Origin: Oscillospiraceae bacterium
GTDB taxonomy: Bacteria > Bacillota > Clostridia > Oscillospirales > CAG-272
DNA: 64,000 bases
Direction: 5' to 3'
NCBI GenBank assembly: GCA_015064685.1
Contig: SVRT01000006.1
Location: 1-64,000, forward strand
Part shown: in pieces, positions 1 to 64,000 of the stretch
How positions within the stretch are numbered: position 1 is the stretch's first letter
How the letters are laid out: each line of letters begins with the position of its first letter
Translations under genes and position numbers: made by a program
Notes under the pieces: model-generated
Databases searched by the model: none
Seen by the model: the letters and a program-made list of their open reading frames with translations, nothing else
Told to the model about the DNA's origin: nothing

Positions 1-103
1 AATGGAGTGCTTTTTTCGTTCTGTGGTGGCCCATCCGGGCTGATGAGAAACCGGACTCCAAATTTGCAGGGCAAATTTGGAAATAGGTTCGATTCCCGGT
101 CCT

Positions 104-402
104 CAATTTTGGGTTTATCGGTCTGTTACGCCTTCCCCAGCGGGGAAGGGGGATCTACGCCACAAGGCGAGTAGTGGGCTATCCTCCTACGCTGTGCGTT
201 TTGGGTGGATGAGGAGGTCGCCATCAAGGTGTTCGACACGGGAATTTTGTGGATTGTGTATTGTAGCATAAAGATTCTTTTGCAACGAAACAATGTCTTT
301 AAAAGACGTGAAGTCCTTGATAGAATGCCCTCCTCATCCACCGCTAACGCGGTCCCCCTTCCCCGCTGGGGAAGGCTTAACGTACCGACAAATCAAAATT
401 TG
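104..402. repeat. Intergenic structured element, family A (copy 1)
   Basis: Left outer end CAATTTTGGGTTTATCGG and right outer end CGACAAATCAAAATTTG; inner CCTTCCCCAGCGGGGAAGG hairpins and GGATGAGGAGGTCGCC / CCTCCTCATCCACC inverted ends. Confidence 0.85.
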
Positions 403-410
403 AAAAACAA

Positions 411-447
411 AACCCCTACGCGGATATTTCCGCGCGGGGGATTTTGC
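411..447 (-). terminator. Rho-independent terminator-like hairpin 3' of the feo operon
   Basis: On the minus strand CCCCCGCGCGGAAATATCCGCGTAGGGG followed by TTTTGTTTTT. Confidence 0.65.
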
Positions 448-472
448 TTGTTTGCTTGTTTTGTTTGCTTGT

Positions 473-673
473 TTATTTATCCTCGTTGGTGCCGCAACCA
501 TGGCAAGAATGGCATCCGCCCGAGCATTTTTCCTTTTGATTTGCTCCGCAAGAGCAGCTATCGGGACATCCGATGCACTTTTTTCCGCTCTTTTTTGCTC
601 TGTATATGTAGAACGACGCCGCGCCGACTATCAGCACAATTACCGCTATTACGACTATATCAATAGGTCCCAT
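473..673 (-). CDS. FeoB-associated Cys-rich membrane protein
   Basis: 66 aa, one N-terminal TM helix then CIGCPDSCSCG...CSGGCHSCHGCG; directly downstream of FeoB. Confidence 0.85.
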   Translation of the reverse strand: MGPIDIVVIAVIVLIVGAASFYIYRAKKSGKKCIGCPDSCSCGANQKEKCSGGCHSCHGCGTNEDK

Positions 674-696
674 AACTCCTCCTTGTAGAATAATTT

Positions 697-2751
697 TTAT
701 ACGTTTACAGCTTCCTTCTTCTCTGCTTTTCCGCTGAGCTTATACTCTTCCTTCATCTTCTTATTATTTCTGATGATAAGACCCGTGATGAACGCTGCGA
801 TTACCGCGATAACCGCCCAACCGACGATTGGCATCCAGATCTCTCCGAAGCTGCCGCCCGTGAAGAGTGTGCCAAAGAAGAAGGTCAAGAATCCAACCGT
901 GTATCCGACCGCGAACTGAAGTCCGATACCTGCAAATAGCCACTTCTTGCTCTTGATCTCGGAGTTCATAGCTCCGATAGCCGCAAAGCAAGGAGGTGTG
1001 AAGAGGTTAAACATAAGGAACGCGAGAGCCGCCGCGGGGACTATGCCGATAGAGCTTGCTATTCCCGTTCCGCCTCCGATCACCTCGAGGTCCTCGTTGA
1101 TAAGATGCTCGAAGGCATAGCAGGTCGCGAGTGTTCCGACTACGCACTCCTTTGCGATAAAGCCCGTGACCGCCGCCGCGGCGAGCTGCCAGGCAACCAC
1201 ACCGACTACGGGCGCGATGACGTACGCGATAGGTGTTCCGATGCTTGCAAGTATCGACTCGGATGCGTCCTCGACCATCTCAAATCTCCAGTTGAAGCTC
1301 TGCATCATATATACGACGAAGTTACAAACGAGAATGATCGTTCCTGCCTTAACTATGTACGACCAGCCTCTGTCGAGCATAGATTTTGCCGCTCTCCAGA
1401 AGTTCGGCACCTTATACTCGGGAAGCTCGATGATGAAGAAGGACTTTCTGTTCTTATATCCTGTGATCTTATTTATAAGAAGCGCGCAAAGAAGAATGAT
1501 CACGATACCCGCAAAGTACATCGCGGTGCCAAGCCATCCCTGCTCCGGGAAGAACGCGCCGACGAAGAGCGCGATAACCGGAAGCTTTGCTCCGCAGGGC
1601 ATAAAGGGAGCGAGCATTGCGGTGGATCTTCTCTCTCTCTCATTTCTGATGGTACGGCAAGCCATAACACCGGGGATCGCGCATCCGGTTCCGATAACGA
1701 AGGGGATGACAGACTTACCCGAAAGTCCTACCCACTTGAAGATAGGATCAAGCACGACCGTCGCGCGAGCCATATATCCGCAGTCCTCAAGGAGCGCGAT
1801 GAGGAAGTACATTACCATAACGAGGGGCAAGAAGCCGACGACCGCGGCAACACCCTCGATAAGTCCCTCAAGCACGATCGCCTGGAGAATGATGTGAGCG
1901 CCGCTCATCCAGCCTTCAACTATTCCCTTGAACCAACCGATGCAGTCAACGAGACCCCAAATGTGGAATCCGCTCTCGAGATCGTATCCGTTTGCGAGCC
2001 AATCGCCGACCCACGCCTGTGAGATCTGGAAAACGAGGAACATAACGAGCGCGAAGAAAGGTATTCCGAACCACCAGCTTGTAAGGATATTATCGACCTT
2101 ATCCTGTGCGTTTTTATCCTTTGTAAAGACCTTACGGGTCTCCACCTCTTTTACTATTTTATTTACGAATGAGAATCTCTCTCTGTCAGCCTTCTCTACC
2201 GACTTTTTGTCGCTAAGGTCAACGTCGCCCTGGACGTAGGGTGCGCTCTGCTCTGTGCCGATGACCGCAACAGCCGCCGCAACGAGATCCTTGAGTCCGT
2301 CGCCCGTGGTGGAGGTGGTGTCAATAACGGGACATCCGAGCTTTTCAGAGAGTGCCTTGACGTCGATCTTGGTATCCTTCTTCTTATTAATGTCGGCTTT
2401 GTTGAGTGCGACGACCATGGGAATACCAAGCTCGAGAAGCTGTGTTGTGAAAAAGAGGCTACGGCTGAGATTCGTTGAATCGACGATGTTGATGATGGCA
2501 TCGGGATTCTCGTTCTTGACGTACTGGCTCGTGATGCTCTCCTCGCTCGTGAAGGGCGACATGGAGTACGCGCCGGGGAGGTCTACCGCGATGATCTCAT
2601 TCGACCCCACAGAGATGCTCTTTTTGATTGGGTGCTCCTTTTTGTCAACTGTAACACCAGCCCAGTTTCCGACCTTTTCATTCTTGCCGGTCAGGGCATT
2701 ATACATTGTTGTCTTACCGCTATTGGGGTTGCCCGCAAGTGCGATCCTCAT
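697..2751 (-). CDS. feoB: Ferrous iron transport protein B
   Basis: G1 motif GNPNSGKTT, NKAD, FeoB Gate/TM segments (MPCGAKLPVIALFVGAFF). Start set at MRIALAGNPNSGK, preceded by AAGGAG RBS; the ORF track start (2835) is longer. Confidence 0.95.
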   Translation of the reverse strand: MRIALAGNPNSGKTTMYNALTGKNEKVGNWAGVTVDKKEHPIKKSISVGSNEIIAVDLPGAYSMSPFTSEESITSQYVKNENPDAIINIVDSTNLSRSLFFTTQLLELGIPMVVALNKADINKKKDTKIDVKALSEKLGCPVIDTTSTTGDGLKDLVAAAVAVIGTEQSAPYVQGDVDLSDKKSVEKADRERFSFVNKIVKEVETRKVFTKDKNAQDKVDNILTSWWFGIPFFALVMFLVFQISQAWVGDWLANGYDLESGFHIWGLVDCIGWFKGIVEGWMSGAHIILQAIVLEGLIEGVAAVVGFLPLVMVMYFLIALLEDCGYMARATVVLDPIFKWVGLSGKSVIPFVIGTGCAIPGVMACRTIRNERERRSTAMLAPFMPCGAKLPVIALFVGAFFPEQGWLGTAMYFAGIVIILLCALLINKITGYKNRKSFFIIELPEYKVPNFWRAAKSMLDRGWSYIVKAGTIILVCNFVVYMMQSFNWRFEMVEDASESILASIGTPIAYVIAPVVGVVAWQLAAAAVTGFIAKECVVGTLATCYAFEHLINEDLEVIGGGTGIASSIGIVPAAALAFLMFNLFTPPCFAAIGAMNSEIKSKKWLFAGIGLQFAVGYTVGFLTFFFGTLFTGGSFGEIWMPIVGWAVIAVIAAFITGLIIRNNKKMKEEYKLSGKAEKKEAVNV

Positions 2752-2784
2752 TTGTTGTTCTCCTTCTTTCTGAAAAAGTGTTTT

Positions 2785-2806
2785 TTGGTTAGCGGTGGCT
2801 AACCAA
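2785..2806. promoter_or_regulatory. Palindrome TTGGTTAGC-GGTG-GCTAACCAA in the feoA-feoB gap
   Basis: Perfect 9-bp arms; core GGTTAGC-N4-GCTAACC shared with the feoA promoter palindrome. Confidence 0.6.
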
Positions 2807-2847
2807 CGCTCAAAAAAATAATCCGAAAGGATCATTTTTATTTAAAG

Positions 2848-3060
2848 TCAAATAATAATCGCCTCTGCAAGCTGCCTGTCGATATTGTATCTGCCGTCCT
2901 TGATAGAGACTACGCAGCTGCGCTTAAGGTGTGAAACTACCGTTATCGGCTCTCCCGAATAGCATCCGAGAGAAAACAAGAAGGAATCGAGCTCCTCATC
3001 GTCGGTCTCGATGGCTTTGATGATATATTCCTTGCCCTCTTCAGCCTCGCGTAACGTCAT
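2848..3060 (-). CDS. feoA: Ferrous iron transport protein A (SH3-like)
   Basis: 70 aa MTLREAEEGKEYIIKAIETDDEELDSFLFSLGCYSGEPITVVSHLKRSCVVSIKDGRYNIDRQLAEAIII; adjacent to feoB. Confidence 0.9.
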   Translation of the reverse strand: MTLREAEEGKEYIIKAIETDDEELDSFLFSLGCYSGEPITVVSHLKRSCVVSIKDGRYNIDRQLAEAIII

Positions 3061-3102
3061 AAAGCCTCTCCTCTCCCGCCTTTTCGACAGTGTTTTTTAC
3101 AC

Positions 3103-3120
3103 GGTTAGCCTTCGCTAACC
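3103..3120. promoter_or_regulatory. Candidate operator GGTTAGC-CTTC-GCTAACC at the feoA transcription start
   Basis: Perfect 7-bp palindromic arms placed just downstream of a consensus -10 box. Confidence 0.6.
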
Positions 3121-3127
3121 ACGTACT

Positions 3128-3156
3128 ATTATATATCGTGAAAGCGATTTTGTCAA
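3128..3156 (-). promoter_or_regulatory. Sigma-A type promoter of feoA
   Basis: Minus strand TTGACA (3156-3151), 17-nt spacer, TATAAT (3133-3128). Confidence 0.75.
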
Positions 3157-3258
3157 TATATTTTTCAAAAAAAGTAAATTTCTATTCTTTTTTCAATTAC
3201 ATATAAATTTTTCCGCGACGTTTTTGTGGATTTTCAACAAAAAGCGTGGCGCGTGTTT

Positions 3259-3526
3259 CAAATTTTGATTTGTCGAACTGTTGCGAATAGCCTTCTCCAG
3301 CGGAGAAGGGGGACCACCGAAGGTGGTGGATGAGGAGGTCGCCATCAAGACGTGCGTCACGGGTGTATCGTGGATTTTGTATTGTGGCACAAGGTTTCTT
3401 TTACAACGAAACAAGGCTTTTTTACAGACGCAAAGCCCTTGAAAGTGCGACCTCCTCATCCACCGCGCGAGCGCGGTCCCCCTTCCCCGCTGGGGAAGGC
3501 TTAACACGCAGATAAACCGCAATTTA
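3259..3526. repeat. Intergenic structured element, family A (copy 2)
   Basis: CAAATTTTGATTTGTCG ... GATAAACCGCAATTT outer ends; inner CCTTCTCCAGCGGAGAAGG / CCTTCCCCGCTGGGGAAGG hairpins. Confidence 0.85.
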
Positions 3527-3534
3527 ACAACACA

Positions 3535-3566
3535 AAACCCACCGCTATGACACATCGGTGGGTTTT
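3535..3566 (-). terminator. Terminator 3' of the histidine kinase gene
   Basis: AAAACCCACCG...CGGTGGGTTTT stem-loop. Confidence 0.6.
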
Positions 3567-3571
3567 GGATA

Positions 3572-4984
3572 TTACTGATAGAAGAAAACGCTGACCGTTG
3601 TTCCCTTATCTATTTCACTCTCGATTTTCATTTCGGCGCCGTAGAGCGCGCAGATGTGCTTGACTATCGCAAGTCCGAGCCCTGTGCCGCCCGTTTTCTT
3701 TGAGCGTGATTTATCAACACGGTAAAACCTTTCGCAAAGGTGAGGAATATTCTCCTTCGCGATACCGATTCCCGTGTCACACACGCGGATGATCCTGCTC
3801 TCGCCCTCGCTCTCAAGCGAAATCGCTAGCTCTCCGCCCTGCTTATTATAATTGACCGCATTGGTACAGAGATTCTGCAATATCTCGTATATTCTCTTTT
3901 CGCTCGCCATAACCGTGACAGAGCCCGTGATACTGACCTTTATCTCCTTTGAATCTATAAGCGGTGCAAGCTCACTTATTACCTCGTGCGCCAGCGGTGC
4001 GACCTCGACGGCTGTTCTCGGCTCGACCTCGCCCTCGCTCTCAAGTCTGCTGAGCTTGAGCATATCCGATATCAGAAACGAAAGCCGCACAGACTCCTTA
4101 TGTATCCTCTCGATCTGTCTGTGGGTCGACTCATCGGTCTCCTTCTCCATTATCAGCTCGCTAAGTCCCAGCATTGCGGTGAGCGGAGTTTTCAGCTCGT
4201 GCGAGGCGTTTGCAAAGAATTCCTCCTTCTGTCTTGCAAGCTCCTTTTCCGCGTCAAGGAACGCGCCGAGTCGCTCTCTTTCATTCTCGGAGCTTTTCAT
4301 ACTTAACACCGTTTTTTCGTTGAGTCCGTTTATCTCGTTATAGACCTGGACAAACTCGCTATCCGAGTCTTCCGCGCTTATCGGCACGTACGCGCCCTCG
4401 CTCACGCTCCTAAGGCTATCAGAGATGTCGGTTATCCTCTTGGCAACGCTCTTAGAGAGTCTCTTTGCAAATACAGCCGCAGTTGCCGCGCCTACCGCAA
4501 GTGCAACGAGCAATGACACGAGCGCGCCGACGATATAAGAGTCGGTCTCCGTACTCCTTATCGCAAGCCTTACTATGATCGCCTCGCCGCTTGAAAATTG
4601 AGTTTTCACCGCGTAGTAGGTCATTCGGCACTTGAAGGTCTCGGAATATCTCTCGACCGCGACGCTTTCGCCCTCTATCGCAGCCTTTACCTCCTCACGG
4701 TCGGCATGATTGCCGAGCATCTCGTGTGTGTCGCTCTCAAAAAGCACGTCTCCGCTCATGCTCATTACCGTGACTCGGCATGAGTCGTCACCGTAGAATA
4801 TATTGAAGCCCTCGAGGTCGCCCTTACTGTCAAGCAACGCGATCGCAAGCTTCGTCTCGGTGACGAGCCTCTCGCGTACGATACTTCTGTTTATTGTATA
4901 GGTGATATAGATACCCGCCGCGCAGACTATCAGCGCGGAGATCAGCGCAATCAATATGCACCTTGTAAATACCTTTCTTTTCAT
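3572..4984 (-). CDS. Sensor histidine kinase (PhoR-like)
   Basis: TM + periplasmic region; H box FFANASHELKTPLTAMLGLSE; N box, G boxes (DTGIGI, GGTGLGLAIVKHI). Confidence 0.9.
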   Translation of the reverse strand: MKRKVFTRCILIALISALIVCAAGIYITYTINRSIVRERLVTETKLAIALLDSKGDLEGFNIFYGDDSCRVTVMSMSGDVLFESDTHEMLGNHADREEVKAAIEGESVAVERYSETFKCRMTYYAVKTQFSSGEAIIVRLAIRSTETDSYIVGALVSLLVALAVGAATAAVFAKRLSKSVAKRITDISDSLRSVSEGAYVPISAEDSDSEFVQVYNEINGLNEKTVLSMKSSENERERLGAFLDAEKELARQKEEFFANASHELKTPLTAMLGLSELIMEKETDESTHRQIERIHKESVRLSFLISDMLKLSRLESEGEVEPRTAVEVAPLAHEVISELAPLIDSKEIKVSITGSVTVMASEKRIYEILQNLCTNAVNYNKQGGELAISLESEGESRIIRVCDTGIGIAKENIPHLCERFYRVDKSRSKKTGGTGLGLAIVKHICALYGAEMKIESEIDKGTTVSVFFYQ

Positions 4985-5652
4985 ACATTCTCAAACCTGT
5001 ATCCAATGCCGCGGACGGTGATTATGCACTCCGCGTTGCCGCCTGCACTCCTTATCTTGTCGCGCAGAGTCGCCACGTGCATATCAAGCGTTCTCGTCTC
5101 GCCGATAAAGCCCTCGCCCCACACCTCGCGGAAAAGCGTATCCCTTTCCACGGTCACACCGGCGCGGTTGAGCAGGTACTTGAAAAGCTTGAATTCCTTG
5201 AGCGTCAGACCGAGATCACGCCCCTTATACGTTGCCTTGTACGTGTTATTATCGACCGCGTAGTCGCCCGCGCTCGTTATATACAGATTCGCTCTGCGAA
5301 GGTTCGTCCTTATACGCGCCATAAGCTCGAGGATCGAAAAGGGCTTCGACATATAGTCGTCCGCGCCCTTGTTGAGTCCCTTGACAAAGCTTATCTCGTC
5401 GCTTTTCGCGCTGACTATTATGACAGGCAATCTCTCGTCGATCTCGCGGATGCGTGAAAGGATAGTGTAGCCGTCCATGTCGGGGAGCATTATGTCAAGT
5501 ATTATCAGATCGGGACGGCTCTTTGGAAATGCATTGAAAAATTCCTCGCCCGAGCCGAACAGCTTAACTCTGTAATCGTTCTCAAGCGCGCCCGCGTAGA
5601 CCTCTTGTATTCCTTCGTCGTCCTCAACGACGTATATCAGCGCATCATTCAT
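4981..5652 (-). CDS. OmpR/PhoB-family response regulator
   Basis: Receiver (LIILDIMLPDMDGY, K in PVIIVSAKSD) + winged-helix C-terminus; overlaps kinase start. Confidence 0.92.
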   Translation of the reverse strand: MNDALIYVVEDDEGIQEVYAGALENDYRVKLFGSGEEFFNAFPKSRPDLIILDIMLPDMDGYTILSRIREIDERLPVIIVSAKSDEISFVKGLNKGADDYMSKPFSILELMARIRTNLRRANLYITSAGDYAVDNNTYKATYKGRDLGLTLKEFKLFKYLLNRAGVTVERDTLFREVWGEGFIGETRTLDMHVATLRDKIRSAGGNAECIITVRGIGYRFENV

Positions 5653-5752
5653 CTTTTATCTCCTTTTTTGGGATTTCTTCTTATATTCTATCATAAAATA
5701 CCGTATATTTCAAGATGGCAGACCGAATATTGCCTGCCCTCATGAGTTTTTT

Positions 5753-6016
5753 CAAATTTTGATTTGTCGAACTGTTTAAATTGAATTTCACGGCTATAAA
5801 TTCACTCCACGGTACGCTTTGCGCCGTAGGGACCGACGTCCTCGGCGGTCCGCAAAGCAAACGCCTACAAAACCCTTATGGCTGAAAAGAAACAATCGTA
5901 TCGAAGCGGACCGCCGAGGACGTCGGTCCCTACGGTTGTTTGGTGTCGTTTGACTTATAGCCGTGAAGTATTTTAAATGTGTTTGCAATTATTATCCCAC
6001 CGATAAACCCCAATTT
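5753..6016. repeat. Intergenic structured element, family D (copy 1)
   Basis: CAAATTTTGATTTGTCG ... CGATAAACCCCAATTTAT outer ends; interior has a perfect 29-bp inverted repeat CCGTAGGGACCGACGTCCTCGGCGGTCCG (5824-5852 / 5907-5935). Confidence 0.85.
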
Positions 6017-6017
6017 A

Positions 6018-7769
6018 TCAATTATGAAAAACGAGGTATTTATCCGTGTACTCGCTATATTTGGATTTATAGAATTCGCTATCGTTTCTCGCTGCCTTGA
6101 GTGACTCATGGAGGTTCATATTACGCTCCTTGACGTCGATGACACAGCCTGCGATATTTGAGCAATGGTCGCTGACTCTCTCCATATTCGTGATGAGGTC
6201 ACTCCAGACAAATCCTGCCTCGATCGAGCAATTACCTCGGCGAAGTCTGTCGATATGCTGAGAGCGCAAGAATTCCTTCATTCTGTCAATTATCTGCTCG
6301 AGAGGCTCTACGCTGTTCGCCACGTCGCAATCCTCCTCTGAGAATGCCGCATACGATATCTCGACTATCTCTCTTACCGCATCGCACATCTTGTCCATCT
6401 CTGCCTGCGCGCCCTCGGAGAAGGCTATTCCCTTATCGCGCAGCTCCTCTGCCGACTCAAGAATATTTACCGCGTGGTCGCCGATGCGCTCAAAATCTCC
6501 TATTGCTTTGAGCAGCATAGATGCTCTTGCACCCTCGGTCTCGTTAAGCTGATGCGAGCTGAGCTTGACAAGATAGCTTCCGATCGTATCCTCAAAGTGA
6601 TCGGTCTTCTCCTCCGCGGCACGGATGCGCTTTGCCGCCTCGGAGTCGTATTTTTTGAGACAAGCCAAGCTCTCCTTGAGCGAAACGCTAGCTATCGCCG
6701 CCATTTCTACGGTGAGAGAGTGACATCTGTCAAGCGCGACCGCAGGAGTTGCAAGGAGTCTCTCATCGAGCTCGACCTTCTTCTCCGCAACCTTCGCATC
6801 GGGAACGAGCTTGTACGCGAATCTTTCAAGAAGTCCCGCCATCGGGAACAGAAGAATGGTGCAGGCAACATTAAATATACTGTGCGCCACCGCGATTCCC
6901 GCAAAGGTCGCCGTCGAATCTATAAGTGCGGGAGCGAATATTGCTTTCACTATTGAGAACGCGCTGAGCCATACGACAGTACCGATCACGTTGAACGAAA
7001 GATGAACGAGCGCGGCACGCTTTGCGTTTTTGTTAGTTCCAAATGACGATAGGATCGCCGTCACGCAGGTTCCTATGTTCTGTCCCATAATGATCGGGAT
7101 CGCCGCGCCGTAGCTTATCTGCCCCGTTACCGCGAATGCCTGGAGTATACCGACCGATGCCGAGCTTGACTGAATTATTGCGGTAACGATCGCTCCTACA
7201 AGCACTCCGAGTATCGGATTTTCAAACATAACGAAGAGCTGACGAAATTCGGGTACGCTTGCAAGTCCCCCGACCGAATCCGACATCGCATCCATACCAA
7301 ACATAAGCACCGCAAATCCAAGAAGGACAGTGCCTATATCCTTTTTCTTATTGCTCTTGCACATCATCGTCATAATTATTCCGATGAGCGCGAGCAGAGG
7401 TGTAAACGACGTGGGTTTTAGCAATTTAAGGATGATATTGTCACCTGATATTCCGCCGAGCGAAAGGATCCAAGCAGTCACCGTCGTTCCGATATTCGCT
7501 CCCATTATGACGCTTATCGCCTGCTTGAGCGACATCAGATTTGAGTTGACGAAGCCTACGACCATTACAGTCGTTGCGGACGAGGACTGTATCACCGCCG
7601 TCACGCCAAGTCCCGTCAGAAGTCCCAAAAAGCGGTTGCCCGTCATCTTGCCGAGCATTACCTCGAGCTTACTTCCCGCGCTTCTCTCGAGCGATTGTCC
7701 CATGATGTTCATTCCGAACAGAAAAAGACAAAGCCCACCTATAAGGGCTAAAATGTCAAAAATGTCCAT
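6018..7769 (-). CDS. Na/Pi cotransporter family protein with C-terminal PhoU-like domain
   Basis: Repeated QSSSATTVMVVGFVN / IIQSSSASVGILQA motifs; PhoU-like helical C-terminus. Confidence 0.9.
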   Translation of the reverse strand: MDIFDILALIGGLCLFLFGMNIMGQSLERSAGSKLEVMLGKMTGNRFLGLLTGLGVTAVIQSSSATTVMVVGFVNSNLMSLKQAISVIMGANIGTTVTAWILSLGGISGDNIILKLLKPTSFTPLLALIGIIMTMMCKSNKKKDIGTVLLGFAVLMFGMDAMSDSVGGLASVPEFRQLFVMFENPILGVLVGAIVTAIIQSSSASVGILQAFAVTGQISYGAAIPIIMGQNIGTCVTAILSSFGTNKNAKRAALVHLSFNVIGTVVWLSAFSIVKAIFAPALIDSTATFAGIAVAHSIFNVACTILLFPMAGLLERFAYKLVPDAKVAEKKVELDERLLATPAVALDRCHSLTVEMAAIASVSLKESLACLKKYDSEAAKRIRAAEEKTDHFEDTIGSYLVKLSSHQLNETEGARASMLLKAIGDFERIGDHAVNILESAEELRDKGIAFSEGAQAEMDKMCDAVREIVEISYAAFSEEDCDVANSVEPLEQIIDRMKEFLRSQHIDRLRRGNCSIEAGFVWSDLITNMERVSDHCSNIAGCVIDVKERNMNLHESLKAARNDSEFYKSKYSEYTDKYLVFHN

Positions 7770-7802
7770 TGTGTTCTCCTTGTTGTTTTATATTTTATGT
7801 TT

Positions 7803-8106
7803 CAAATTTTGATTTGTCGATGCGTTAAGCCTTCCCCAGCGGGGAAGGGGGACCGCGTTAGCGGTGGATGAGGAGGGCATTCTATCAAGGAATTCACGTC
7901 ATTTAAAGACATTGTTTCGTTGCAAAAGAATCTTTATGCTACAAGACAGAATCCACAAAATTCCATGTCGAACAACTTGATGGCGACCTCCTCATCCACC
8001 CAAAACGCACAGCGTAGGAGGATAGCCCACTACTCGCCTTGTGGCGTATGTCCCCCTTCTCCGCTGGAGAAGGCTATTCGTAAAACCGCAATTTATCGGA
8101 CATACG
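7803..8106. repeat. Intergenic structured element, family A (copy 3)
   Basis: CAAATTTTGATTTGTCG ... TAAAACCGCAATTTATC; interior matches copy 1 in inverted order. Confidence 0.85.
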
Positions 8107-8190
8107 AATTGCGGCATTTTAATTATATAGCGGTGGGAGGCTCCTCTGCAATCACGGTTATTTCAAGCGTATGTAAAATTTATGTAAAAG

Positions 8191-8222
8191 AAAAAGCCGA
8201 GAGGACACTCTCTCGGCTTTTC
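8191..8222 (-). terminator. Terminator-like hairpin
   Basis: AAAAAGCCGAGAG-GACA-CTCTCGGCTTTT. Confidence 0.6.
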
Positions 8223-8313
8223 GGGGCTTAATTTTCCATTTTTATTCGTTATTTTCCGTTATTATTCGTTATTTTAAGTTATATTGCAGCGTTTTTAAGG
8301 AAATGACGGTTTT

Positions 8314-9999
8314 TTACGTTATTATCGTAATCCCCTCGGGAGCTACGTATTCGACCTTGACTCCGTCCTCGGTTTTTTCTGCGCTCACCGTGATGACACC
8401 CTTCACCGTCGGGTAGCTTCCCTTGACCCACTCAAGATCGGCAAGGTTAGGCTTGATCTCGTAAGTAGTAGCATCTATCGGACGGATGCCGAGGACGTAA
8501 TGGGAGAGATACGGGCAGGGTCCGCTCGACCAGCCGTGGCAGAGCGAGTGACGGAAATTCTTATAACAATACGCGCCAAAATCACCGTGTATGTCGTTCA
8601 TTCCCTCGGGTACTATCTCGTCGATCGGCGCGGAATTCTCCATCCAATCGAGGTCAAAGTCCTCCCAAAAGGTCGTCGCGCCCATCTTGATCATTCCGCC
8701 GTAATACTCGCGGATAGCGTCAAGCGCGCCCGTGTGATCTCCTGCCATAGCCTTTGCGGCAAGGATATAGTAGCTGAAGAAGGTCGAGAATCTCCTTGCG
8801 CCGTCAACGCTGATGACCTCATCGTTGAGTCTCTTTGCGTCTTCGAGTCCACTCAAAGCGAGCATTGCCGCCGCCTGCTTTGAGCCGCAGGGGTCGGGGA
8901 TGTGTCGGCACATTCTCTCTGCAGTTTTCTCACATTCCGTCGCGAGCGCATCCTCACCGATCTCGCGCAAAACGACCGCGCCCTTTTCGAGCGTCATTTT
9001 AAGTAGGGCGTGTATACCTGCGTGCTTTGCGCCCTTATTTGCCTCGTTAGGCCAGTCGAGAAGTCTCTTTTCGGGCATCCTCTCCGCGCCGCCATCGTCC
9101 ACGAGCTTTGCCGCGCGCGAGAGTATCTCGACAAGCTTTTCCCTTTGCTCTTTAAGGTATTCCTTGTTTCCTACCGAGCGGTAGAGATCGCAATGCACCA
9201 TCACCCACCAAAGCGAATAGGTCGAGATGCGATTCATCCACTCGCCCGTGGGTGTCTCGTCTCTGACAAGATCGAGCGATCTCTCTATGACGTCACAATC
9301 GCCGAATACGGCAAGGGTAGTCGTGACCTCGGGGTGCATATCTCCGATCCAGACGAGTCTGTCGCGCTTGATACCGTCCCACATATATTCCTGCATACAG
9401 AGGTGCGCGGTGTACGCCGAGGTGATCCAGATGCGATTTAAAAGCTCATCGTTCGACTCAAAGGAGCCCTTATATTCAAGGTCTCTGTAAGTAAACACGC
9501 CGAAGATCTTCTGAAGCTCGAGCCTCGAGTTTTCTCCCAGAAGCTCGATGTACGCAAAGCGGTAGCCGCTCTCGGGTGTCTCGTTGCCCGACCAGAACTG
9601 CAGATTCATAATTTGATCGCGATTTGCGTGGTCGTTGCACGCGCCCCTCTCGCCCGCGGGTGTCAGCGCCTCACCGATGCTCTCGCCGAGGCGGATGCGG
9701 ACGTCAACGCCGCAATTCTTTCCCTCAACAGTACAAGAATGAGTGAAAATTCGCAGACTGCCCGAAAATTCGATGCCGAAATCGACGAGTATCGCCGCAC
9801 AAGGCTCACCCGCCTTGTTTTCAAGCGCGCAGGTGCCATTCACTCTCATCGCGACCTGCGGATAATTCTCCAATAGCAGATTTTCCGCGCCCGTGACCTT
9901 TCCAAAGGTCTTGACGACCCTCACAGGAGTGAGATACCTCCTCGTCCTCGGGTCTGCGTATTTTCCGTTGAGTGCCTCAAATTTGTCTGTCACTCGCAT
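8314..9999 (-). CDS. Alpha-L-rhamnosidase-like (GH78-type) protein
   Basis: Motifs WDGIKRDRLVWIGDMHPE, TTFWEDFDLDW, HGWSSGPCPYLSHYVLGIRP; start set at MRVTDKFEAL. Confidence 0.75.
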   Translation of the reverse strand: MRVTDKFEALNGKYADPRTRRYLTPVRVVKTFGKVTGAENLLLENYPQVAMRVNGTCALENKAGEPCAAILVDFGIEFSGSLRIFTHSCTVEGKNCGVDVRIRLGESIGEALTPAGERGACNDHANRDQIMNLQFWSGNETPESGYRFAYIELLGENSRLELQKIFGVFTYRDLEYKGSFESNDELLNRIWITSAYTAHLCMQEYMWDGIKRDRLVWIGDMHPEVTTTLAVFGDCDVIERSLDLVRDETPTGEWMNRISTYSLWWVMVHCDLYRSVGNKEYLKEQREKLVEILSRAAKLVDDGGAERMPEKRLLDWPNEANKGAKHAGIHALLKMTLEKGAVVLREIGEDALATECEKTAERMCRHIPDPCGSKQAAAMLALSGLEDAKRLNDEVISVDGARRFSTFFSYYILAAKAMAGDHTGALDAIREYYGGMIKMGATTFWEDFDLDWMENSAPIDEIVPEGMNDIHGDFGAYCYKNFRHSLCHGWSSGPCPYLSHYVLGIRPIDATTYEIKPNLADLEWVKGSYPTVKGVITVSAEKTEDGVKVEYVAPEGITIIT

Positions 10000-10017
10000 T
10001 TTCTGCCTCCATTTTTT

Positions 10018-10270
10018 CAAATTTTGATTTATCGGTGAGACGAACAATCCCTCAGTCACGCACAAGGCGTGACAGCTCCCTTTACACAAGGGAGCTTTGT
10101 TGGTGGATGTTCGTACGCATTATAGATGTGAAACCCTTTTAAATTTAAAGAAAATTTCACTATATCCACGTTCTCCAGCTTTCAGGTAAAGCTCCCTTGT
10201 GTAAAGGGAGCTGGCGCGCCTCCGTGCGCGTCTGAGGGATTGTTCGCGTCCTCTATAGACCCCAATTTAT
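10018..10270. repeat. Intergenic structured element, family B (copy 1)
   Basis: CAAATTTTGATTTATCGG ... ATAGACCCCAATTTAT ends; AACAATCCCTCAGTCACGC and AGCTCCCTTTACACAAGGGAGCT hairpins. Confidence 0.85.
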
Positions 10271-10331
10271 TTACACCTTGATTATACCACTTGATTGGAG
10301 TTTATGTCAACAAATAAATTGATTTTGGCAA

Positions 10332-10368
10332 TAAAAAAAGGACGCGGGGCGGCGCGTCCTTTTTTTTA
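10332..10368 (-). terminator. Terminator 3' of rnmV
   Basis: AAAAAAAGGACGCG...CGCGTCCTTTTTTT. Confidence 0.75.
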
Positions 10369-10959
10369 TTATTTGTTGGTATCAACGAGCTTAAAAAATT
10401 CCTCTCTTGTTAATAGCACGTTGAGCGCCGACAAGAGTGCGTTCGGAGTCATTCCACGCGGCAGGTCGAGCGACACCGCAAGCATATCGCGCTTTTCTGC
10501 GCTTCCCTCGCCGCCCGTAAGTCCGCAGGCAAACATATCCGCCTTCGTTATCTCCTCACGCGGCGACATATCTTCTCCGCTCTGCTCTGCAAAAGGGGCA
10601 AGCAGCTCGCAGAGCTTTTGCGCATCCGCTCCCTCGACCCCGAGATAGCCCTCCGCAGACGCGTGCTCCTTGCGTCTCTCCTTGCCCTTCACCTGAGGTG
10701 TATAGAGCTGGATGAGTCTGTCGCGCGGTATTGCCGACGTGATATGCGACCTTATCAGCTTACCCGCCCCATCGGGGTCGGTCAGGACGATTATCTTGCT
10801 CTTTTTGGCAAGCTCACGGATAAGGGCAAGCCGCTCGTGATTCTTGAATACGCCAAAGCCGTCGGTCGTGATCACGCACGCATCGGCAATTGACATAATT
10901 TTTATTTTGTCATATTTACCCTCGACGATGATGGGGTAATTTATTCGCAGCTTACTCAT
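10369..10959 (-). CDS. rnmV: Ribonuclease M5 (Toprim family)
   Basis: IIVEGKYDK toprim Glu motif, IVLTDPDGAGKLIR DxD motif. Confidence 0.85.
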   Translation of the reverse strand: MSKLRINYPIIVEGKYDKIKIMSIADACVITTDGFGVFKNHERLALIRELAKKSKIIVLTDPDGAGKLIRSHITSAIPRDRLIQLYTPQVKGKERRKEHASAEGYLGVEGADAQKLCELLAPFAEQSGEDMSPREEITKADMFACGLTGGEGSAEKRDMLAVSLDLPRGMTPNALLSALNVLLTREEFFKLVDTNK

Positions 10960-10960
10960 A

Positions 10961-11860
10961 TCAGATCATCGCGGGAATAAAGTAAAGCAGAACGAGTGCG
11001 CCAAGCACGATGCGGTAGATACCGAAGGGCGCAAAGCTGTGCTTCTTGACGAATTCCATAAGGAACTTGATCGCGACCATTGACACGGCAAACGCGACGA
11101 TCGATGCGACCGCGAGCACTATCCACGCGAGTGCGGGTACGCTTACTCCGCTCTCGGAGACGTAATCGAAAAATCCGTAGCCTTTAAGCAGGCTCGCACC
11201 GACCATTGCGGGGATGCCCATAAAGAATGAAAATTCAGCCGCCGCAGGTCGCGCGATACCCATAATTCGCGAGCCGAGTATAGTCGAGCCCGAGCGCGAG
11301 GTGCCGGGTACGATAGACAAGGTCTGGAAGCAGCCGATAAGGAGCGCGTCACGGTAGCCGATCTCCTCGACTCTCTCGATGCGCGTGGGCTTATTCTGCT
11401 GCCATTTTTCAACGATTATAAAGAGTATACCGTAAATGATCAGCGTAGCGGCGACGGTTATCGCGTTGTAGATCCAGCCGTCGATATCCTTTCCCGTGAC
11501 CTTCTCAAGTATCTTATCACCTACAATTCCTATAAGCGCCGCGGGTATGCTCGCGACGACCACCTTGAACCAAAGGCTCCACGTACCCCTCTTCTCTGCC
11601 GCGCTCTTTGATGGCGCGAAGGGGTTGAGCTTTGTAAAGAACATTACCACGACCGCCAAGATCGCGCCGAGCTGTATGACCACCTCGAACATGCTCATAT
11701 ACTCCTCGGCAAACACCGCGCCGAGTCCGCCTGCCACGTTGAGCTTCAAAAACTCGTCAAGCAGGATAAGATGTCCCGTCGAGCTTACCGGCAGCCACTC
11801 GGTTATTCCTTCAACTACGCCGAAGATTATAGCTTTAATAATTTCTATAAATTCTGTCAT
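10961..11860 (-). CDS. uppP: Undecaprenyl-diphosphate phosphatase
   Basis: GVVEGITEWLPVSSTGHLIL and PGTSRSGSTILGSRI motifs. Confidence 0.95.
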   Translation of the reverse strand: MTEFIEIIKAIIFGVVEGITEWLPVSSTGHLILLDEFLKLNVAGGLGAVFAEEYMSMFEVVIQLGAILAVVVMFFTKLNPFAPSKSAAEKRGTWSLWFKVVVASIPAALIGIVGDKILEKVTGKDIDGWIYNAITVAATLIIYGILFIIVEKWQQNKPTRIERVEEIGYRDALLIGCFQTLSIVPGTSRSGSTILGSRIMGIARPAAAEFSFFMGIPAMVGASLLKGYGFFDYVSESGVSVPALAWIVLAVASIVAFAVSMVAIKFLMEFVKKHSFAPFGIYRIVLGALVLLYFIPAMI

Positions 11861-11889
11861 TTCTTCTCCTTATGGATAGATCGTGCCAC

Positions 11890-12135
11890 GATGGGAGACG
11901 CGGTCGCTTTTTGAAAAAAGCTCCGCAAAAACTTCCCTTATATTAGGTCCTTTAATAGTGAAAAATATAACTCGGACTGCTTGCTTGCAAGCAGCCGTTT
12001 GCAACAAATTGACAAATGTCTTGGTTCAACTTCACGTTGCATATGGTGTCGTAGGATTTTTCGCCGCAAGCGGCTAAAAAAATCCCTCACTGACTTTTTC
12101 GTATTGATAAGGTATAGAACCCAACCGATGATGCA
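11890..12135. repeat. Intergenic element, family C (copy 1, truncated; outer ends absent)
   Basis: GGTCGCTTTTTGAAAAAAGCTCCGCAAAAACTTCCC...GGATTTTTCGCCGCAAGCGGCTAAAAAAATCCCTCACTGAC; shares a ~95-nt insert with copy 4. Confidence 0.8.
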
Positions 12136-12218
12136 CATTTTTAAATATTCTTTTAAATAAGTGGAAATATGCCTAACTAACAATTATTAATCAACTCTCG
12201 TAAACTCGAACTGCATCG

Positions 12219-13505
12219 TCAGTCTGCGCCTCTCATTATATCACCCTCACGCACCTCAAAAGGCACTCTCGCCCAGAAGATCATCGACGGATGGGGTGCG
12301 CTCTCTATCGCTGTGCCGTCGGGAAGATAAAGCTCGGTGACGGTGAGCGGGTTGCCTATCTTGCGCGGCGAGATCATTTCTGCTCTGTCGCCTACCTTCA
12401 CCTTGTTGCGCTGGATAAAGCGGTAGAGTCTGCCGCTCTCGTTTTCAAGCGCTACACCAGATGCAGAGAGCTTCTCCGCCTCACCTTCATTATATTCGGT
12501 TGCGGTGGCAAAATACGCCTTGTCGCGGATATATCCCGTCATCGTGGAGAGCTGCGCGTTCTCGATCGGCTTATCGAGGTAATATCCCGTACAGTATTCG
12601 CGGTGCGAGACGCTCTCAAGCTCGCGGTACCACGCGGGGTCGAATTTATAGCCCTCGGGATCTGACATATACGCGTCGATCGCCATTCTGTACGCGTTGG
12701 TCACGACTGCGGTGTAGTACGCGCTCTTCATTCTTCCCTCAATTTTAAAGGAGTTGATACCGCACGCGACAAGAGTGGGGATATGCTCTATCGTGCACAT
12801 ATCCTTTGAGGACATTATGAACGTGCCAAGCTCGGTCTGCTCGATCGGAATGGGCAGGTCGGGGCGCTTTTCCTCGTAGATTATGTAATTCCAACGGCAG
12901 GGCTGGGTGCATCTGCCGCGATTCGCGTCGCGCTCGGTCATCATATTCGAGAGCATGCATCTGCCACTGTACGACACGCACATCGAGCCGTGGATAAATG
13001 CCTCAAGCTCAATATCCTCGGGGAGTCTCGCTCTTATCGCGCTGATCTCGTTTTTGTCAAGCTCACGCGCAAGGACAAGTCTTTTCGCGCCGAGTGCGAC
13101 GTATGCAAGCGCCGCCTCGGGAGAGACTATGCTCGCCTGGGTCGAGATATGTATCTCGCAGTCGGGGATGATCTCGCGGAGCGTTGTCATAACGCCGAGG
13201 TCCGCGACGATAAACGCATCTATCCCGGCGTCCTTGATCTCGCGGATAAACTCACGGAGCGGCTCGTATTCGTCGCCGTGAGGCATGGTATTCAGCGTCA
13301 GATAAAGCTTTTTACCGCGCTCGTGGGTGTATTTTACCGCCTCGTAAAGCTCCTCGACGGTGAAATTGTCCGCCGCCGAGCGCATACCGAAGCTCTGACC
13401 TGCAAGATATACGGCATCCGCGCCGTAAAGCAGTGCCGCCTTCAGCTTTTCAAAGTTGCCCGCAGGTGACAATAGCTCGGGACGTTTAATATATTTATTG
13501 CTCAT
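12219..13505 (-). CDS. U32 family peptidase
   Basis: KRPELLSPAGNFEKLKAALLYGADAVYL; ELEAFIHGSMCVSYSGRCMLSNMMTERDANRGRCTQPCRW signature. Confidence 0.95.
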   Translation of the reverse strand: MSNKYIKRPELLSPAGNFEKLKAALLYGADAVYLAGQSFGMRSAADNFTVEELYEAVKYTHERGKKLYLTLNTMPHGDEYEPLREFIREIKDAGIDAFIVADLGVMTTLREIIPDCEIHISTQASIVSPEAALAYVALGAKRLVLARELDKNEISAIRARLPEDIELEAFIHGSMCVSYSGRCMLSNMMTERDANRGRCTQPCRWNYIIYEEKRPDLPIPIEQTELGTFIMSSKDMCTIEHIPTLVACGINSFKIEGRMKSAYYTAVVTNAYRMAIDAYMSDPEGYKFDPAWYRELESVSHREYCTGYYLDKPIENAQLSTMTGYIRDKAYFATATEYNEGEAEKLSASGVALENESGRLYRFIQRNKVKVGDRAEMISPRKIGNPLTVTELYLPDGTAIESAPHPSMIFWARVPFEVREGDIMRGAD

Positions 13506-13579
13506 ATTTTTTGTCTCCACATAATTATTCATTTTATTTTAGCATATATGCGTTGCGTTGTCAAGATTATATTGTTTTT

Positions 13580-13836
13580 CAATTTTTGATTTGTCGGTCT
13601 GTTAAGCCTTCCCCAGCGGGGAAGGGGGACCGCGCTTGCGCGGTGGATGAGGAGGTCGCCCTTTTGAGGGCTTTACTTCTGTAAAAAGACATAGTTTCGA
13701 TGCAAAAGAATCCTTGTGCTGCAAAACAAAATCCACACAATTCCCGTGGGATATATCTTAATGGCGACCTCCTCATCCACCACCTTCGGTGGTCCCCCTT
13801 CTCCGCTGGAGAAGGCTATTCGTAAAACCCCAATTT
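13580..13836. repeat. Intergenic structured element, family A (copy 4)
   Basis: CAATTTTTGATTTGTCGG ... CGTAAAACCCCAATTTA; inner hairpin variant ACCGCGCTTGCGCGGT. Confidence 0.85.
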
Positions 13837-13843
13837 AACAAAC

Positions 13844-13879
13844 AAAAAAATGCTTCGGGCGAGCCGAAGCATTTTTTTG
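13844..13879 (-). terminator. Terminator of the small membrane protein gene
   Basis: AAAAAATGCTTCGG-GCGAG-CCGAAGCATTTTTTT. Confidence 0.75.
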
Positions 13880-13883
13880 TTTA

Positions 13884-14201
13884 TCAGATGCAGACTATAA
13901 AGAGCCAGGAGAGGATCGCGGTGACGATCGAGCTCCAGTTAAGCGCGGGGAGAGCGGCAACAACACCTACGATCGAAAATACGCAGATGATGATACCGAA
14001 AATTCTGCACTTGAGCTTCTTCATTCCGATAAGACCGAAGATACCTGCAAGGAGCATAAGAATTCCAACACCTGCGGAGATCATTGCTCCGATGTCGAGC
14101 GCGAGGACGGCATTGAATGCCTGGATGGGCGAATAGATTCCCCAGAGTATGTAGAGGATGCTGATGATTATTTTAAGTACGTTCTTTGTCGCCTTTTTCA
14201 T
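13884..14201 (-). CDS. Small integral membrane protein
   Basis: 105 aa, four hydrophobic segments; function not recognised. Confidence 0.6.
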   Translation of the reverse strand: MKKATKNVLKIIISILYILWGIYSPIQAFNAVLALDIGAMISAGVGILMLLAGIFGLIGMKKLKCRIFGIIICVFSIVGVVAALPALNWSSIVTAILSWLFIVCI

Positions 14202-14318
14202 TTTTCTTTTTGCCGTGCGGCAAGTCCTTTCATTTTTTTGTACCTTTATTATACATTATTTCGCTTGCCTTGTCAATGGAAAAAAAGAAAAATGCAGAGC
14301 GCGCTCTGCATTCTGCAC

Positions 14319-14939
14319 TTAATTAAACCACGAGCTCAAGGTCTCGAGGATCTTAAAGCGGATTCTGTATTTCGGACTGCTCGTCTCGGTTATCAGCTTG
14401 TACTGGTCGGCGCTGAGACCTACCGAGATAAAAGCGTCCTCGTTGCTCTTGCCTCCGTCGTCGGTCGCGGCGGAGAGACAGAGCGGCGGAAAGAGGCAGC
14501 ACCACCAATTCTGCCCCTCCCCTTCACCGATCAGCACGCGCAGAGAGAGATACTCTCCCTCGGGAAACGCGCAGGTCTCGTAGCTTTTTGTGGGGTAGTA
14601 CTCCTCGCCGAGCTTGACCGCGACCGCGTAATCATATCCGCTCTCCTTGACTATGCGCGCTGCCGCCGCCTCGATCTCGGGCATTACGGTTTCGATCGCG
14701 TCAGCCGCCTCGCTCTGCGTTTTGCAGTTCTCAACCGCAGGCGTCACGACCTTGATCACCTCGTCGCGCACCTTGAGCTTTAGCGCCTGATCCTCGTCCG
14801 TGTCCGAATTGGCAAGCACGTGAAGGCGGACGACCGTGTCGTAGATCTCGCCCTCGCCGTGAACGGGAAACATCCCAACTATCAGTGCAAGCGCAAGAAT
14901 AACAAACGTGCAAATAAGTAATTTTTTTGTTGAAGCCAT
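14319..14939 (-). CDS. spoIIR: Stage II sporulation protein R
   Basis: VRLHVLANSDTDEDQALKLKVRDEV and FPEGEYLSLRVLIGEGEGQNWWCCLFPPLC. Confidence 0.93.
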   Translation of the reverse strand: MASTKKLLICTFVILALALIVGMFPVHGEGEIYDTVVRLHVLANSDTDEDQALKLKVRDEVIKVVTPAVENCKTQSEAADAIETVMPEIEAAAARIVKESGYDYAVAVKLGEEYYPTKSYETCAFPEGEYLSLRVLIGEGEGQNWWCCLFPPLCLSAATDDGGKSNEDAFISVGLSADQYKLITETSSPKYRIRFKILETLSSWFN

Positions 14940-15008
14940 TTTATGAACATCCTTTCATTTTGATAAAAGGATTATTTGCACATAACAAACGCTTTATTCA
15001 CTAAATTT

Positions 15009-15450
15009 CAAATTTTGATTTATCGGTGAGGATGGGGGATGCGGGGACGCGTGCCTCCGGCGGGTCGCTTTTTAGAAAAAAGCTCCGCAAAAACTTTCAA
15101 TATTTTGGGTCCTTTTAGGGTGACGTAGGATTTTTCGCCACCAAGGGTGGCTAAAAAAATCCCTCACTGACGTTTTTGTATTGATAAGGTTTAGAACCCA
15201 GCCGATGAAAAACCTTTAAGCTCAAAGAATATCTAAGTTTAAGAAAGCTTTTAAAACGATTACAAATACACTCGCAACACGATAGCAGTGAGGCTATGCA
15301 GGTGCGACACGGTGTAGATAGATAAACCGTCTTAACTTGTATAAAATATGCTTTGGGGTTTTGAGGGGTTTGGGGAACTTTTTTCCCTGGAAAAGTTCCC
15401 CAAGCGCATCCCCCGCATCCCCCCGCGCATCCCCGCTAAACCGCAATTTA
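15009..15450. repeat. Intergenic structured element, family C (copy 2)
   Basis: CAAATTTTGATTTATCGG ... GCTAAACCGCAATTTAT ends around a ~400-bp family C interior. Confidence 0.85.
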
Positions 15451-15465
15451 TCAAAACAACAAAAG

Positions 15466-15493
15466 TCGGCTCCACGACAAGACGTGGAGCCGA
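15466..15493 (-). terminator. Terminator-like hairpin TCGGCTCCACG-ACAAGA-CGTGGAGCCGA
   Basis: Inverted repeat just beyond element right end and 3' of antiporter gene. Confidence 0.5.
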
Positions 15494-15576
15494 TAATATA
15501 TTCTCTCACTGATTTTTCACTCCGCACTCTGCATTCTGCACTTTTCAATGCTCTGCGATATGCGTTTTGCGCTTTA

Positions 15577-16923
15577 TCAGTGATGTTTTACGTGTCTTTC
15601 TCTCTGGGGGAGGTTTACGCGGCGCTTGCTCGAATCCGCGGGCTTTTCGGTTATATCTCCCGCCTTTGTGAGCGCCCACTTGGTAGCTACGGGACCGAAG
15701 ATCTCATACACGAGAACGGCAAACAGAATGACGAATCTGACAACGTTCGCAACGTCCGCGGAGATAATTCCGTCCGAACTTACCGTGCTGACCATTCCAA
15801 GCGCGACACCCGCCTGGGGAAAGAGCGTGATGCCGAGATATTTGACGATATCGGGTGAGCATTTCGTCATCTTTGCCGACGACATAGCTCCAAAATACTT
15901 GCCGATGCAACGCGCGATTATGTATACGAGACCTACGACTACGAAAATAGGCTTTAAGAATACGCTCAGGTCAAGCTCCGCTCCGCTGATAACGAAGAAG
16001 ATTATGAGAAGCGGCTTGGTCCAGCTGTCGGCTCTCGACATCATCTCGTCCGAGCATTCGCAGACGTTGCAGAACATTGTTCCGCACATCATACAGGTGA
16101 GAAGTGAGGAGAATCCGATATGTACGTCGCCGATGTGGAGATTCTTGAGCTGTGTTATCGCAACCGTCGCGAAAACGAAGGTGATAACAAGGCTGAGACG
16201 GTTACTGTTCGAGTGGAAGAGCTTTTCAAGCTTTGAAAGCACAAATCCGAGGAGCGCGCCGAGAAGGAGCGATGCCACGATCTCGATCAGAGGCTCGACA
16301 ATTATCGAAAGAAGGTTGGGGTTTCCGCCCTGGAACGCCTTTGCCATACCGAAAAGGATAGCGAAAACGACAAGTCCGACCGCGTCGTCAAGCGCGACGA
16401 TGGGAAGGAGAAGGTTTGTCAAGGGTCCCTTTGCCTTATACTGACGGACTACCATCAAGGTCGCCGCAGGCGCGGTAGCCGTTGCGATAGCCGAGAGGAT
16501 CAGCACCGCAGGCACGGGGAGATAGTCAACACCCGTCGTTGCAATGAGGATAAGGTGAAGTCCGTAAAGCACGACCACACATACGACACTTGTTACAATA
16601 GCCTGGAAAATACCGATAATCGTTGCCTGCTTACCTGTCTTTTTAAGCTCGGAGAGACGGAACTCGCTACCGATCGAGAAGGCGATAAAGCCGAGCGCGA
16701 TCTCGCTTATGATTCCGAGCATCTCGATCTGCTCAAAGCTTGCAAAGCCAAGTCTGTATCCACCGGGGAGTGCGACCGCTCCAAGACAGAAGCTGCCGAT
16801 CAATATTCCCGCGATGAGGTATCCCGTTACCGCAGGAAGCTTTAAGAGCTTGCAGACTCGAGACATCAGAAGTCCCGCAAGTGCCGATACCGATATACTG
16901 AGTAATATCTGAACGTAATCCAT
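15577..16923 (-). CDS. Cation:proton antiporter (CPA2/KefB-type)
   Basis: ~12 TM; AGLLMSRVCKLLKLPAVTGYLIAGILIGSF and ALDDAVGLVVFAILFG motifs. Confidence 0.88.
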   Translation of the reverse strand: MDYVQILLSISVSALAGLLMSRVCKLLKLPAVTGYLIAGILIGSFCLGAVALPGGYRLGFASFEQIEMLGIISEIALGFIAFSIGSEFRLSELKKTGKQATIIGIFQAIVTSVVCVVVLYGLHLILIATTGVDYLPVPAVLILSAIATATAPAATLMVVRQYKAKGPLTNLLLPIVALDDAVGLVVFAILFGMAKAFQGGNPNLLSIIVEPLIEIVASLLLGALLGFVLSKLEKLFHSNSNRLSLVITFVFATVAITQLKNLHIGDVHIGFSSLLTCMMCGTMFCNVCECSDEMMSRADSWTKPLLIIFFVISGAELDLSVFLKPIFVVVGLVYIIARCIGKYFGAMSSAKMTKCSPDIVKYLGITLFPQAGVALGMVSTVSSDGIISADVANVVRFVILFAVLVYEIFGPVATKWALTKAGDITEKPADSSKRRVNLPQRERHVKHH

Positions 16924-17147
16924 TGTTAATTCTCCTATTTAAAGGGGCGCGTCTATGCCCCAAAATTGCGCACCTTGATATTATATGCCTCCTGCCCGTT
17001 TTTGTCAATAGATAAAGCAAATAAAATTAGCACATTCTTCGCCTTTTTTTGTTGCATTTTGATAAAAATCGCGCAAGAGAATTGGCGTAATAGCACAAAT
17101 CTCTCGCGCGGATCTTATATATTCATATACTTGCTTTCAAATTTTGA

Positions 17148-17617
17148 TTTGTCGGGGACGCGGGGGATGCGGGGACGTGTGCCTCCGTAAGCACAGACTC
17201 CGCCTTCGGCTCCGCTAGTGCGGCGAGCCTGCAAAGCAGGCTTTCGCCATAAGCGGGTCGCTTTTTGAAAAAAGCTCCGCAAAAACTTTCAATATTTTGG
17301 GTCCTTTTAGGGTGAAGTAGGATTTTTCGCCGCAAGCGGCTAAAAAAATCCCTCACTGACGTTTTTGTATTGATAAGGTTTAGAACCCAGCCGATGAAAA
17401 AACTTTAAGTTTAAAGAAAAACTAAGTTAAAGAAAGCTTTTCAAACGATTTCAAATACACTTGCAACACGATAGCAGTGGGGCTATGCAGATGCGACACG
17501 GTGTAGATAGATAAACCGTCTTAACTTGTATAAAATATGCTTTGGGGTTTTGGGGGTGTGGGGGGCTTTTTTTCCTGGAAAAGCCCCCCACGCGCTTCCT
17601 CGCTAAACCCCAATTTA
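17148..17617. repeat. Intergenic structured element, family C (copy 3)
   Basis: CAAATTTTGATTTGTCGG ... CGCTAAACCCCAATTTA; right end overlaps the stop codon of the 17615 CDS. Confidence 0.85.
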
Positions 17618-19258
17618 TTTACTGTGCAGGTCTGCGATGGTGGCGAGGTCATCGTGGGTGATATATCCCGCTTTGTACGCATCGGTTAGGGTATAGAACT
17701 CGCCCTCGTACAGGACGGTTATGCGATTTGAGTTATGATAGTAGAAGGAAAAGCCGTCGATGATCTCATGCCAAACCTCGTCATCATAGCCTCCCGCATC
17801 AATCATCGCGACGATCGCGCCGCTCTCAAATTCTCCGTAATAACGGCTGACATTGACAAACTCCGTATAACGGAGATTCTTCAGCCAATAGGTCTCAATA
17901 AGCACCGCGTAATTATGGTCGGGCAAAAATCCGTCGTAGGTCTTGAAATCTATCACTACGTCGCAATTTGGCATAGTAAAGGCAAACTCCCAATAAAGCC
18001 CCGAAACGTCGCGGCTGACGTTGATCTTTTCTCCGTTCACAAGGAAGAGATACCCGAGATCGTAAGCCATTTTTATCTTGACCGATACGACCTCGCCAAA
18101 CTTGTACTTAGACTGAAGCTCCTCGTAAAGCCATTCTGCGTCATTCATAGTGACGGAATAATCTTGACTTAATGCAGCTTCAAACATCTCGTAGAAATCG
18201 CCGTTCGCAAGCTGACAATTCTTACCGTTATACGTAAAGAAAACGTTACCGTAAATATCCAGCTGTCCGAACTGTGTCTTTATGGCATGCCTCGGAAGAT
18301 TCAGGGGGAAGCTCTCACATTCGGTGAACTCAAGCTCTCCGATGCAGTCGATCACACAGATCTCATTCCCTTCCTCGAAATTGCCGTCACCGTAAAGGTA
18401 GACCGCTCCCGTGTTGTCGTAGGTTATAAATCTGTATGCCTTGGTATATTCGGCAGCGTCTTTGAAATTCGGTGTGTATAGCAGCTTAAAATAATTTCCG
18501 TTTGTGTCACGGTAGTTTCCGTTGTTGATATACAGCTCCTTTACGCAACCGTCATTCAGGATAAACTGTACGGTGATCGCTCCGCCGCCGGATATCTGCC
18601 CCTCTTCAACGGGTATCGGCGCGGTATCGAGCCAATAATATTCCTCAAGGAGTCTGCCTATCACAGCTTCATTGGTCGAGGAGGAAACATTGCAAAGATT
18701 GCCCGGGGCAACTCCCACTGCCCCGGATATGATCTTGATCTCGGCTACGTCCTCCGAGCTTATCGAATACAACCACTCGCATCCCGCCTGATTGCGCAGA
18801 AAATGATTTGCCTCAGGTGTCGGATCGTCTCCAAGATAATATCCGCAAACGTCGCAATTGCCGTTTTCATCATCGTCCAGATGAGGGTCTATTGAGGTCT
18901 CAACGTCGCATCCGCAGACATAGTCGAACCAGTGATATCCGTCATCGTGGCGCAGTACAGTCTCGTGATCGTGTCGAAGGTGCATCCTGTATTTGCACTC
19001 GTCGCATTTGCCGTCAGCGTCATTGTCCACGTGAATTCCCGCGATTTCGGGCGTAGGACAGCCGCAGGTGTATATCTTGCAGTGTGTGTCCTCATATCTC
19101 TCCCAGCGGAAGCTGTGCTCATGCTCATCACCGTCGTCAAAGGACACGTCGGCATCAGCGTCTCTGTCAAGCTCATCTAAAATATCCTCGAGCATATCGC
19201 ATCCGACGAAGGAGAAAGCCAAGATCAGAAGCATCGAAAATATCAGTATTTTTTTCAT
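17615..19258 (-). CDS. Lipoprotein with His/Cys repeats (putative metal-binding)
   Basis: Lipobox LAFSFVGC; HVDNDADGKCDECKYRMH, HLDDDENGNCDVCGYYLG repeats. Confidence 0.75.
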   Translation of the reverse strand: MKKILIFSMLLILAFSFVGCDMLEDILDELDRDADADVSFDDGDEHEHSFRWERYEDTHCKIYTCGCPTPEIAGIHVDNDADGKCDECKYRMHLRHDHETVLRHDDGYHWFDYVCGCDVETSIDPHLDDDENGNCDVCGYYLGDDPTPEANHFLRNQAGCEWLYSISSEDVAEIKIISGAVGVAPGNLCNVSSSTNEAVIGRLLEEYYWLDTAPIPVEEGQISGGGAITVQFILNDGCVKELYINNGNYRDTNGNYFKLLYTPNFKDAAEYTKAYRFITYDNTGAVYLYGDGNFEEGNEICVIDCIGELEFTECESFPLNLPRHAIKTQFGQLDIYGNVFFTYNGKNCQLANGDFYEMFEAALSQDYSVTMNDAEWLYEELQSKYKFGEVVSVKIKMAYDLGYLFLVNGEKINVSRDVSGLYWEFAFTMPNCDVVIDFKTYDGFLPDHNYAVLIETYWLKNLRYTEFVNVSRYYGEFESGAIVAMIDAGGYDDEVWHEIIDGFSFYYHNSNRITVLYEGEFYTLTDAYKAGYITHDDLATIADLHSK

Positions 19259-19536
19259 ATGTGACCTCCCGTATAGTGACATTTTTTGCCTTCTACCCTA
19301 TAAGTCGTTTTTTTTATTTGAAAGGTTACGTGATTATTGCTTATTTTACCTCAAAAATCGCAAAATAACGCGTTATGCGCGTTTATTCTGCCTTATTTTG
19401 AGATAATAATTTGCTTTACATAAAAATTATAGCATAATCATATCGCCCTGTCAAGGCATGACGGCGACAAGAGATGCAGGGCGAACGGACATTCCCCGCA
19501 CGGCAAAATAAAAAGGGGCAAAAGCACAAAAAGGAC

Positions 19537-19566
19537 TTGACACGGTGGTCACTTATATGATATAAT
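19537..19566 (+). promoter_or_regulatory. Consensus promoter of tRNA-Gln
   Basis: TTGACA (19537-19542), 18-nt spacer, TATAAT (19561-19566). Confidence 0.8.
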
Positions 19567-19583
19567 ATCAAAGTTGAAAATAT

Positions 19584-19658
19584 TGGGATGTCGCCAAGCG
19601 GTAAGGCACTAGACTTTGACTCTAGCATTCGTCAGTTCAAATCTGGCCATCCCAGCCA
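19584..19658 (+). tRNA. tRNA-Gln (anticodon TTG), CCA encoded
   Basis: Acceptor TGGGATG/CATCCCA, anticodon arm CTAGA-CTTTGAC-TCTAG, T arm GTTCAAATC, GCCA 3' end. Confidence 0.95.
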
Positions 19659-19687
19659 GAAAAAAGCACGCGCAAGCGTGCTTTTTT
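19659..19687 (+). terminator. Terminator of tRNA-Gln
   Basis: AAAAAAGCACGC-GCAA-GCGTGCTTTTTT. Confidence 0.85.
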
Positions 19688-19691
19688 CAGT

Positions 19692-19859
19692 TATATTCGC
19701 CTGCGGCGAGTTCTATTGCTTCGCAGTGATATTCGGCTTACGCCGAGTGATATTCGCTTCGCGAGTTTAGGAGGCGAATATAATATCACTGCGGAACGAA
19801 GTGGAGCAATATCACTGTCGCTTGCGACAATATCACGCTGACGAAGTCGGCATATCACT
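19692..19859. repeat. Tandem mini-hairpin array (family F, copy 1)
   Basis: AGTGATATT spacers alternate with short self-complementary units (CGCTTCGCG, CGGCTTACGCCG); second half uses the inverted spacer AATATCACT. Confidence 0.75.
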
Positions 19860-20002
19860 AAAAACTTTTCGACTCTGAAGTTTTTCAAAATTTTGTAGAT
19901 GCATTTCGGGCATTTCGGGTCTGTAGATAGATTCGAACCGGCGGAACGGTTGAAATGTTTACAAAGTTGTGGTATAATGAAAGCAAGAAAGGCGGTGACA
20001 TT

Positions 20003-21142
20003 ATGAAAAAAGAAATATTAAATGGGACTTGTATCCCTTACGAACTTTCCGTAGAAGAACTCAGCAAAATGTTATCTTCTCCTATTATGAAGGATTTTTC
20101 TCTTGCGTGCGAAGCATTATCCTACAAAAATGATGTCACTGCGTACGAGGCGATGAAGCCCTTTATCAACGACAAGGATAAATACCGCAGGCTGTATATC
20201 TTAAAAACGATTTTCCGTCATCCAAATGCCGCCGAGTTGGTTGATTTTCTTGAAAATGCGATTTCCTCCGATGATTTTCTGTTTGTGGAAAACGGACTGA
20301 TCGTTATATCAGAATACAAAATTAAAGTTTCCGACTCGCTGTTGCTCTCGGTTGTTGACAAGCATTTGCCAAAGCTCTATACAGCTGTACGCTCATTAAC
20401 CACACTTGAGATTTGCGAAGAAAATTACTCAAAGTTGGTAGCGCTTTTTACAAGAGCGGAACAATGCTCTCAAAAAGAATTTATCGGAGAGGTGCTTGCA
20501 GATAAATATCTACCCTCCAAATCAAAAGAATTATTTGAATTATTCAGCTGCAATAAATTTGCAAAGATTAGATTATTAGCAATTAAAGTCGCAAAAAAAT
20601 ACGGATATAATCTTTCAGTTTTCTTATCTGATATGGACGGTCATGTTCGCAACCTTGCAATGAAATCTCTTAAAAACTTATCTTTCCTTGGATCCTACAT
20701 TCCAAAGTATCGCGTGGATATTTCCGATGATCTGGAATCTGCAATTATCTACAACCCCAATAGCGAAGATCATCTATACATTGAATACGATAAAGCGGAT
20801 GAATTTTCACCATATATGCTTTCATTTTCATTTCAGCACGTTCATCTAACTGATGAAGAAAGTGCGAAAGAATGGATAGATTCTATTTTAAGTGAAGATG
20901 TTTTTTCAATAGAATATTTTTGTGGTGAAGACCGGCGATTTGGCGGTCAAATCAGCGCACAAGAATTGAGAAATTTATCGTATGATTATTTAGAACAAGA
21001 TACCGGACATTACGGTATAACAGAATTGTTTCAAATAGCCGATCACTTTAAGATTAGGGGCTGGAGTAGAAAAAACGATTTTGATGGATATTTTGTTGAA
21101 AAAGACAACACTATTCAGATAGATAAGATATTCAAAGTATAG
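20003..21142 (+). CDS. HEAT-repeat-like protein of unknown function
   Basis: Helical repeat pattern; start MKKEILNGTCIPY with upstream GGCGGTG RBS; one of three plausible plus-strand genes. Confidence 0.65.
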   Translation: MKKEILNGTCIPYELSVEELSKMLSSPIMKDFSLACEALSYKNDVTAYEAMKPFINDKDKYRRLYILKTIFRHPNAAELVDFLENAISSDDFLFVENGLIVISEYKIKVSDSLLLSVVDKHLPKLYTAVRSLTTLEICEENYSKLVALFTRAEQCSQKEFIGEVLADKYLPSKSKELFELFSCNKFAKIRLLAIKVAKKYGYNLSVFLSDMDGHVRNLAMKSLKNLSFLGSYIPKYRVDISDDLESAIIYNPNSEDHLYIEYDKADEFSPYMLSFSFQHVHLTDEESAKEWIDSILSEDVFSIEYFCGEDRRFGGQISAQELRNLSYDYLEQDTGHYGITELFQIADHFKIRGWSRKNDFDGYFVEKDNTIQIDKIFKV

Positions 21143-21407
21143 CTACATAGGCTTCGTTTACAAGCATAGAGTTATTAACCATTAGTTGGTGCGCTAAAAC
21201 GCAGTTGACATTTACTTGAAAGTATGATATAATTAATTAAACGCTTTGAGAGAAAATTTGAATCTGCACCTTTGAATTTCGTTAAGATAATCTTTAATGA
21301 AGAACCCGACAATCCCCAATGACTTACACAGATTTCATTTTCGAGCACAGCATTGAAAGTCCGCAATCTGCACCAATAACGACAAAGTACATTTCAGGAG
21401 TAGAATC

Positions 21408-21740
21408 ATGATATTATTAACCGATACGCAGGTATTCTTAATCCCCGGCTACCCCATTATTCTCGAAATCTTTATTGTAGGTGTCATTGTTGCTCTTCTC
21501 GGCGCGATCGGTTATACGTTTTTCGTTTATTCCATGAAGGATGACGCTGCCGACAACGCACGAAAAAGAATGAATAACCCCTGGGAAAAGATGAATGTAA
21601 AAAGCAGTATCAGCGACACGCCCGACAGACCCAAGCTCACAAAGGGTACTATAATCCGTCTGATTATATTGTCGGTTTCGATTCTCGTAATGGTACTTCT
21701 CCTCGTCGCTTTGATGAAGGGATGGATAGTGCTCTTTTGA
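21408..21740 (+). CDS. Small membrane protein, two TM segments
   Basis: 110 aa; hydrophobic segments at both ends; upstream RBS-like TTCAGGAG. Confidence 0.6.
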   Translation: MILLTDTQVFLIPGYPIILEIFIVGVIVALLGAIGYTFFVYSMKDDAADNARKRMNNPWEKMNVKSSISDTPDRPKLTKGTIIRLIILSVSILVMVLLLVALMKGWIVLF

Positions 21741-21830
21741 CCGATTGCAGATCAGTAAATTGAAGTTAAACGGTGTACGGAACAATCCCCTCGACAAATC
21801 AAAATTCAAAACACAAAAATACATACAAAA

Positions 21831-21860
21831 CGGACTGAACACACGCGTTCAGTCCGTTTT
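21831..21860. terminator. Bidirectional terminator-like hairpin between convergent genes
   Basis: ACAAAACGGACTGAAC-ACACGC-GTTCAGTCCGTTTTCTTTT. Confidence 0.75.
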
Positions 21861-21863
21861 CTT

Positions 21864-22280
21864 TTATTTCGCCTGCACCTCGCAATAGATGCATCTATAC
21901 ACTCTTTTTTCGCGGTCGGTGAGCTTGAATACGTGGTCGAGCTCCTGCTCGGTCGTCGTGATGCAACGGGGATTCTTGCATTTTACGACGTTTACAAGCC
22001 TTTCGGGCAGCTCGATGCTCTTCTTATCGACAAGCTCGCTGTTCTTGATGTAATTGACCGTGATACCCGGGTCGATGTAGCCGAGGATATCGAGGTTGAG
22101 GTCAATATCGGCGTCTACCTTGATGATATCCTTCCTTCCCATCTTGCGGCTCGCGACGTTCTTGATGATCGCCACGGGGCAATCGAGCGAGTCGAGTCCG
22201 AGGAGGTTATACACGCTCATTCCGAGTCCTGCGGTGATATGGTCGATAACTATACCGTTCTTTATCGAATCTACGTTCAT
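21864..22280 (-). CDS. pyrI: Aspartate carbamoyltransferase regulatory subunit
   Basis: [30 protein letters not shown]...RVYRCIYCE zinc site. Confidence 0.95.
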
Positions 22281-23194
22281 ATATTCACCTCCAGGAGCTT
22301 GAGTATAAGCGCCATTCTCATATATTTTCCGTTGAGCACCTGCTTGAAATAGCACGCGCGGGGATCGTCGTCGATCGCCACCGCGATCTCGTTGACTCGG
22401 GGCAGCGGGTGCATAATGCAGAGATCACTCTTTGCGCCCTTGAGCTTATCGGGTGTAAGGATGTAGCTGTCCTTGAGTCTGAGGTAATCCTCCTCGTTGA
22501 AGAATCTCTCTCTCTGGACTCTCGTCATATAGAGGACGTCGAGCTCGGGCATTACCGAAAGCAGATCCGCGGTCTGAACGTACTCGATATTCTTCGCCTT
22601 GAGGACCTCTTTCTTTATATAGCTCGGGAGCTTTAATTCCTCGGGTGAGATAAGCACTATCTTAACGTTCTCGTATCTTGAAAGCGCGCTGATGAGCGAA
22701 TGAACGGTCCTGCCAAACTTGAGGTCTCCGCAAAAGCCGACGGTGAGGTTATCAAATCTTCCCTTCTCGCGCTTGATAGTGAGAAGATCGGCAAGCGTCT
22801 GCGTGGGGTGATTGTGTCCGCCGTCGCCCGCGTTGATCACGGGTATGGACGAATTCATCGACGCAACGAGAGGCGCGCCCTCCTTGGGGTGTCTCATCGC
22901 GATTATGTCGGCGTAGCAGGAGACCGTCTTTGCGGTATCCGCGACGCTCTCGCCCTTTGCCGCGCTCGACGAGCCTGCGCTCGACACGCTCAGCACGTTT
23001 CCGCCAAGCTCGTACATTGCCGCCTCAAAGGAGAGCCTCGTTCTCGTCGAGGGCTCGAAAAAGAGGGTTGCAAGCTTTTTATGGCGGCAGGACTCCGCAT
23101 ATTTTTCGGGATCTCTGATTATGTCCTCGGCAAGTGCGATAAGCTCGTCAAGCTCACCGACCGACATATCCATTATATCGATAAGATGTCTCAT
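22277..23194 (-). CDS. pyrB: Aspartate carbamoyltransferase catalytic subunit
   Basis: [38 protein letters not shown]. Confidence 0.97.
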
Positions 23195-23234
23195 TTTTGT
23201 TTTTTCCTTTTGATATTTAGTGAGTCGGGCTTCA

Positions 23235-23900
23235 TTATTCCGCTGCGCGGGATGCTCCGTTAACTGCGAGATAATTCTTTATTCTCTCAACGTTCTCGCG
23301 GTTACTCTCGTCCTCCTCGAGATACTCGATGATGTCGTAAACGTCTACGATCGAATATACCGGGAAGCCGAACTGCTCCTCGATCTCCTGCATAGCGCCC
23401 TTTTCGGTCTGACCCTTTTCCTTTCTGTCAACCATGATAAAGGTAGCGGCAACGCGTGTTCCCTCAAGGTGGGAGAGTATCTCCATCGACTCGCGGATAG
23501 CGGTGCCTGCGGTGATAACGTCCTCGATGATTACGATCTCCTCGCCTGCCTGCGGTACATATCCTACGAATACGCCGCCCTCGCCGTGATCCTTTACTTC
23601 CTTACGGTTGAAAAAGAAGGGGACGTTGAGTCCGTTCTTTGAAAGCGCGACTGCCGCGGAAACCGAGAGGGATATTCCCTTGTACGCAGGTCCATAAAGC
23701 ACGCTCTTGCGGTCTCCGAGCTTTTCCTTATACGCTCTCGCGTAGAACTCACCGAGAGTCGCGATGTCCTCACCCGTCTTGATCATTCCCGCGTTGATGA
23801 AATAGGGGATCTTTCTGCCGCTCTTCGCGGTGAAATCGCCAAACTTTAATACTCCTGCTCTCTCTAAAAACTGTATAAATTCTCTTTTGTAGTTTTCCAT
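23235..23900 (-). CDS. pyrE: Orotate phosphoribosyltransferase
   Basis: PRPP motif [26 protein letters not shown]. Confidence 0.96.
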
Positions 23901-23920
23901 TTTTCTTCTCCTTTCGTATT

Positions 23921-24470
23921 AGCCTTCCCCAGCGGGGAAGGGGGACCACCGAAGGTGGGGGATGAGGAGGTCGCCATTAGGTGGTTTTCCCCTCGATCCA
24001 ATCAGCCTCGTTTATCCCTGCCGCTTGCAGAATATCCCTGCAAACGAACAAAAAATTCATTCTTACATCAAAATTGGTAAATCTCAACACCGTGTTTCCC
24101 AAATTTTCGAGATCGCTGTCTCTCTTTCTGTCCGCTTCAAGATGATCTTCCTCTCGGTGCTGTATTCCGTCAATTTCTATGACCAAACGTGCGCTTGGGA
24201 TGTAAAAATCAACGATATAATTACCGATATTCTTTTGCCTGTTCACGGTAACGGGCAATTTCTTCAAAAAATCGTACCAAAGGTGTTTTTCCTCTGGTGT
24301 CATATTCTTTCGAAGCTCTTGAGCATTTGACACAAGTTTTTTATTGTATTTATATTGCATTTTGTTCTTCCCGAAACAGTAGTGAAGAATTTTTATCGAC
24401 CGTTCATCATCGAAAGGGCGACCTCCTCATCCCCCACCTTCGGTGGTCCCCCTTCCCCGCTGGGGAAGGC
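23921..24470. mobile_element. DUF559-encoding element with perfect 54-bp TIRs (family A autonomous candidate, copy 1)
   Basis: GCCTTCCCCAGCGGGGAAGGGGGACCACCGAAGGTGGGGGATGAGGAGGTCGCC at 23922-23975 and its exact reverse complement at 24417-24470, flanking one ORF. Confidence 0.75.
23977..24360 (-). CDS. DUF559 / Vsr-like PD-(D/E)XK endonuclease-domain protein
   Basis: LRKNMTPEEKHLWYDFLKKLPVTVNRQKNIGNYIVDFYIPSARLVIEIDGIQH...VLRFTNFDVRMN. Confidence 0.9.
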   Translation of the reverse strand: MQYKYNKKLVSNAQELRKNMTPEEKHLWYDFLKKLPVTVNRQKNIGNYIVDFYIPSARLVIEIDGIQHREEDHLEADRKRDSDLENLGNTVLRFTNFDVRMNFLFVCRDILQAAGINEADWIEGKTT

Positions 24471-25172
24471 TTAGTCGCAAAATTCCTCAATACATCTCTC
24501 GTAAGCCGCCACGGGATCCTCCGCTGCGGTGATCGGGCGTCCAACTACGATATAATCCGAGCCTATTCTCTTTGCCTCGGCGGGTGTCATAACTCTCTTC
24601 TGGTCTCCAATATCTCCGTCAGCGAAGCGAACACCGGGAGTCACGGTCACAAAGCTCTCGCCGCATCTGTCGTGAACCTTTCCTGCCTCGAGAGGTGAGC
24701 AAACAACACCGTCAAGTCCGGCCTCCTTTGCGCAGGACGCGTAGTGCATTACTACCTCTGCGATAGGCTCCTTGATAAGCAGATCGTTCTCCATGCTCTC
24801 CTGGTCGGTCGAGGTAAGCTGTGTTACCGCGATAAGCATGGGTCTTGTTCCGTCGGGTCTCGTAAGTCCCTCAATTGCCGCCTCCATCATTCTCTTGGTT
24901 CCTGCGGCGTGGAGGTTGGTCATATCAACGTCAAGGCGAGAGAGTACCGCCATAGACTTCTTTACCGTGTTGGGAATATCGTGGAGCTTAAGATCGAGGA
25001 ATATCTTATGTCCTCTCTTCTTGATCTCTCTTACTATCTCGGGTCCCTCCGCATAGTAAAGCTCCATTCCGATCTTGACGAAGGGCTTTCTCTTTCCCTC
25101 AAACTTGTCAAGAAATGCAAATACCTTTTGAGCGCTGTCAAAGTCACACGCGATGATAACGTCCTTTCCCAT
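24471..25172 (-). CDS. pyrF: Orotidine-5'-phosphate decarboxylase
   Basis: [41 protein letters not shown]. Confidence 0.96.
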
Positions 25173-26083
25173 TATCTTACTCCTCCTATTATATCACTTA
25201 ATTTTTCTATACCGTATTTTTCCATAACTCTCGGGAGATCCTCGATTATGTTCTTGCAAGCCATAGGCTCGACGAGGTTGGCAGCTCCGACCTCGACCGC
25301 GCAGGCTCCCGCGAGCATCATTTCAATTACGTCCTCAGCACTCGATACTCCTCCCATACCGATGACGGGGATATTTACCGCGTGAGCGACCTGATAGACC
25401 ATTCTCACGGCTACGGGGAAGATCGCGGGGCCGGAAAATCCGCCCATTTTATTGGCGATGACCGGCTTGCGCGTGCGCAGGTCTATTCTCATACCGAGAA
25501 GCGTATTTATAAGGCTGATGCCGTCCGCTCCCGCCTCCTCGCAAGCCTTTGCTATGCTGACGATGTCGGTGACGTTGGGGGAGAGCTTGACTATGACAGG
25601 CTTCGTTGTTACCGCCTTGACAGCTCTCGTGACAGCCGCCGCGCCCTCTGCCGTCGTGCCGAACGCCATTCCGCCTCCGTGGACGTTGGGGCAGCTTATG
25701 TTGACCTCTATCCAGCCGACCTGCTCGCATTTGTCGATTTTCTCGCAGGTGTAGACGTACTCGTCTATCGAAAAGCCCGAGACGTTTGCCATAACGGGCT
25801 TGTTGAAGCATTTTTTGAGCTTGGGTAATTCCTCGCCGATGACCTTTTCAACGCCGGGGTTCTGAAGTCCTACGGCATTGATCATTCCATTAGGTGTCTC
25901 GGCAATTCTCGGCGTGGGGTTGCCAAATCGGGGATCCTTCGTCGTTCCCTTGAAGGAGAAGGTGCCGAGAATATTTATATCGTACAGCTCTGCAAACTCA
26001 TAACCGAATCCGAAGGTACCCGAGGCGGGGATCACGGGATTCGAAAGCTCTATGCCGCAGAGATTAACACTCATTTTTCCCAT
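25172..26083 (-). CDS. pyrD: Dihydroorotate dehydrogenase catalytic subunit (NAD type, PyrDB)
   Basis: [48 protein letters not shown]. Confidence 0.95.
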
Positions 26084-26808
26084 AAGATCTCCTCCTTCTT
26101 CATAACGGGTCCTTCCTTGCAGATGCGCTTATATCCCGTAATTGTCTTGCACGAGCAGCCCATACACGCGCCGAATCCGCAGCCCATTCTCTCCTCGAAG
26201 CTGAACTGTCCCTCTCTCACGGAGGTGTTATACACAGCTTTGAGCATAGGCTCGGGGCCGCAGGTGTAGAAATAGCTGTAATCGGCGTTCTTCATCACGT
26301 CGGTGACGAAGCCCTTGACTCCGTAAGAGCCGTCGACGGTCGTGACCGTAACGGAAGCTCCGAGAGCCTTGAATTCGTTCTCGTAAAAGACCTCGTCCGC
26401 CTTATTGAAGCCGAGAACGACAGAGACTCTTTTGCCCTCGCTTATCAGCTTTTTGCAAAGCATATACATAGGAGGCACGCCAACTCCGCCGCCGAGGAGC
26501 ATCGGGGCATTTCCCGAAAGGCTCGTATCATAGCCGTTGCCGAGTCCCGTAAGTACGTCGAGCTTTTCGCCCGCGCACATCTTTGCCATCTGCTCGGTTC
26601 CCTTTCCTACTACCTTATAGATAAGCGTGAGGGTATCTCCCTCGCAGTCGCAGACCGAGATGGGACGGCGCAGAAAGAGTCCGTCGAGCTTTATATTTAC
26701 AAACTGACCGCAGTTCGTTATATCGGTCGTGTCGCCCACAAGCAGCATTTTGTATACGTTACTCGTCAGCGCGATGTTTTCTTTTATCGTAAAAATTGAT
26801 TGCTTCAT
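26071..26808 (-). CDS. pyrK: Dihydroorotate dehydrogenase electron transfer subunit
   Basis: FAD/NAD domain LLGGGVGVPPMYMLCKKL; GCGFGACMGCSCKT 2Fe-2S motif. Confidence 0.94.
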   Translation of the reverse strand: MKQSIFTIKENIALTSNVYKMLLVGDTTDITNCGQFVNIKLDGLFLRRPISVCDCEGDTLTLIYKVVGKGTEQMAKMCAGEKLDVLTGLGNGYDTSLSGNAPMLLGGGVGVPPMYMLCKKLISEGKRVSVVLGFNKADEVFYENEFKALGASVTVTTVDGSYGVKGFVTDVMKNADYSYFYTCGPEPMLKAVYNTSVREGQFSFEERMGCGFGACMGCSCKTITGYKRICKEGPVMKKEEILWEK

Positions 26809-26850
26809 TTTTTCCTCTCATTTTGCTTTCCCCGCCGGGGAAAGCTTTTT

Positions 26851-29800
26851 TTACGAGTCTATAGTAGAGATAGTCAGCGTTGTCTCCTCAAGAACGTCGA
26901 GCAATACGCGGACTGTATCAAGAGAGGTGAACATAGTCACGTTATTCTCGGTCGCGTACTTTCTTATCTCAAAGCCGTCGCGTGTAACTCCAGACGAAGA
27001 CGGATCGCTCGTGTTGATGACGTACGCGATATGTCCCTGACGGATCGAATCAGCGATCTCCTCGCTTCCGTCCGAGAGCTTCTTGAGGACGTGAGTTCTG
27101 ATGCCGTTTTCCTTTAGGAACTTTGCCGTTCCGCTAGTCGCCTCGATGTTGAATCCGAGGTTGTAGAAGCGGCGGATGAGAGGCAGAGCCTCCTCCTTAT
27201 CGCAATCCGCGATCGTCGCAAACACGGTTCCGTAATTCTGCAGGTGCATTCCCGATGCCTGGAGAGCCTTATAGAGCGCTCTGTAATACTTATCGTCGTA
27301 GCCTATCGCCTCACCCGTCGACTTCATCTCGGGGGAGAGGTACGCGTCGAGTCCGCGGAGCTTATTGAAGGAGAATACAGGCACCTTTACGTACCAGCGC
27401 TTCTTCTCCTCGGGATAGAGCGAGAAGATCCCCTGCTCCTTGAGTGACTTGCCGAGGATACACTCGGTCGCGATGTCTGCAAGGCTGTATCCCGTTGACT
27501 TTGAGAGGAAGGGTACGGTTCTTGACGAGCGGGGATTTACCTCGATGATAAACACCTCGTCGTTCTTATCAACGATAAACTGAATATTGTAAAGACCTAC
27601 GATGCCGATTCCGAGTCCGAGCTTCTTTGCGTACTGAAGGATAGTTCCCTTCACCTTATCGGAGATAGAGAAGGTGGGATATACGCTTATCGAGTCACCC
27701 GAGTGGATTCCCGTTCTCTCGACAAGCTCCATAATACCCGGTACGAAAACGTCGTGTCCGTCGCAGATCGCGTCGACCTCGACCTCCTTACCGCTGATAT
27801 ACTTGTCGACAAGCACGGGCTTGTCCTCGTCTATCTCAACAGCGGTCTTGAGGTAATGACGGAGCTGCTCCTCGTTTGCAACTATCTGCATAGCGCGTCC
27901 TCCAAGCACGAAGGAAGGACGAACGAGTACGGGATATCCGACCTTAGCCGCGGCGGCAACGCCGTCCTCGATCTTGGTAACGGCGCGTCCCTCGGGCTGA
28001 GGGATACCAAGCTCCTTGAGAAGCTTTTCAAACGCGTCTCTGTTCTCGGCGCGGTCGATTGCGGCGCAATCGGTACCGATTATCTTTACACCGAGATCGT
28101 CGAGAGGCTGCGCGAGATTTATCGCGGTCTGTCCGCCGAGCGAGGCGACTACGCCCTCGGGCTTTTCAAACTCGATGATATTCATTACGTCCTCGGGTGT
28201 GAGAGGCTCGAAATAGAGCTTGTCCGCGGTCGTGTAGTCGGTCGAGACAGTCTCGGGGTTGTTGTTTATGATTATAGCCTCATAGCCGGATTTCTTGATC
28301 GTGCTTACGGCATGTACGGTCGAGTAGTCAAACTCAACGCCCTGTCCGATACGGATAGGTCCTGCGCCGAGAACAACGATCTTCTTCTTATCGGTAAGCC
28401 TTGACGCGTTCTCACCCGTGTATGAGGAGTAGAAGTAAGGAATGTAGGCACCCGTGTGGCAGGTGTCGACCATCTTGAATACTGGGAAAAGGTTATTTTC
28501 CTTTCTGAACTTGAAGACGTCAAGCTCCGAGCATTTCCACATTCTTGCAACGTACTTGTCCGAAAAGCCCATCTTCTTTGCCGCCTTGAGCATTTCAAGG
28601 TCAAAGACGTGTTTCTTGAGCGTCTCCTCCATATCGACGATGTTCTTTATAGCCTGGAGGAAGAATGATGTGATCTTCGTGATCTCGTGGATCTCCTCGA
28701 CCGTCGCGCCGCGGTAGATAAGCTCTGCGATAGCGAAGATGTTATCGTCGCGGAACTCCGATATGTACGCGCGGAGATCGTCGTCTGACATATTGTCAAA
28801 CTTGTGGTGGTATATATGGTTTACGCCGACCTCAAGCGAGCGGATGCCCTTAAGAAGGCACTCCTCGAGATTCGAGCCTATTCCCATTACCTCACCCGTT
28901 GCCTTCATCTGCGTGCCAAGCTGGTTTGACGCAGTGGTGAATTTATCGAACGGGAAGCGGGGGAGCTTTGCTATAACGTAGTCAAGCTCGGGCTCAAATG
29001 CCGCGTTGGTATTTGCTATCTTTATGTCCTCGAGCGCCATTCCGACCGCGATCTTTGCGGTGACGCGCGCGATCGGGTAGCCCGATGCCTTACTTGCAAG
29101 CGCGGACGAACGCGAAACGCGGGGGTTGACCTCGATGAGGTAATACTTACTTGAATGGGGGTCAAGCGCGAACTGTACGTTACAGCCTCCCTCTATCTTC
29201 AGCTCCTTGATTATCTTGATCGCGGAGTCGTTGAGCATCTTCTTGTCCGCGTCGGAAAGAGTCATAATCGGCGCTACGACGAGCGAGTCGCCCGTGTGGA
29301 CGCCAACGGGGTCGATGTTCTCCATTCCGCAGATGGTGATGGCATGATCGTTTGAGTCGCGCATTACCTCAAACTCGATCTCCTTATATCCCTTTACGCT
29401 CTTCTCGATAAGCACCTGATGAACGGGCGAGAGCTTAAAGGCGTTAAGACCGATCTCGTAAAGCTCAGCTTCGTTGTTGGCAAAGCCGCCGCCCGTACCT
29501 CCGAGCGTGAACGCAGGACGGAGAACGACGGGGTAGCCGATCCTCTCAGCCGCCTCCTTCGCCTCCTCGATAGAGTAGGTGATCTCGGACGGAATGGTGG
29601 GCTCGCCGATAGACTGGCAAAGCTCCTTGAAAAGCTCTCTGTCCTCGGCTCTCTCAATGCTCTCCGAGCTTGTTCCGAGAAGCTCGGTGCGGCACTCCTT
29701 CAAAATTCCCTTCTTCTCGAGCTGCATAGCGAGGTTGAGTCCCGTCTGACCGCCGATTCCGGGCAGGATCGCGTCGGGACGCTCGTATCTGAGTATCTTC

Positions 29801-30024
29801 GCGATATATTCAAGTGTCAAGGGCTCCATATAGACCTTGTCCGCTATGGACGTGTCAGTCATGATCGTCGCGGGGTTGGAGTTGACGAGTACAACCTCGT
29901 AGCCCTCCTCCTTGAGCGCAAGGCACGCCTGCGTACCTGCGTAGTCAAATTCCGCCGCCTGACCTATTACGATAGGTCCCGAGCCAATGATCAGAATCTT
30001 CTTTAAATCTGTTCTCTTTGCCAT
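26851..30024 (-). CDS. carB: Carbamoyl-phosphate synthase large subunit
   Basis: 1057 aa, duplicated ATP-grasp domains, IIGSGPIVIGQAAEFDYAGTQA. Confidence 0.97.
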   Translation of the reverse strand: MAKRTDLKKILIIGSGPIVIGQAAEFDYAGTQACLALKEEGYEVVLVNSNPATIMTDTSIADKVYMEPLTLEYIAKILRYERPDAILPGIGGQTGLNLAMQLEKKGILKECRTELLGTSSESIERAEDRELFKELCQSIGEPTIPSEITYSIEEAKEAAERIGYPVVLRPAFTLGGTGGGFANNEAELYEIGLNAFKLSPVHQVLIEKSVKGYKEIEFEVMRDSNDHAITICGMENIDPVGVHTGDSLVVAPIMTLSDADKKMLNDSAIKIIKELKIEGGCNVQFALDPHSSKYYLIEVNPRVSRSSALASKASGYPIARVTAKIAVGMALEDIKIANTNAAFEPELDYVIAKLPRFPFDKFTTASNQLGTQMKATGEVMGIGSNLEECLLKGIRSLEVGVNHIYHHKFDNMSDDDLRAYISEFRDDNIFAIAELIYRGATVEEIHEITKITSFFLQAIKNIVDMEETLKKHVFDLEMLKAAKKMGFSDKYVARMWKCSELDVFKFRKENNLFPVFKMVDTCHTGAYIPYFYSSYTGENASRLTDKKKIVVLGAGPIRIGQGVEFDYSTVHAVSTIKKSGYEAIIINNNPETVSTDYTTADKLYFEPLTPEDVMNIIEFEKPEGVVASLGGQTAINLAQPLDDLGVKIIGTDCAAIDRAENRDAFEKLLKELGIPQPEGRAVTKIEDGVAAAAKVGYPVLVRPSFVLGGRAMQIVANEEQLRHYLKTAVEIDEDKPVLVDKYISGKEVEVDAICDGHDVFVPGIMELVERTGIHSGDSISVYPTFSISDKVKGTILQYAKKLGLGIGIVGLYNIQFIVDKNDEVFIIEVNPRSSRTVPFLSKSTGYSLADIATECILGKSLKEQGIFSLYPEEKKRWYVKVPVFSFNKLRGLDAYLSPEMKSTGEAIGYDDKYYRALYKALQASGMHLQNYGTVFATIADCDKEEALPLIRRFYNLGFNIEATSGTAKFLKENGIRTHVLKKLSDGSEEIADSIRQGHIAYVINTSDPSSSGVTRDGFEIRKYATENNVTMFTSLDTVRVLLDVLEETTLTISTIDS

Positions 30025-30075
30025 ATTCTATCTCCATTCCGTCCCCGCACATCTGCTACGGGAACATTTTTATTT

Positions 30076-30262
30076 CAAATTTTGATTTGTCGGTGCCTTC
30101 GGCGAGTCGCTTTTTGGAAAAAAGCTCCGCAAAAACTTTCAATACGCTTCGCACTGTAGGGCGGGGGCTTGCTCCCGCCGTTTCGTTGAATTTAAAAGGT
30201 TTTCACGGCGGGAGCAAGCCCCCGCCCTACATTGTAGACCGTTCGATAAACCGCAATTTATC
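30076..30262. repeat. Intergenic structured element, chimeric C-fragment + family E hairpin
   Basis: CAAATTTTGATTTGTCGG ... CGATAAACCGCAATTTAT ends; family C fragment then a perfect 27-bp inverted repeat TGTAGGGCGGGGGCTTGCTCCCGCCGT (30155-30181 / 30205-30231). Confidence 0.85.
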
Positions 30263-30265
30263 GGT

Positions 30266-31465
30266 TTATTTAATAATTTTTCCGTTATATACTGTTGCTA
30301 CGCATTTACCGAAGAGCTTTTCTCCCTCAAAGGGTGTTGCTCTGCCCATCGATTTGAAGGCGGTGGGGTCGACGGTATACTCCTCGTCGAGTGACCAAAC
30401 CGAAAAACCGTTACTCTCGGCAAGCCCGAATCTCTTTCTCGGATTATACACAAAAAGGTCAAGGAGCTTTTCCATACTCATTCTGCCCGTTCTTATAAAG
30501 TGCGTATACATAAGCGGAAACGCGGTCTCAAGTCCGACTATACCGAACGCGCTCTTCTCAAGTCCGCGCGATTTTTCCTCCGCGGAGTGCGGCGCGTGGT
30601 CGGTCGCGATCATATCTATCGTGCCGTCAAGCACACCCTCGATGAGCGCTTCTCGGTCGCTCTCGCTACGCAATGGCGGGTTCATCTTGAACCGTCCGTG
30701 CTCTTGAAGGTCCTTGTCGCAAAGGATGAGATAGTGCGGCCCCGTCTCGCAGGTCACTCTGACCCCGTCGGCCTTTGCGGCGCGAATAAGCTCGACACTC
30801 TCCTTTGTCGATATATGGCAGACGTGATAATCACATTCGATCTCTTTTACAAGTCTCAGGTCTCTCTCTATCTGTCTCCACTCGCTCTCCGAGCAGATCC
30901 CTCTGTGTCCGTGAGCCTTGGCATACTCACCGTCGTGGATATAACCTCCGCGCAAGAGGTCGTTGACCTCGCAATGCGCGACTATCATCTTGCCGAGCGC
31001 TTTTGCCCTCTGCATGGCCTCGCGCATCATAGAGTCGTCCTGCACGCCGCGTCCGTCGTCCGAAAAGCCGATGACCTTATCAGCCATTCCCTCGAGGTCT
31101 GCGATCCTCTCGCCCTTCTCACCGACCGTAATAGCGCCGTACGGGTGGACTCCTATACAAGCGTTCTTCTCTATCAGATCAAGCTGTAAAGCAAGATTTT
31201 CTTTCGAATCGGGAACGGGGTCAAGGTTTGGCATCGTGCAAACGTCGGTGTAACCTCCCGCGGCAGCCGCCAGCGAGCCTGTCTCCACCGTCTCCTTATA
31301 AGAAAAACCCGGCTCGCGAAAATGCACGTGCACGTCGCAAAAGCCGGGAAAAATACTGTATTCGGGAGAGTTGAAGGGAGAGAGAGACTCCTGCGACAAA
31401 AAACAGTTAACCATGGACTCTGTATCCTTGATCTTACCGTACATTTTTGCCTTTATAGCCGTCAT
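30266..31465 (-). CDS. pyrC: Dihydroorotase
   Basis: GFCDVHVHFREPG; DMIATDHAPHS; start set at MTAIKAKMYGK. Confidence 0.95.
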   Translation of the reverse strand: MTAIKAKMYGKIKDTESMVNCFLSQESLSPFNSPEYSIFPGFCDVHVHFREPGFSYKETVETGSLAAAAGGYTDVCTMPNLDPVPDSKENLALQLDLIEKNACIGVHPYGAITVGEKGERIADLEGMADKVIGFSDDGRGVQDDSMMREAMQRAKALGKMIVAHCEVNDLLRGGYIHDGEYAKAHGHRGICSESEWRQIERDLRLVKEIECDYHVCHISTKESVELIRAAKADGVRVTCETGPHYLILCDKDLQEHGRFKMNPPLRSESDREALIEGVLDGTIDMIATDHAPHSAEEKSRGLEKSAFGIVGLETAFPLMYTHFIRTGRMSMEKLLDLFVYNPRKRFGLAESNGFSVWSLDEEYTVDPTAFKSMGRATPFEGEKLFGKCVATVYNGKIIK

Positions 31466-31649
31466 TTTTCTTCTCCGTTTCTTTGGTCTCTTTGGTTTCA
31501 AAAAATTTTTGCCTAAACTTAAGTTATTATAACACAAACACACCTTTGTGTCAAGTGCCATACCCCATTTTTATCAAAAACGTTACAATTAACATATACC
31601 GCAAAGATTTTCTCCCCTGTTATTGGCGAAATTACAAAAATACGGTTTT

Positions 31650-31900
31650 CAAATTTTGATTTGTAGGGGAGGCGAACAATCCCTCAGTCACGCGCAAGGC
31701 GTGACAGCTCCCTTTACACAAGGGAGCTTTGTTGGTGGATGTTCGTACACATTATAAATGTGAAAACCTTTTAAATTTAAAGAAAACTTCACTATATCCA
31801 CGTTCTCCACCTTTCAGGTAAAGCTCCCTTGTGTAAAGGGAGCTGTCGAGCGAATGCGAGACTGAGGGATTGTTCGCGTCCCCTATAAACCGCAATTTAT
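31650..31900. repeat. Intergenic structured element, family B (copy 2)
   Basis: CAAATTTTGATTTGTAGG ... TATAAACCGCAATTTAT; same interior as copy 1. Confidence 0.85.
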
Positions 31901-32221
31901 CTTCCTTTGCAATTTTATTTTTTTCGCGGTCGGTTTTCTTCATTTTAACATAATGCCCATTCAAAAAATATTTTCATTTTTGCAGCCGACAAAATAGAAC
32001 AGATGTGCTATAATATTATTGTTCCACCGAGTTACCGTCCCCAAAACGCGCGAGGAGCTACTTTAAAGGGCGTCTTTAATAAGCTTCGAAAAATGATTGA
32101 AAAACAATGCAAAAAATCGAACGAAAGAATAGTTTACCTCACGAAAAACGTGAAAAAACCAAAAAAAATAAATCTTTATCACAAAAAAACAAAATAAAAT
32201 TCAATAAAAAAAGGAGCAAAA

Positions 32222-32671
32222 ATGAGCACAACAGAAAAAGGTATACTTATCTTCAACGAATGGCTTGAGGCGATGTCCGACCTCAAGGGTACAGACTTCA
32301 AATCATTGGTTTTAGCGATGTACCGCTTCCAGACCTTTGGCGAAGAACCGCCCGAATTTAAAGGAAAAGCGCGGGGTTACGCCGCTATTATCTTCCCGCA
32401 ACTCAGACGAAGGCTGGAGCTGTCCAAAGCGGGGACGGAGGGAGCAAAAAAGAGGCTCTCTGCCGGCGGTGAGGCTTCAAGCCCCCTTGATGACCCCCTT
32501 TGGGATATAGAAAAGAAAATAAAAGAAGAAAAAAGAAAAGAATACCTCTCTTCCCGCGCCCGCGAGCTGGAGGAAAAAAAGAAGTGGAACGAGTTTTTTG
32601 AAGCCGCCGTTGCTCGCTCACTAAGCATAGCGGCACCGACGGACGAGCCGTCGGTGCCTGATGAAAATTAA
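32222..32671 (+). CDS. DUF6291-like phage-associated protein (isolated)
   Basis: GILIFNEWLEAMSDLKGTDFKSLVLAMYRFQTFGEEPPEFKGKARGYAAIIFPQLRRRLELSKAGTEGAKKR resembles phage DUF6291 N-termini; AAGGAGC RBS. Confidence 0.6.
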   Translation: MSTTEKGILIFNEWLEAMSDLKGTDFKSLVLAMYRFQTFGEEPPEFKGKARGYAAIIFPQLRRRLELSKAGTEGAKKRLSAGGEASSPLDDPLWDIEKKIKEEKRKEYLSSRARELEEKKKWNEFFEAAVARSLSIAAPTDEPSVPDEN

Positions 32672-32694
32672 ATATTCTACTAACTGATTTTATA

Positions 32695-35172
32695 TCAGTC
32701 TATATACTCAACCGCGGGATAGAGCATCGCCTGAGGATTGGAGTCATATCTCGCTACCGCGAAGACTATCTCATCCCCTTCCTCTACGTCGAGAACAAGG
32801 TCCGCCCACATCTTATTGATCGTAGCCTCGGTTGCCGCTGTCGAGAATACCTGCCAGTTGGCGTAATTGCTCGGGTTGCCGTCTACCTTCTTCGGCCATA
32901 CCATCTCGCCGTTGACGAATACCGCAACGTAGCACGAGGAGAGATTAGGCGTAAAGGTAGTTGCGCTGATCTTGACCTGTCCCGACTTGCCTGCGGTGTA
33001 TCTGATACCGAGCGTGCCGACGTCTTTATACTTATCAACAGCTCCTATTCTCATTCCTGCGGTAAGGTAGAAGCCGCCGTGACCCGACCAGAGGCTCTCG
33101 CCGTCGTAGAGCCAGCCGTTTTCCTCGACCTTGTCATAGACCGTGAACTCGCCCGTCGAATAGGTAAGGAAGCCTGCATCCCATCCGGGCATATATCCCT
33201 CGAAGCGACGGTCGGGATAAAGCGCCGTACCGTAATTGACGATAAGGGGCTTGTTGCTTGCGAAGCTTGAGTTATACGCGACCTTGAAGGTACGTGTATC
33301 AAGCAGCTTGTCGCCAAGGTAGATCTCAATCGTGATCTCCTTTGCGGTGGCGTTGCTGCTCTTGATGTTAAATCCGTCGACCTCAAAGCCCTCTGTCAGA
33401 ACCTTGAGAGAAAGGCCCTGCACGGTCTTCCAGACGGGAGTGATGTAAGGCACGACCTGCGTGGTCATTCTGCCCGCGTCGAAATAGATCGTGTCGCCGA
33501 GGTCGTAGTGTCCGTCGATGCCGACGAGACGGAGAGTCACCTCGTCGCTCTGCTCATAGGTAAGCGTGTAATTCTTGTCGGGGTTGAGGTAATTGAGGAA
33601 CTGAAGTGTGTTTCTCATCGCGTCAACACCCATCTCGTTCTGTCCGAAGATACGGTAGTGTATCTGGGGATGTACGGTGTTGAGGGTCTTGGGGATATCG
33701 TATCCGAATATCGCCTTGAAGTTCTCGTTCGAGCCGTATACGTCGAGGAAGTAGTTCTCAACGTTCGCATCCGAGATTATCCAATTCTCGGTCGCCTTTG
33801 TAGCAAGAAATACGTTGGCATACGCGCCCTCGAGCTTATTTGCCGCGGTGTACTGCGCGAGACGGGGACCCGAGAGGAAAAGCTCGCTTATACCGTTTGA
33901 GCCCGAGCGGATCGTGAAGATGCCGCAATACTCAAGCTTCTTTTCTACTCCGTTGTGCTTGTAAACAACGTCCTTCTGCATTGCCTCGTGCATCTCGGCA
34001 AAAGCGTCGTAGTAATATTCGTAGGTGTTGGTGCTGTCGCCCTCGCCCTGGAACCAGTAGTATGCCATGTGGTTGAGGGTGAAGTGGCCCGCGTCTACCT
34101 CACGGTAGAGTGTCTCGAGCGCGAGGTTGAAAACGGCTACTGCCTGATAGTAATCGTTGTCGACTACGCTTCCGTCCTCGCTCGGCTTGAAGCAGTGAAT
34201 GGGCTGACCGCCGTGAGACGCGTTTACGATCCAGACGCGCTCGCCTGTCTGCTCTATCCACTCGTACGCCATACCTGCGCAAACGCTGAAGTTTGCAAAG
34301 CCCGAGCTGTAATCGAGGTCTGTAAGTACTTCGGGAGGGCAACCGTTCTTTACGACCATATTGTCCCATTCAAGCGTCTTTGTTACGTAGTCCTCTGCGG
34401 AGTAGATAGACAAGCCCTGTCCCGTCCAGGTGTAGTACGCCATGGTCTCGGGAGAACGCTTGAAGTATTTCTGATATTCACCCTTCTCGTAGGTGGAAGG
34501 GTCGGGTGGGTCACCGGAGCCGTTTGACTGACCCGTGAGGAAGAAGAGGTTGATGGGAGACGCGTGTACGATCACGCACTCCTCGCGTCCGTTTTCAAGC
34601 ACGACGGTCGCCATTCCGCAGCCCGAGGCATATACCGCGTTGCCGCGGATCTCAAGCACCGCGTCGTCCTTCTCGGTCTTGCCGGTCTTAAAGCTCGTTA
34701 CATCCTGGTCACGGATCTCGGCAATTGCAGAGCCGAAATCGTAGGTGTCCTGGAAGGTGATGTGTATGATGCCATCACGGTCAACGTAAGGATATTCTGT
34801 AACGTAGTTGATCTTCACGTCCTCATCCTCCTGAGTGTCATCGGACGGATCGGTCTCGATCTCATCACCGCCCTCGGTCTCCTCGCCGGAGTCATCGTCG
34901 GTTTCGGGATCGACTGTCGGATCTGTCTCCGGATCCTTGTCGGGATCTGTCTCGGGTGTTGTTTCGGGTGTTGTTTCGGGATCAGTCTCGGTATCGACCG
35001 CCTCGGTCTCTGCCCGAGTTGCCTTCTCGGACTCGGATACGACAGGCTCGGTCACACCTTCGGTAGCCGCGTCTGTTCCCTTTTGAGTGCTCTGCTCACC
35101 CTTGTTCGTATCGCACGCGACGATTGCAAGAAGCATTATGATCGCGAGAGCGAGTGCTAATAACTTTTTCAT
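32695..35172 (-). CDS. Large lipoprotein with sialate O-acetylesterase-like (SGNH/SASA) domain and acidic T/D/P/E linker
   Basis: Lipobox LLAIVAC; linker TDPETTPETTPETDPDKDPETDPTVDPETD; NLFFLTGQSNGSGD and YYWFQGEGDS motifs. Confidence 0.75.
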   Translation of the reverse strand: MKKLLALALAIIMLLAIVACDTNKGEQSTQKGTDAATEGVTEPVVSESEKATRAETEAVDTETDPETTPETTPETDPDKDPETDPTVDPETDDDSGEETEGGDEIETDPSDDTQEDEDVKINYVTEYPYVDRDGIIHITFQDTYDFGSAIAEIRDQDVTSFKTGKTEKDDAVLEIRGNAVYASGCGMATVVLENGREECVIVHASPINLFFLTGQSNGSGDPPDPSTYEKGEYQKYFKRSPETMAYYTWTGQGLSIYSAEDYVTKTLEWDNMVVKNGCPPEVLTDLDYSSGFANFSVCAGMAYEWIEQTGERVWIVNASHGGQPIHCFKPSEDGSVVDNDYYQAVAVFNLALETLYREVDAGHFTLNHMAYYWFQGEGDSTNTYEYYYDAFAEMHEAMQKDVVYKHNGVEKKLEYCGIFTIRSGSNGISELFLSGPRLAQYTAANKLEGAYANVFLATKATENWIISDANVENYFLDVYGSNENFKAIFGYDIPKTLNTVHPQIHYRIFGQNEMGVDAMRNTLQFLNYLNPDKNYTLTYEQSDEVTLRLVGIDGHYDLGDTIYFDAGRMTTQVVPYITPVWKTVQGLSLKVLTEGFEVDGFNIKSSNATAKEITIEIYLGDKLLDTRTFKVAYNSSFASNKPLIVNYGTALYPDRRFEGYMPGWDAGFLTYSTGEFTVYDKVEENGWLYDGESLWSGHGGFYLTAGMRIGAVDKYKDVGTLGIRYTAGKSGQVKISATTFTPNLSSCYVAVFVNGEMVWPKKVDGNPSNYANWQVFSTAATEATINKMWADLVLDVEEGDEIVFAVARYDSNPQAMLYPAVEYID

Positions 35173-35334
35173 AGAGTTTCCTCCTACAAAGTATATATAT
35201 ATCTAATCCATTATACTTTATTTTTCACACACTTGTCAATCGGCATATTGACAGTTATCCACCGCTTTTTTTGTGGTTTTTGACGAAGAGAGAGTAAAAT
35301 GAAAAAAGAAAATTCAAAATGTAGTGTTAGATAC

Positions 35335-35598
35335 ATTGCAGTTTGTCTGCGTGTTTAGCCTTCCCCAGCGGGGAAGGGGGACCGCGGTAGCGGTGGATGA
35401 GGAGGTCGCCCTTTTGTGGGCTTCGCGTCCGTGTAAAGACCTTGTTCCGATGCATAAGAATCTTTGCACGAAAAGACAAAATCCACACCGCTCCCGTGAA
35501 ATACATCCTAATGGCGACCTCCTCATCCACCACCTTCGGTGGTCCCCCTTCTCCGCTGGAGAAGGCTATTCGCGACAGCTCGATAAATCATAATTTGA
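35335..35598. repeat. Intergenic structured element, family A (copy 5, inverted polarity)
   Basis: Left ATTGCAGTTTGTCTGCG equals reverse complement of the copy 2 right end; right CGATAAATCATAATTTGA. Confidence 0.82.
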
Positions 35599-35612
35599 AA
35601 TACTATTTATTC

Positions 35613-35842
35613 AGAGGTTTTTGGAGATAGGGGGAGGGTCAAGGGAGGGGGAAAGTACACTTTTTCCTCTGAAAAAAGGCACCTGCGGTGGGCAAGCTTC
35701 GTGTGACGTTATCATTTTCGATCATTTATCCCTCGACAATTTTATCCCTTTATACATAGAGGTTTTTGGAGATAGGGGGAGGGTCAAGGGAGGGGGAAAG
35801 GACGCTTTTTCCTCTGAAAAAAGGTCCTTTCCCCCTCCCTTG
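35613..35842. repeat. ~67-bp direct repeat (35613 and 35758) with a terminal 19-bp perfect hairpin
   Basis: AGAGGTTTTTGGAGATAGGGGGAGGGTCAAGGGAGGGGGAAAG...CTTTTTCCTCTGAAAAAAGG twice; CAAGGGAGGGGGAAAGGAC (35785-35803) pairs with 35824-35842. Confidence 0.85.
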
Positions 35843-35854
35843 GTTCCCTATAAA

Positions 35855-37528
35855 TCAAAACAATCCGCTGATCTTGCCGTTGTCGTCGACGTCGATGCGG
35901 CAGGCGGCGGGGACCTTAGGAAGACCCGGCATTGTCATAATATCGCCCGTGAGGACGACGACAAATCCTGCGCCTGCGCTCACCTTGACCTGACGGACGG
36001 TGACGGTGAAGCCCTCGGGTGCGCCGAGCTTAGTCGGGTCATCCGAGAAGGAGTATTGAGTTTTAGCAACGCATATAGGACACGAGCCGAAGCCGAGAGC
36101 TTCAAGCTGCGCGATCTGCTTTTGCGCCTGGGGTGTGATATTAACGCCCACACCGCCGTAAACGCGCTTTGTTACCGCCTCGATCTTCTCGGCGATGCTG
36201 AGCTCGTCGGAGTAGCTGAAGCTGAAATCGTTAGGCTCCTCGCAAAGTCTTACGACCTCGCGAGCCAGCTCCTCGCCTCCCTTGCCGCCCTCTGCCCAGA
36301 CGGTCGAGAGGACTACGTTAACGCCAAGCTTCTTGCATTTTTCAATAACAAGCTCTATCTCGGCGTCGGTGTCTGTCGGGAAGCGGTTGACCGCCACCAC
36401 GCAAGGCAATTTATATACGTTCTTGATATTTGAAACGTGACGGAGAAGGTTGGGTATTCCTTTCTCGAGCGTCTCGAGATTCTCTTCTCCAAGCTCGGTC
36501 TTTGCCGAGCCGCCGTGCATCTTGAGCGCGCGGACGGTAGCGACCACTACGACAGCACTCGGGTTGAGTGATGCCATACGGCACTTGATGTCAAGGAACT
36601 TCTCCGCTCCGAGATCCGCGCCGAATCCCGCCTCGGTGACGGCATAATCGCCGAGCTTCATTGCCATCTTGGTCGCGATCACCGAGTTGCAACCGTGAGC
36701 GATGTTGGCAAAGGGACCGCCGTGGACGAACGCGGGAGTTCCCTCGAGCGTCTGCACGAGATTGGGCTTAAGCGCGTCCTTGAGCAGCGCCGCCATAGCG
36801 CCCACCGCCCGGAGATCGCCCGCGGTCACGGGCTTCTCGTCGTATGTGTAGCCCACGATTATGCGCGAAAGCCTCTCTTTGAGGTCAGCGATCGAGTTTG
36901 CAAGGCAGAACACCGCCATGATCTCGGACGCGACCGTAATATCGTATCCGTCCTCTCTCGGCGTTCCGTTGACTCTGCCGCCGAGTCCGTCGGTGATGAA
37001 TCGGAGCTGACGGTCGTTCATATCAACGCATCTTTTCCAGGTGATGCGACGGGGGTCGATATTAAGCGCATTGCCCTGATAGATGTGGTTGTCGAGCATT
37101 GCCGCGAGCAGATTGTTCGCCGCGCCGATCGCGTGGAAGTCGCCCGTAAAGTGGAGATTGATGTCCTCCATCGGTACGACCTGGGCGTAGCCGCCGCCTG
37201 CCGCGCCGCCCTTGACTCCGAAAACCGGTCCGAGCGACGGCTCACGGAGAGCAACTACGACGTTCTTGCCTATTCTCTTGAGTCCGTCGGCAAGACCTAT
37301 GGTCGTGGTGGTCTTTCCCTCTCCCGCAGGAGTCGGTGTGATCGCCGTTACAAGGATGAGCTTGCCGTTTTTCCTCTCGCTCTCGCCGAGAAGCGAATAG
37401 TCGACCTTCGCCTTGTAGTTGCCGTACTGCTCAAGATATTTCTCGTCAACACCCGCGACCGCTGCGATCTCTCGGATGTGTTTCATTTTTGTGGATTGCG
37501 CGATTTCAATGTCGGATAAATATGCCAT
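35855..37528 (-). CDS. fhs: Formate-tetrahydrofolate ligase
   Basis: [35 protein letters not shown]. Confidence 0.97.
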
Positions 37529-37645
37529 TTTGTTTTACCTTTTACCGCTGATGAAGGAAAATTTCGAAAAAACTCCCCTTCATCACACCCCTATCCTTTC
37601 AAAAGCTTTTTTAAATATAGATAAAGCTATAACTGCTCAAACAGA

Positions 37646-37763
37646 GTTCGTTCAAGAAGCGAGCAAGACAAGGCGCACCGGAAAAAGCAAGGCGAAGGCT
37701 TACTTACGTAAGTCGAGCCGCTTTTGAGGAGCAACGCCGTATTGCGACGCTTATTGGGCGAAC
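37646..37763. repeat. Family H element (copy 1)
   Basis: TIRs GTTCGTTCAAGAAGC ... GCTTATTGGGCGAAC; AGACAAGGCGCACCGGA core shared with 47301-47469. Confidence 0.7.
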
Positions 37764-37768
37764 GAGAT

Positions 37769-40700
37769 TCACTTAAAATATTTAACAGCCGACTCAAACA
37801 TCTTCATATCATATTCCCCGAGTACGTTCTTGTAAAGACCGTTTCCGATTCTCTCGCTGTGTCCCATCTTACCGAATACTCGTCCGTCGGGTGAGGTGAT
37901 GCCCTCGACCGCGAACGCGGAATCGTTGGGGTTGTAGCGGATGTCACTCGTGGGATCGCCGTCGAGGTCTACGTACTGCGTTGCTATCTGACCGTTCTCG
38001 GCAAGCTGACGGAGCAATTTTTCGTCACAGAGGAATCTTCCCTCTCCGTGAGATATAGCCACGTTATAGACGTCGCCTACGTTCGTATTCGCGAGCCAGG
38101 GCGACTTATTCGACGCTATGCGCGTTCTTACAAGCTTCGACTGGTGGCGCGAAATTGTGTTAAAGGTCAGCGTGGGTGTGTTCGCGTCGGGCTCGATTAT
38201 CTTTCCGTAAGGCACGAGACCGAGCTTGATAAGCGCCTGGAATCCGTTACAGATACCGCACATAAGACCGTCGCGGTCGTTAAGCAGAGCGTGAACACCG
38301 TCCTTTATCTGCTGATTGCGGAAGAACGCCATGATGAACTTACCGGAGCCGTCGGGCTCGTCTCCGCCCGAAAATCCTCCGGGCACGAAGATCATCTGGC
38401 TCTCTTCAAGCTCCTTTGCGAAGCTCTCAACGCTTCTCTGAATTCCGTCCTGCGTCAGGTTATTGATAACGAATATCTTCGCCTCTGCTCCCGCGTCTCT
38501 CATTACCTTTGCCGAGTCAAACTCGCAGTTGGTTCCGGGGAATACGGGGATAAGCACCTTCGGCTTTGCTACCTTTACGGCAGGCGCGACTCTCTTGTCC
38601 GCCGCGTAGGAGAACGCCTCGTATTTTCTGCTCTCTCTGCCCTCGAGCGTCGGGAATACACCCTCGAGCTTGCCCTCGTAAAGGGAGTCAAGCTCCGCTA
38701 TGTCAACCGACTTATCACCGTAGGTCAGCTTAGCGTCGTCGGTGAAGTAACCGACCGTCTGACCCGCAGTATCCGCGTCGACCTCGAGCAGGAAGGAGCC
38801 GTAAGCGTACTCAAAAATATTCTCTACTGTAACGTACTGATCAAGGAACTTAAATCCGAGTCCGTTACCGATACACATCTTATATACCGCCTCCGCGATA
38901 CCGCCAAAGGTGGGGGTATAAGCCGCGTAGACCTTGCCTGAGCGCATAAGAGCGGTGACCTTATTAAAGGTTGCTATAAGCGACTGTGCATCGGGGAGAT
39001 TGTCCTCGCCATACGCGGGGCAGATGCTTATAAGCTTGTGTCCTGCCGCCTTTGCGTCGTTTGAAATCACCTCGTCGCACTTACCCGTCGTGACCGCGAA
39101 GGAAACGAGCGTGGGGGGTACGTCGAGCTTCTCAAAGGAACCGCTCATCGAGTCCTTACCTCCGATAGCCGCAATTCCAAGCTCGACCTGAGCTCTGAAC
39201 GCGCCAAGGAGCGCCGCGAAGGGCTTACCCCAACGCTTGCCGTCCTTGAGTGGCTTTTCAAAATATTCCTGGAAGGTGAGGTAGACGTCCTCATACGAAG
39301 CACCTGTCGCGACAAGCTTTGCCGCGCTCTCAACTACCGCGAGATAAGCCGAGTGATAGGGCGACTTCTCCGCGATATAGGGGTTGTAGCCCCAAGCCAT
39401 ATACGAGCAGGTGTCGGTGTGCTTCTCTTCGACCGAGACCTTATGCACCATAGCCTGGATAGGCGTTCTCTGATGCTTTCCGCCGAACGGCATAAGCACC
39501 GTACCCGCGCCGATGGTCGAGTCAAATCTCTCGGAAAGTCCGCGCTTTGAGCAGACGTTGAGGTCAGCCGCCAAAGCCTTATATCCCTCGACGAAATCGC
39601 TGACAGGCTCCTTTGCGTAGTCGCTGTTTGCCGCCGCGGGAGCGATATCTATATGCTTCTCCGCGCCGTTTGAATTGAGGAACTCGCGCGAGATATCAAT
39701 GACCGTCTTGCCGTTCCAATGAACGCGGAGACGAGGCTCCTCTGTGACTCTTGCAACCACGGTCGCCTCAAGGTTTTCGCTGTCTGCAAGCGCCATAAAT
39801 CTCTCTATATTCTCTTTCTCGATAACGACCGCCATTCTCTCCTGCGACTCAGAAATCGCAAGCTCTGTGCCGTCAAGTCCCTCGTATTTCTTGGGAACCT
39901 TGTTAAGATCGATATCAAGTCCGTCCGCAAGCTCTCCGATAGCGACCGAAACACCGCCCGCGCCGAAGTCGTTGCATCTCTTTATCATTCTGCAAGCCTC
40001 TGCGTTACGGAAAAGGCGCTGGAGCTTTCTCTCCTCGGGCGCATTTCCCTTCTGCACCTCAGCACCGCAGGTCTCGACCGAGTGAGAGTCGTGAGCCTTA
40101 CTCGAGCCCGTCGCACCGCCGACACCGTCGCGTCCCGTACGTCCGCCAAGCAGAATGACTACGTCACCGTCTGCGGGTGTTTCTCTGCGGACGTTCTCGG
40201 CAGGTGCTGCCGCGATGACCGCGCCTATCTCCATTCTCTTTGCCGCATAACCCGAGTGGTAAAGCTCGTCGACCATACCCGTTGCAAGACCGATCTGGTT
40301 TCCATAGGACGAATATCCCGCCGCCGCGGTCTGAACGATCTTTCTCTGTGGGAGCTTGCCCTGGATCGTCTCGCTGACGGGGACGGTCGGGTCTGCCGCG
40401 CCCGTGACTCTCATTGCCGCATATACATAGCTACGTCCCGAAAGCGGGTCGCGGATAGCTCCGCCGATGCAGGTCGCAGCTCCTCCGAAGGGCTCGATCT
40501 CGGTCGGGTGGTTGTGCGTTTCGTTCTTGAAGAGCAAGAGCCAATCCTCCTCAACACCGTCGACCGTTACCTTGATCTTCACGGTGCAGGCATTGATCTC
40601 CTCGCTCTCGTCGAGCTTCTGGAGCTGTCCCGTTTTCTTTAAGTATTTCGCCGCGAGAGTGCCTATGTCCATAAGGTTCTGCGGCTTTGTTCTGCCGAGC

Positions 40701-41461
40701 TTTTCGCGGGTCGCAAGGTACTCCTTGTACGTCTTCTCAAGCAGCTCGTCCTCGAATTTCACGCTGTCTATCGTCGTCAAAAACGTGGTGTGACGGCAGT
40801 GATCCGACCAGTACGTGTCGATCATTCTGATCTCGGTGATGGTGGGGTCTCTCTTCTCGCCCGCGAAATACTCACGGCAGAATTTTATGTCGTCAATATC
40901 CATCGCAAGACCGAGGCTCTTGACCATATCGCCAAGCTCGCCGTCGCTCATATTTATAAAACCGTCGACCGTCGCAACGCTTGTGGGAATATCGTACTCT
41001 ACCTCAAGCGTCTCGGGCATATCGAGACTTGCCTCTCGCGCCTCGACGGGGTTGATAACGTACTTCTTTATCTCCGCAATATCGCTCTCGGAGAGACTTC
41101 CGCCAAGCACGTAGACCTTTGCCGAACGGACTGTGGGTCTCTTTCCGCAAGACATTATCTGTATGCACTGCGCCGCACTGTCGGCTCTCTGGTCGAACTG
41201 ACCCGGGAGATACTCGACCGCAAAGACGTAGCCGCCCTTTGCATCAAGCTCGCTCGTCGCTATATCGAGCTGAGGCTCGGAAAATACGCTCGCGACCGCC
41301 GCCTCGAACACCTCAGCGTCGATATTATCGGCATCGTAGCGGTTGAGTATGCGGACGCTCTCGAGTCCCTTGATACCAAGCAGATTATTAAGCTCCGAGA
41401 GCAGCGCGTGCGCCTCGTGAGCAAGCTCGTTCTTTTTTTCTACAAAAATTCTGAAAACCAT
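37769..41461 (-). CDS. purL: Phosphoribosylformylglycinamidine synthase (long single-chain form with GATase domain)
   Basis: 1230 aa; DSYWSDHCRHTTF; FKNETHNHPTEIEPFGGAATCIGG; GATase VLIPVFPGTNCEFD and MCGICNGFQAL. Confidence 0.96.
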   Translation of the reverse strand: MVFRIFVEKKNELAHEAHALLSELNNLLGIKGLESVRILNRYDADNIDAEVFEAAVASVFSEPQLDIATSELDAKGGYVFAVEYLPGQFDQRADSAAQCIQIMSCGKRPTVRSAKVYVLGGSLSESDIAEIKKYVINPVEAREASLDMPETLEVEYDIPTSVATVDGFINMSDGELGDMVKSLGLAMDIDDIKFCREYFAGEKRDPTITEIRMIDTYWSDHCRHTTFLTTIDSVKFEDELLEKTYKEYLATREKLGRTKPQNLMDIGTLAAKYLKKTGQLQKLDESEEINACTVKIKVTVDGVEEDWLLLFKNETHNHPTEIEPFGGAATCIGGAIRDPLSGRSYVYAAMRVTGAADPTVPVSETIQGKLPQRKIVQTAAAGYSSYGNQIGLATGMVDELYHSGYAAKRMEIGAVIAAAPAENVRRETPADGDVVILLGGRTGRDGVGGATGSSKAHDSHSVETCGAEVQKGNAPEERKLQRLFRNAEACRMIKRCNDFGAGGVSVAIGELADGLDIDLNKVPKKYEGLDGTELAISESQERMAVVIEKENIERFMALADSENLEATVVARVTEEPRLRVHWNGKTVIDISREFLNSNGAEKHIDIAPAAANSDYAKEPVSDFVEGYKALAADLNVCSKRGLSERFDSTIGAGTVLMPFGGKHQRTPIQAMVHKVSVEEKHTDTCSYMAWGYNPYIAEKSPYHSAYLAVVESAAKLVATGASYEDVYLTFQEYFEKPLKDGKRWGKPFAALLGAFRAQVELGIAAIGGKDSMSGSFEKLDVPPTLVSFAVTTGKCDEVISNDAKAAGHKLISICPAYGEDNLPDAQSLIATFNKVTALMRSGKVYAAYTPTFGGIAEAVYKMCIGNGLGFKFLDQYVTVENIFEYAYGSFLLEVDADTAGQTVGYFTDDAKLTYGDKSVDIAELDSLYEGKLEGVFPTLEGRESRKYEAFSYAADKRVAPAVKVAKPKVLIPVFPGTNCEFDSAKVMRDAGAEAKIFVINNLTQDGIQRSVESFAKELEESQMIFVPGGFSGGDEPDGSGKFIMAFFRNQQIKDGVHALLNDRDGLMCGICNGFQALIKLGLVPYGKIIEPDANTPTLTFNTISRHQSKLVRTRIASNKSPWLANTNVGDVYNVAISHGEGRFLCDEKLLRQLAENGQIATQYVDLDGDPTSDIRYNPNDSAFAVEGITSPDGRVFGKMGHSERIGNGLYKNVLGEYDMKMFESAVKYFK

Positions 41462-41567
41462 TGTCGCCGCGGTCTCCGACCGCTTCCTTTCTGTTTTTGT
41501 TATATTTGATGTTTTATCTGAGTTCTTTTCTTACGTTAGTTTTGTTCCGTTTACAGTAATTCAAATT

Positions 41568-42452
41568 TTATCCGCACTGTAAAACGAGCCAGGTCTTGTC
41601 GAATTTACGCTCCTTGAGATCCTGCTTGCGAATATAGAAGTAAAGGTTTCCGAGATCGCCGAACATCAGCTCATAATCGTCATCTTCAACAGATGCCATC
41701 TGGAACAGTAATATCCAATCGGTTGCAGCTTTGTTTATATCTTCTTCTACATCCTCGGCGGTGTCTATATAGCTTTGGTGATCACCGCAATACAAGCCGC
41801 GTGTCGTTCTCTCGCACTCGGTCAGCATTTCGCTTTGAATAAGATCCGCATATCCGAGAAGCTTATGACATTCAAAGTCAAGATCATAGCCCCTCTCTTC
41901 AACCGCCTCATCATACTCCTCCCAATCGCAATCCAGGTCAGAATGGCAATCAAGCTCCTCAAAGCTCGGGTAGGAATCCTTTGCACAGAAGGACAGATCG
42001 TATTCCTTGACCTTGTACTCACCGTTCATATCATCGGGAAGGTCTGCTTGTGCAAGCTGACTTATGTCCTCAAAGTAATACACGCGTGAGCAACCCGCAT
42101 CCCCGGGATCAAATCCCCAACACATCGACTCCTGCTCATAGAAGAAAAGAAGCAAGCCCTTTTCAGGGAGCATCTTATCCTTATCATAAGCGCAGATCTC
42201 TTCAAGGTTAATCTGACAGAGGAAGGATAACGGTCTGTTTGCTTTTTCTCCATCGTAATTTTCCGATTCAAATCTCGGCCAATCAAATCCTGCGGGAACG
42301 GCAGGCTTGCCGCCGAATTTACTTCTGTATACAGAGCCTTTGTTTTTCGCTTTGCGCGTTGTAACGGATATTTCATTCTTGCGCAACGTGTCTAAGACCT
42401 TATTAAGATCAGGCGCACTCTTTTCTTCCGTTTTTTTCTTAAATCCAAACAT
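41568..42452 (-). CDS. DUF1963 (YwqG-like) protein
   Basis: SKFGGKPAVPAGFDWP...RPLSFLCQINLEEI; LLLFFYEQ; MFGDLGNLYFYIRKQDL. Confidence 0.85.
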   Translation of the reverse strand: MFGFKKKTEEKSAPDLNKVLDTLRKNEISVTTRKAKNKGSVYRSKFGGKPAVPAGFDWPRFESENYDGEKANRPLSFLCQINLEEICAYDKDKMLPEKGLLLFFYEQESMCWGFDPGDAGCSRVYYFEDISQLAQADLPDDMNGEYKVKEYDLSFCAKDSYPSFEELDCHSDLDCDWEEYDEAVEERGYDLDFECHKLLGYADLIQSEMLTECERTTRGLYCGDHQSYIDTAEDVEEDINKAATDWILLFQMASVEDDDYELMFGDLGNLYFYIRKQDLKERKFDKTWLVLQCG

Positions 42453-42540
42453 TCCTGCTTTCCCTTTCTACGTTTTTTCTTTGGTAAAGTGTTGCACACG
42501 AGTGCAAAGTGCAAATGTTTTGTGCAGATCGCAGAGTTAG

Positions 42541-42808
42541 ATAAATTGGGGTTTATAGGTGAGATAATAATTGCAAACCCTTTTAAATTACTTCACGGTT
42601 ATAAGTCGAACGACACTACACGATCGTAGGGACCGACGTCCTCGGCGGTCCGTTTCGATACGATTGTATCTTTTCAGCCATAAGGGTTTTATAGGCGTTT
42701 GCTTTGCGGACCGCCGAGGACGTCGGTCCCTACGGCGCAAAGCGTACCGTGGAGTGAATTTTTAGCCGTGAAAGACAATTTAAACAGTTTGATAAATCAA
42801 AATTTGAA
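42541..42808. repeat. Intergenic structured element, family D (copy 2, inverted polarity)
   Basis: ATAAATTGGGGTTTAT ... GATAAATCAAAATTTG; same GTAGGGACCGACGTCCTCGGCGGTCCG palindrome as copy 1. Confidence 0.85.
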
Positions 42809-42811
42809 ATC

Positions 42812-44074
42812 TTATTTCGCTGCCAAAGCTCTTTTACCTATATCGTGTCTGTAATATTTGTTATCGAAATGTATTTTTTCGACCTTCGCGTAGGACGCCT
42901 TTATAGCCTCCTCGAGCGAGTCGCAGACGCTCGTGACACCGAGGACTCGTCCACCGTTTGTCAGCAGCTTTCCGTCCGCTGTCTTCGCGCCCGCCACGTA
43001 AACGTCGGGAGCGATATCCTCGGGAATCGTCATCTCAAATCCCTTTTCATATGATTGCGGATAGCCTGCGGACGCCATTATTACACAGCACGCGTGACCG
43101 TCGCCGAATTTGACCTCTGTCTCGGCAAGCGTTCCGTTCGTCGTCGCCTGCATAACCGTGAGCAGATCGCTCTCAAGAAGCGGCAATACGACCTGCGTCT
43201 CGGGATCGCCGAAGCGACAGTTGTACTCGATGACCTTCGGTCCGTTTTCGGTAAGCATAAGCCCGAAATAGAGACAGCCCTTGAATGTCCTGCTCTCCTT
43301 ATTCATCGCGTCGACGGTCGGCTTGAAGATGGTCTCCATGCACTCCTTGGCGATGTCGGCGGTGTAATAGGGGTTCGGCGCGACGGTTCCCATACCGCCC
43401 GTGTTAAGTCCCGTATCGTTGTCGCCCGCCCTCTTGTGGTCCATTGACGAGACCATAGGCTTAACTACCTTTCCGTCGGTAAAGGCAAGTACAGAAACCT
43501 CGGGACCGCTGAGGAATTCCTCAATTACGATGTGGTCGCCGCTCGAGCCAAACTGCTTATCCTGCATCATCGAGATGACCGCCTGCTTTGCCTCGTCAAG
43601 AGTCGTAGCAATTATAACGCCCTTTCCGAGTGCGAGTCCGTCCGCCTTGATAACGGTCGGGATCGGCGCGCTCTCAAGGTATTTCAGCGCCGCTTCCATA
43701 TCGTCAAAGACCTCGTAAGCCGCGGTCGGGATGCCGTATTTCTTCATCAGATTCTTGGAAAAGACCTTGCTTCCCTCGATTATCGCCGCGTTCGCCCTCG
43801 GACCAAAGCAAGGGATACCCTTCTCCTCAAGCGCGTCAACACAGCCGAGCACAAGCGGATCGTCAGGCGCAACTACCGCGTAGTCAATACCGTTTGCCAC
43901 CGCAAAATCCACGATTCTCTCAATATCCTTCGCGCCGATATCCACGCACTCCGCATCAGCCGCTATTCCCCCGTTTCCGGGAAGCGCGTAGATCTTCTCC
44001 ACGCTCTTATTCTCTTTTATCTTTTTTATGATGGCATGCTCTCTGCCGCCACCGCCTACTACCATTATTTTCAT
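42812..44074 (-). CDS. purD: Phosphoribosylamine-glycine ligase
   Basis: MKIMVVGGGGREHAIIKKI; ATP-grasp. The ORF-track extension to 44182 is translated repeat sequence. Confidence 0.96.
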   Translation of the reverse strand: MKIMVVGGGGREHAIIKKIKENKSVEKIYALPGNGGIAADAECVDIGAKDIERIVDFAVANGIDYAVVAPDDPLVLGCVDALEEKGIPCFGPRANAAIIEGSKVFSKNLMKKYGIPTAAYEVFDDMEAALKYLESAPIPTVIKADGLALGKGVIIATTLDEAKQAVISMMQDKQFGSSGDHIVIEEFLSGPEVSVLAFTDGKVVKPMVSSMDHKRAGDNDTGLNTGGMGTVAPNPYYTADIAKECMETIFKPTVDAMNKESRTFKGCLYFGLMLTENGPKVIEYNCRFGDPETQVVLPLLESDLLTVMQATTNGTLAETEVKFGDGHACCVIMASAGYPQSYEKGFEMTIPEDIAPDVYVAGAKTADGKLLTNGGRVLGVTSVCDSLEEAIKASYAKVEKIHFDNKYYRHDIGKRALAAK

Positions 44075-44102
44075 AGTAATATATTTCTCCAACTCTAAAT
44101 TA

Positions 44103-44725
44103 GCCTTCTCCAGCGGAGAAGGGGGACCACCGAAGGTGGGGGATGAGGAGGTCGCCATTAGGTGGTTTTCCCCTCGATCCAATCAGCCTCGTTTATCCCT
44201 GCCGCTTGCAGAATATCCCTGCAAACGAACAAAAAATTCATTCTTACATCAAAATTGGTAAATCTCAACACCGTGTTTCCCAAATTTTCGAGATCGCTGT
44301 CTCTCTTTCTGTCCGCTTCAAGATGATCTTCCTCTCGGTGCTGTATTCCGTCAATTTCTATGACCAAACGTGCGCTTGGGATGTAAAAATCAACGATATA
44401 ATTACCGATATTCTTTTGCCTGTTCACGGTAACGGGCAATTTCTTCAAAAAATCGTACCAAAGGTGTTTTTCCTCTGGTGTCATATTCTTTCGAAGCTCT
44501 TGAGCATTTGACACAAGTTTTTTATTGTATTTATATTGCATTTTGTTCTTCCCGAAACAGTAGTGAAGAATTTTTATCGACCGTTCATCATCGAAAGGGC
44601 GACCTCCTCATCCACCGCTTCGCGGTCCCCCTGTCTCGCTGCGGCTCGGGCACATCGCGGCTCTGACAACACACCGTGTTGTCATTCACTACCGCGATGC
44701 CGCTTCGCTACCCGCTGGGGAAGGC
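44103..44725. mobile_element. DUF559-encoding element, copy 2 (right TIR interrupted by a nested hairpin)
   Basis: Left TIR 44103-44156; right TIR begins 44598 and is disrupted by CTCGCTGCGG...TGACAACACACCGTGTTGTCA...CCGCGATG before CCGCTGGGGAAGGC. Confidence 0.72.
44158..44541 (-). CDS. DUF559 / Vsr-like endonuclease-domain protein (identical protein to 23977-24360)
   Basis: 127-aa translation identical to copy 1. Confidence 0.9.
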   Translation of the reverse strand: MQYKYNKKLVSNAQELRKNMTPEEKHLWYDFLKKLPVTVNRQKNIGNYIVDFYIPSARLVIEIDGIQHREEDHLEADRKRDSDLENLGNTVLRFTNFDVRMNFLFVCRDILQAAGINEADWIEGKTT

Positions 44726-44730
44726 GAATT

Positions 44731-45915
44731 TTAGTGATGGAACAATCTCATTCCCGTAAAGCACATCGCAATTCCGTACTTATCGCAGCACTCGATTACG
44801 AGATCGTCGCGGATAGAGCCGCCGGGCTCGGCAATGTACTTGACACCGCTCTTATAGGCCCTCTCGATATTGTCGCTGAACGGGAAGAATGCGTCAGAGC
44901 CGAGCGCTACGCCGTCAATGGTATCGAGATAAGCTCTCTGCTCCTCGCGTGTGAAGGGCGCGGGCTGCTCGGTGAAGTATTTCTGCCAATTACCGTCCGC
45001 GCAAACGTCCTCCTCGTTCTGGTTGATATAACCGTCTATGACGTTATCGCGGTCGGGACGTCCCAGAGTGGACTTAAACGGAAGATTGAGCACCTTGTCG
45101 CTCTGACGGAGGAACCAGGTGTCTGCCTTGCCGCCCGCAAGACGTGTGCAATGCACTCTTGACTGCTGACCTGCTCCGACACCGATCGCCTGACCGTCAA
45201 CTGCGAAGCAGACAGAGTTCGACTGCGTGTATTTAAGCGTAATAAGCGCCACGATGAGGTCGCGTACCGCGCTTTCGGGCATATCCTTGTTCGCGGTCAC
45301 TACGTTTGAAAGCAGCTCGCGGTTGATCTCAAAATTATTTCTTCCCTGCTCAAACGTAATGCCGTAGACCTGCTTCGTCTCCTGAGGTGCAGGGGTGTAA
45401 TCGGGGTCGATCGAGACGATGTTATAGTTGCCCTTTCTCTTGCCCTTAAGTATCTCAAGCGCCTCGGGCTCGTATCCGGGGGCAATAATTCCGTCCGAAA
45501 CCTCACGCGCGATCATCTTAGCCGTTGTAACGTCGCAGACGTCGCTGAGCGCGACCCAGTCGCCAAAGGAGCACATTCTGTCGGTTCCCCTTGCTCTCGC
45601 ATACGCGCAAGCCAAGGGTGAGTCGTCAAGTCCCTCAATATCGTCAACGAAGCAAGCCTTTTTGAGCTTTTCGGAAAGCGGAAGTCCGACTGCCGCGCTC
45701 GTGGGGCTTACGTGCTTGAAGGAGGTGACCGCAGGCATACCGAGCGCCGCCTTAAGCTCCTTTACAAGCTGCCAGGAATTAAAGGCGTCAAGGAAATTGA
45801 TGTATCCGGGTCTGCCGTTCAAAATTTCTATCGGAAGCTCGCTTCCGTCCTGCATATATATCTTCGCAGGCTTCTGATTGGGGTTACAGCCGTATTTAAG
45901 TTCAAATTCTTTCAT
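44731..45915 (-). CDS. purH: Standalone AICAR transformylase (PurH C-terminal-type)
   Basis: LKYGCNPNQKPAKIY; VTSFKHVSPTSAAVGLPL; no N-terminal MGS-like cyclohydrolase domain. Confidence 0.9.
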   Translation of the reverse strand: MKEFELKYGCNPNQKPAKIYMQDGSELPIEILNGRPGYINFLDAFNSWQLVKELKAALGMPAVTSFKHVSPTSAAVGLPLSEKLKKACFVDDIEGLDDSPLACAYARARGTDRMCSFGDWVALSDVCDVTTAKMIAREVSDGIIAPGYEPEALEILKGKRKGNYNIVSIDPDYTPAPQETKQVYGITFEQGRNNFEINRELLSNVVTANKDMPESAVRDLIVALITLKYTQSNSVCFAVDGQAIGVGAGQQSRVHCTRLAGGKADTWFLRQSDKVLNLPFKSTLGRPDRDNVIDGYINQNEEDVCADGNWQKYFTEQPAPFTREEQRAYLDTIDGVALGSDAFFPFSDNIERAYKSGVKYIAEPGGSIRDDLVIECCDKYGIAMCFTGMRLFHH

Positions 45916-45926
45916 AATGTGTCACC

Positions 45927-46643
45927 TCACGCGTTTTTATTAACAATTCTCGTCTCGGTCGCGCCGCTTTCGACGTCGATATACCTTACAAACAAGGACA
46001 CCTTATTATCCTCGTTGAGATTAGTCCAGATAAGGTCGGTAAGCTCGTCGATCTCAACGTCGGGGAGAACAAGAGTCTTAGGCTCGCCCTCGAAGCTCGG
46101 GAGCGGATCACCTTCGCCGTTGTAGGTATGGATAAACTTCGCAATGCCCGCCTTGGGGTGAGAATACGCGTATGTAAATCTCTCGCAGGAGGAGTCGTCT
46201 CCCTCCGCGCTCTTGAGGATCGACATAGCGAAATTCATTCCGTCTCTCTCACGGCGGATAATGCCCGAGATGCGAGGGGTGAAATTGGGCTTATCATCCT
46301 CGAACTCGCGCGTGCGGAGCGCCTGCTCGAATGTCATCTGCTTGTCCATAAGGTCGTAGATCGTGTCGGTCTGGTCGCCGTTTGTAACGATAGTCTTGTT
46401 GCCGAGCACTCTCACGGGATAGTAGATAATGAGGTGCGGATCGACCATCTTGGACTCGTCGTATGCCTTAGTTCTCATATCCTCGCCCTCCTCAACGAAA
46501 ACGCGGTTGCGGCTGTTGACGCTTCTACCCATGATAAAGTACGCGGTGACAGCCTTCTTGCCGTCCGCGCTCTTGCCTATAATGATTCCTCTGCCGTGAT
46601 AAGCGAGGGAGTTAAGCTCTTCCTTAATAGTTGAAATCTTCAT
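45927..46643 (-). CDS. PurO-like IMP cyclohydrolase
   Basis: LAYHGRGIIIGKSADGKKAVTAYFIMGRSVNSRNRVF; HLIIYYPVRVLGNKTIVTNGDQTDTI; sits next to a cyclohydrolase-less PurH. Confidence 0.88.
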   Translation of the reverse strand: MKISTIKEELNSLAYHGRGIIIGKSADGKKAVTAYFIMGRSVNSRNRVFVEEGEDMRTKAYDESKMVDPHLIIYYPVRVLGNKTIVTNGDQTDTIYDLMDKQMTFEQALRTREFEDDKPNFTPRISGIIRRERDGMNFAMSILKSAEGDDSSCERFTYAYSHPKAGIAKFIHTYNGEGDPLPSFEGEPKTLVLPDVEIDELTDLIWTNLNEDNKVSLFVRYIDVESGATETRIVNKNA

Positions 46644-46645
46644 TT

Positions 46646-47254
46646 TTACACCTCTTTTTGTGTTTTTATTTCATATGAGACCTTTTCTACCGCCTCGGGC
46701 AATATCTTCCATTCGGCCTCTTCCATTACTCTTCTTTGAAGTATCTCGGGGGTATCTCCGTCCTTGACGCATACCGCCTTTTGCATCACGATCTCGCCGC
46801 CGTCGGGGATCTCGTTGACGAAATGCACCGTCGCGCCCGTCACCTTTACACCGTAGGAAAGCGCCGCCTCGTGAACGCGGAGACCGTAAAATCCCGCTCC
46901 GCAGAAGGACGGAATCAGCGAGGGGTGGACGTTGAGTATTCTTTTGGGATATGCCTTTGTAAAGTCCTCGCTCAGTATAGACATAAAGCCCGCAAGGACG
47001 ATAAGATCTATTTTATATTCGTCGAGCAGACCGCGTATTTTTGCCTCGAAAGCCTCGTGGCTTCCAAGCTCCTTTTTGTTTGCGACCGCAGAATCAATGC
47101 CCGCGTTTTTCGCCCTCTCCAGCGCGTAGGCTGTGGGCTGGCTTGAAATGACAAGCACTATCTCTCCGCTCTTGATGATCCCGCTTTTCTGCGCGTCGAT
47201 CAAAGCCTGGAGATTCGTGCCGCCGCCCGATACCAAAACTGCTATTCTTGTCAT
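46646..47254 (-). CDS. purN: Phosphoribosylglycinamide formyltransferase
   Basis: MTRIAVLVSGGGTNLQALID; LAGFMSILS; NVHPSLIPSFCG. Confidence 0.95.
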   Translation of the reverse strand: MTRIAVLVSGGGTNLQALIDAQKSGIIKSGEIVLVISSQPTAYALERAKNAGIDSAVANKKELGSHEAFEAKIRGLLDEYKIDLIVLAGFMSILSEDFTKAYPKRILNVHPSLIPSFCGAGFYGLRVHEAALSYGVKVTGATVHFVNEIPDGGEIVMQKAVCVKDGDTPEILQRRVMEEAEWKILPEAVEKVSYEIKTQKEV

Positions 47255-47300
47255 ATTTTCACCTTTCATTTGGAACAATAATCCCGATTTGCACGCCACC

Positions 47301-47469
47301 GCTCGATTCAGAAGCAAGCGAGACAAGGCGTACCGGAGTAAGCAAACTTGGACGGCTTTGCAATGCAAAGCCGCTGCGACATCAAGTTGTTTCAGACACG
47401 AAAAGTGTCACGATGTCGCGTAGCTGCTTGCGAGGAACAACGCAGTATCGCGAAGCTTATCAATCGAGC
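47301..47469. repeat. Family H element (copy 2), overlapping the purM stop codon
   Basis: TIRs GCTCGATTCAGAAGC ... GCTTATCAATCGAGC. Confidence 0.72.
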
Positions 47470-48509
47470 ACGACACCCTCGTCGCCCTTGACGATCTCGC
47501 CTATCACATACGCCGTCTCGCCGTTTTCGGTGAGTATCTCGAGCGCCCTGTCGACCTGTGCCGCAGGCACGACAACGCTCATTCCGACACCCATATTGTA
47601 GGTGTTATACATATCTCTCTCGGGGATGTTGCCCGTCTTTGCGATAAGATCGAAGATGGGAAGCACTCTGACCGCGCTCTTGTCGATCTTCGCGGTGAGT
47701 CCCTTCGGGATCGATCTCGGAATATTCTCGTAGAATCCGCCGCCCGTGATGTGGCTGATTCCCTTCACGTCGACCTGCTCGAGCAGTGCAAGTATGCTCT
47801 TTACGTATATCTTGGTCGGTGTTAGAAGCGTCTCGGCAATGCTCTTGCCGCCAAGCTCGGGGCAAGGAACGTAGAGAGAATCGGGGTTCTTGTCTATCTC
47901 AAACACCTTTCTGCACAAGGAAAATCCATTCGAGTGGACACCCGTGGACGCAAGCGCGATCACAACGTCGCCCTCTGCCATTCTCGTGTTATCGAGTATC
48001 TTCTTCTTGTCAACTATGCCGACCGCGAAGCCTGCAAGGTCGTAGTCCTCCTGCGGCATCATACCGGGATGCTCGGCAGTCTCGCCGCCGATGAGCGCCG
48101 CGCCCGACTGAACGCAACCCTCCGCAACACCGCCGACGATAGCCGCGATCTTCTCGGGAATATTCTTTCCGCACGCGATGTAGTCAAGGAAGAAGAGAGG
48201 CTTCGCTCCGCAGCAGATAATGTCGTTTACACACATAGCGACCGCGTCAATGCCGATCGTGTCGTGCTTGTCCATAAGGATCGCCATCTTGACCTTCGTG
48301 CCGCAGCCGTCAGTACCCGAAACGAGTACAGGCTCCTCCATTCCCGCAACGGGCAATCCGAAGCAACCGCCAAAGCCTCCGACGTCGTCAAGACAGCCCT
48401 CGTTCTTCGTCCTTGCGATGTGCTTCTTCATAAGCTCGACCGCCTTGTATCCCGCGGTAATGTCAACTCCCGCCGCAGCGTAACTCTCACTCTTTGAATT
48501 GTTGTGCAT
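47460..48509 (-). CDS. purM: Phosphoribosylformylglycinamidine cyclo-ligase
   Basis: YAAAGVDITAGYKAVELMK; VSGTDGCGTKVKMAI; GGETAEHPGM. Confidence 0.96.
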   Translation of the reverse strand: MHNNSKSESYAAAGVDITAGYKAVELMKKHIARTKNEGCLDDVGGFGGCFGLPVAGMEEPVLVSGTDGCGTKVKMAILMDKHDTIGIDAVAMCVNDIICCGAKPLFFLDYIACGKNIPEKIAAIVGGVAEGCVQSGAALIGGETAEHPGMMPQEDYDLAGFAVGIVDKKKILDNTRMAEGDVVIALASTGVHSNGFSLCRKVFEIDKNPDSLYVPCPELGGKSIAETLLTPTKIYVKSILALLEQVDVKGISHITGGGFYENIPRSIPKGLTAKIDKSAVRVLPIFDLIAKTGNIPERDMYNTYNMGVGMSVVVPAAQVDRALEILTENGETAYVIGEIVKGDEGVVLD

Positions 48510-48558
48510 TTCTGTTCTCCTTGTATTTTTTCTGTGTTAATTATATATATTATGGTTT

Positions 48559-48810
48559 CAAATTTTAATTTGTCGGTGCGTTCGAACAATCCCTCAGTCT
48601 CGCATTCGCTCGACAGCTCCCTTTACACAAGGGAGCTTCACCTCAAAGGTTGAGAACGAGGCTGCAGTGAGTTTCACTTTATCCGTAAAGGATTTCACGG
48701 CTACAAAGCGCACAAACGTCCACCAACAAAGCTCCCTTGTGTAAAGGGAGCTGGCGCGCCTCCGTGCGCGTCTGAGGGATTGTTCGCCTCCCCGATAAAT
48801 TGCAATTTAT
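48559..48810. repeat. Intergenic structured element, family B (copy 3)
   Basis: CAAATTTTAATTTGTCGG ... CGATAAATTGCAATTTAT; AACAATCCCTCAGTCTCGC interior. Confidence 0.85.
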
Positions 48811-48819
48811 CAACTTTTA

Positions 48820-50247
48820 TTATTCTTTTCCGTTCCAGCAATAGGTACAGAGCTCGTCCTCGTCAAGTCCTATTGCCTTGACGATACCCTCGAGGGTCTG
48901 GAACTCAAGGGAGGCAAATTTCATATTTTTGCAGATCCTCTCGCGCAATTTTTTGCCGCGCTCGGTCTCGGGGCTGCTGTACTCCTCGATATATTTGAAG
49001 CCCTCCTCGCCCTCAAGCTCTACTATCGTTCTGCGCGCGATAAGCTCCATATCACTTGTCGAGCGTGAGAAATTGAGGAACTTGCATCCGTACATAATAG
49101 GCGGGCACGCGCTTCTCATATGGACCTCCTTCGCTCCGTTGGAGTAAAGGAAATCGACCGTCTCCTTGAGCTGTGTTCCGCGGACGATCGAGTCGTCGAC
49201 GAAGAGTAATTTTTTCCCCTCGATGAGATCGTGGATCGGGATAAGCTTCATTTTTGCGACTTTTTTTCTGTCCGCCTGCTTTGCCGTCGTGAAGCTTCGC
49301 GGCCAGGTGGGTGTATATTTGATAAACGGACGGGCAAACGGCACCTCACAGGCGTTCGCGTAGCCTATCGCGTGGGGCGTTCCCGAATCGGGAACTCCGC
49401 AGACGTAGTCAATGCCCTCGAGCTTGCCAAGCTTGCGATCGTTTTCACAGAGTATACTTCCGTTTCGGCATCGCATTACCTCGACGTTGACTCCCTCGTA
49501 GCTCGCGGTCGGATAACCGAAATATGACCAGAGGAAGGCGCATATCTTCTTTTTCTTAAGCGGCGGGGAGAGCTGACTTATTCCGTCAGCACGGATCTCG
49601 ACGATCTCGCCCGGTCCCAGCTCGCGCTCGTCGTCAAAGTCAAGCTTTTTGTAGGCAAAGGACTCAAAGCTGACCGCGTATCCGTCCTTACCCCGTCCGA
49701 CAAGCACCGGCAGTCTGCCGAGTTTATCTCGGGCGGTGATGAGCGTTCCGTCCTCCTTGAGGATAAGGATGCTCGCCGTTCCCTCGATAGACTCCTGCGC
49801 GAATCTTATTCCGTCCGTAAAATTATCCTTTCTGTTGATGAGCGCCGCGACGAGCTCGGTCGAGTTGACCACTCCCGCAGTCATCGCGTTAAAGTGCGCG
49901 CCGCTGCTGACCGAGAAAAACTCCTCGATAAGCTTATCGGCATTGTTGATAACTCCGACCGTGCAAATGGCGAACGCGCCAAGCTTTGAACGGATGATGA
50001 GCGGCTGAGGATCGCTGTCGCTTATACAGCCGATCGCGCTTGTGCCGCGCATCTCCGAGAATATGTTCTCAAATTTCGTGCGGAAGGGCGAGTTCGATAT
50101 GTTGTGTATCGAACGCTGAAGTCCGTCCTCGGGGTGGTATGCCGCGAGTCCTGCCCTTCTCGTTCCCAGGTGTGAATGATAGTCCGTGCCGAAAAATACG
50201 TCAACGAGACATTCTTTTTTTGATGCGATTCCAAAAAATCCGCCCAT
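48820..50247 (-). CDS. purF: PurF-like amidophosphoribosyltransferase lacking the N-terminal catalytic Cys
   Basis: MGGFFGIASKKECLVDVFFGTDYHSHLGTRRAGLA; PRPP site KKLLFVDDSIVRGTQLKE; C-terminal CTYCWNGKE. Confidence 0.88.
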   Translation of the reverse strand: MGGFFGIASKKECLVDVFFGTDYHSHLGTRRAGLAAYHPEDGLQRSIHNISNSPFRTKFENIFSEMRGTSAIGCISDSDPQPLIIRSKLGAFAICTVGVINNADKLIEEFFSVSSGAHFNAMTAGVVNSTELVAALINRKDNFTDGIRFAQESIEGTASILILKEDGTLITARDKLGRLPVLVGRGKDGYAVSFESFAYKKLDFDDERELGPGEIVEIRADGISQLSPPLKKKKICAFLWSYFGYPTASYEGVNVEVMRCRNGSILCENDRKLGKLEGIDYVCGVPDSGTPHAIGYANACEVPFARPFIKYTPTWPRSFTTAKQADRKKVAKMKLIPIHDLIEGKKLLFVDDSIVRGTQLKETVDFLYSNGAKEVHMRSACPPIMYGCKFLNFSRSTSDMELIARRTIVELEGEEGFKYIEEYSSPETERGKKLRERICKNMKFASLEFQTLEGIVKAIGLDEDELCTYCWNGKE

Positions 50248-50287
50248 TTGTTACCTGCTTTCTTTCTTGTGTGGGGGTGGGTGTGTA

Positions 50288-50541
50288 TTATAAATTGCGG
50301 TTTAGCGGGGACGCGAACAATCCCTCAGACGCGCACGGAGGCGCGCCAGCTCCCTTTACACAAGGGAGCTTTACCTGAAAGGTGGAGAACGTGGATATAG
50401 TGAAATTGTCTTTAAATTTAAAAGGGTTTCACATCTATAATGCGTACGAACATCCACCAACAAGCTCCCTTGTGTAAAGGGAGCTGTCACGCCTTGCGCG
50501 TGACTGAGGGATTGTTCGTCTCACCGATAAATCAAAATTTG
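50288..50541. repeat. Intergenic structured element, family B (copy 4, inverted polarity)
   Basis: ATAAATTGCGGTTTAGCGG ... CGATAAATCAAAATTTG. Confidence 0.85.
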
Positions 50542-50557
50542 ATAATGACGATATGAT

Positions 50558-51052
50558 TTATCTATTGTACTCCGCGGCGATCTCGGCATCCTTTTCGAGG
50601 ACCTTTTTTGCGTCGGCTTCGCGCTTTGCGACGAGTCTCGCGTCAAGCTCCGCGTCCGAGAGAGCGAGGATCTGTGCCGCAAGGAGAGCCGCGTTACCTG
50701 CGCCGTCGATAGCGACGGTGGCAACGGGAATACCCGTCGGCATCTGAACTGTCGAAAGGAGCGCGTCGAGTCCGTCAAGATTTGACGACTTGCAAGGAAT
50801 ACCGATCACGGGGAGGGTCGTGTTAGCCGCAACCGCGCCTGCCAAGTGAGCCGCCATTCCCGCCGCCGCGATGATAACGCCAAAGCCGTTCGCCTTTGCA
50901 TTCTTCGTAAACTCAGCCGCCTCTACGGGAGTGCGGTGTGCGGAATAAACGTGTACCTCGTAAGGAATAGAGAGCGAATCAAGCATATCAATACCCTTCT
51001 TTACAATAGGCATGTCGCTCGCGCTACCCATAATAATTCCAACCTTTTTCAT
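50558..51052 (-). CDS. purE: N5-carboxyaminoimidazole ribonucleotide mutase
   Basis: VGIIMGSASDMPIVKKG; EVHVYSAHRTP; AAAGMAAHLAG. Confidence 0.96.
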   Translation of the reverse strand: MKKVGIIMGSASDMPIVKKGIDMLDSLSIPYEVHVYSAHRTPVEAAEFTKNAKANGFGVIIAAAGMAAHLAGAVAANTTLPVIGIPCKSSNLDGLDALLSTVQMPTGIPVATVAIDGAGNAALLAAQILALSDAELDARLVAKREADAKKVLEKDAEIAAEYNR

Positions 51053-51103
51053 CTTCTGTCTCCTTTAAAATTCTATCAATATGTTAGCGTGCTGTCATTT
51101 TTT

Positions 51104-51180
51104 AAGTGATATTTTTGCTTCGCAAAAGTGATATTGCGCTTTCGCGCAGTGATATTCGTGCTTCGCACGAGTGTTATTCG
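51104..51180. repeat. Tandem mini-hairpin array (family F, copy 2, half)
   Basis: AGTGATATTTTTGCTTCGCAAA AGTGATATTGCGCTTTCGCGC AGTGATATTCGTGCTTCGCACG AGTGTTATTCGCG. Confidence 0.75.
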
Positions 51181-51366
51181 CGCCTTCCAAAACCTCTCTA
51201 TCGCCCCAAACACTCCACGGCGCGAGATGCTCGCCGAAGGCGAGCGAGAGAGGGATCCTTAAGGGAGAGAGGATCGCAAGAAGCTCGGCAAAAAGCACCA
51301 AGCTTAATTTATCAACCGCTCAGCCGAGATTCGCAGCGCCTCTTTCCCTTGAGCGGCGCTCCTTTG

Positions 51367-51514
51367 GTTACTTTCCTTCGCTGTTGAAGGAAAGTAACGT
51401 AAAAAACCTCGCTTCTTTCGTTCTTTTCTTGTCGCCAATGACAAGAAAAGAACATAAAATCCTCTTTCTCATCCTCACCGTTGAAGGAAAGTAACGTAAA
51501 AAACCTCGCTTCTT
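51367..51514. repeat. 35-bp direct repeat (51383, 51480) with a GTTACTTTCCTTC/GAAGGAAAGTAAC palindrome
   Basis: GTTGAAGGAAAGTAACGTAAAAAACCTCGCTTCTT occurs twice; each copy followed by a TCTTTTCTTG... hairpin. Confidence 0.8.
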
Positions 51515-51844
51515 CCGTCTTTTCTTGCCGCGCAAGAAAAACAAAAAGGGCGCACTTATCCATAGAAAATAAGTGTGCCCAGACGGTCGGCTATATTAAT
51601 TTCTGTTTCATGTGGGCAAGTCCACGCGGAATTATGGCATCTGTTCCTTTCGTTCAAGTTCCGACTGCCAAAAAATTCCACTTTCCGTCAGTTGCAGAAA
51701 TCCTCAAAATTCACAATATTATCTTACCACAAACACCCCAAAATGTCAAGTGCTTTTTACCAATACTTGCTCCAAAAATCAACCAATATTTTTTTCTTTT
51801 TTTCGCTCTCCCGTAAGCATCTTTCACAAAGAGGTGCAAAGGTG

Positions 51845-52282
51845 CTATTTTCCCGCCTTTTCTCTGTGTCGGCGCGCCAAAAAATGCACAGCCGTACATA
51901 GAAGCACGCCAAACGCGTACCCCGATGCATCAAGCCAGACGTCACTCAGCGCAGGACCTCTGCCGCTGAAGATCTGTATAGTCTCGTCAATAAGCGGCAC
52001 AGAGATGCCGAAAAGCGCACAGAGAGTCAGCTTAAAGCCGCGATGATCTGTAATTTCGCTTATCCAAAGCAGAAAGGTCGCTCCAAGCGCGGCAAACTCG
52101 CAAAAATGCGCCGCCTTGCGTAAAAAGTGATGCCCCTCGTCGCTCGCTCCCTGCTCACCGCCGAGTATATCCGCGATAAAGTGACTTATTGCCCCCGACA
52201 CCTCGCGGCTGAGAAGCGAATTGCCCCAGATAAAGCATAAAATCAGACATAGGATCACAAAATATATACGTTTTTTCGTCAT
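51845..52282 (-). CDS. VanZ family protein
   Basis: KAAHFCEFAALGATFLLWI...DETIQIFSGRGPALSDVWLDASGYAFGV. Confidence 0.9.
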   Translation of the reverse strand: MTKKRIYFVILCLILCFIWGNSLLSREVSGAISHFIADILGGEQGASDEGHHFLRKAAHFCEFAALGATFLLWISEITDHRGFKLTLCALFGISVPLIDETIQIFSGRGPALSDVWLDASGYAFGVLLCTAVHFLARRHREKAGK

Positions 52283-52294
52283 ATATCGCCCTCG

Positions 52295-53077
52295 CTATCT
52301 GCCCGGTGTCCAGATTGGAGTAGCAGTCGAGAGTATCTTTTCGCTATTCTCACAAAGCTTTTCTATCGGAGCTGTACCGAGCTTTTTCTCGATCGCCGCG
52401 AGCGCCTCTTTTATCTTTGGCGCGCGCCTCTCCATATTGTGCGCATCACTGCCGAGCAGGTGTATCTTTCCGTCCTCGAGAAGCTTCAAGGCTCGCTTGC
52501 GCGTCCATATACCAAGAAATGCCTCCGCGTTGCTCTGTATCAGCATTCCTTCCTTGATCATTTCGTCCAGCATTTCCTGCCTGAAATACTGAAAATACCT
52601 CTCCACGTGAGCGATTATTGGTGTAATACCGTACTTCGCCACGATCAGACGAAGCTCCTGCACCATAGCCGAGGTCCATTTGTCAAACGGCATCTCAACA
52701 AGCAGGTATTTCGTTCCCGAAATACACATTTTCTCAAGCTCGGAGCACATACTCATCGCATTGAAGAACATGACCTCCGCGCCAAGATAAACGCTTGGCA
52801 TCGCGCAGGCATCTCTGCCCTCTTCTTCAAGGATCGATTCGATTTTATCTGCCAGATGCTTGGCGGTAGCGTCGCGCGTTTCAATAAACTCACGTGGCTC
52901 ATCTTTATTCGCGTAAAAATGAGGAGTTGCAACGACTTTTTTTACTCCTTGATCATAAAGGGACGACAGCATAGCGACAGATTCCACGCTGCTTTTACTT
53001 CCGTCGTCAAAGCGCGGAAGAATATGTGAATGAATATCTGAAACCGTTATTATTTCCGTGCTCATTTTCTCCTCCAT
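52295..53077 (-). CDS. CpsB/YwqE-like tyrosine-protein phosphatase (PHP family)
   Basis: DIHSHILPRFDDGSKS; ATPHFYAN; PIIAHVERY; LLGSDAHNMERR. Confidence 0.92.
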   Translation of the reverse strand: MEEKMSTEIITVSDIHSHILPRFDDGSKSSVESVAMLSSLYDQGVKKVVATPHFYANKDEPREFIETRDATAKHLADKIESILEEEGRDACAMPSVYLGAEVMFFNAMSMCSELEKMCISGTKYLLVEMPFDKWTSAMVQELRLIVAKYGITPIIAHVERYFQYFRQEMLDEMIKEGMLIQSNAEAFLGIWTRKRALKLLEDGKIHLLGSDAHNMERRAPKIKEALAAIEKKLGTAPIEKLCENSEKILSTATPIWTPGR

Positions 53078-53103
53078 TGATACTTTTTACCGTATAATCA
53101 ATT

Positions 53104-53127
53104 AAAACCGAGTCACAACTCGGTTTT
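53104..53127 (-). terminator. Perfect hairpin AAAACCGAGT-CACA-ACTCGGTTTT between cpsD-like and cpsB-like genes
   Basis: 10-bp perfect arms, T-rich tail. Confidence 0.6.
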
Positions 53128-53136
53128 AATTTAATT

Positions 53137-53865
53137 TTATTTTTTATTTGTTCCTTTTTTATTCTTGCTATGATAATCGCCGTAGTAATAATGCTTCTTG
53201 CTATCCTTGCCGCTCTTAGCACCTATCCTGTTATAAACAAAGCCCAGTATCTTTACTCCAACGTACTCGAGTTGCCTGATCGTCTCAACAACGTCGCGAC
53301 GGCGCGTCTTACCGTGTCTTACAACGATGATCATTCCGTCAAGATACTTAGATACAGCTACGGGATCCGATACAGAAAGCACGGGTGGAAGGTCAACTAT
53401 AATATAGTCGTATTTCTCCTTGCAGCCATCAAGGAAGGTTGCCATTCTCTGAGATCCGATAAGCTCAGAGGGATTGGGTGGAATGTGTCCCGAAGACAAA
53501 ACGTCCATATTCTCATGGTGAACACCGTGCTGCACCTTGATATTCTCGTTTCCCGAAAGAGTTTCGGAAAGACCGGGCTCCATAGGGATCTCAAGAGTAG
53601 TGTAAACAGAGGGACGGCGCATATCAGCGTCAATAAGAAGCACCTTGTTTCCTGCCTCCGCAAGTGAATACGTAAGGTTTATTGACGTTGTACTCTTTCC
53701 CTCCTGAGGACATGAGCTACAAACGCCTATAACCTTTCCACCTACAGTGTCGGGAAAAGCGAAGGAAATATTTGTTCGCAACAGGTTATACGCCTCTCTT
53801 GACTCATAGTTAAGGGCGTCGCAAATGTTGCTGTGTTTTTTGTTTTCAATTACTTTTTCTTTCAT
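53137..53865 (-). CDS. CpsD/YwqD-like tyrosine-protein kinase
   Basis: Walker A SSCPQEGKSTTSINL, A' LLIDADMRRP, Tyr-rich tail KHYYYGDYH. Confidence 0.92.
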   Translation of the reverse strand: MKEKVIENKKHSNICDALNYESREAYNLLRTNISFAFPDTVGGKVIGVCSSCPQEGKSTTSINLTYSLAEAGNKVLLIDADMRRPSVYTTLEIPMEPGLSETLSGNENIKVQHGVHHENMDVLSSGHIPPNPSELIGSQRMATFLDGCKEKYDYIIVDLPPVLSVSDPVAVSKYLDGMIIVVRHGKTRRRDVVETIRQLEYVGVKILGFVYNRIGAKSGKDSKKHYYYGDYHSKNKKGTNKK

Positions 53866-53899
53866 TTGTTTCTCCTGATAATCGGCTTCGCTTTATCCG

Positions 53900-54682
53900 T
53901 TAATTCCTATGGGTATAATTGTATCCGTATCTATGTCCGTATTTTTTATACGAATGTCCGGGATTATTGGAATCCGGGATGATCGAAAGCATAGGTATCT
54001 TGTCCTTATACGTGTCGATGAGCCAATCCTCTCCGTCGAGAGTATCCTTTGAAAAATGCGCAACAAGAATTGCTGCAAGGCTGATAACCAATCCAACAAG
54101 CGCACCAAGTATTATTGCGAGGGGCTTATTGGGAGAAGAAGGAGCATTAGGCATTTCGGGATTACTGATAACCTTACCCTCAGCACCGTTGAGAAGATCC
54201 TGAATCTGCAACACTTCACAAAACGCAGAAATAACGTATGTGCAGATCACCTTTGCCTCCTCGGGATTTGTGCTCTTGACCTGTACCTCAACGTATCGCG
54301 AGCCCTCGGCTGCAGTCGTTTTAATGGATTTATACAGATAATCAACCGTATATACCCTACCAAACTTTTCTGCCTCTTTACTATTGTTAAGCATCTCCGC
54401 CGCCCTTTCAAGAGTGACGTTTCCGGTAAGTATCTTCGCACTGTCCACAGCGATGGTTTGTCCTGCAATTACATCCTGGTATGAGGTCATATTATTGTTG
54501 TTAACACCAACCATAGCATTCGACGTATACATAGGTGTTGCAAAATAGTTAACGTACGTAAACGCTATGGCAATACCAATCACGGTTGCGATCAAAACTA
54601 TCCACCAATACTTTACAGCAACGCGTAAAAGCTGTCCAATTGATATATCGCGAACGTTTTCTTCCATTCCATTTATCTCCAC
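53900..54682 (-). CDS. CpsC/YwqC-like polysaccharide chain-length regulator (Wzz family)
   Basis: Two TM helices flanking extracytoplasmic region; PNAPSSPNKPLAIILGALVG proline motif; Tyr-rich tail. Confidence 0.9.
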   Translation of the reverse strand: MEINGMEENVRDISIGQLLRVAVKYWWIVLIATVIGIAIAFTYVNYFATPMYTSNAMVGVNNNNMTSYQDVIAGQTIAVDSAKILTGNVTLERAAEMLNNSKEAEKFGRVYTVDYLYKSIKTTAAEGSRYVEVQVKSTNPEEAKVICTYVISAFCEVLQIQDLLNGAEGKVISNPEMPNAPSSPNKPLAIILGALVGLVISLAAILVAHFSKDTLDGEDWLIDTYKDKIPMLSIIPDSNNPGHSYKKYGHRYGYNYTHRN

Positions 54683-54817
54683 ATCTTATTTTTTTCTCAC
54701 AAGGGCATACAAAAAACATACCCTTAATATTGTATCACAACTTTTTTTCTTTGTCAATAGGAATGTTTCTTTTTCCCGTGTACCATCACAGATATTTTTT
54801 GCATCAATCAACATCAG

Positions 54818-54855
54818 AAAAACAGGGCTTGCATATCTGCAAGCCCTGCTTTTGT
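54818..54855 (-). terminator. Terminator-like hairpin CAGGGCTTGCA-TATC-TGCAAGCCCTG
   Basis: 11-bp arms 3' of the 54909 gene. Confidence 0.65.
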
Positions 54856-54908
54856 CTTATTTCGCTTTAAAATTTGTTTTTTTGCTCAAAACACGCTTCT
54901 TTTCCCCG

Positions 54909-57900
54909 TCAGGAAACGCTTTTGATCTCGCCGTCGCCCTTCCAGTCCGAATAATAGACATAGGAGGAGTCAAGCGTGCCGTCTATAAGCTCCTTCGCCT
55001 CATCCTCGCTGTCAACTATCGCGACGTAAGCGATGTCAATGCTGCTTGAAGCGGTCGTAAGGCGCACCTGCACGTTCTGGTCGGCATTGCAGGTATAGTT
55101 GTAGACCGAAAGGTCTATAACCGCAACGCACCACCCGGTCGAAATCTTTCCGGCGGGGCGGCTTACAGAGACGTCACTGTCAACAGACCCTGCAGTTCCC
55201 CACGAGCCTATAACGTTTTTGTCCTCTGTTCCTACCTCAAGCGTAACAGATGCATCACCTGCCGCGCGGTATTTGAGAACGAGAAGGCTTCCCGTATCGT
55301 CTCCCATATCCGTGTATCCGTTAGAGCCGTTAACGAAGATGTGTCCCGTAGAGCCATTGAAGGCAAAGGAATGATATACCACTCCGCTCTCTTCCTTGAT
55401 TCCGTTATCGGTCGCGCCGTACTTTGTCATCGCGTCGAGCGCGTAGTACTTGTTGATGTCGGCGGAGACCTTGTGCGCAGACGCGAGCGTGCCGCACACC
55501 GCACAACGGTATTCGTAGCTTACGCTGCCGTCCTCTCCGCTTACCGCCTTATATTCGCAGGAGCAGATCTCACAAGCGCCGTTTGCGGTCTTGAGGATCG
55601 AATAGGTCTTTGTCTTTCTGTCGGTTGCAAAGACCACCGTTTCGTCGGGAGTGATCGAATCGATCTCTTCCCATCCGCCCTCGACGAATGCCATAAACTC
55701 GATGTCCGTGACGTTATCGTCTCTCGAGCGCGCTATACCGAAGGTATCTATGATATAGTCACCGCTCTCCGGATCCCTTACGTAATATTCAGGGATAAGA
55801 GCCTCAAGGTCAAAGACGTAGGTCGTCCACTCACCTGCCGTCGCCGCCTGCGCGGGAGAGGTGAGAGTTATCATACCGCTCGAGGTGGGTCTTGTCTCTG
55901 TTCCGTCGGGAGCGACAGCATATCCCTCGCCGTTTCTGCCCGTTGTACTGATATAGAACTCAACGTTCTTCTGATTATTGGTATTTCTCATTCTTACAAC
56001 GAAGTATTTTGCACTGCCAACGTTGTAATACTTGTTGTTGAGCGCGGCTCCTGTGGTACCGTGATTGTAGTCCTGCTGGTGTCTTGACCACCAGATCTCA
56101 CTGTAATAATTGATGCTTCCAAATACTACGTCACCGTCAAGTCCAACGCTCTTTTCTCCGACGTAGCCGGGAGCAGCCGCGTAAGTCACCGCGTTTCTCG
56201 CGACCTCATAGCCCGAGAAGTACTGCTTGACGCATTCGGGAAGAGTTACGGTCTTGAGATTCTTTCCGCAGTTGACGCAGAGGTATGAATACACGTTTCC
56301 GTCTACGTTCTCGCCCCAGGAATGCTCACCTACGCACTCCTGCTCCTGAGTTTTTACGATAGTTCCGTCAGCGGTCGCGTTGACCTTTACGACGGTCTCG
56401 TCTACAACGAGATTCTTGATCTCATCCCAAGAGTCGACGAATGCCATATAGTCAATGTCGTAATATACGTCCGAGGTGAAGTCCGCACCTGACGAGCCCG
56501 TGCCTATCTGGAAATAGAAGTTGTGGAGCTTATATTCTCCGTTTTCATCCGCAGGATATACGCTTTGTATCGCTCTCGGGAGGTCTATGACGTAGGTCGT
56601 CCAGCCGTACTCGACATTCTCCGCGCCGCTCTCACTTACAACGGTCGCAAGGCTCGTCGGCAATACGACCTCCTTCTCCTTGCCGGGAATTCCTCCGAGC
56701 ATCATCATAAACTTAACGCTCGGTGTATTTGTTCTCATTCTTATGACGAGAAGGTCTCCGCGTCCTACCGAGAATGCCGCCGCCACCTGATCAGGCGCGT
56801 TTGCGGTCGCCCAGTTGTTTCTCGCAAAGATGACCTGCGCGGTCTGTCCTCTTCCCGTAAATCTCGGATAGCTATGCTCGCCCTCGGTCATAAGAGTTCT
56901 GTCTATCTTGTAATATACGAGTGCGTTCTTGTTGATCTCCTCTGCGGAGATGTATTTATTGAGGTAGTAGCCAAACTGAAGATGCTCACATACCGAGCAA
57001 GCGTAGGTCAGCTCACCGTTAACTCTCATCTGCGTGTAGGTGTGAGGCTCGTTCTCAACCGCCTCAAGACCGCACTGATAGCAGGGCTCTGAGACAGAGT
57101 GACCCTCGTCGGTAGAGGTAAAGCTGTGCTTGATCTCGTTTCCGTCCTTGTCCACGCAAGGCTTCTTGAAGAATTCGCGCTCTCCGCTCACAACGTCAGA
57201 GTAAGCGAACACCTGCTTTTCGTTCGCGGTGAATGACTTAGCATCCTCAATACTGTCGCATATCATAACGTACGCGACGTCAAAATGCTCACCCTCAAGC
57301 ACGCGGCCGTTGATTCCGAGATATGAGAGATAGTACTCTCCGTCGGCATTGGGATGATAGCCCGTCTTCGTTCCGTCCGAGCCCGTAGTTACCGCCGTGG
57401 TCATATCGGCGATGACAGTCACCCAACCGGGCTTTAAGTCCTCAAAGACCATACTGTAGCTCTTGCTTGCGGACAGTGATCTTACCGATACACTGAATCT
57501 GCTCTGTGAGCTTGGGAGCCTTACCTTCATTACCATATATCTTCCCGACTCGCTCTCGGCATCCTGGCTCTCGACCACCTTGACCGTGCCGCTTCCGCCG
57601 CTTCCCAGCGTGAAGAGCGCAAAGCCCGTACCCATCTCAAAGGCAAAGCTGCCCGAGAATGTCGCGTCCGTGTCCACCGCGGAAAGCTCGCCCGGCGCGT
57701 AGAACGCGTTGATGCTGTACGAGACCTCATGCTCGTAAGCTACGTAATCACATACCGTGCAGGCAAATGCGTATATCCAAACGTCTCCGCCGTCGTCAAC
57801 TCTCTCAGCATATTCGTGCTGCTGCACCTTACCGTCCTTCTTACCGCAAACGCTGCAGGCGGGCTTGTAATGTCCCTCCTCTGTTGCGGCATAGGGGTGA

Positions 57901-58436
57901 TAGCACTCGGTCTCTTCCTCGGGATCGGTCTCATCCGATCCGTCGGTCTCGTCCGCAGTGGGATCACCGGCAGAAAAATAGCCTTCGTATATCGGAATAT
58001 AGCCGACAGACTCGCCAAGCGCGATCCTGTACCAGCCGCTTTCCGAATTATAGGCAACTATATCGATCCTGTCTCCAAACACGAGCGTTCCGACCTTTTC
58101 AGCCGAGAAGCTCGGTGAGGCATAAACGTAAAGCCTCTGCGCAGAGAGATAAAGCTGCTCATCGGTGTCCTCAAAGCAATCTCTGTTCTCCGTCTCGGGA
58201 TCTGTGGGTTGCTCGGGCGCACTTTCGCCATCTCCCGTATCCTTTTCACTTTCGACGTCGGGATCGCTCTCGTCCTCACCGTCCCCGCTCTCCTTGCCGT
58301 CGGTCTCGACCGCGGCGTCGGTGCGGTTCTCCTTGTCCTTATCCCCCTCGTTCTTGTTGTCGCAGGCAAAAAGCGACAAGACCATTAAAATTGAGAGAAT
58401 TAGTGTTAAATATCTGATAAATGCAGATCTTTTCAT
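54909..58436 (-). CDS. Giant lipoprotein: SH3b domain + four Cys-pair / beta-sandwich-like repeats
   Basis: Lipobox MVLSLFAC; SH3-like LYVYASPSFSAEKVGTLVFGDRIDIVAYNSESGWYRI; repeated DIxYMAFVDSWDEIKxLVxDETV and CxxC-H motifs. Confidence 0.8.
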   Translation of the reverse strand: MKRSAFIRYLTLILSILMVLSLFACDNKNEGDKDKENRTDAAVETDGKESGDGEDESDPDVESEKDTGDGESAPEQPTDPETENRDCFEDTDEQLYLSAQRLYVYASPSFSAEKVGTLVFGDRIDIVAYNSESGWYRIALGESVGYIPIYEGYFSAGDPTADETDGSDETDPEEETECYHPYAATEEGHYKPACSVCGKKDGKVQQHEYAERVDDGGDVWIYAFACTVCDYVAYEHEVSYSINAFYAPGELSAVDTDATFSGSFAFEMGTGFALFTLGSGGSGTVKVVESQDAESESGRYMVMKVRLPSSQSRFSVSVRSLSASKSYSMVFEDLKPGWVTVIADMTTAVTTGSDGTKTGYHPNADGEYYLSYLGINGRVLEGEHFDVAYVMICDSIEDAKSFTANEKQVFAYSDVVSGEREFFKKPCVDKDGNEIKHSFTSTDEGHSVSEPCYQCGLEAVENEPHTYTQMRVNGELTYACSVCEHLQFGYYLNKYISAEEINKNALVYYKIDRTLMTEGEHSYPRFTGRGQTAQVIFARNNWATANAPDQVAAAFSVGRGDLLVIRMRTNTPSVKFMMMLGGIPGKEKEVVLPTSLATVVSESGAENVEYGWTTYVIDLPRAIQSVYPADENGEYKLHNFYFQIGTGSSGADFTSDVYYDIDYMAFVDSWDEIKNLVVDETVVKVNATADGTIVKTQEQECVGEHSWGENVDGNVYSYLCVNCGKNLKTVTLPECVKQYFSGYEVARNAVTYAAAPGYVGEKSVGLDGDVVFGSINYYSEIWWSRHQQDYNHGTTGAALNNKYYNVGSAKYFVVRMRNTNNQKNVEFYISTTGRNGEGYAVAPDGTETRPTSSGMITLTSPAQAATAGEWTTYVFDLEALIPEYYVRDPESGDYIIDTFGIARSRDDNVTDIEFMAFVEGGWEEIDSITPDETVVFATDRKTKTYSILKTANGACEICSCEYKAVSGEDGSVSYEYRCAVCGTLASAHKVSADINKYYALDAMTKYGATDNGIKEESGVVYHSFAFNGSTGHIFVNGSNGYTDMGDDTGSLLVLKYRAAGDASVTLEVGTEDKNVIGSWGTAGSVDSDVSVSRPAGKISTGWCVAVIDLSVYNYTCNADQNVQVRLTTASSSIDIAYVAIVDSEDEAKELIDGTLDSSYVYYSDWKGDGEIKSVS

Positions 58437-58656
58437 TCAGCGATCCTCCGTTAGAGAAATAATTTATCGAAATAATCTAAAAAAGTCATTTTTTCACCGT
58501 TTTCCGCCTTTTCGTGGCAGCAACGCTCCCCCACAAAAAATCAAAAAACTATCTTATTATAATTATACTACCTCCACCCCTTTTTGTCAATAGCATTCTT
58601 CCCTTTTCTTTCTTTTTTTCTTAAAACACAATAAAACCGAAAGGTTTACGTAACTT

Positions 58657-59178
58657 CAAATTTTGATTTATCGGTGAGGCGGGGGAGCGGGGAAAGCGGG
58701 GACGCGTGCCTCCGGCGGGTCGCTTTTTGAAAAAAGCTCCGCAAAAACTTCCCTTATATTAGGTCCTTTAATAGTGAAAAATATAACTCGGACTGCTTGC
58801 TTGCAAGCAGCCGTTTGCAACAAATTGATAAATGAGTTAGTTCAACTTCACGTTGCATATGGTGTCGTAGGATTTTTCGCCGCAAGCGGCTAAAAAAATC
58901 CCTCACTGACCTTATCGTGTTGATAAGGTTTAGAACCCAACCGATGAAAACCCTTTAATCTTAAAGAAAAATTAAGTTAAAGAAAGCCTTGCAAACGATT
59001 TCAAATACACTCGCAACACGATAGCAGAGGGACTATGCAGGTGCGACACGGTGTAGATAGATAAACCGTCTTAACTTGTATAAAATATACTTTGGGGTTT
59101 TGGGGGTGTGGGGGGCTTTTTTCCCTGGAAAAGTCCCCCACGCGCATCCCCCTCGCATCCCCGCTAAACCCCAATTTG
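58657..59178. repeat. Intergenic structured element, family C (copy 4)
   Basis: CAAATTTTGATTTATCGG ... GCTAAACCCCAATTTG; ~500-bp interior with the insert shared with copy 1. Confidence 0.85.
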
Positions 59179-59182
59179 TCGC

Positions 59183-59212
59183 AAAAAGAACAGGGTCAAG
59201 AGACCCTGTTCC
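59183..59212 (-). terminator. Terminator-like hairpin GAACAGGGTC-AAGA-GACCCTGTTC
   Basis: 10-bp perfect arms. Confidence 0.5.
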
Positions 59213-59262
59213 GTATTGATTGTTTGAAATATCACTCTGCGTCTCCTCCGCAACTAATCAAT

Positions 59263-59298
59263 AAAAATCGGCTCCGCGGTAACACGGAGCCGACAAAA
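59263..59298 (-). terminator. Terminator of 59345 CDS
   Basis: TCGGCTCCG-CGGTAACA-CGGAGCCGA, flanked by A/T-rich sequence. Confidence 0.6.
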
Positions 59299-59344
59299 TA
59301 CGTATATTTCAGATTTGCGGTTGTTATGTAACAACTGCGTTTTA

Positions 59345-62300
59345 TTATTCAACAACGTTTCCGTCGCGATCGTATCTGACACCCTCACCGACAAAGCTCT
59401 TGCCGAGGTCGATGTAGGTCTCACCCTCGTCAAGTAGCGTTCTTGCCTCCTCAATTGAGTCAACAACCGCCGCGTAAGCGATATCAACGTAGTAGGATTC
59501 CGCTCCGCTCGGTTTATAGGTCGTGAGCATCACGTAGACCGCGCTCTTGCCATCCTCATCCTCGGTATACACCGTAAGGTCTTCGAGGCTCAGCACCACA
59601 ACGTTCCATTCATCACCGGGGATCTCTCCGATCGGCTTATACTTATCGCCAAAGGTCGTTGTCTTTCCCGATTCATTTGCGCTTCCCGCCTTGAGAAGCA
59701 GCTGCGTGTAGTTCGAACGGTATTTAAGAACGAGGTAACTACCCACGTCATATTCAGCTTCGGTCGCCGCACCTGAACCGCCACCGCCGGTGACGTTGAT
59801 ATGTCCCGACACATTCGAGGTAAATCTGTTGTATGTCACGTTGTTCTCCGCATCATAAAGTCCCTTTGACGAGCTGATCAAATAGGTACTCATAACAGAG
59901 TAATCACTGTACCAGTTTACACCCTCGGGAACCGTGAAGCTACGGAGAGTCTCACCGCAAGCCGTACAGGTAACGGTCTGTGTCGCTCCTTCGACCGTGA
60001 TCTCGGGAGTATGCTCAACGCAGGAATTATCAGCGGTATTGCGGACAACGCTTGCCGCGCTTCCAAGGCTCCACTCGTAGGTGTCGTTGTGGATGAGGTC
60101 CTTAAGATCCTCGATATTATCACAGTAAGCGATATATCCGATGTCCATATAGTCGTCAGCCATTACCTTCTGGCCGTATACCGTCTTTCCCGTTTCGTCC
60201 TTTCCGTAGACCGCCTGAGTACCCGAGAAGGGACGGATCTGGAGATATTTTACCGTATACGTTCCGTCGGCGTTGGGTACAAGGTATGTAGAGGGATCAC
60301 CCATTCTCGCCTTGAGATCTATGACAACGTAGTGCCACTGACCGTCCTCGACGACCTTGAAGGATGCCGCCTGCCCCTCACTCTTGAGTCCGACCGTCGT
60401 TCCCGTATACATATGCATATAATTTGTTCCGAGTCCGTTCTCGCCGACACGGATCTTCATGACCATATACTGTCCCGTGACAGTTCCCGAGCCTGCGGGT
60501 GTGAAGGTGAGTCCCATCCAGCCTGCGCCGTTGGGTATGAGGTTTGAAAGACGGATAAAGCTCTCGCCGTCCTCTACCATATATTCAAGGTCGATCTTAC
60601 CGTCCGAGTCTGTTCTTACGTTCTTGAGCACCTCAGCCGACATAAGAAGCTCTACCGACGAGCCGATGCCGAAGTCTCTTTCAACTATTCCGCAGGACGA
60701 GCAAGCGAGGAGCCAACCGTCCTCGGTCTTGAGAGTTGCGTATGCATGCTCACCGGCACAGCTGCGATCGGCAGTGTTTACAAGCTGTCCGCGGTCGCTT
60801 GCCGTTACGTTAACGACAGTCTCGTCAGTCACGAGCGCCTTGACCTCATCCCAGGAGTCAACGAATGCCATAAAGCCTATATCGTACTGAACGTCCGCGG
60901 TGAAGTCCTTATATCCAATGTGATAGTAGAAGGTTCCAAGGGTGTAGTTTCCGTTTTCATCGGGAATATACGCACCGGGCAGCACCTTGGGAAGATCTAT
61001 AACGTAGGTCGCCCATTCGCCCGCCTCGGTCATGCTGAGAGGAAGTATGGGAGTAGACTGTACTGCCCCCTCTCCCTTTGCTCTGTAAGAGATCGCGAAG
61101 TCGACCGCAGGGGTATTCGTTCTCATTCTTATGATAAAGAAATTAGCTTTTCCGACCTCAAACGCAGACGCCTGCTCAACTGCGGACGATACGTTGTTGT
61201 CTCTTGCAAAGATGACCTGCGCGGTATTTCCCTTGCCCGAGAAGGATGCGTATACACCGTCGGAATCCTCTGTCAGAGGATGGACCGTGATCTGATAGTA
61301 GGTCGTCGCCATGGTCTTGATGTCCTGCGCCGAGAAATACTTATTGATGTTCGCGCCGAACTGCGACCAGTGGCACGCCAGGCACGCATAGGTAAGGTCG
61401 CCGTCGATCTCTATCTGTCCGAACGTGTGAGGCTCGTCCTCGACCGCCTCAAGACCGCACTGCGTGCAGCCCTCCTTGAGCGTGTGTCCCGTCTCGCTTC
61501 CGATGTATTCGTGGATGATCGGGTTTCCGTTCTCATCAACGCATACCTTGTTCTCACTGTCGGGAGCCTCGTTTATGATGTCGAAATAACGGTAAACGTT
61601 CATATCTCCCTCAACGAAGCTTTCGGCATCCGCAAGCGTGTCGCAGAACATAACGTAGGATACGTCAAAGCTCTCGCCTGCCGCTGCCTTACCCGTGATG
61701 CTGAAGTCGGAGAGGTAGTAGTTATCGTAAGCATCGGGAACGTATCCGACCTTTATCGGATTGCCCTCCTTATCGGTGCTGTCGTGAGCCGTCTTTGTGA
61801 TATCGACGATGATCGTCGACCAACCGCTCTTCAGTCCCGTGAAATTCATCGTGTAGGCTGAATTTGCGCCCGTTGACTTGATGCTCGCGCTGAAATTCTT
61901 CTGCGACGCGCCAAGTCTTACCTTCATAACAAGGTAGCTTCCCGACGGGAAGGTCGCCTCAGCGCCCGAAAGCACGCTGACGGTAACGCTACCGCCGCCC
62001 TCCGCGCTGTACTTCGCATATCCCGTGCCCGAGGCAAAGCCAACGCTTCCCTTGAGCGCGCCCGAGCCAAGCATTGAAAGCTCGCCTGCGCTGTAGAAGG
62101 AATTTATCTCGTAAGGCACCTCCTGCTCGGATGCCGCGAATTCACATACCTTGCATACGAAGGAATAAAGCCAGAGGTCGCCCTCGTCCTCTATCACCTG
62201 CTCGTATTCGTGATCCTGGATCTTTCCGTCCTTCTTGCCGCAAACAGAGCAAGCAGGCTTCCAGTGACCCTCAAGTGTAGCCGCGTACGGGTGGAAGCAC

Positions 62301-62578
62301 TCGGTCTCACCCTCGTCCTCGGTCTCGGGATCTGTCCCGGGCTCGCTTTCGCTCTCACTCTCGGGCTCGGTAGCATCTCCGCTCTCGGGGTCGCTCTCGG
62401 GGTCGTTCTCGGGATCGCTCTCGGTGTCGGTGGCAGTATCGACCTCTGTCTGAGCTGATGTGGGAGCCTCGGTGGTCTTATCTCCGCCCTTATCACCCTT
62501 ATCGCATCCCGCAAGAAGCGCAAGCGAGGAGAGAGACAGCGACAGCGCAACGATTATGGAAAGAATCCTTTGTTTCAT
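59345..62578 (-). CDS. Giant lipoprotein, paralog of 54909-58436
   Basis: Lipobox LALLAGC; acidic linker; FHPYAATLEGHWKPACSVCGKKDGKIQDHEY; repeated modules. Confidence 0.8.
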   Translation of the reverse strand: MKQRILSIIVALSLSLSSLALLAGCDKGDKGGDKTTEAPTSAQTEVDTATDTESDPENDPESDPESGDATEPESESESEPGTDPETEDEGETECFHPYAATLEGHWKPACSVCGKKDGKIQDHEYEQVIEDEGDLWLYSFVCKVCEFAASEQEVPYEINSFYSAGELSMLGSGALKGSVGFASGTGYAKYSAEGGGSVTVSVLSGAEATFPSGSYLVMKVRLGASQKNFSASIKSTGANSAYTMNFTGLKSGWSTIIVDITKTAHDSTDKEGNPIKVGYVPDAYDNYYLSDFSITGKAAAGESFDVSYVMFCDTLADAESFVEGDMNVYRYFDIINEAPDSENKVCVDENGNPIIHEYIGSETGHTLKEGCTQCGLEAVEDEPHTFGQIEIDGDLTYACLACHWSQFGANINKYFSAQDIKTMATTYYQITVHPLTEDSDGVYASFSGKGNTAQVIFARDNNVSSAVEQASAFEVGKANFFIIRMRTNTPAVDFAISYRAKGEGAVQSTPILPLSMTEAGEWATYVIDLPKVLPGAYIPDENGNYTLGTFYYHIGYKDFTADVQYDIGFMAFVDSWDEVKALVTDETVVNVTASDRGQLVNTADRSCAGEHAYATLKTEDGWLLACSSCGIVERDFGIGSSVELLMSAEVLKNVRTDSDGKIDLEYMVEDGESFIRLSNLIPNGAGWMGLTFTPAGSGTVTGQYMVMKIRVGENGLGTNYMHMYTGTTVGLKSEGQAASFKVVEDGQWHYVVIDLKARMGDPSTYLVPNADGTYTVKYLQIRPFSGTQAVYGKDETGKTVYGQKVMADDYMDIGYIAYCDNIEDLKDLIHNDTYEWSLGSAASVVRNTADNSCVEHTPEITVEGATQTVTCTACGETLRSFTVPEGVNWYSDYSVMSTYLISSSKGLYDAENNVTYNRFTSNVSGHINVTGGGGSGAATEAEYDVGSYLVLKYRSNYTQLLLKAGSANESGKTTTFGDKYKPIGEIPGDEWNVVVLSLEDLTVYTEDEDGKSAVYVMLTTYKPSGAESYYVDIAYAAVVDSIEEARTLLDEGETYIDLGKSFVGEGVRYDRDGNVVE

Positions 62579-62814
62579 AATAGCCTCCATATATATAAAG
62601 AGTAGGAATATTCATATACTGATTTCATTGTAGCACGCGGAGAAACAATTGTCAATGACAAATCGATAAAATATAGTCACAGTGACACTGTATATCACGC
62701 TATTTTTTTCAAAAAGTCAAGCCCGTCTCAACAAAGAAACGGCAGGCACCTCCGCCACGCCATGCGTGCATCAATGCCTGCCATATAAACCTTTGGCTTA
62801 TTTTGTTTTAAAGA

Positions 62815-63999
62815 TTATTTTGCGCTTTCCTCAGCTACGTTGACTATGACATAATCGCCCGTGTTCTTGGTGATATTGTAGACCTCGGTCTCCTCAACCA
62901 ATTCGTCGATCTCTGCCCAACCGCCTTCAACGAACGCGATGTAAGCGATCTCGACTGTCTCCGTCGCTTCAAAGCCCTCCATGTGGAGATAGAAGGTATC
63001 GATGACGTACTCGCCGTCAACCTCTACGTAGTGATCGGGAATGATCGCCGCGAGATCGACAACGTAGGTCGCCCAGCCGTCGTCGCTTTCAGCCTTCGAG
63101 ATCGGGAAGGTTACACCTACGTAACCCTGACTCTTGGGATATACCTCTTTTTCGCCCTCGCTTGGAGCGACGTATCCTTCACCGCTCTTACCCGTGGTGC
63201 TTATGTCTATACGTAAATCCTGATTTTGAGAGTTTGTACGAGCCTTGATAACGAGCTTGTCAGCCTTGCCTACGCTGAAATAGTACTTTTCGTCCGCGAC
63301 ATTACCCGAATCCGCGGTATAGTCTGCCTGGTTTCTTACCCAGAGTATCTGCGATGCCTGACCGTTCGTACCTTTTGTCAACGCATAAGGCTCACCGTCA
63401 ATATCGATCACGCTCTTGGCTCCGTTTGCGCCGTTTACGTTATAATATATTACCGCGCCGCTCGCGATATAGCCTGCGCTCATATACTCGGTAACGCTCT
63501 CGGGGATAGTCTTGGAAACGCTTATCTTATCGCAGGACGTGCAGGAGTAGGAGTAGGTGTTTCCCTCCACCGACTCAACGATGGAATGCTGCGCGCAGGA
63601 GTTGTCAGCAGTATTGCGAACAAAGCTTATTGATGATTCTGTGCTCCACTCGTATGTTTCTTCGCTGACGATATCCTTAATGTCCTCGAGATTATCGAAG
63701 AATGCGATGTAGGATATATCCATATAGTCATCCGCCTGAGCTCTCGGCTGAGCGCCGGACATAGGTCTTACCTGGAAATATCTTACGTAGTAGTTGCCGT
63801 CTGCATCGGGCTGATAATACGTTGCAGCATCCCTTACCCTTGCGGCAAGGTCTACCACGATGGTGTGCCACCCGTTATCCTCGCTTACCTTTACAGCTAC
63901 GTAAGAGCCACTTACAAGCGCGCCGTCAACCGTTGAAGCGTAGAACTCAAGCAACGATTGGCTAAGTCCGTTCTGTCCGACACGAACCTTAACAACCAT
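62815..63999 (-). CDS. C-terminal part of a third paralog of the modular repeat protein (runs off window)
   Basis: DDYMDISYIAFFDNLEDIKDIVSEETYEWS...NTADNSCAQHSIVESVEGNTYSYSCTSCDKISVSKTI; open at window end. Confidence 0.8.
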   Translation of the reverse strand: MVVKVRVGQNGLSQSLLEFYASTVDGALVSGSYVAVKVSEDNGWHTIVVDLAARVRDAATYYQPDADGNYYVRYFQVRPMSGAQPRAQADDYMDISYIAFFDNLEDIKDIVSEETYEWSTESSISFVRNTADNSCAQHSIVESVEGNTYSYSCTSCDKISVSKTIPESVTEYMSAGYIASGAVIYYNVNGANGAKSVIDIDGEPYALTKGTNGQASQILWVRNQADYTADSGNVADEKYYFSVGKADKLVIKARTNSQNQDLRIDISTTGKSGEGYVAPSEGEKEVYPKSQGYVGVTFPISKAESDDGWATYVVDLAAIIPDHYVEVDGEYVIDTFYLHMEGFEATETVEIAYIAFVEGGWAEIDELVEETEVYNITKNTGDYVIVNVAEESAK

Positions 64000-64000
64000 A

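Follow-up and report, generated by a model that had tools for sequence, protein, structure and literature searches.

Two copies of a DUF559 nuclease gene between inverted double-hairpin ends point to a minimal mobile element

Short palindromic units that are dispersed singly or as inverted pairs are known from REP/REPIN systems, where one gene, encoding the Y1 HUH protein RAYT, is tied to the repeats and located between two inverted units. Hairpin ends and a small single-gene format characterize the IS200/IS605 elements, MITEs are ORF-less copies of a few hundred bp that have their inverted ends in common with a gene-bearing element, and the RIME elements of rhizobia comprise two palindromes with a tail that appears similar to that of the ends described below; we know of no link between RIME elements and DUF559. 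Regarding the nuclease family itself, YcjD was placed with Vsr earlier (PMC1189080), DUF559 was assigned to the EDxHD homing family (PMC9403480), and the Vsr-like protein VsrA of Caulobacter, which contains DUF559, was linked to DNA methylation (PMC12907096).

Within the window, i.e., the whole stretch of 64,000 nucleotides analyzed here, we describe two elements, E1 and E2 (Table 1), which in the best reading would play the part that RAYT has for REP sequences, with an unrelated enzyme. As in REP/RAYT, one gene tied to the repeats lies between two inverted units, and short palindromic units are dispersed singly or as inverted pairs, which applies to the type C ends of genome G136 (see below). 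In contrast, the enzyme is a DUF559 protein (Vsr/PD-(D/E)XK-like) that is non-homologous to the Y1 HUH protein, a unit is made up of two hairpins, and the gene-bearing element itself is found in identical copies. Because a Y1 enzyme is lacking, the element falls outside both REP/RAYT and IS200/IS605. Its likeness to the latter lies in the hairpin ends and the single small gene, whereas E1 and E2 contain neither Y1 nor TnpB, their ends are long inverted repeats, and TTA is duplicated at E1. ORF-less copies of a few hundred bp with the same inverted ends recall MITEs; unlike in MITEs, the gene-bearing partner is without a recognized DDE transposase, and the copies in the window's genome are nested in other repeats. 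A target-site duplication (TTA) was observed at the gene-bearing E1 only.

Table 1. Positions of the elements, their ends and related repeats in the window.
Feature	Position	Strand	Remarks
Element E1	23922..24470	-	549 bp, GCC...GGC, between pyrE and pyrF
TTA on either side of E1	23919-23921 and 24471-24473
DUF559 ORF of E1	23977..24360	-	127 aa; PF04480, E = 2.4e-26
Left end of E1	23922..23969	+	outer hairpin CCTTCCCC-AGC-GGGGAAGG, inner hairpin CCACC-GAA-GGTGG, then GGGGATGAGGAGG
Right end of E1	24423..24470	-	inverted copy of E1 left end
Element E2	44103..44725	-	623 bp, between purD and purH-type gene
DUF559 ORF of E2	44158..44541	-	identical to E1 ORF
Left end of E2	44103..44150	+	compensatory outer-stem change, CCTTCTCC-AGC-GGAGAAGG
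Right end of E2	44604..44725	-	inner stem differs (CCGC-TTC-GCGG); expanded nested palindrome replaces outer hairpin
ORF-less element	3288..3503	.	ends as E1/E2
ORF-less element	13603..13818	.	ends as E1/E2
ORF-less element	35357..35568	.	ends as E1/E2
ORF-less relative	130..412	.	same ends and part of outer flanks
ORF-less relative	7793..8074	.	same ends and part of outer flanks
Sites with common outer ends	5750-6019, 42540-42809, 10014-10276, 31646-31900, 50283-50545
Further sites with common outer ends	48540-48811, 15004-15430, 17130-17600, 58650-59165

E1 and E2 are inserted in nucleotide-biosynthesis operons and point in the same direction. They are identical over an unbroken run of 496 bases that contains the complete DUF559 ORF, an identity far above chance (BLAST E = 0), and their differences are limited to the terminal hairpins. 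The neighbor of E1 opposite pyrF is a phosphoribosyltransferase gene, assigned as pyrE by context. The original prediction had described one MITE-like element with a second copy at the E2 position, an identity of about 500 bp including the ORF, and differing outer bases of the terminal inverted repeats. Both copies, their orientation and the extent of identity were recovered, and the sequence difference given there for the left outer hairpin is exact; instead of one MITE-like element, the evidence points to a general system of DUF559 and double hairpins. As direct repeats, E1 and E2 could plausibly recombine and thereby delete the intervening 20 kb.

A typical end consists of two hairpins, for which a median folding z-score of −3.6 was obtained over 88 ends, an approximate value because mononucleotide shuffles were used; with dinucleotide shuffles, the ends in the window reached about −1.6 to −3.2. 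The left outer stems of E1 and E2 differ by two substitutions, from C-G to T-A, and the stem still pairs in E2 because both are compensatory. The original prediction had missed that the right end of E2 is no simple copy: its inner stem differs, and the nested palindrome (~44629-44724) is longer than the outer hairpin it replaces. Within a single element, the stems at the two ends often differ in sequence, yet each of them pairs, which is a stronger argument than the folding z-score; the stems are maintained through paired changes. An Rfam search of the elements matched no family; elsewhere in the window, a Gut-1 RNA (19688-19758, +) and a ZMP/ZTP riboswitch (51570-51705, −) exceeded the gathering score.

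The history of E1 can be read from G010, a genome of the same genus with a PyrF 94% identical to that of the window. Its pyrE-pyrF gap consists of CTCCTTTGTATTA followed by GCCTACAAATTC and runs directly into the pyrF coding end, whereas the window reads CTCCTTTCGTATTA (GCCTTCCCC...GGGGAAGGC) TTAGTCGCAAAATTC, with the element in parentheses. E1 is therefore a precise insertion adjoining the pyrF stop codon, with TTA duplicated at this single clean site. As the empty site is without any repeat, ends and gene arrived together. No clean empty site for E2 was found in relatives, because their purD-purH interval is either different or fragmented. No copy was seen at either site in the sampled genomes of the genus, several of which lack the gene neighborhood. 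Recent movement, as suggested by the original prediction, is supported by the identical core, the empty E1 site with its TTA duplication and the unoccupied sites in sampled relatives; the opposite case named beforehand, an old fixed occupancy, conflicts with the latter. Gene conversion between E1 and E2 may have acted as well. A third, diverged element in the same genome (L002; 77% DNA identity across the portion of the ORF that aligns) has the layout of E1 and E2, and its stems are different yet still paired. A fourth DUF559 gene (L001; contig C8, 37.4-38.0 kb) is adjacent to tandemly arrayed double hairpins of type B and, unlike in E1 and E2, not located between two inverted ends.

Concerning the encoded protein, a profile search assigned the ORF of E1 and E2 to PF04480 with 92.2 bits (cut-off 20.6), and a sub-threshold match to MTES_1575 was the only other domain match. 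This is the only sizeable ORF of the element, and neither a DDE transposase domain, which would be expected of a DDE-type insertion sequence, nor a Y1 or TnpB domain was found in it. Among known structures, it matched 3hrl (E = 2e-22), a Neisseria-type endonuclease-like protein that we take to be NGO0050, and 3r3p (E = 7e-4), a mobile-intron endonuclease, presumably I-Bth0305I, while further matches to homing-endonuclease profiles were weak. The element thus resembles EDxHD homing endonucleases in the nuclease fold, as far as this profile match goes, and differs from them in having its own hairpin ends and in not residing in an intron or intein. With Vsr and the YcjD/NGO0050-like proteins it shares the family or superfamily, whereas the DUF559 loci examined in E. 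coli, Neisseria and Photobacterium showed no clear ends. Values of dN/dS between 0.02 and 0.14, wherever dS was measurable, point to strong purifying selection on DUF559 proteins. End sequences are nearly identical despite synonymous sites close to saturation, and protein and ends therefore both appear to be constrained. A single-sequence AlphaFold model (pLDDT 48) was left out of the analysis.

We searched 149 genomes of the order for DUF559 and obtained at least one match in 41. Inverted ends above threshold, close to the gene and on both sides, were present at 39 of the 57 loci with enough flank, compared to none of 28 size-matched PemK controls (p = 1.3e-10; an earlier comparison of 27 with 28 loci gave p = 2e-8). 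The remaining 18 loci had no ends at threshold, and neither had half of the DUF559 loci from plasmids and phages, those of E. coli and Neisseria included; end-less genes of this kind may be domesticated. Plasmid and phage records, from which the loci of other phyla were drawn, revealed the same layout in Deinococcus, Sphingobium, Sphingomonas (one element sits between sufB and sufC), Novosphingobium, Qipengyuania and the cyanobacterium Pseudanabaena, as well as on one viral contig, and the Sphingobium end has a GGGACC-stem-GGTGGA core in common with the window elements. At the insertion sites in Deinococcus and Sphingomonas, the corresponding gene pairs of relatives have no element between them, but these sequences are too diverged to place the border. 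Several insertions are in frame. At L060, the DUF559 domain is part of an ORF that also encodes an N6/N4 methylase domain, with the ends being translated as well, and the Pseudanabaena element immediately precedes the DPACGSGHF motif in a methylase-like gene whose Aulosira relative is uninterrupted at this point. L178 seems to resemble these cases, with an oxidoreductase-like ORF as the apparent host, and the published SPOUT-DUF559 fusion (PMC1829167) may have arisen by in-frame insertion, too. The Pseudanabaena galeata plasmid pPg_02 (L149) carries the same methylase-like gene with a second in-frame, end-like stretch that is ORF-less and encodes the peptide SPLPPSPKEGEGG.

Nuclease clade and end type go together. 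Across 32 loci, protein identity correlated with end similarity (Mantel r = 0.505; maximum of 5000 permutations, 0.317). All four genomes with a type C DUF559 contain numerous type C ends (67, 43, 33 and 34 copies), compared to at most one copy in each of 16 other genomes; three of the four belong to one genus, and part of the association could stem from shared ancestry. Type B ends occurred in 26 of 41 DUF559-positive and 20 of 108 DUF559-negative genomes (odds ratio 7.6, p = 3e-7). In G136, most type C copies are single units of ~50 bp (GTCAAAACACCCG-hairpin-CACCCTCTTT-TCT-AAAGAGGG) whose conservation drops sharply at both borders, inverted pairs were found in 3 of 20 fetched stretches, and two stem versions coexist, GCCGAC/GTCGGC and GCCGTC/GACGGC, which represent a paired change. 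The gene of type C genomes lies between two inverted units that occur also without it, i.e., the gene-bearing form is two inverted units enclosing a nuclease gene, and matching ORF-less units are dispersed where the matching gene is present.

The window's own genome is less clear in this respect. It holds about 35 ORF-less copies (from 72 end matches), nested in outer flanks of the AAATT type (AAATTTTGATTTRTCG / AAATTGCGGTTTA) that also enclose unrelated inserts, GTAG-type REP pairs among them. The outer repeat may have amplified these copies; because of this nesting, DUF559 cannot securely be credited with their amplification, and we set them aside as proof of mobilization in trans. At a distance of 1.3 kb from L002 there is a RAYT-like Y1 gene (Pfam Y1_Tnp, E = 7e-7) that contains in-frame GTAGGGACCGACGTC repeats; two repeat systems therefore coexist. 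Outside the window, a Y1/RAYT-like ORF of 298 aa (L208:827-1723; contig C24, 95.3-96.2 kb) contains tandem in-frame GTAGGGACCGACGTC REP repeats with the peptide GTDVPGGPLNDAN, and inside it, this REP forms inverted pairs at 5826-5933 and 42626-42733. At least four unrelated repeat families have the outer ends AAATTTTGATTTRTCGG / AAATTGCGGTTTATCGG in common, as though different inserts had found their way into a single outer element or hotspot.

Taken together, E1 and E2 represent two copies of a mobile element reduced to one Vsr-like DUF559 gene and inverted double-hairpin ends. Its mobility and the association of DUF559 with double hairpins are well supported, and the nuclease is probably the mobility enzyme, with catalysis inferred. 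It would recognize the folded or palindromic end and nick or cut there, which would release or copy the element itself and also, acting in trans, ORF-less units; insertion into short AT-rich target sites, TTA in the case of E1, would follow, with joining by the nuclease itself or by host repair. We know of no case in which a Vsr-like fold alone performs strand transfer, and host repair may therefore finish the reaction. Chances seem about even that DUF559 represents a new class of mobility enzymes, which moves its own gene and swarms of ORF-less repeats in several phyla, sometimes by in-frame insertion. A literature search, largely without subscription journals, returned no paper linking DUF559 to hairpin repeats, and the link appears new to us.

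Alternatively, another enzyme, either an unknown transposase or a Y1/RAYT protein, could move the repeats in trans and sometimes carry the nuclease gene along. This would fit ORF-less copies being far more numerous than gene-bearing ones, the RAYT-like Y1 gene in the window's genome, and the 20 genomes with type B ends in which DUF559 went undetected. We nevertheless consider it rather unlikely, as the gene is specifically DUF559 across phyla, follows the end type by clade and is under strong purifying selection, and as Y1 is absent from G045, G058, G076 and G020, all with hairpin repeats or elements, the first three with 43, 19 and 21 copies of their respective end type. Still less probable is a free-standing homing endonuclease that cuts at or near existing inverted pairs, so that its gene is copied in by break repair while the repeats spread otherwise: the match to 3r3p, the EDxHD assignment and the type C units that occur with and without a gene are in line with it, but the E1 empty site has no repeat and the repeat type follows the nuclease clade. 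An ordinary repair gene located near repeats by chance, for which the methylation-linked VsrA might speak, is very improbable given the flanked loci (39 of 57 versus 0 of 28) and the identical second copy. That one copy was counted twice is extremely unlikely: although the assembly consists of 36 contigs and is 78% complete, a single 120-kb contig contains both copies in its interior, and they have unique flanks and ends that differ.

Bacterial genomes commonly contain dispersed palindromic repeats, for many of which no responsible enzyme is known. The pairing of DUF559 clade and repeat type provides a testable candidate for the spreader of such repeats, would supply a function for a large family of uncharacterized proteins, and could explain why DUF559 is found inserted in frame in unrelated genes. 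Should the nuclease be sufficient on its own, few self-sufficient mobile elements would be as small as these. Our data suggest that the little-studied DUF559 family may be the driving force behind a widespread class of mobile repeats.
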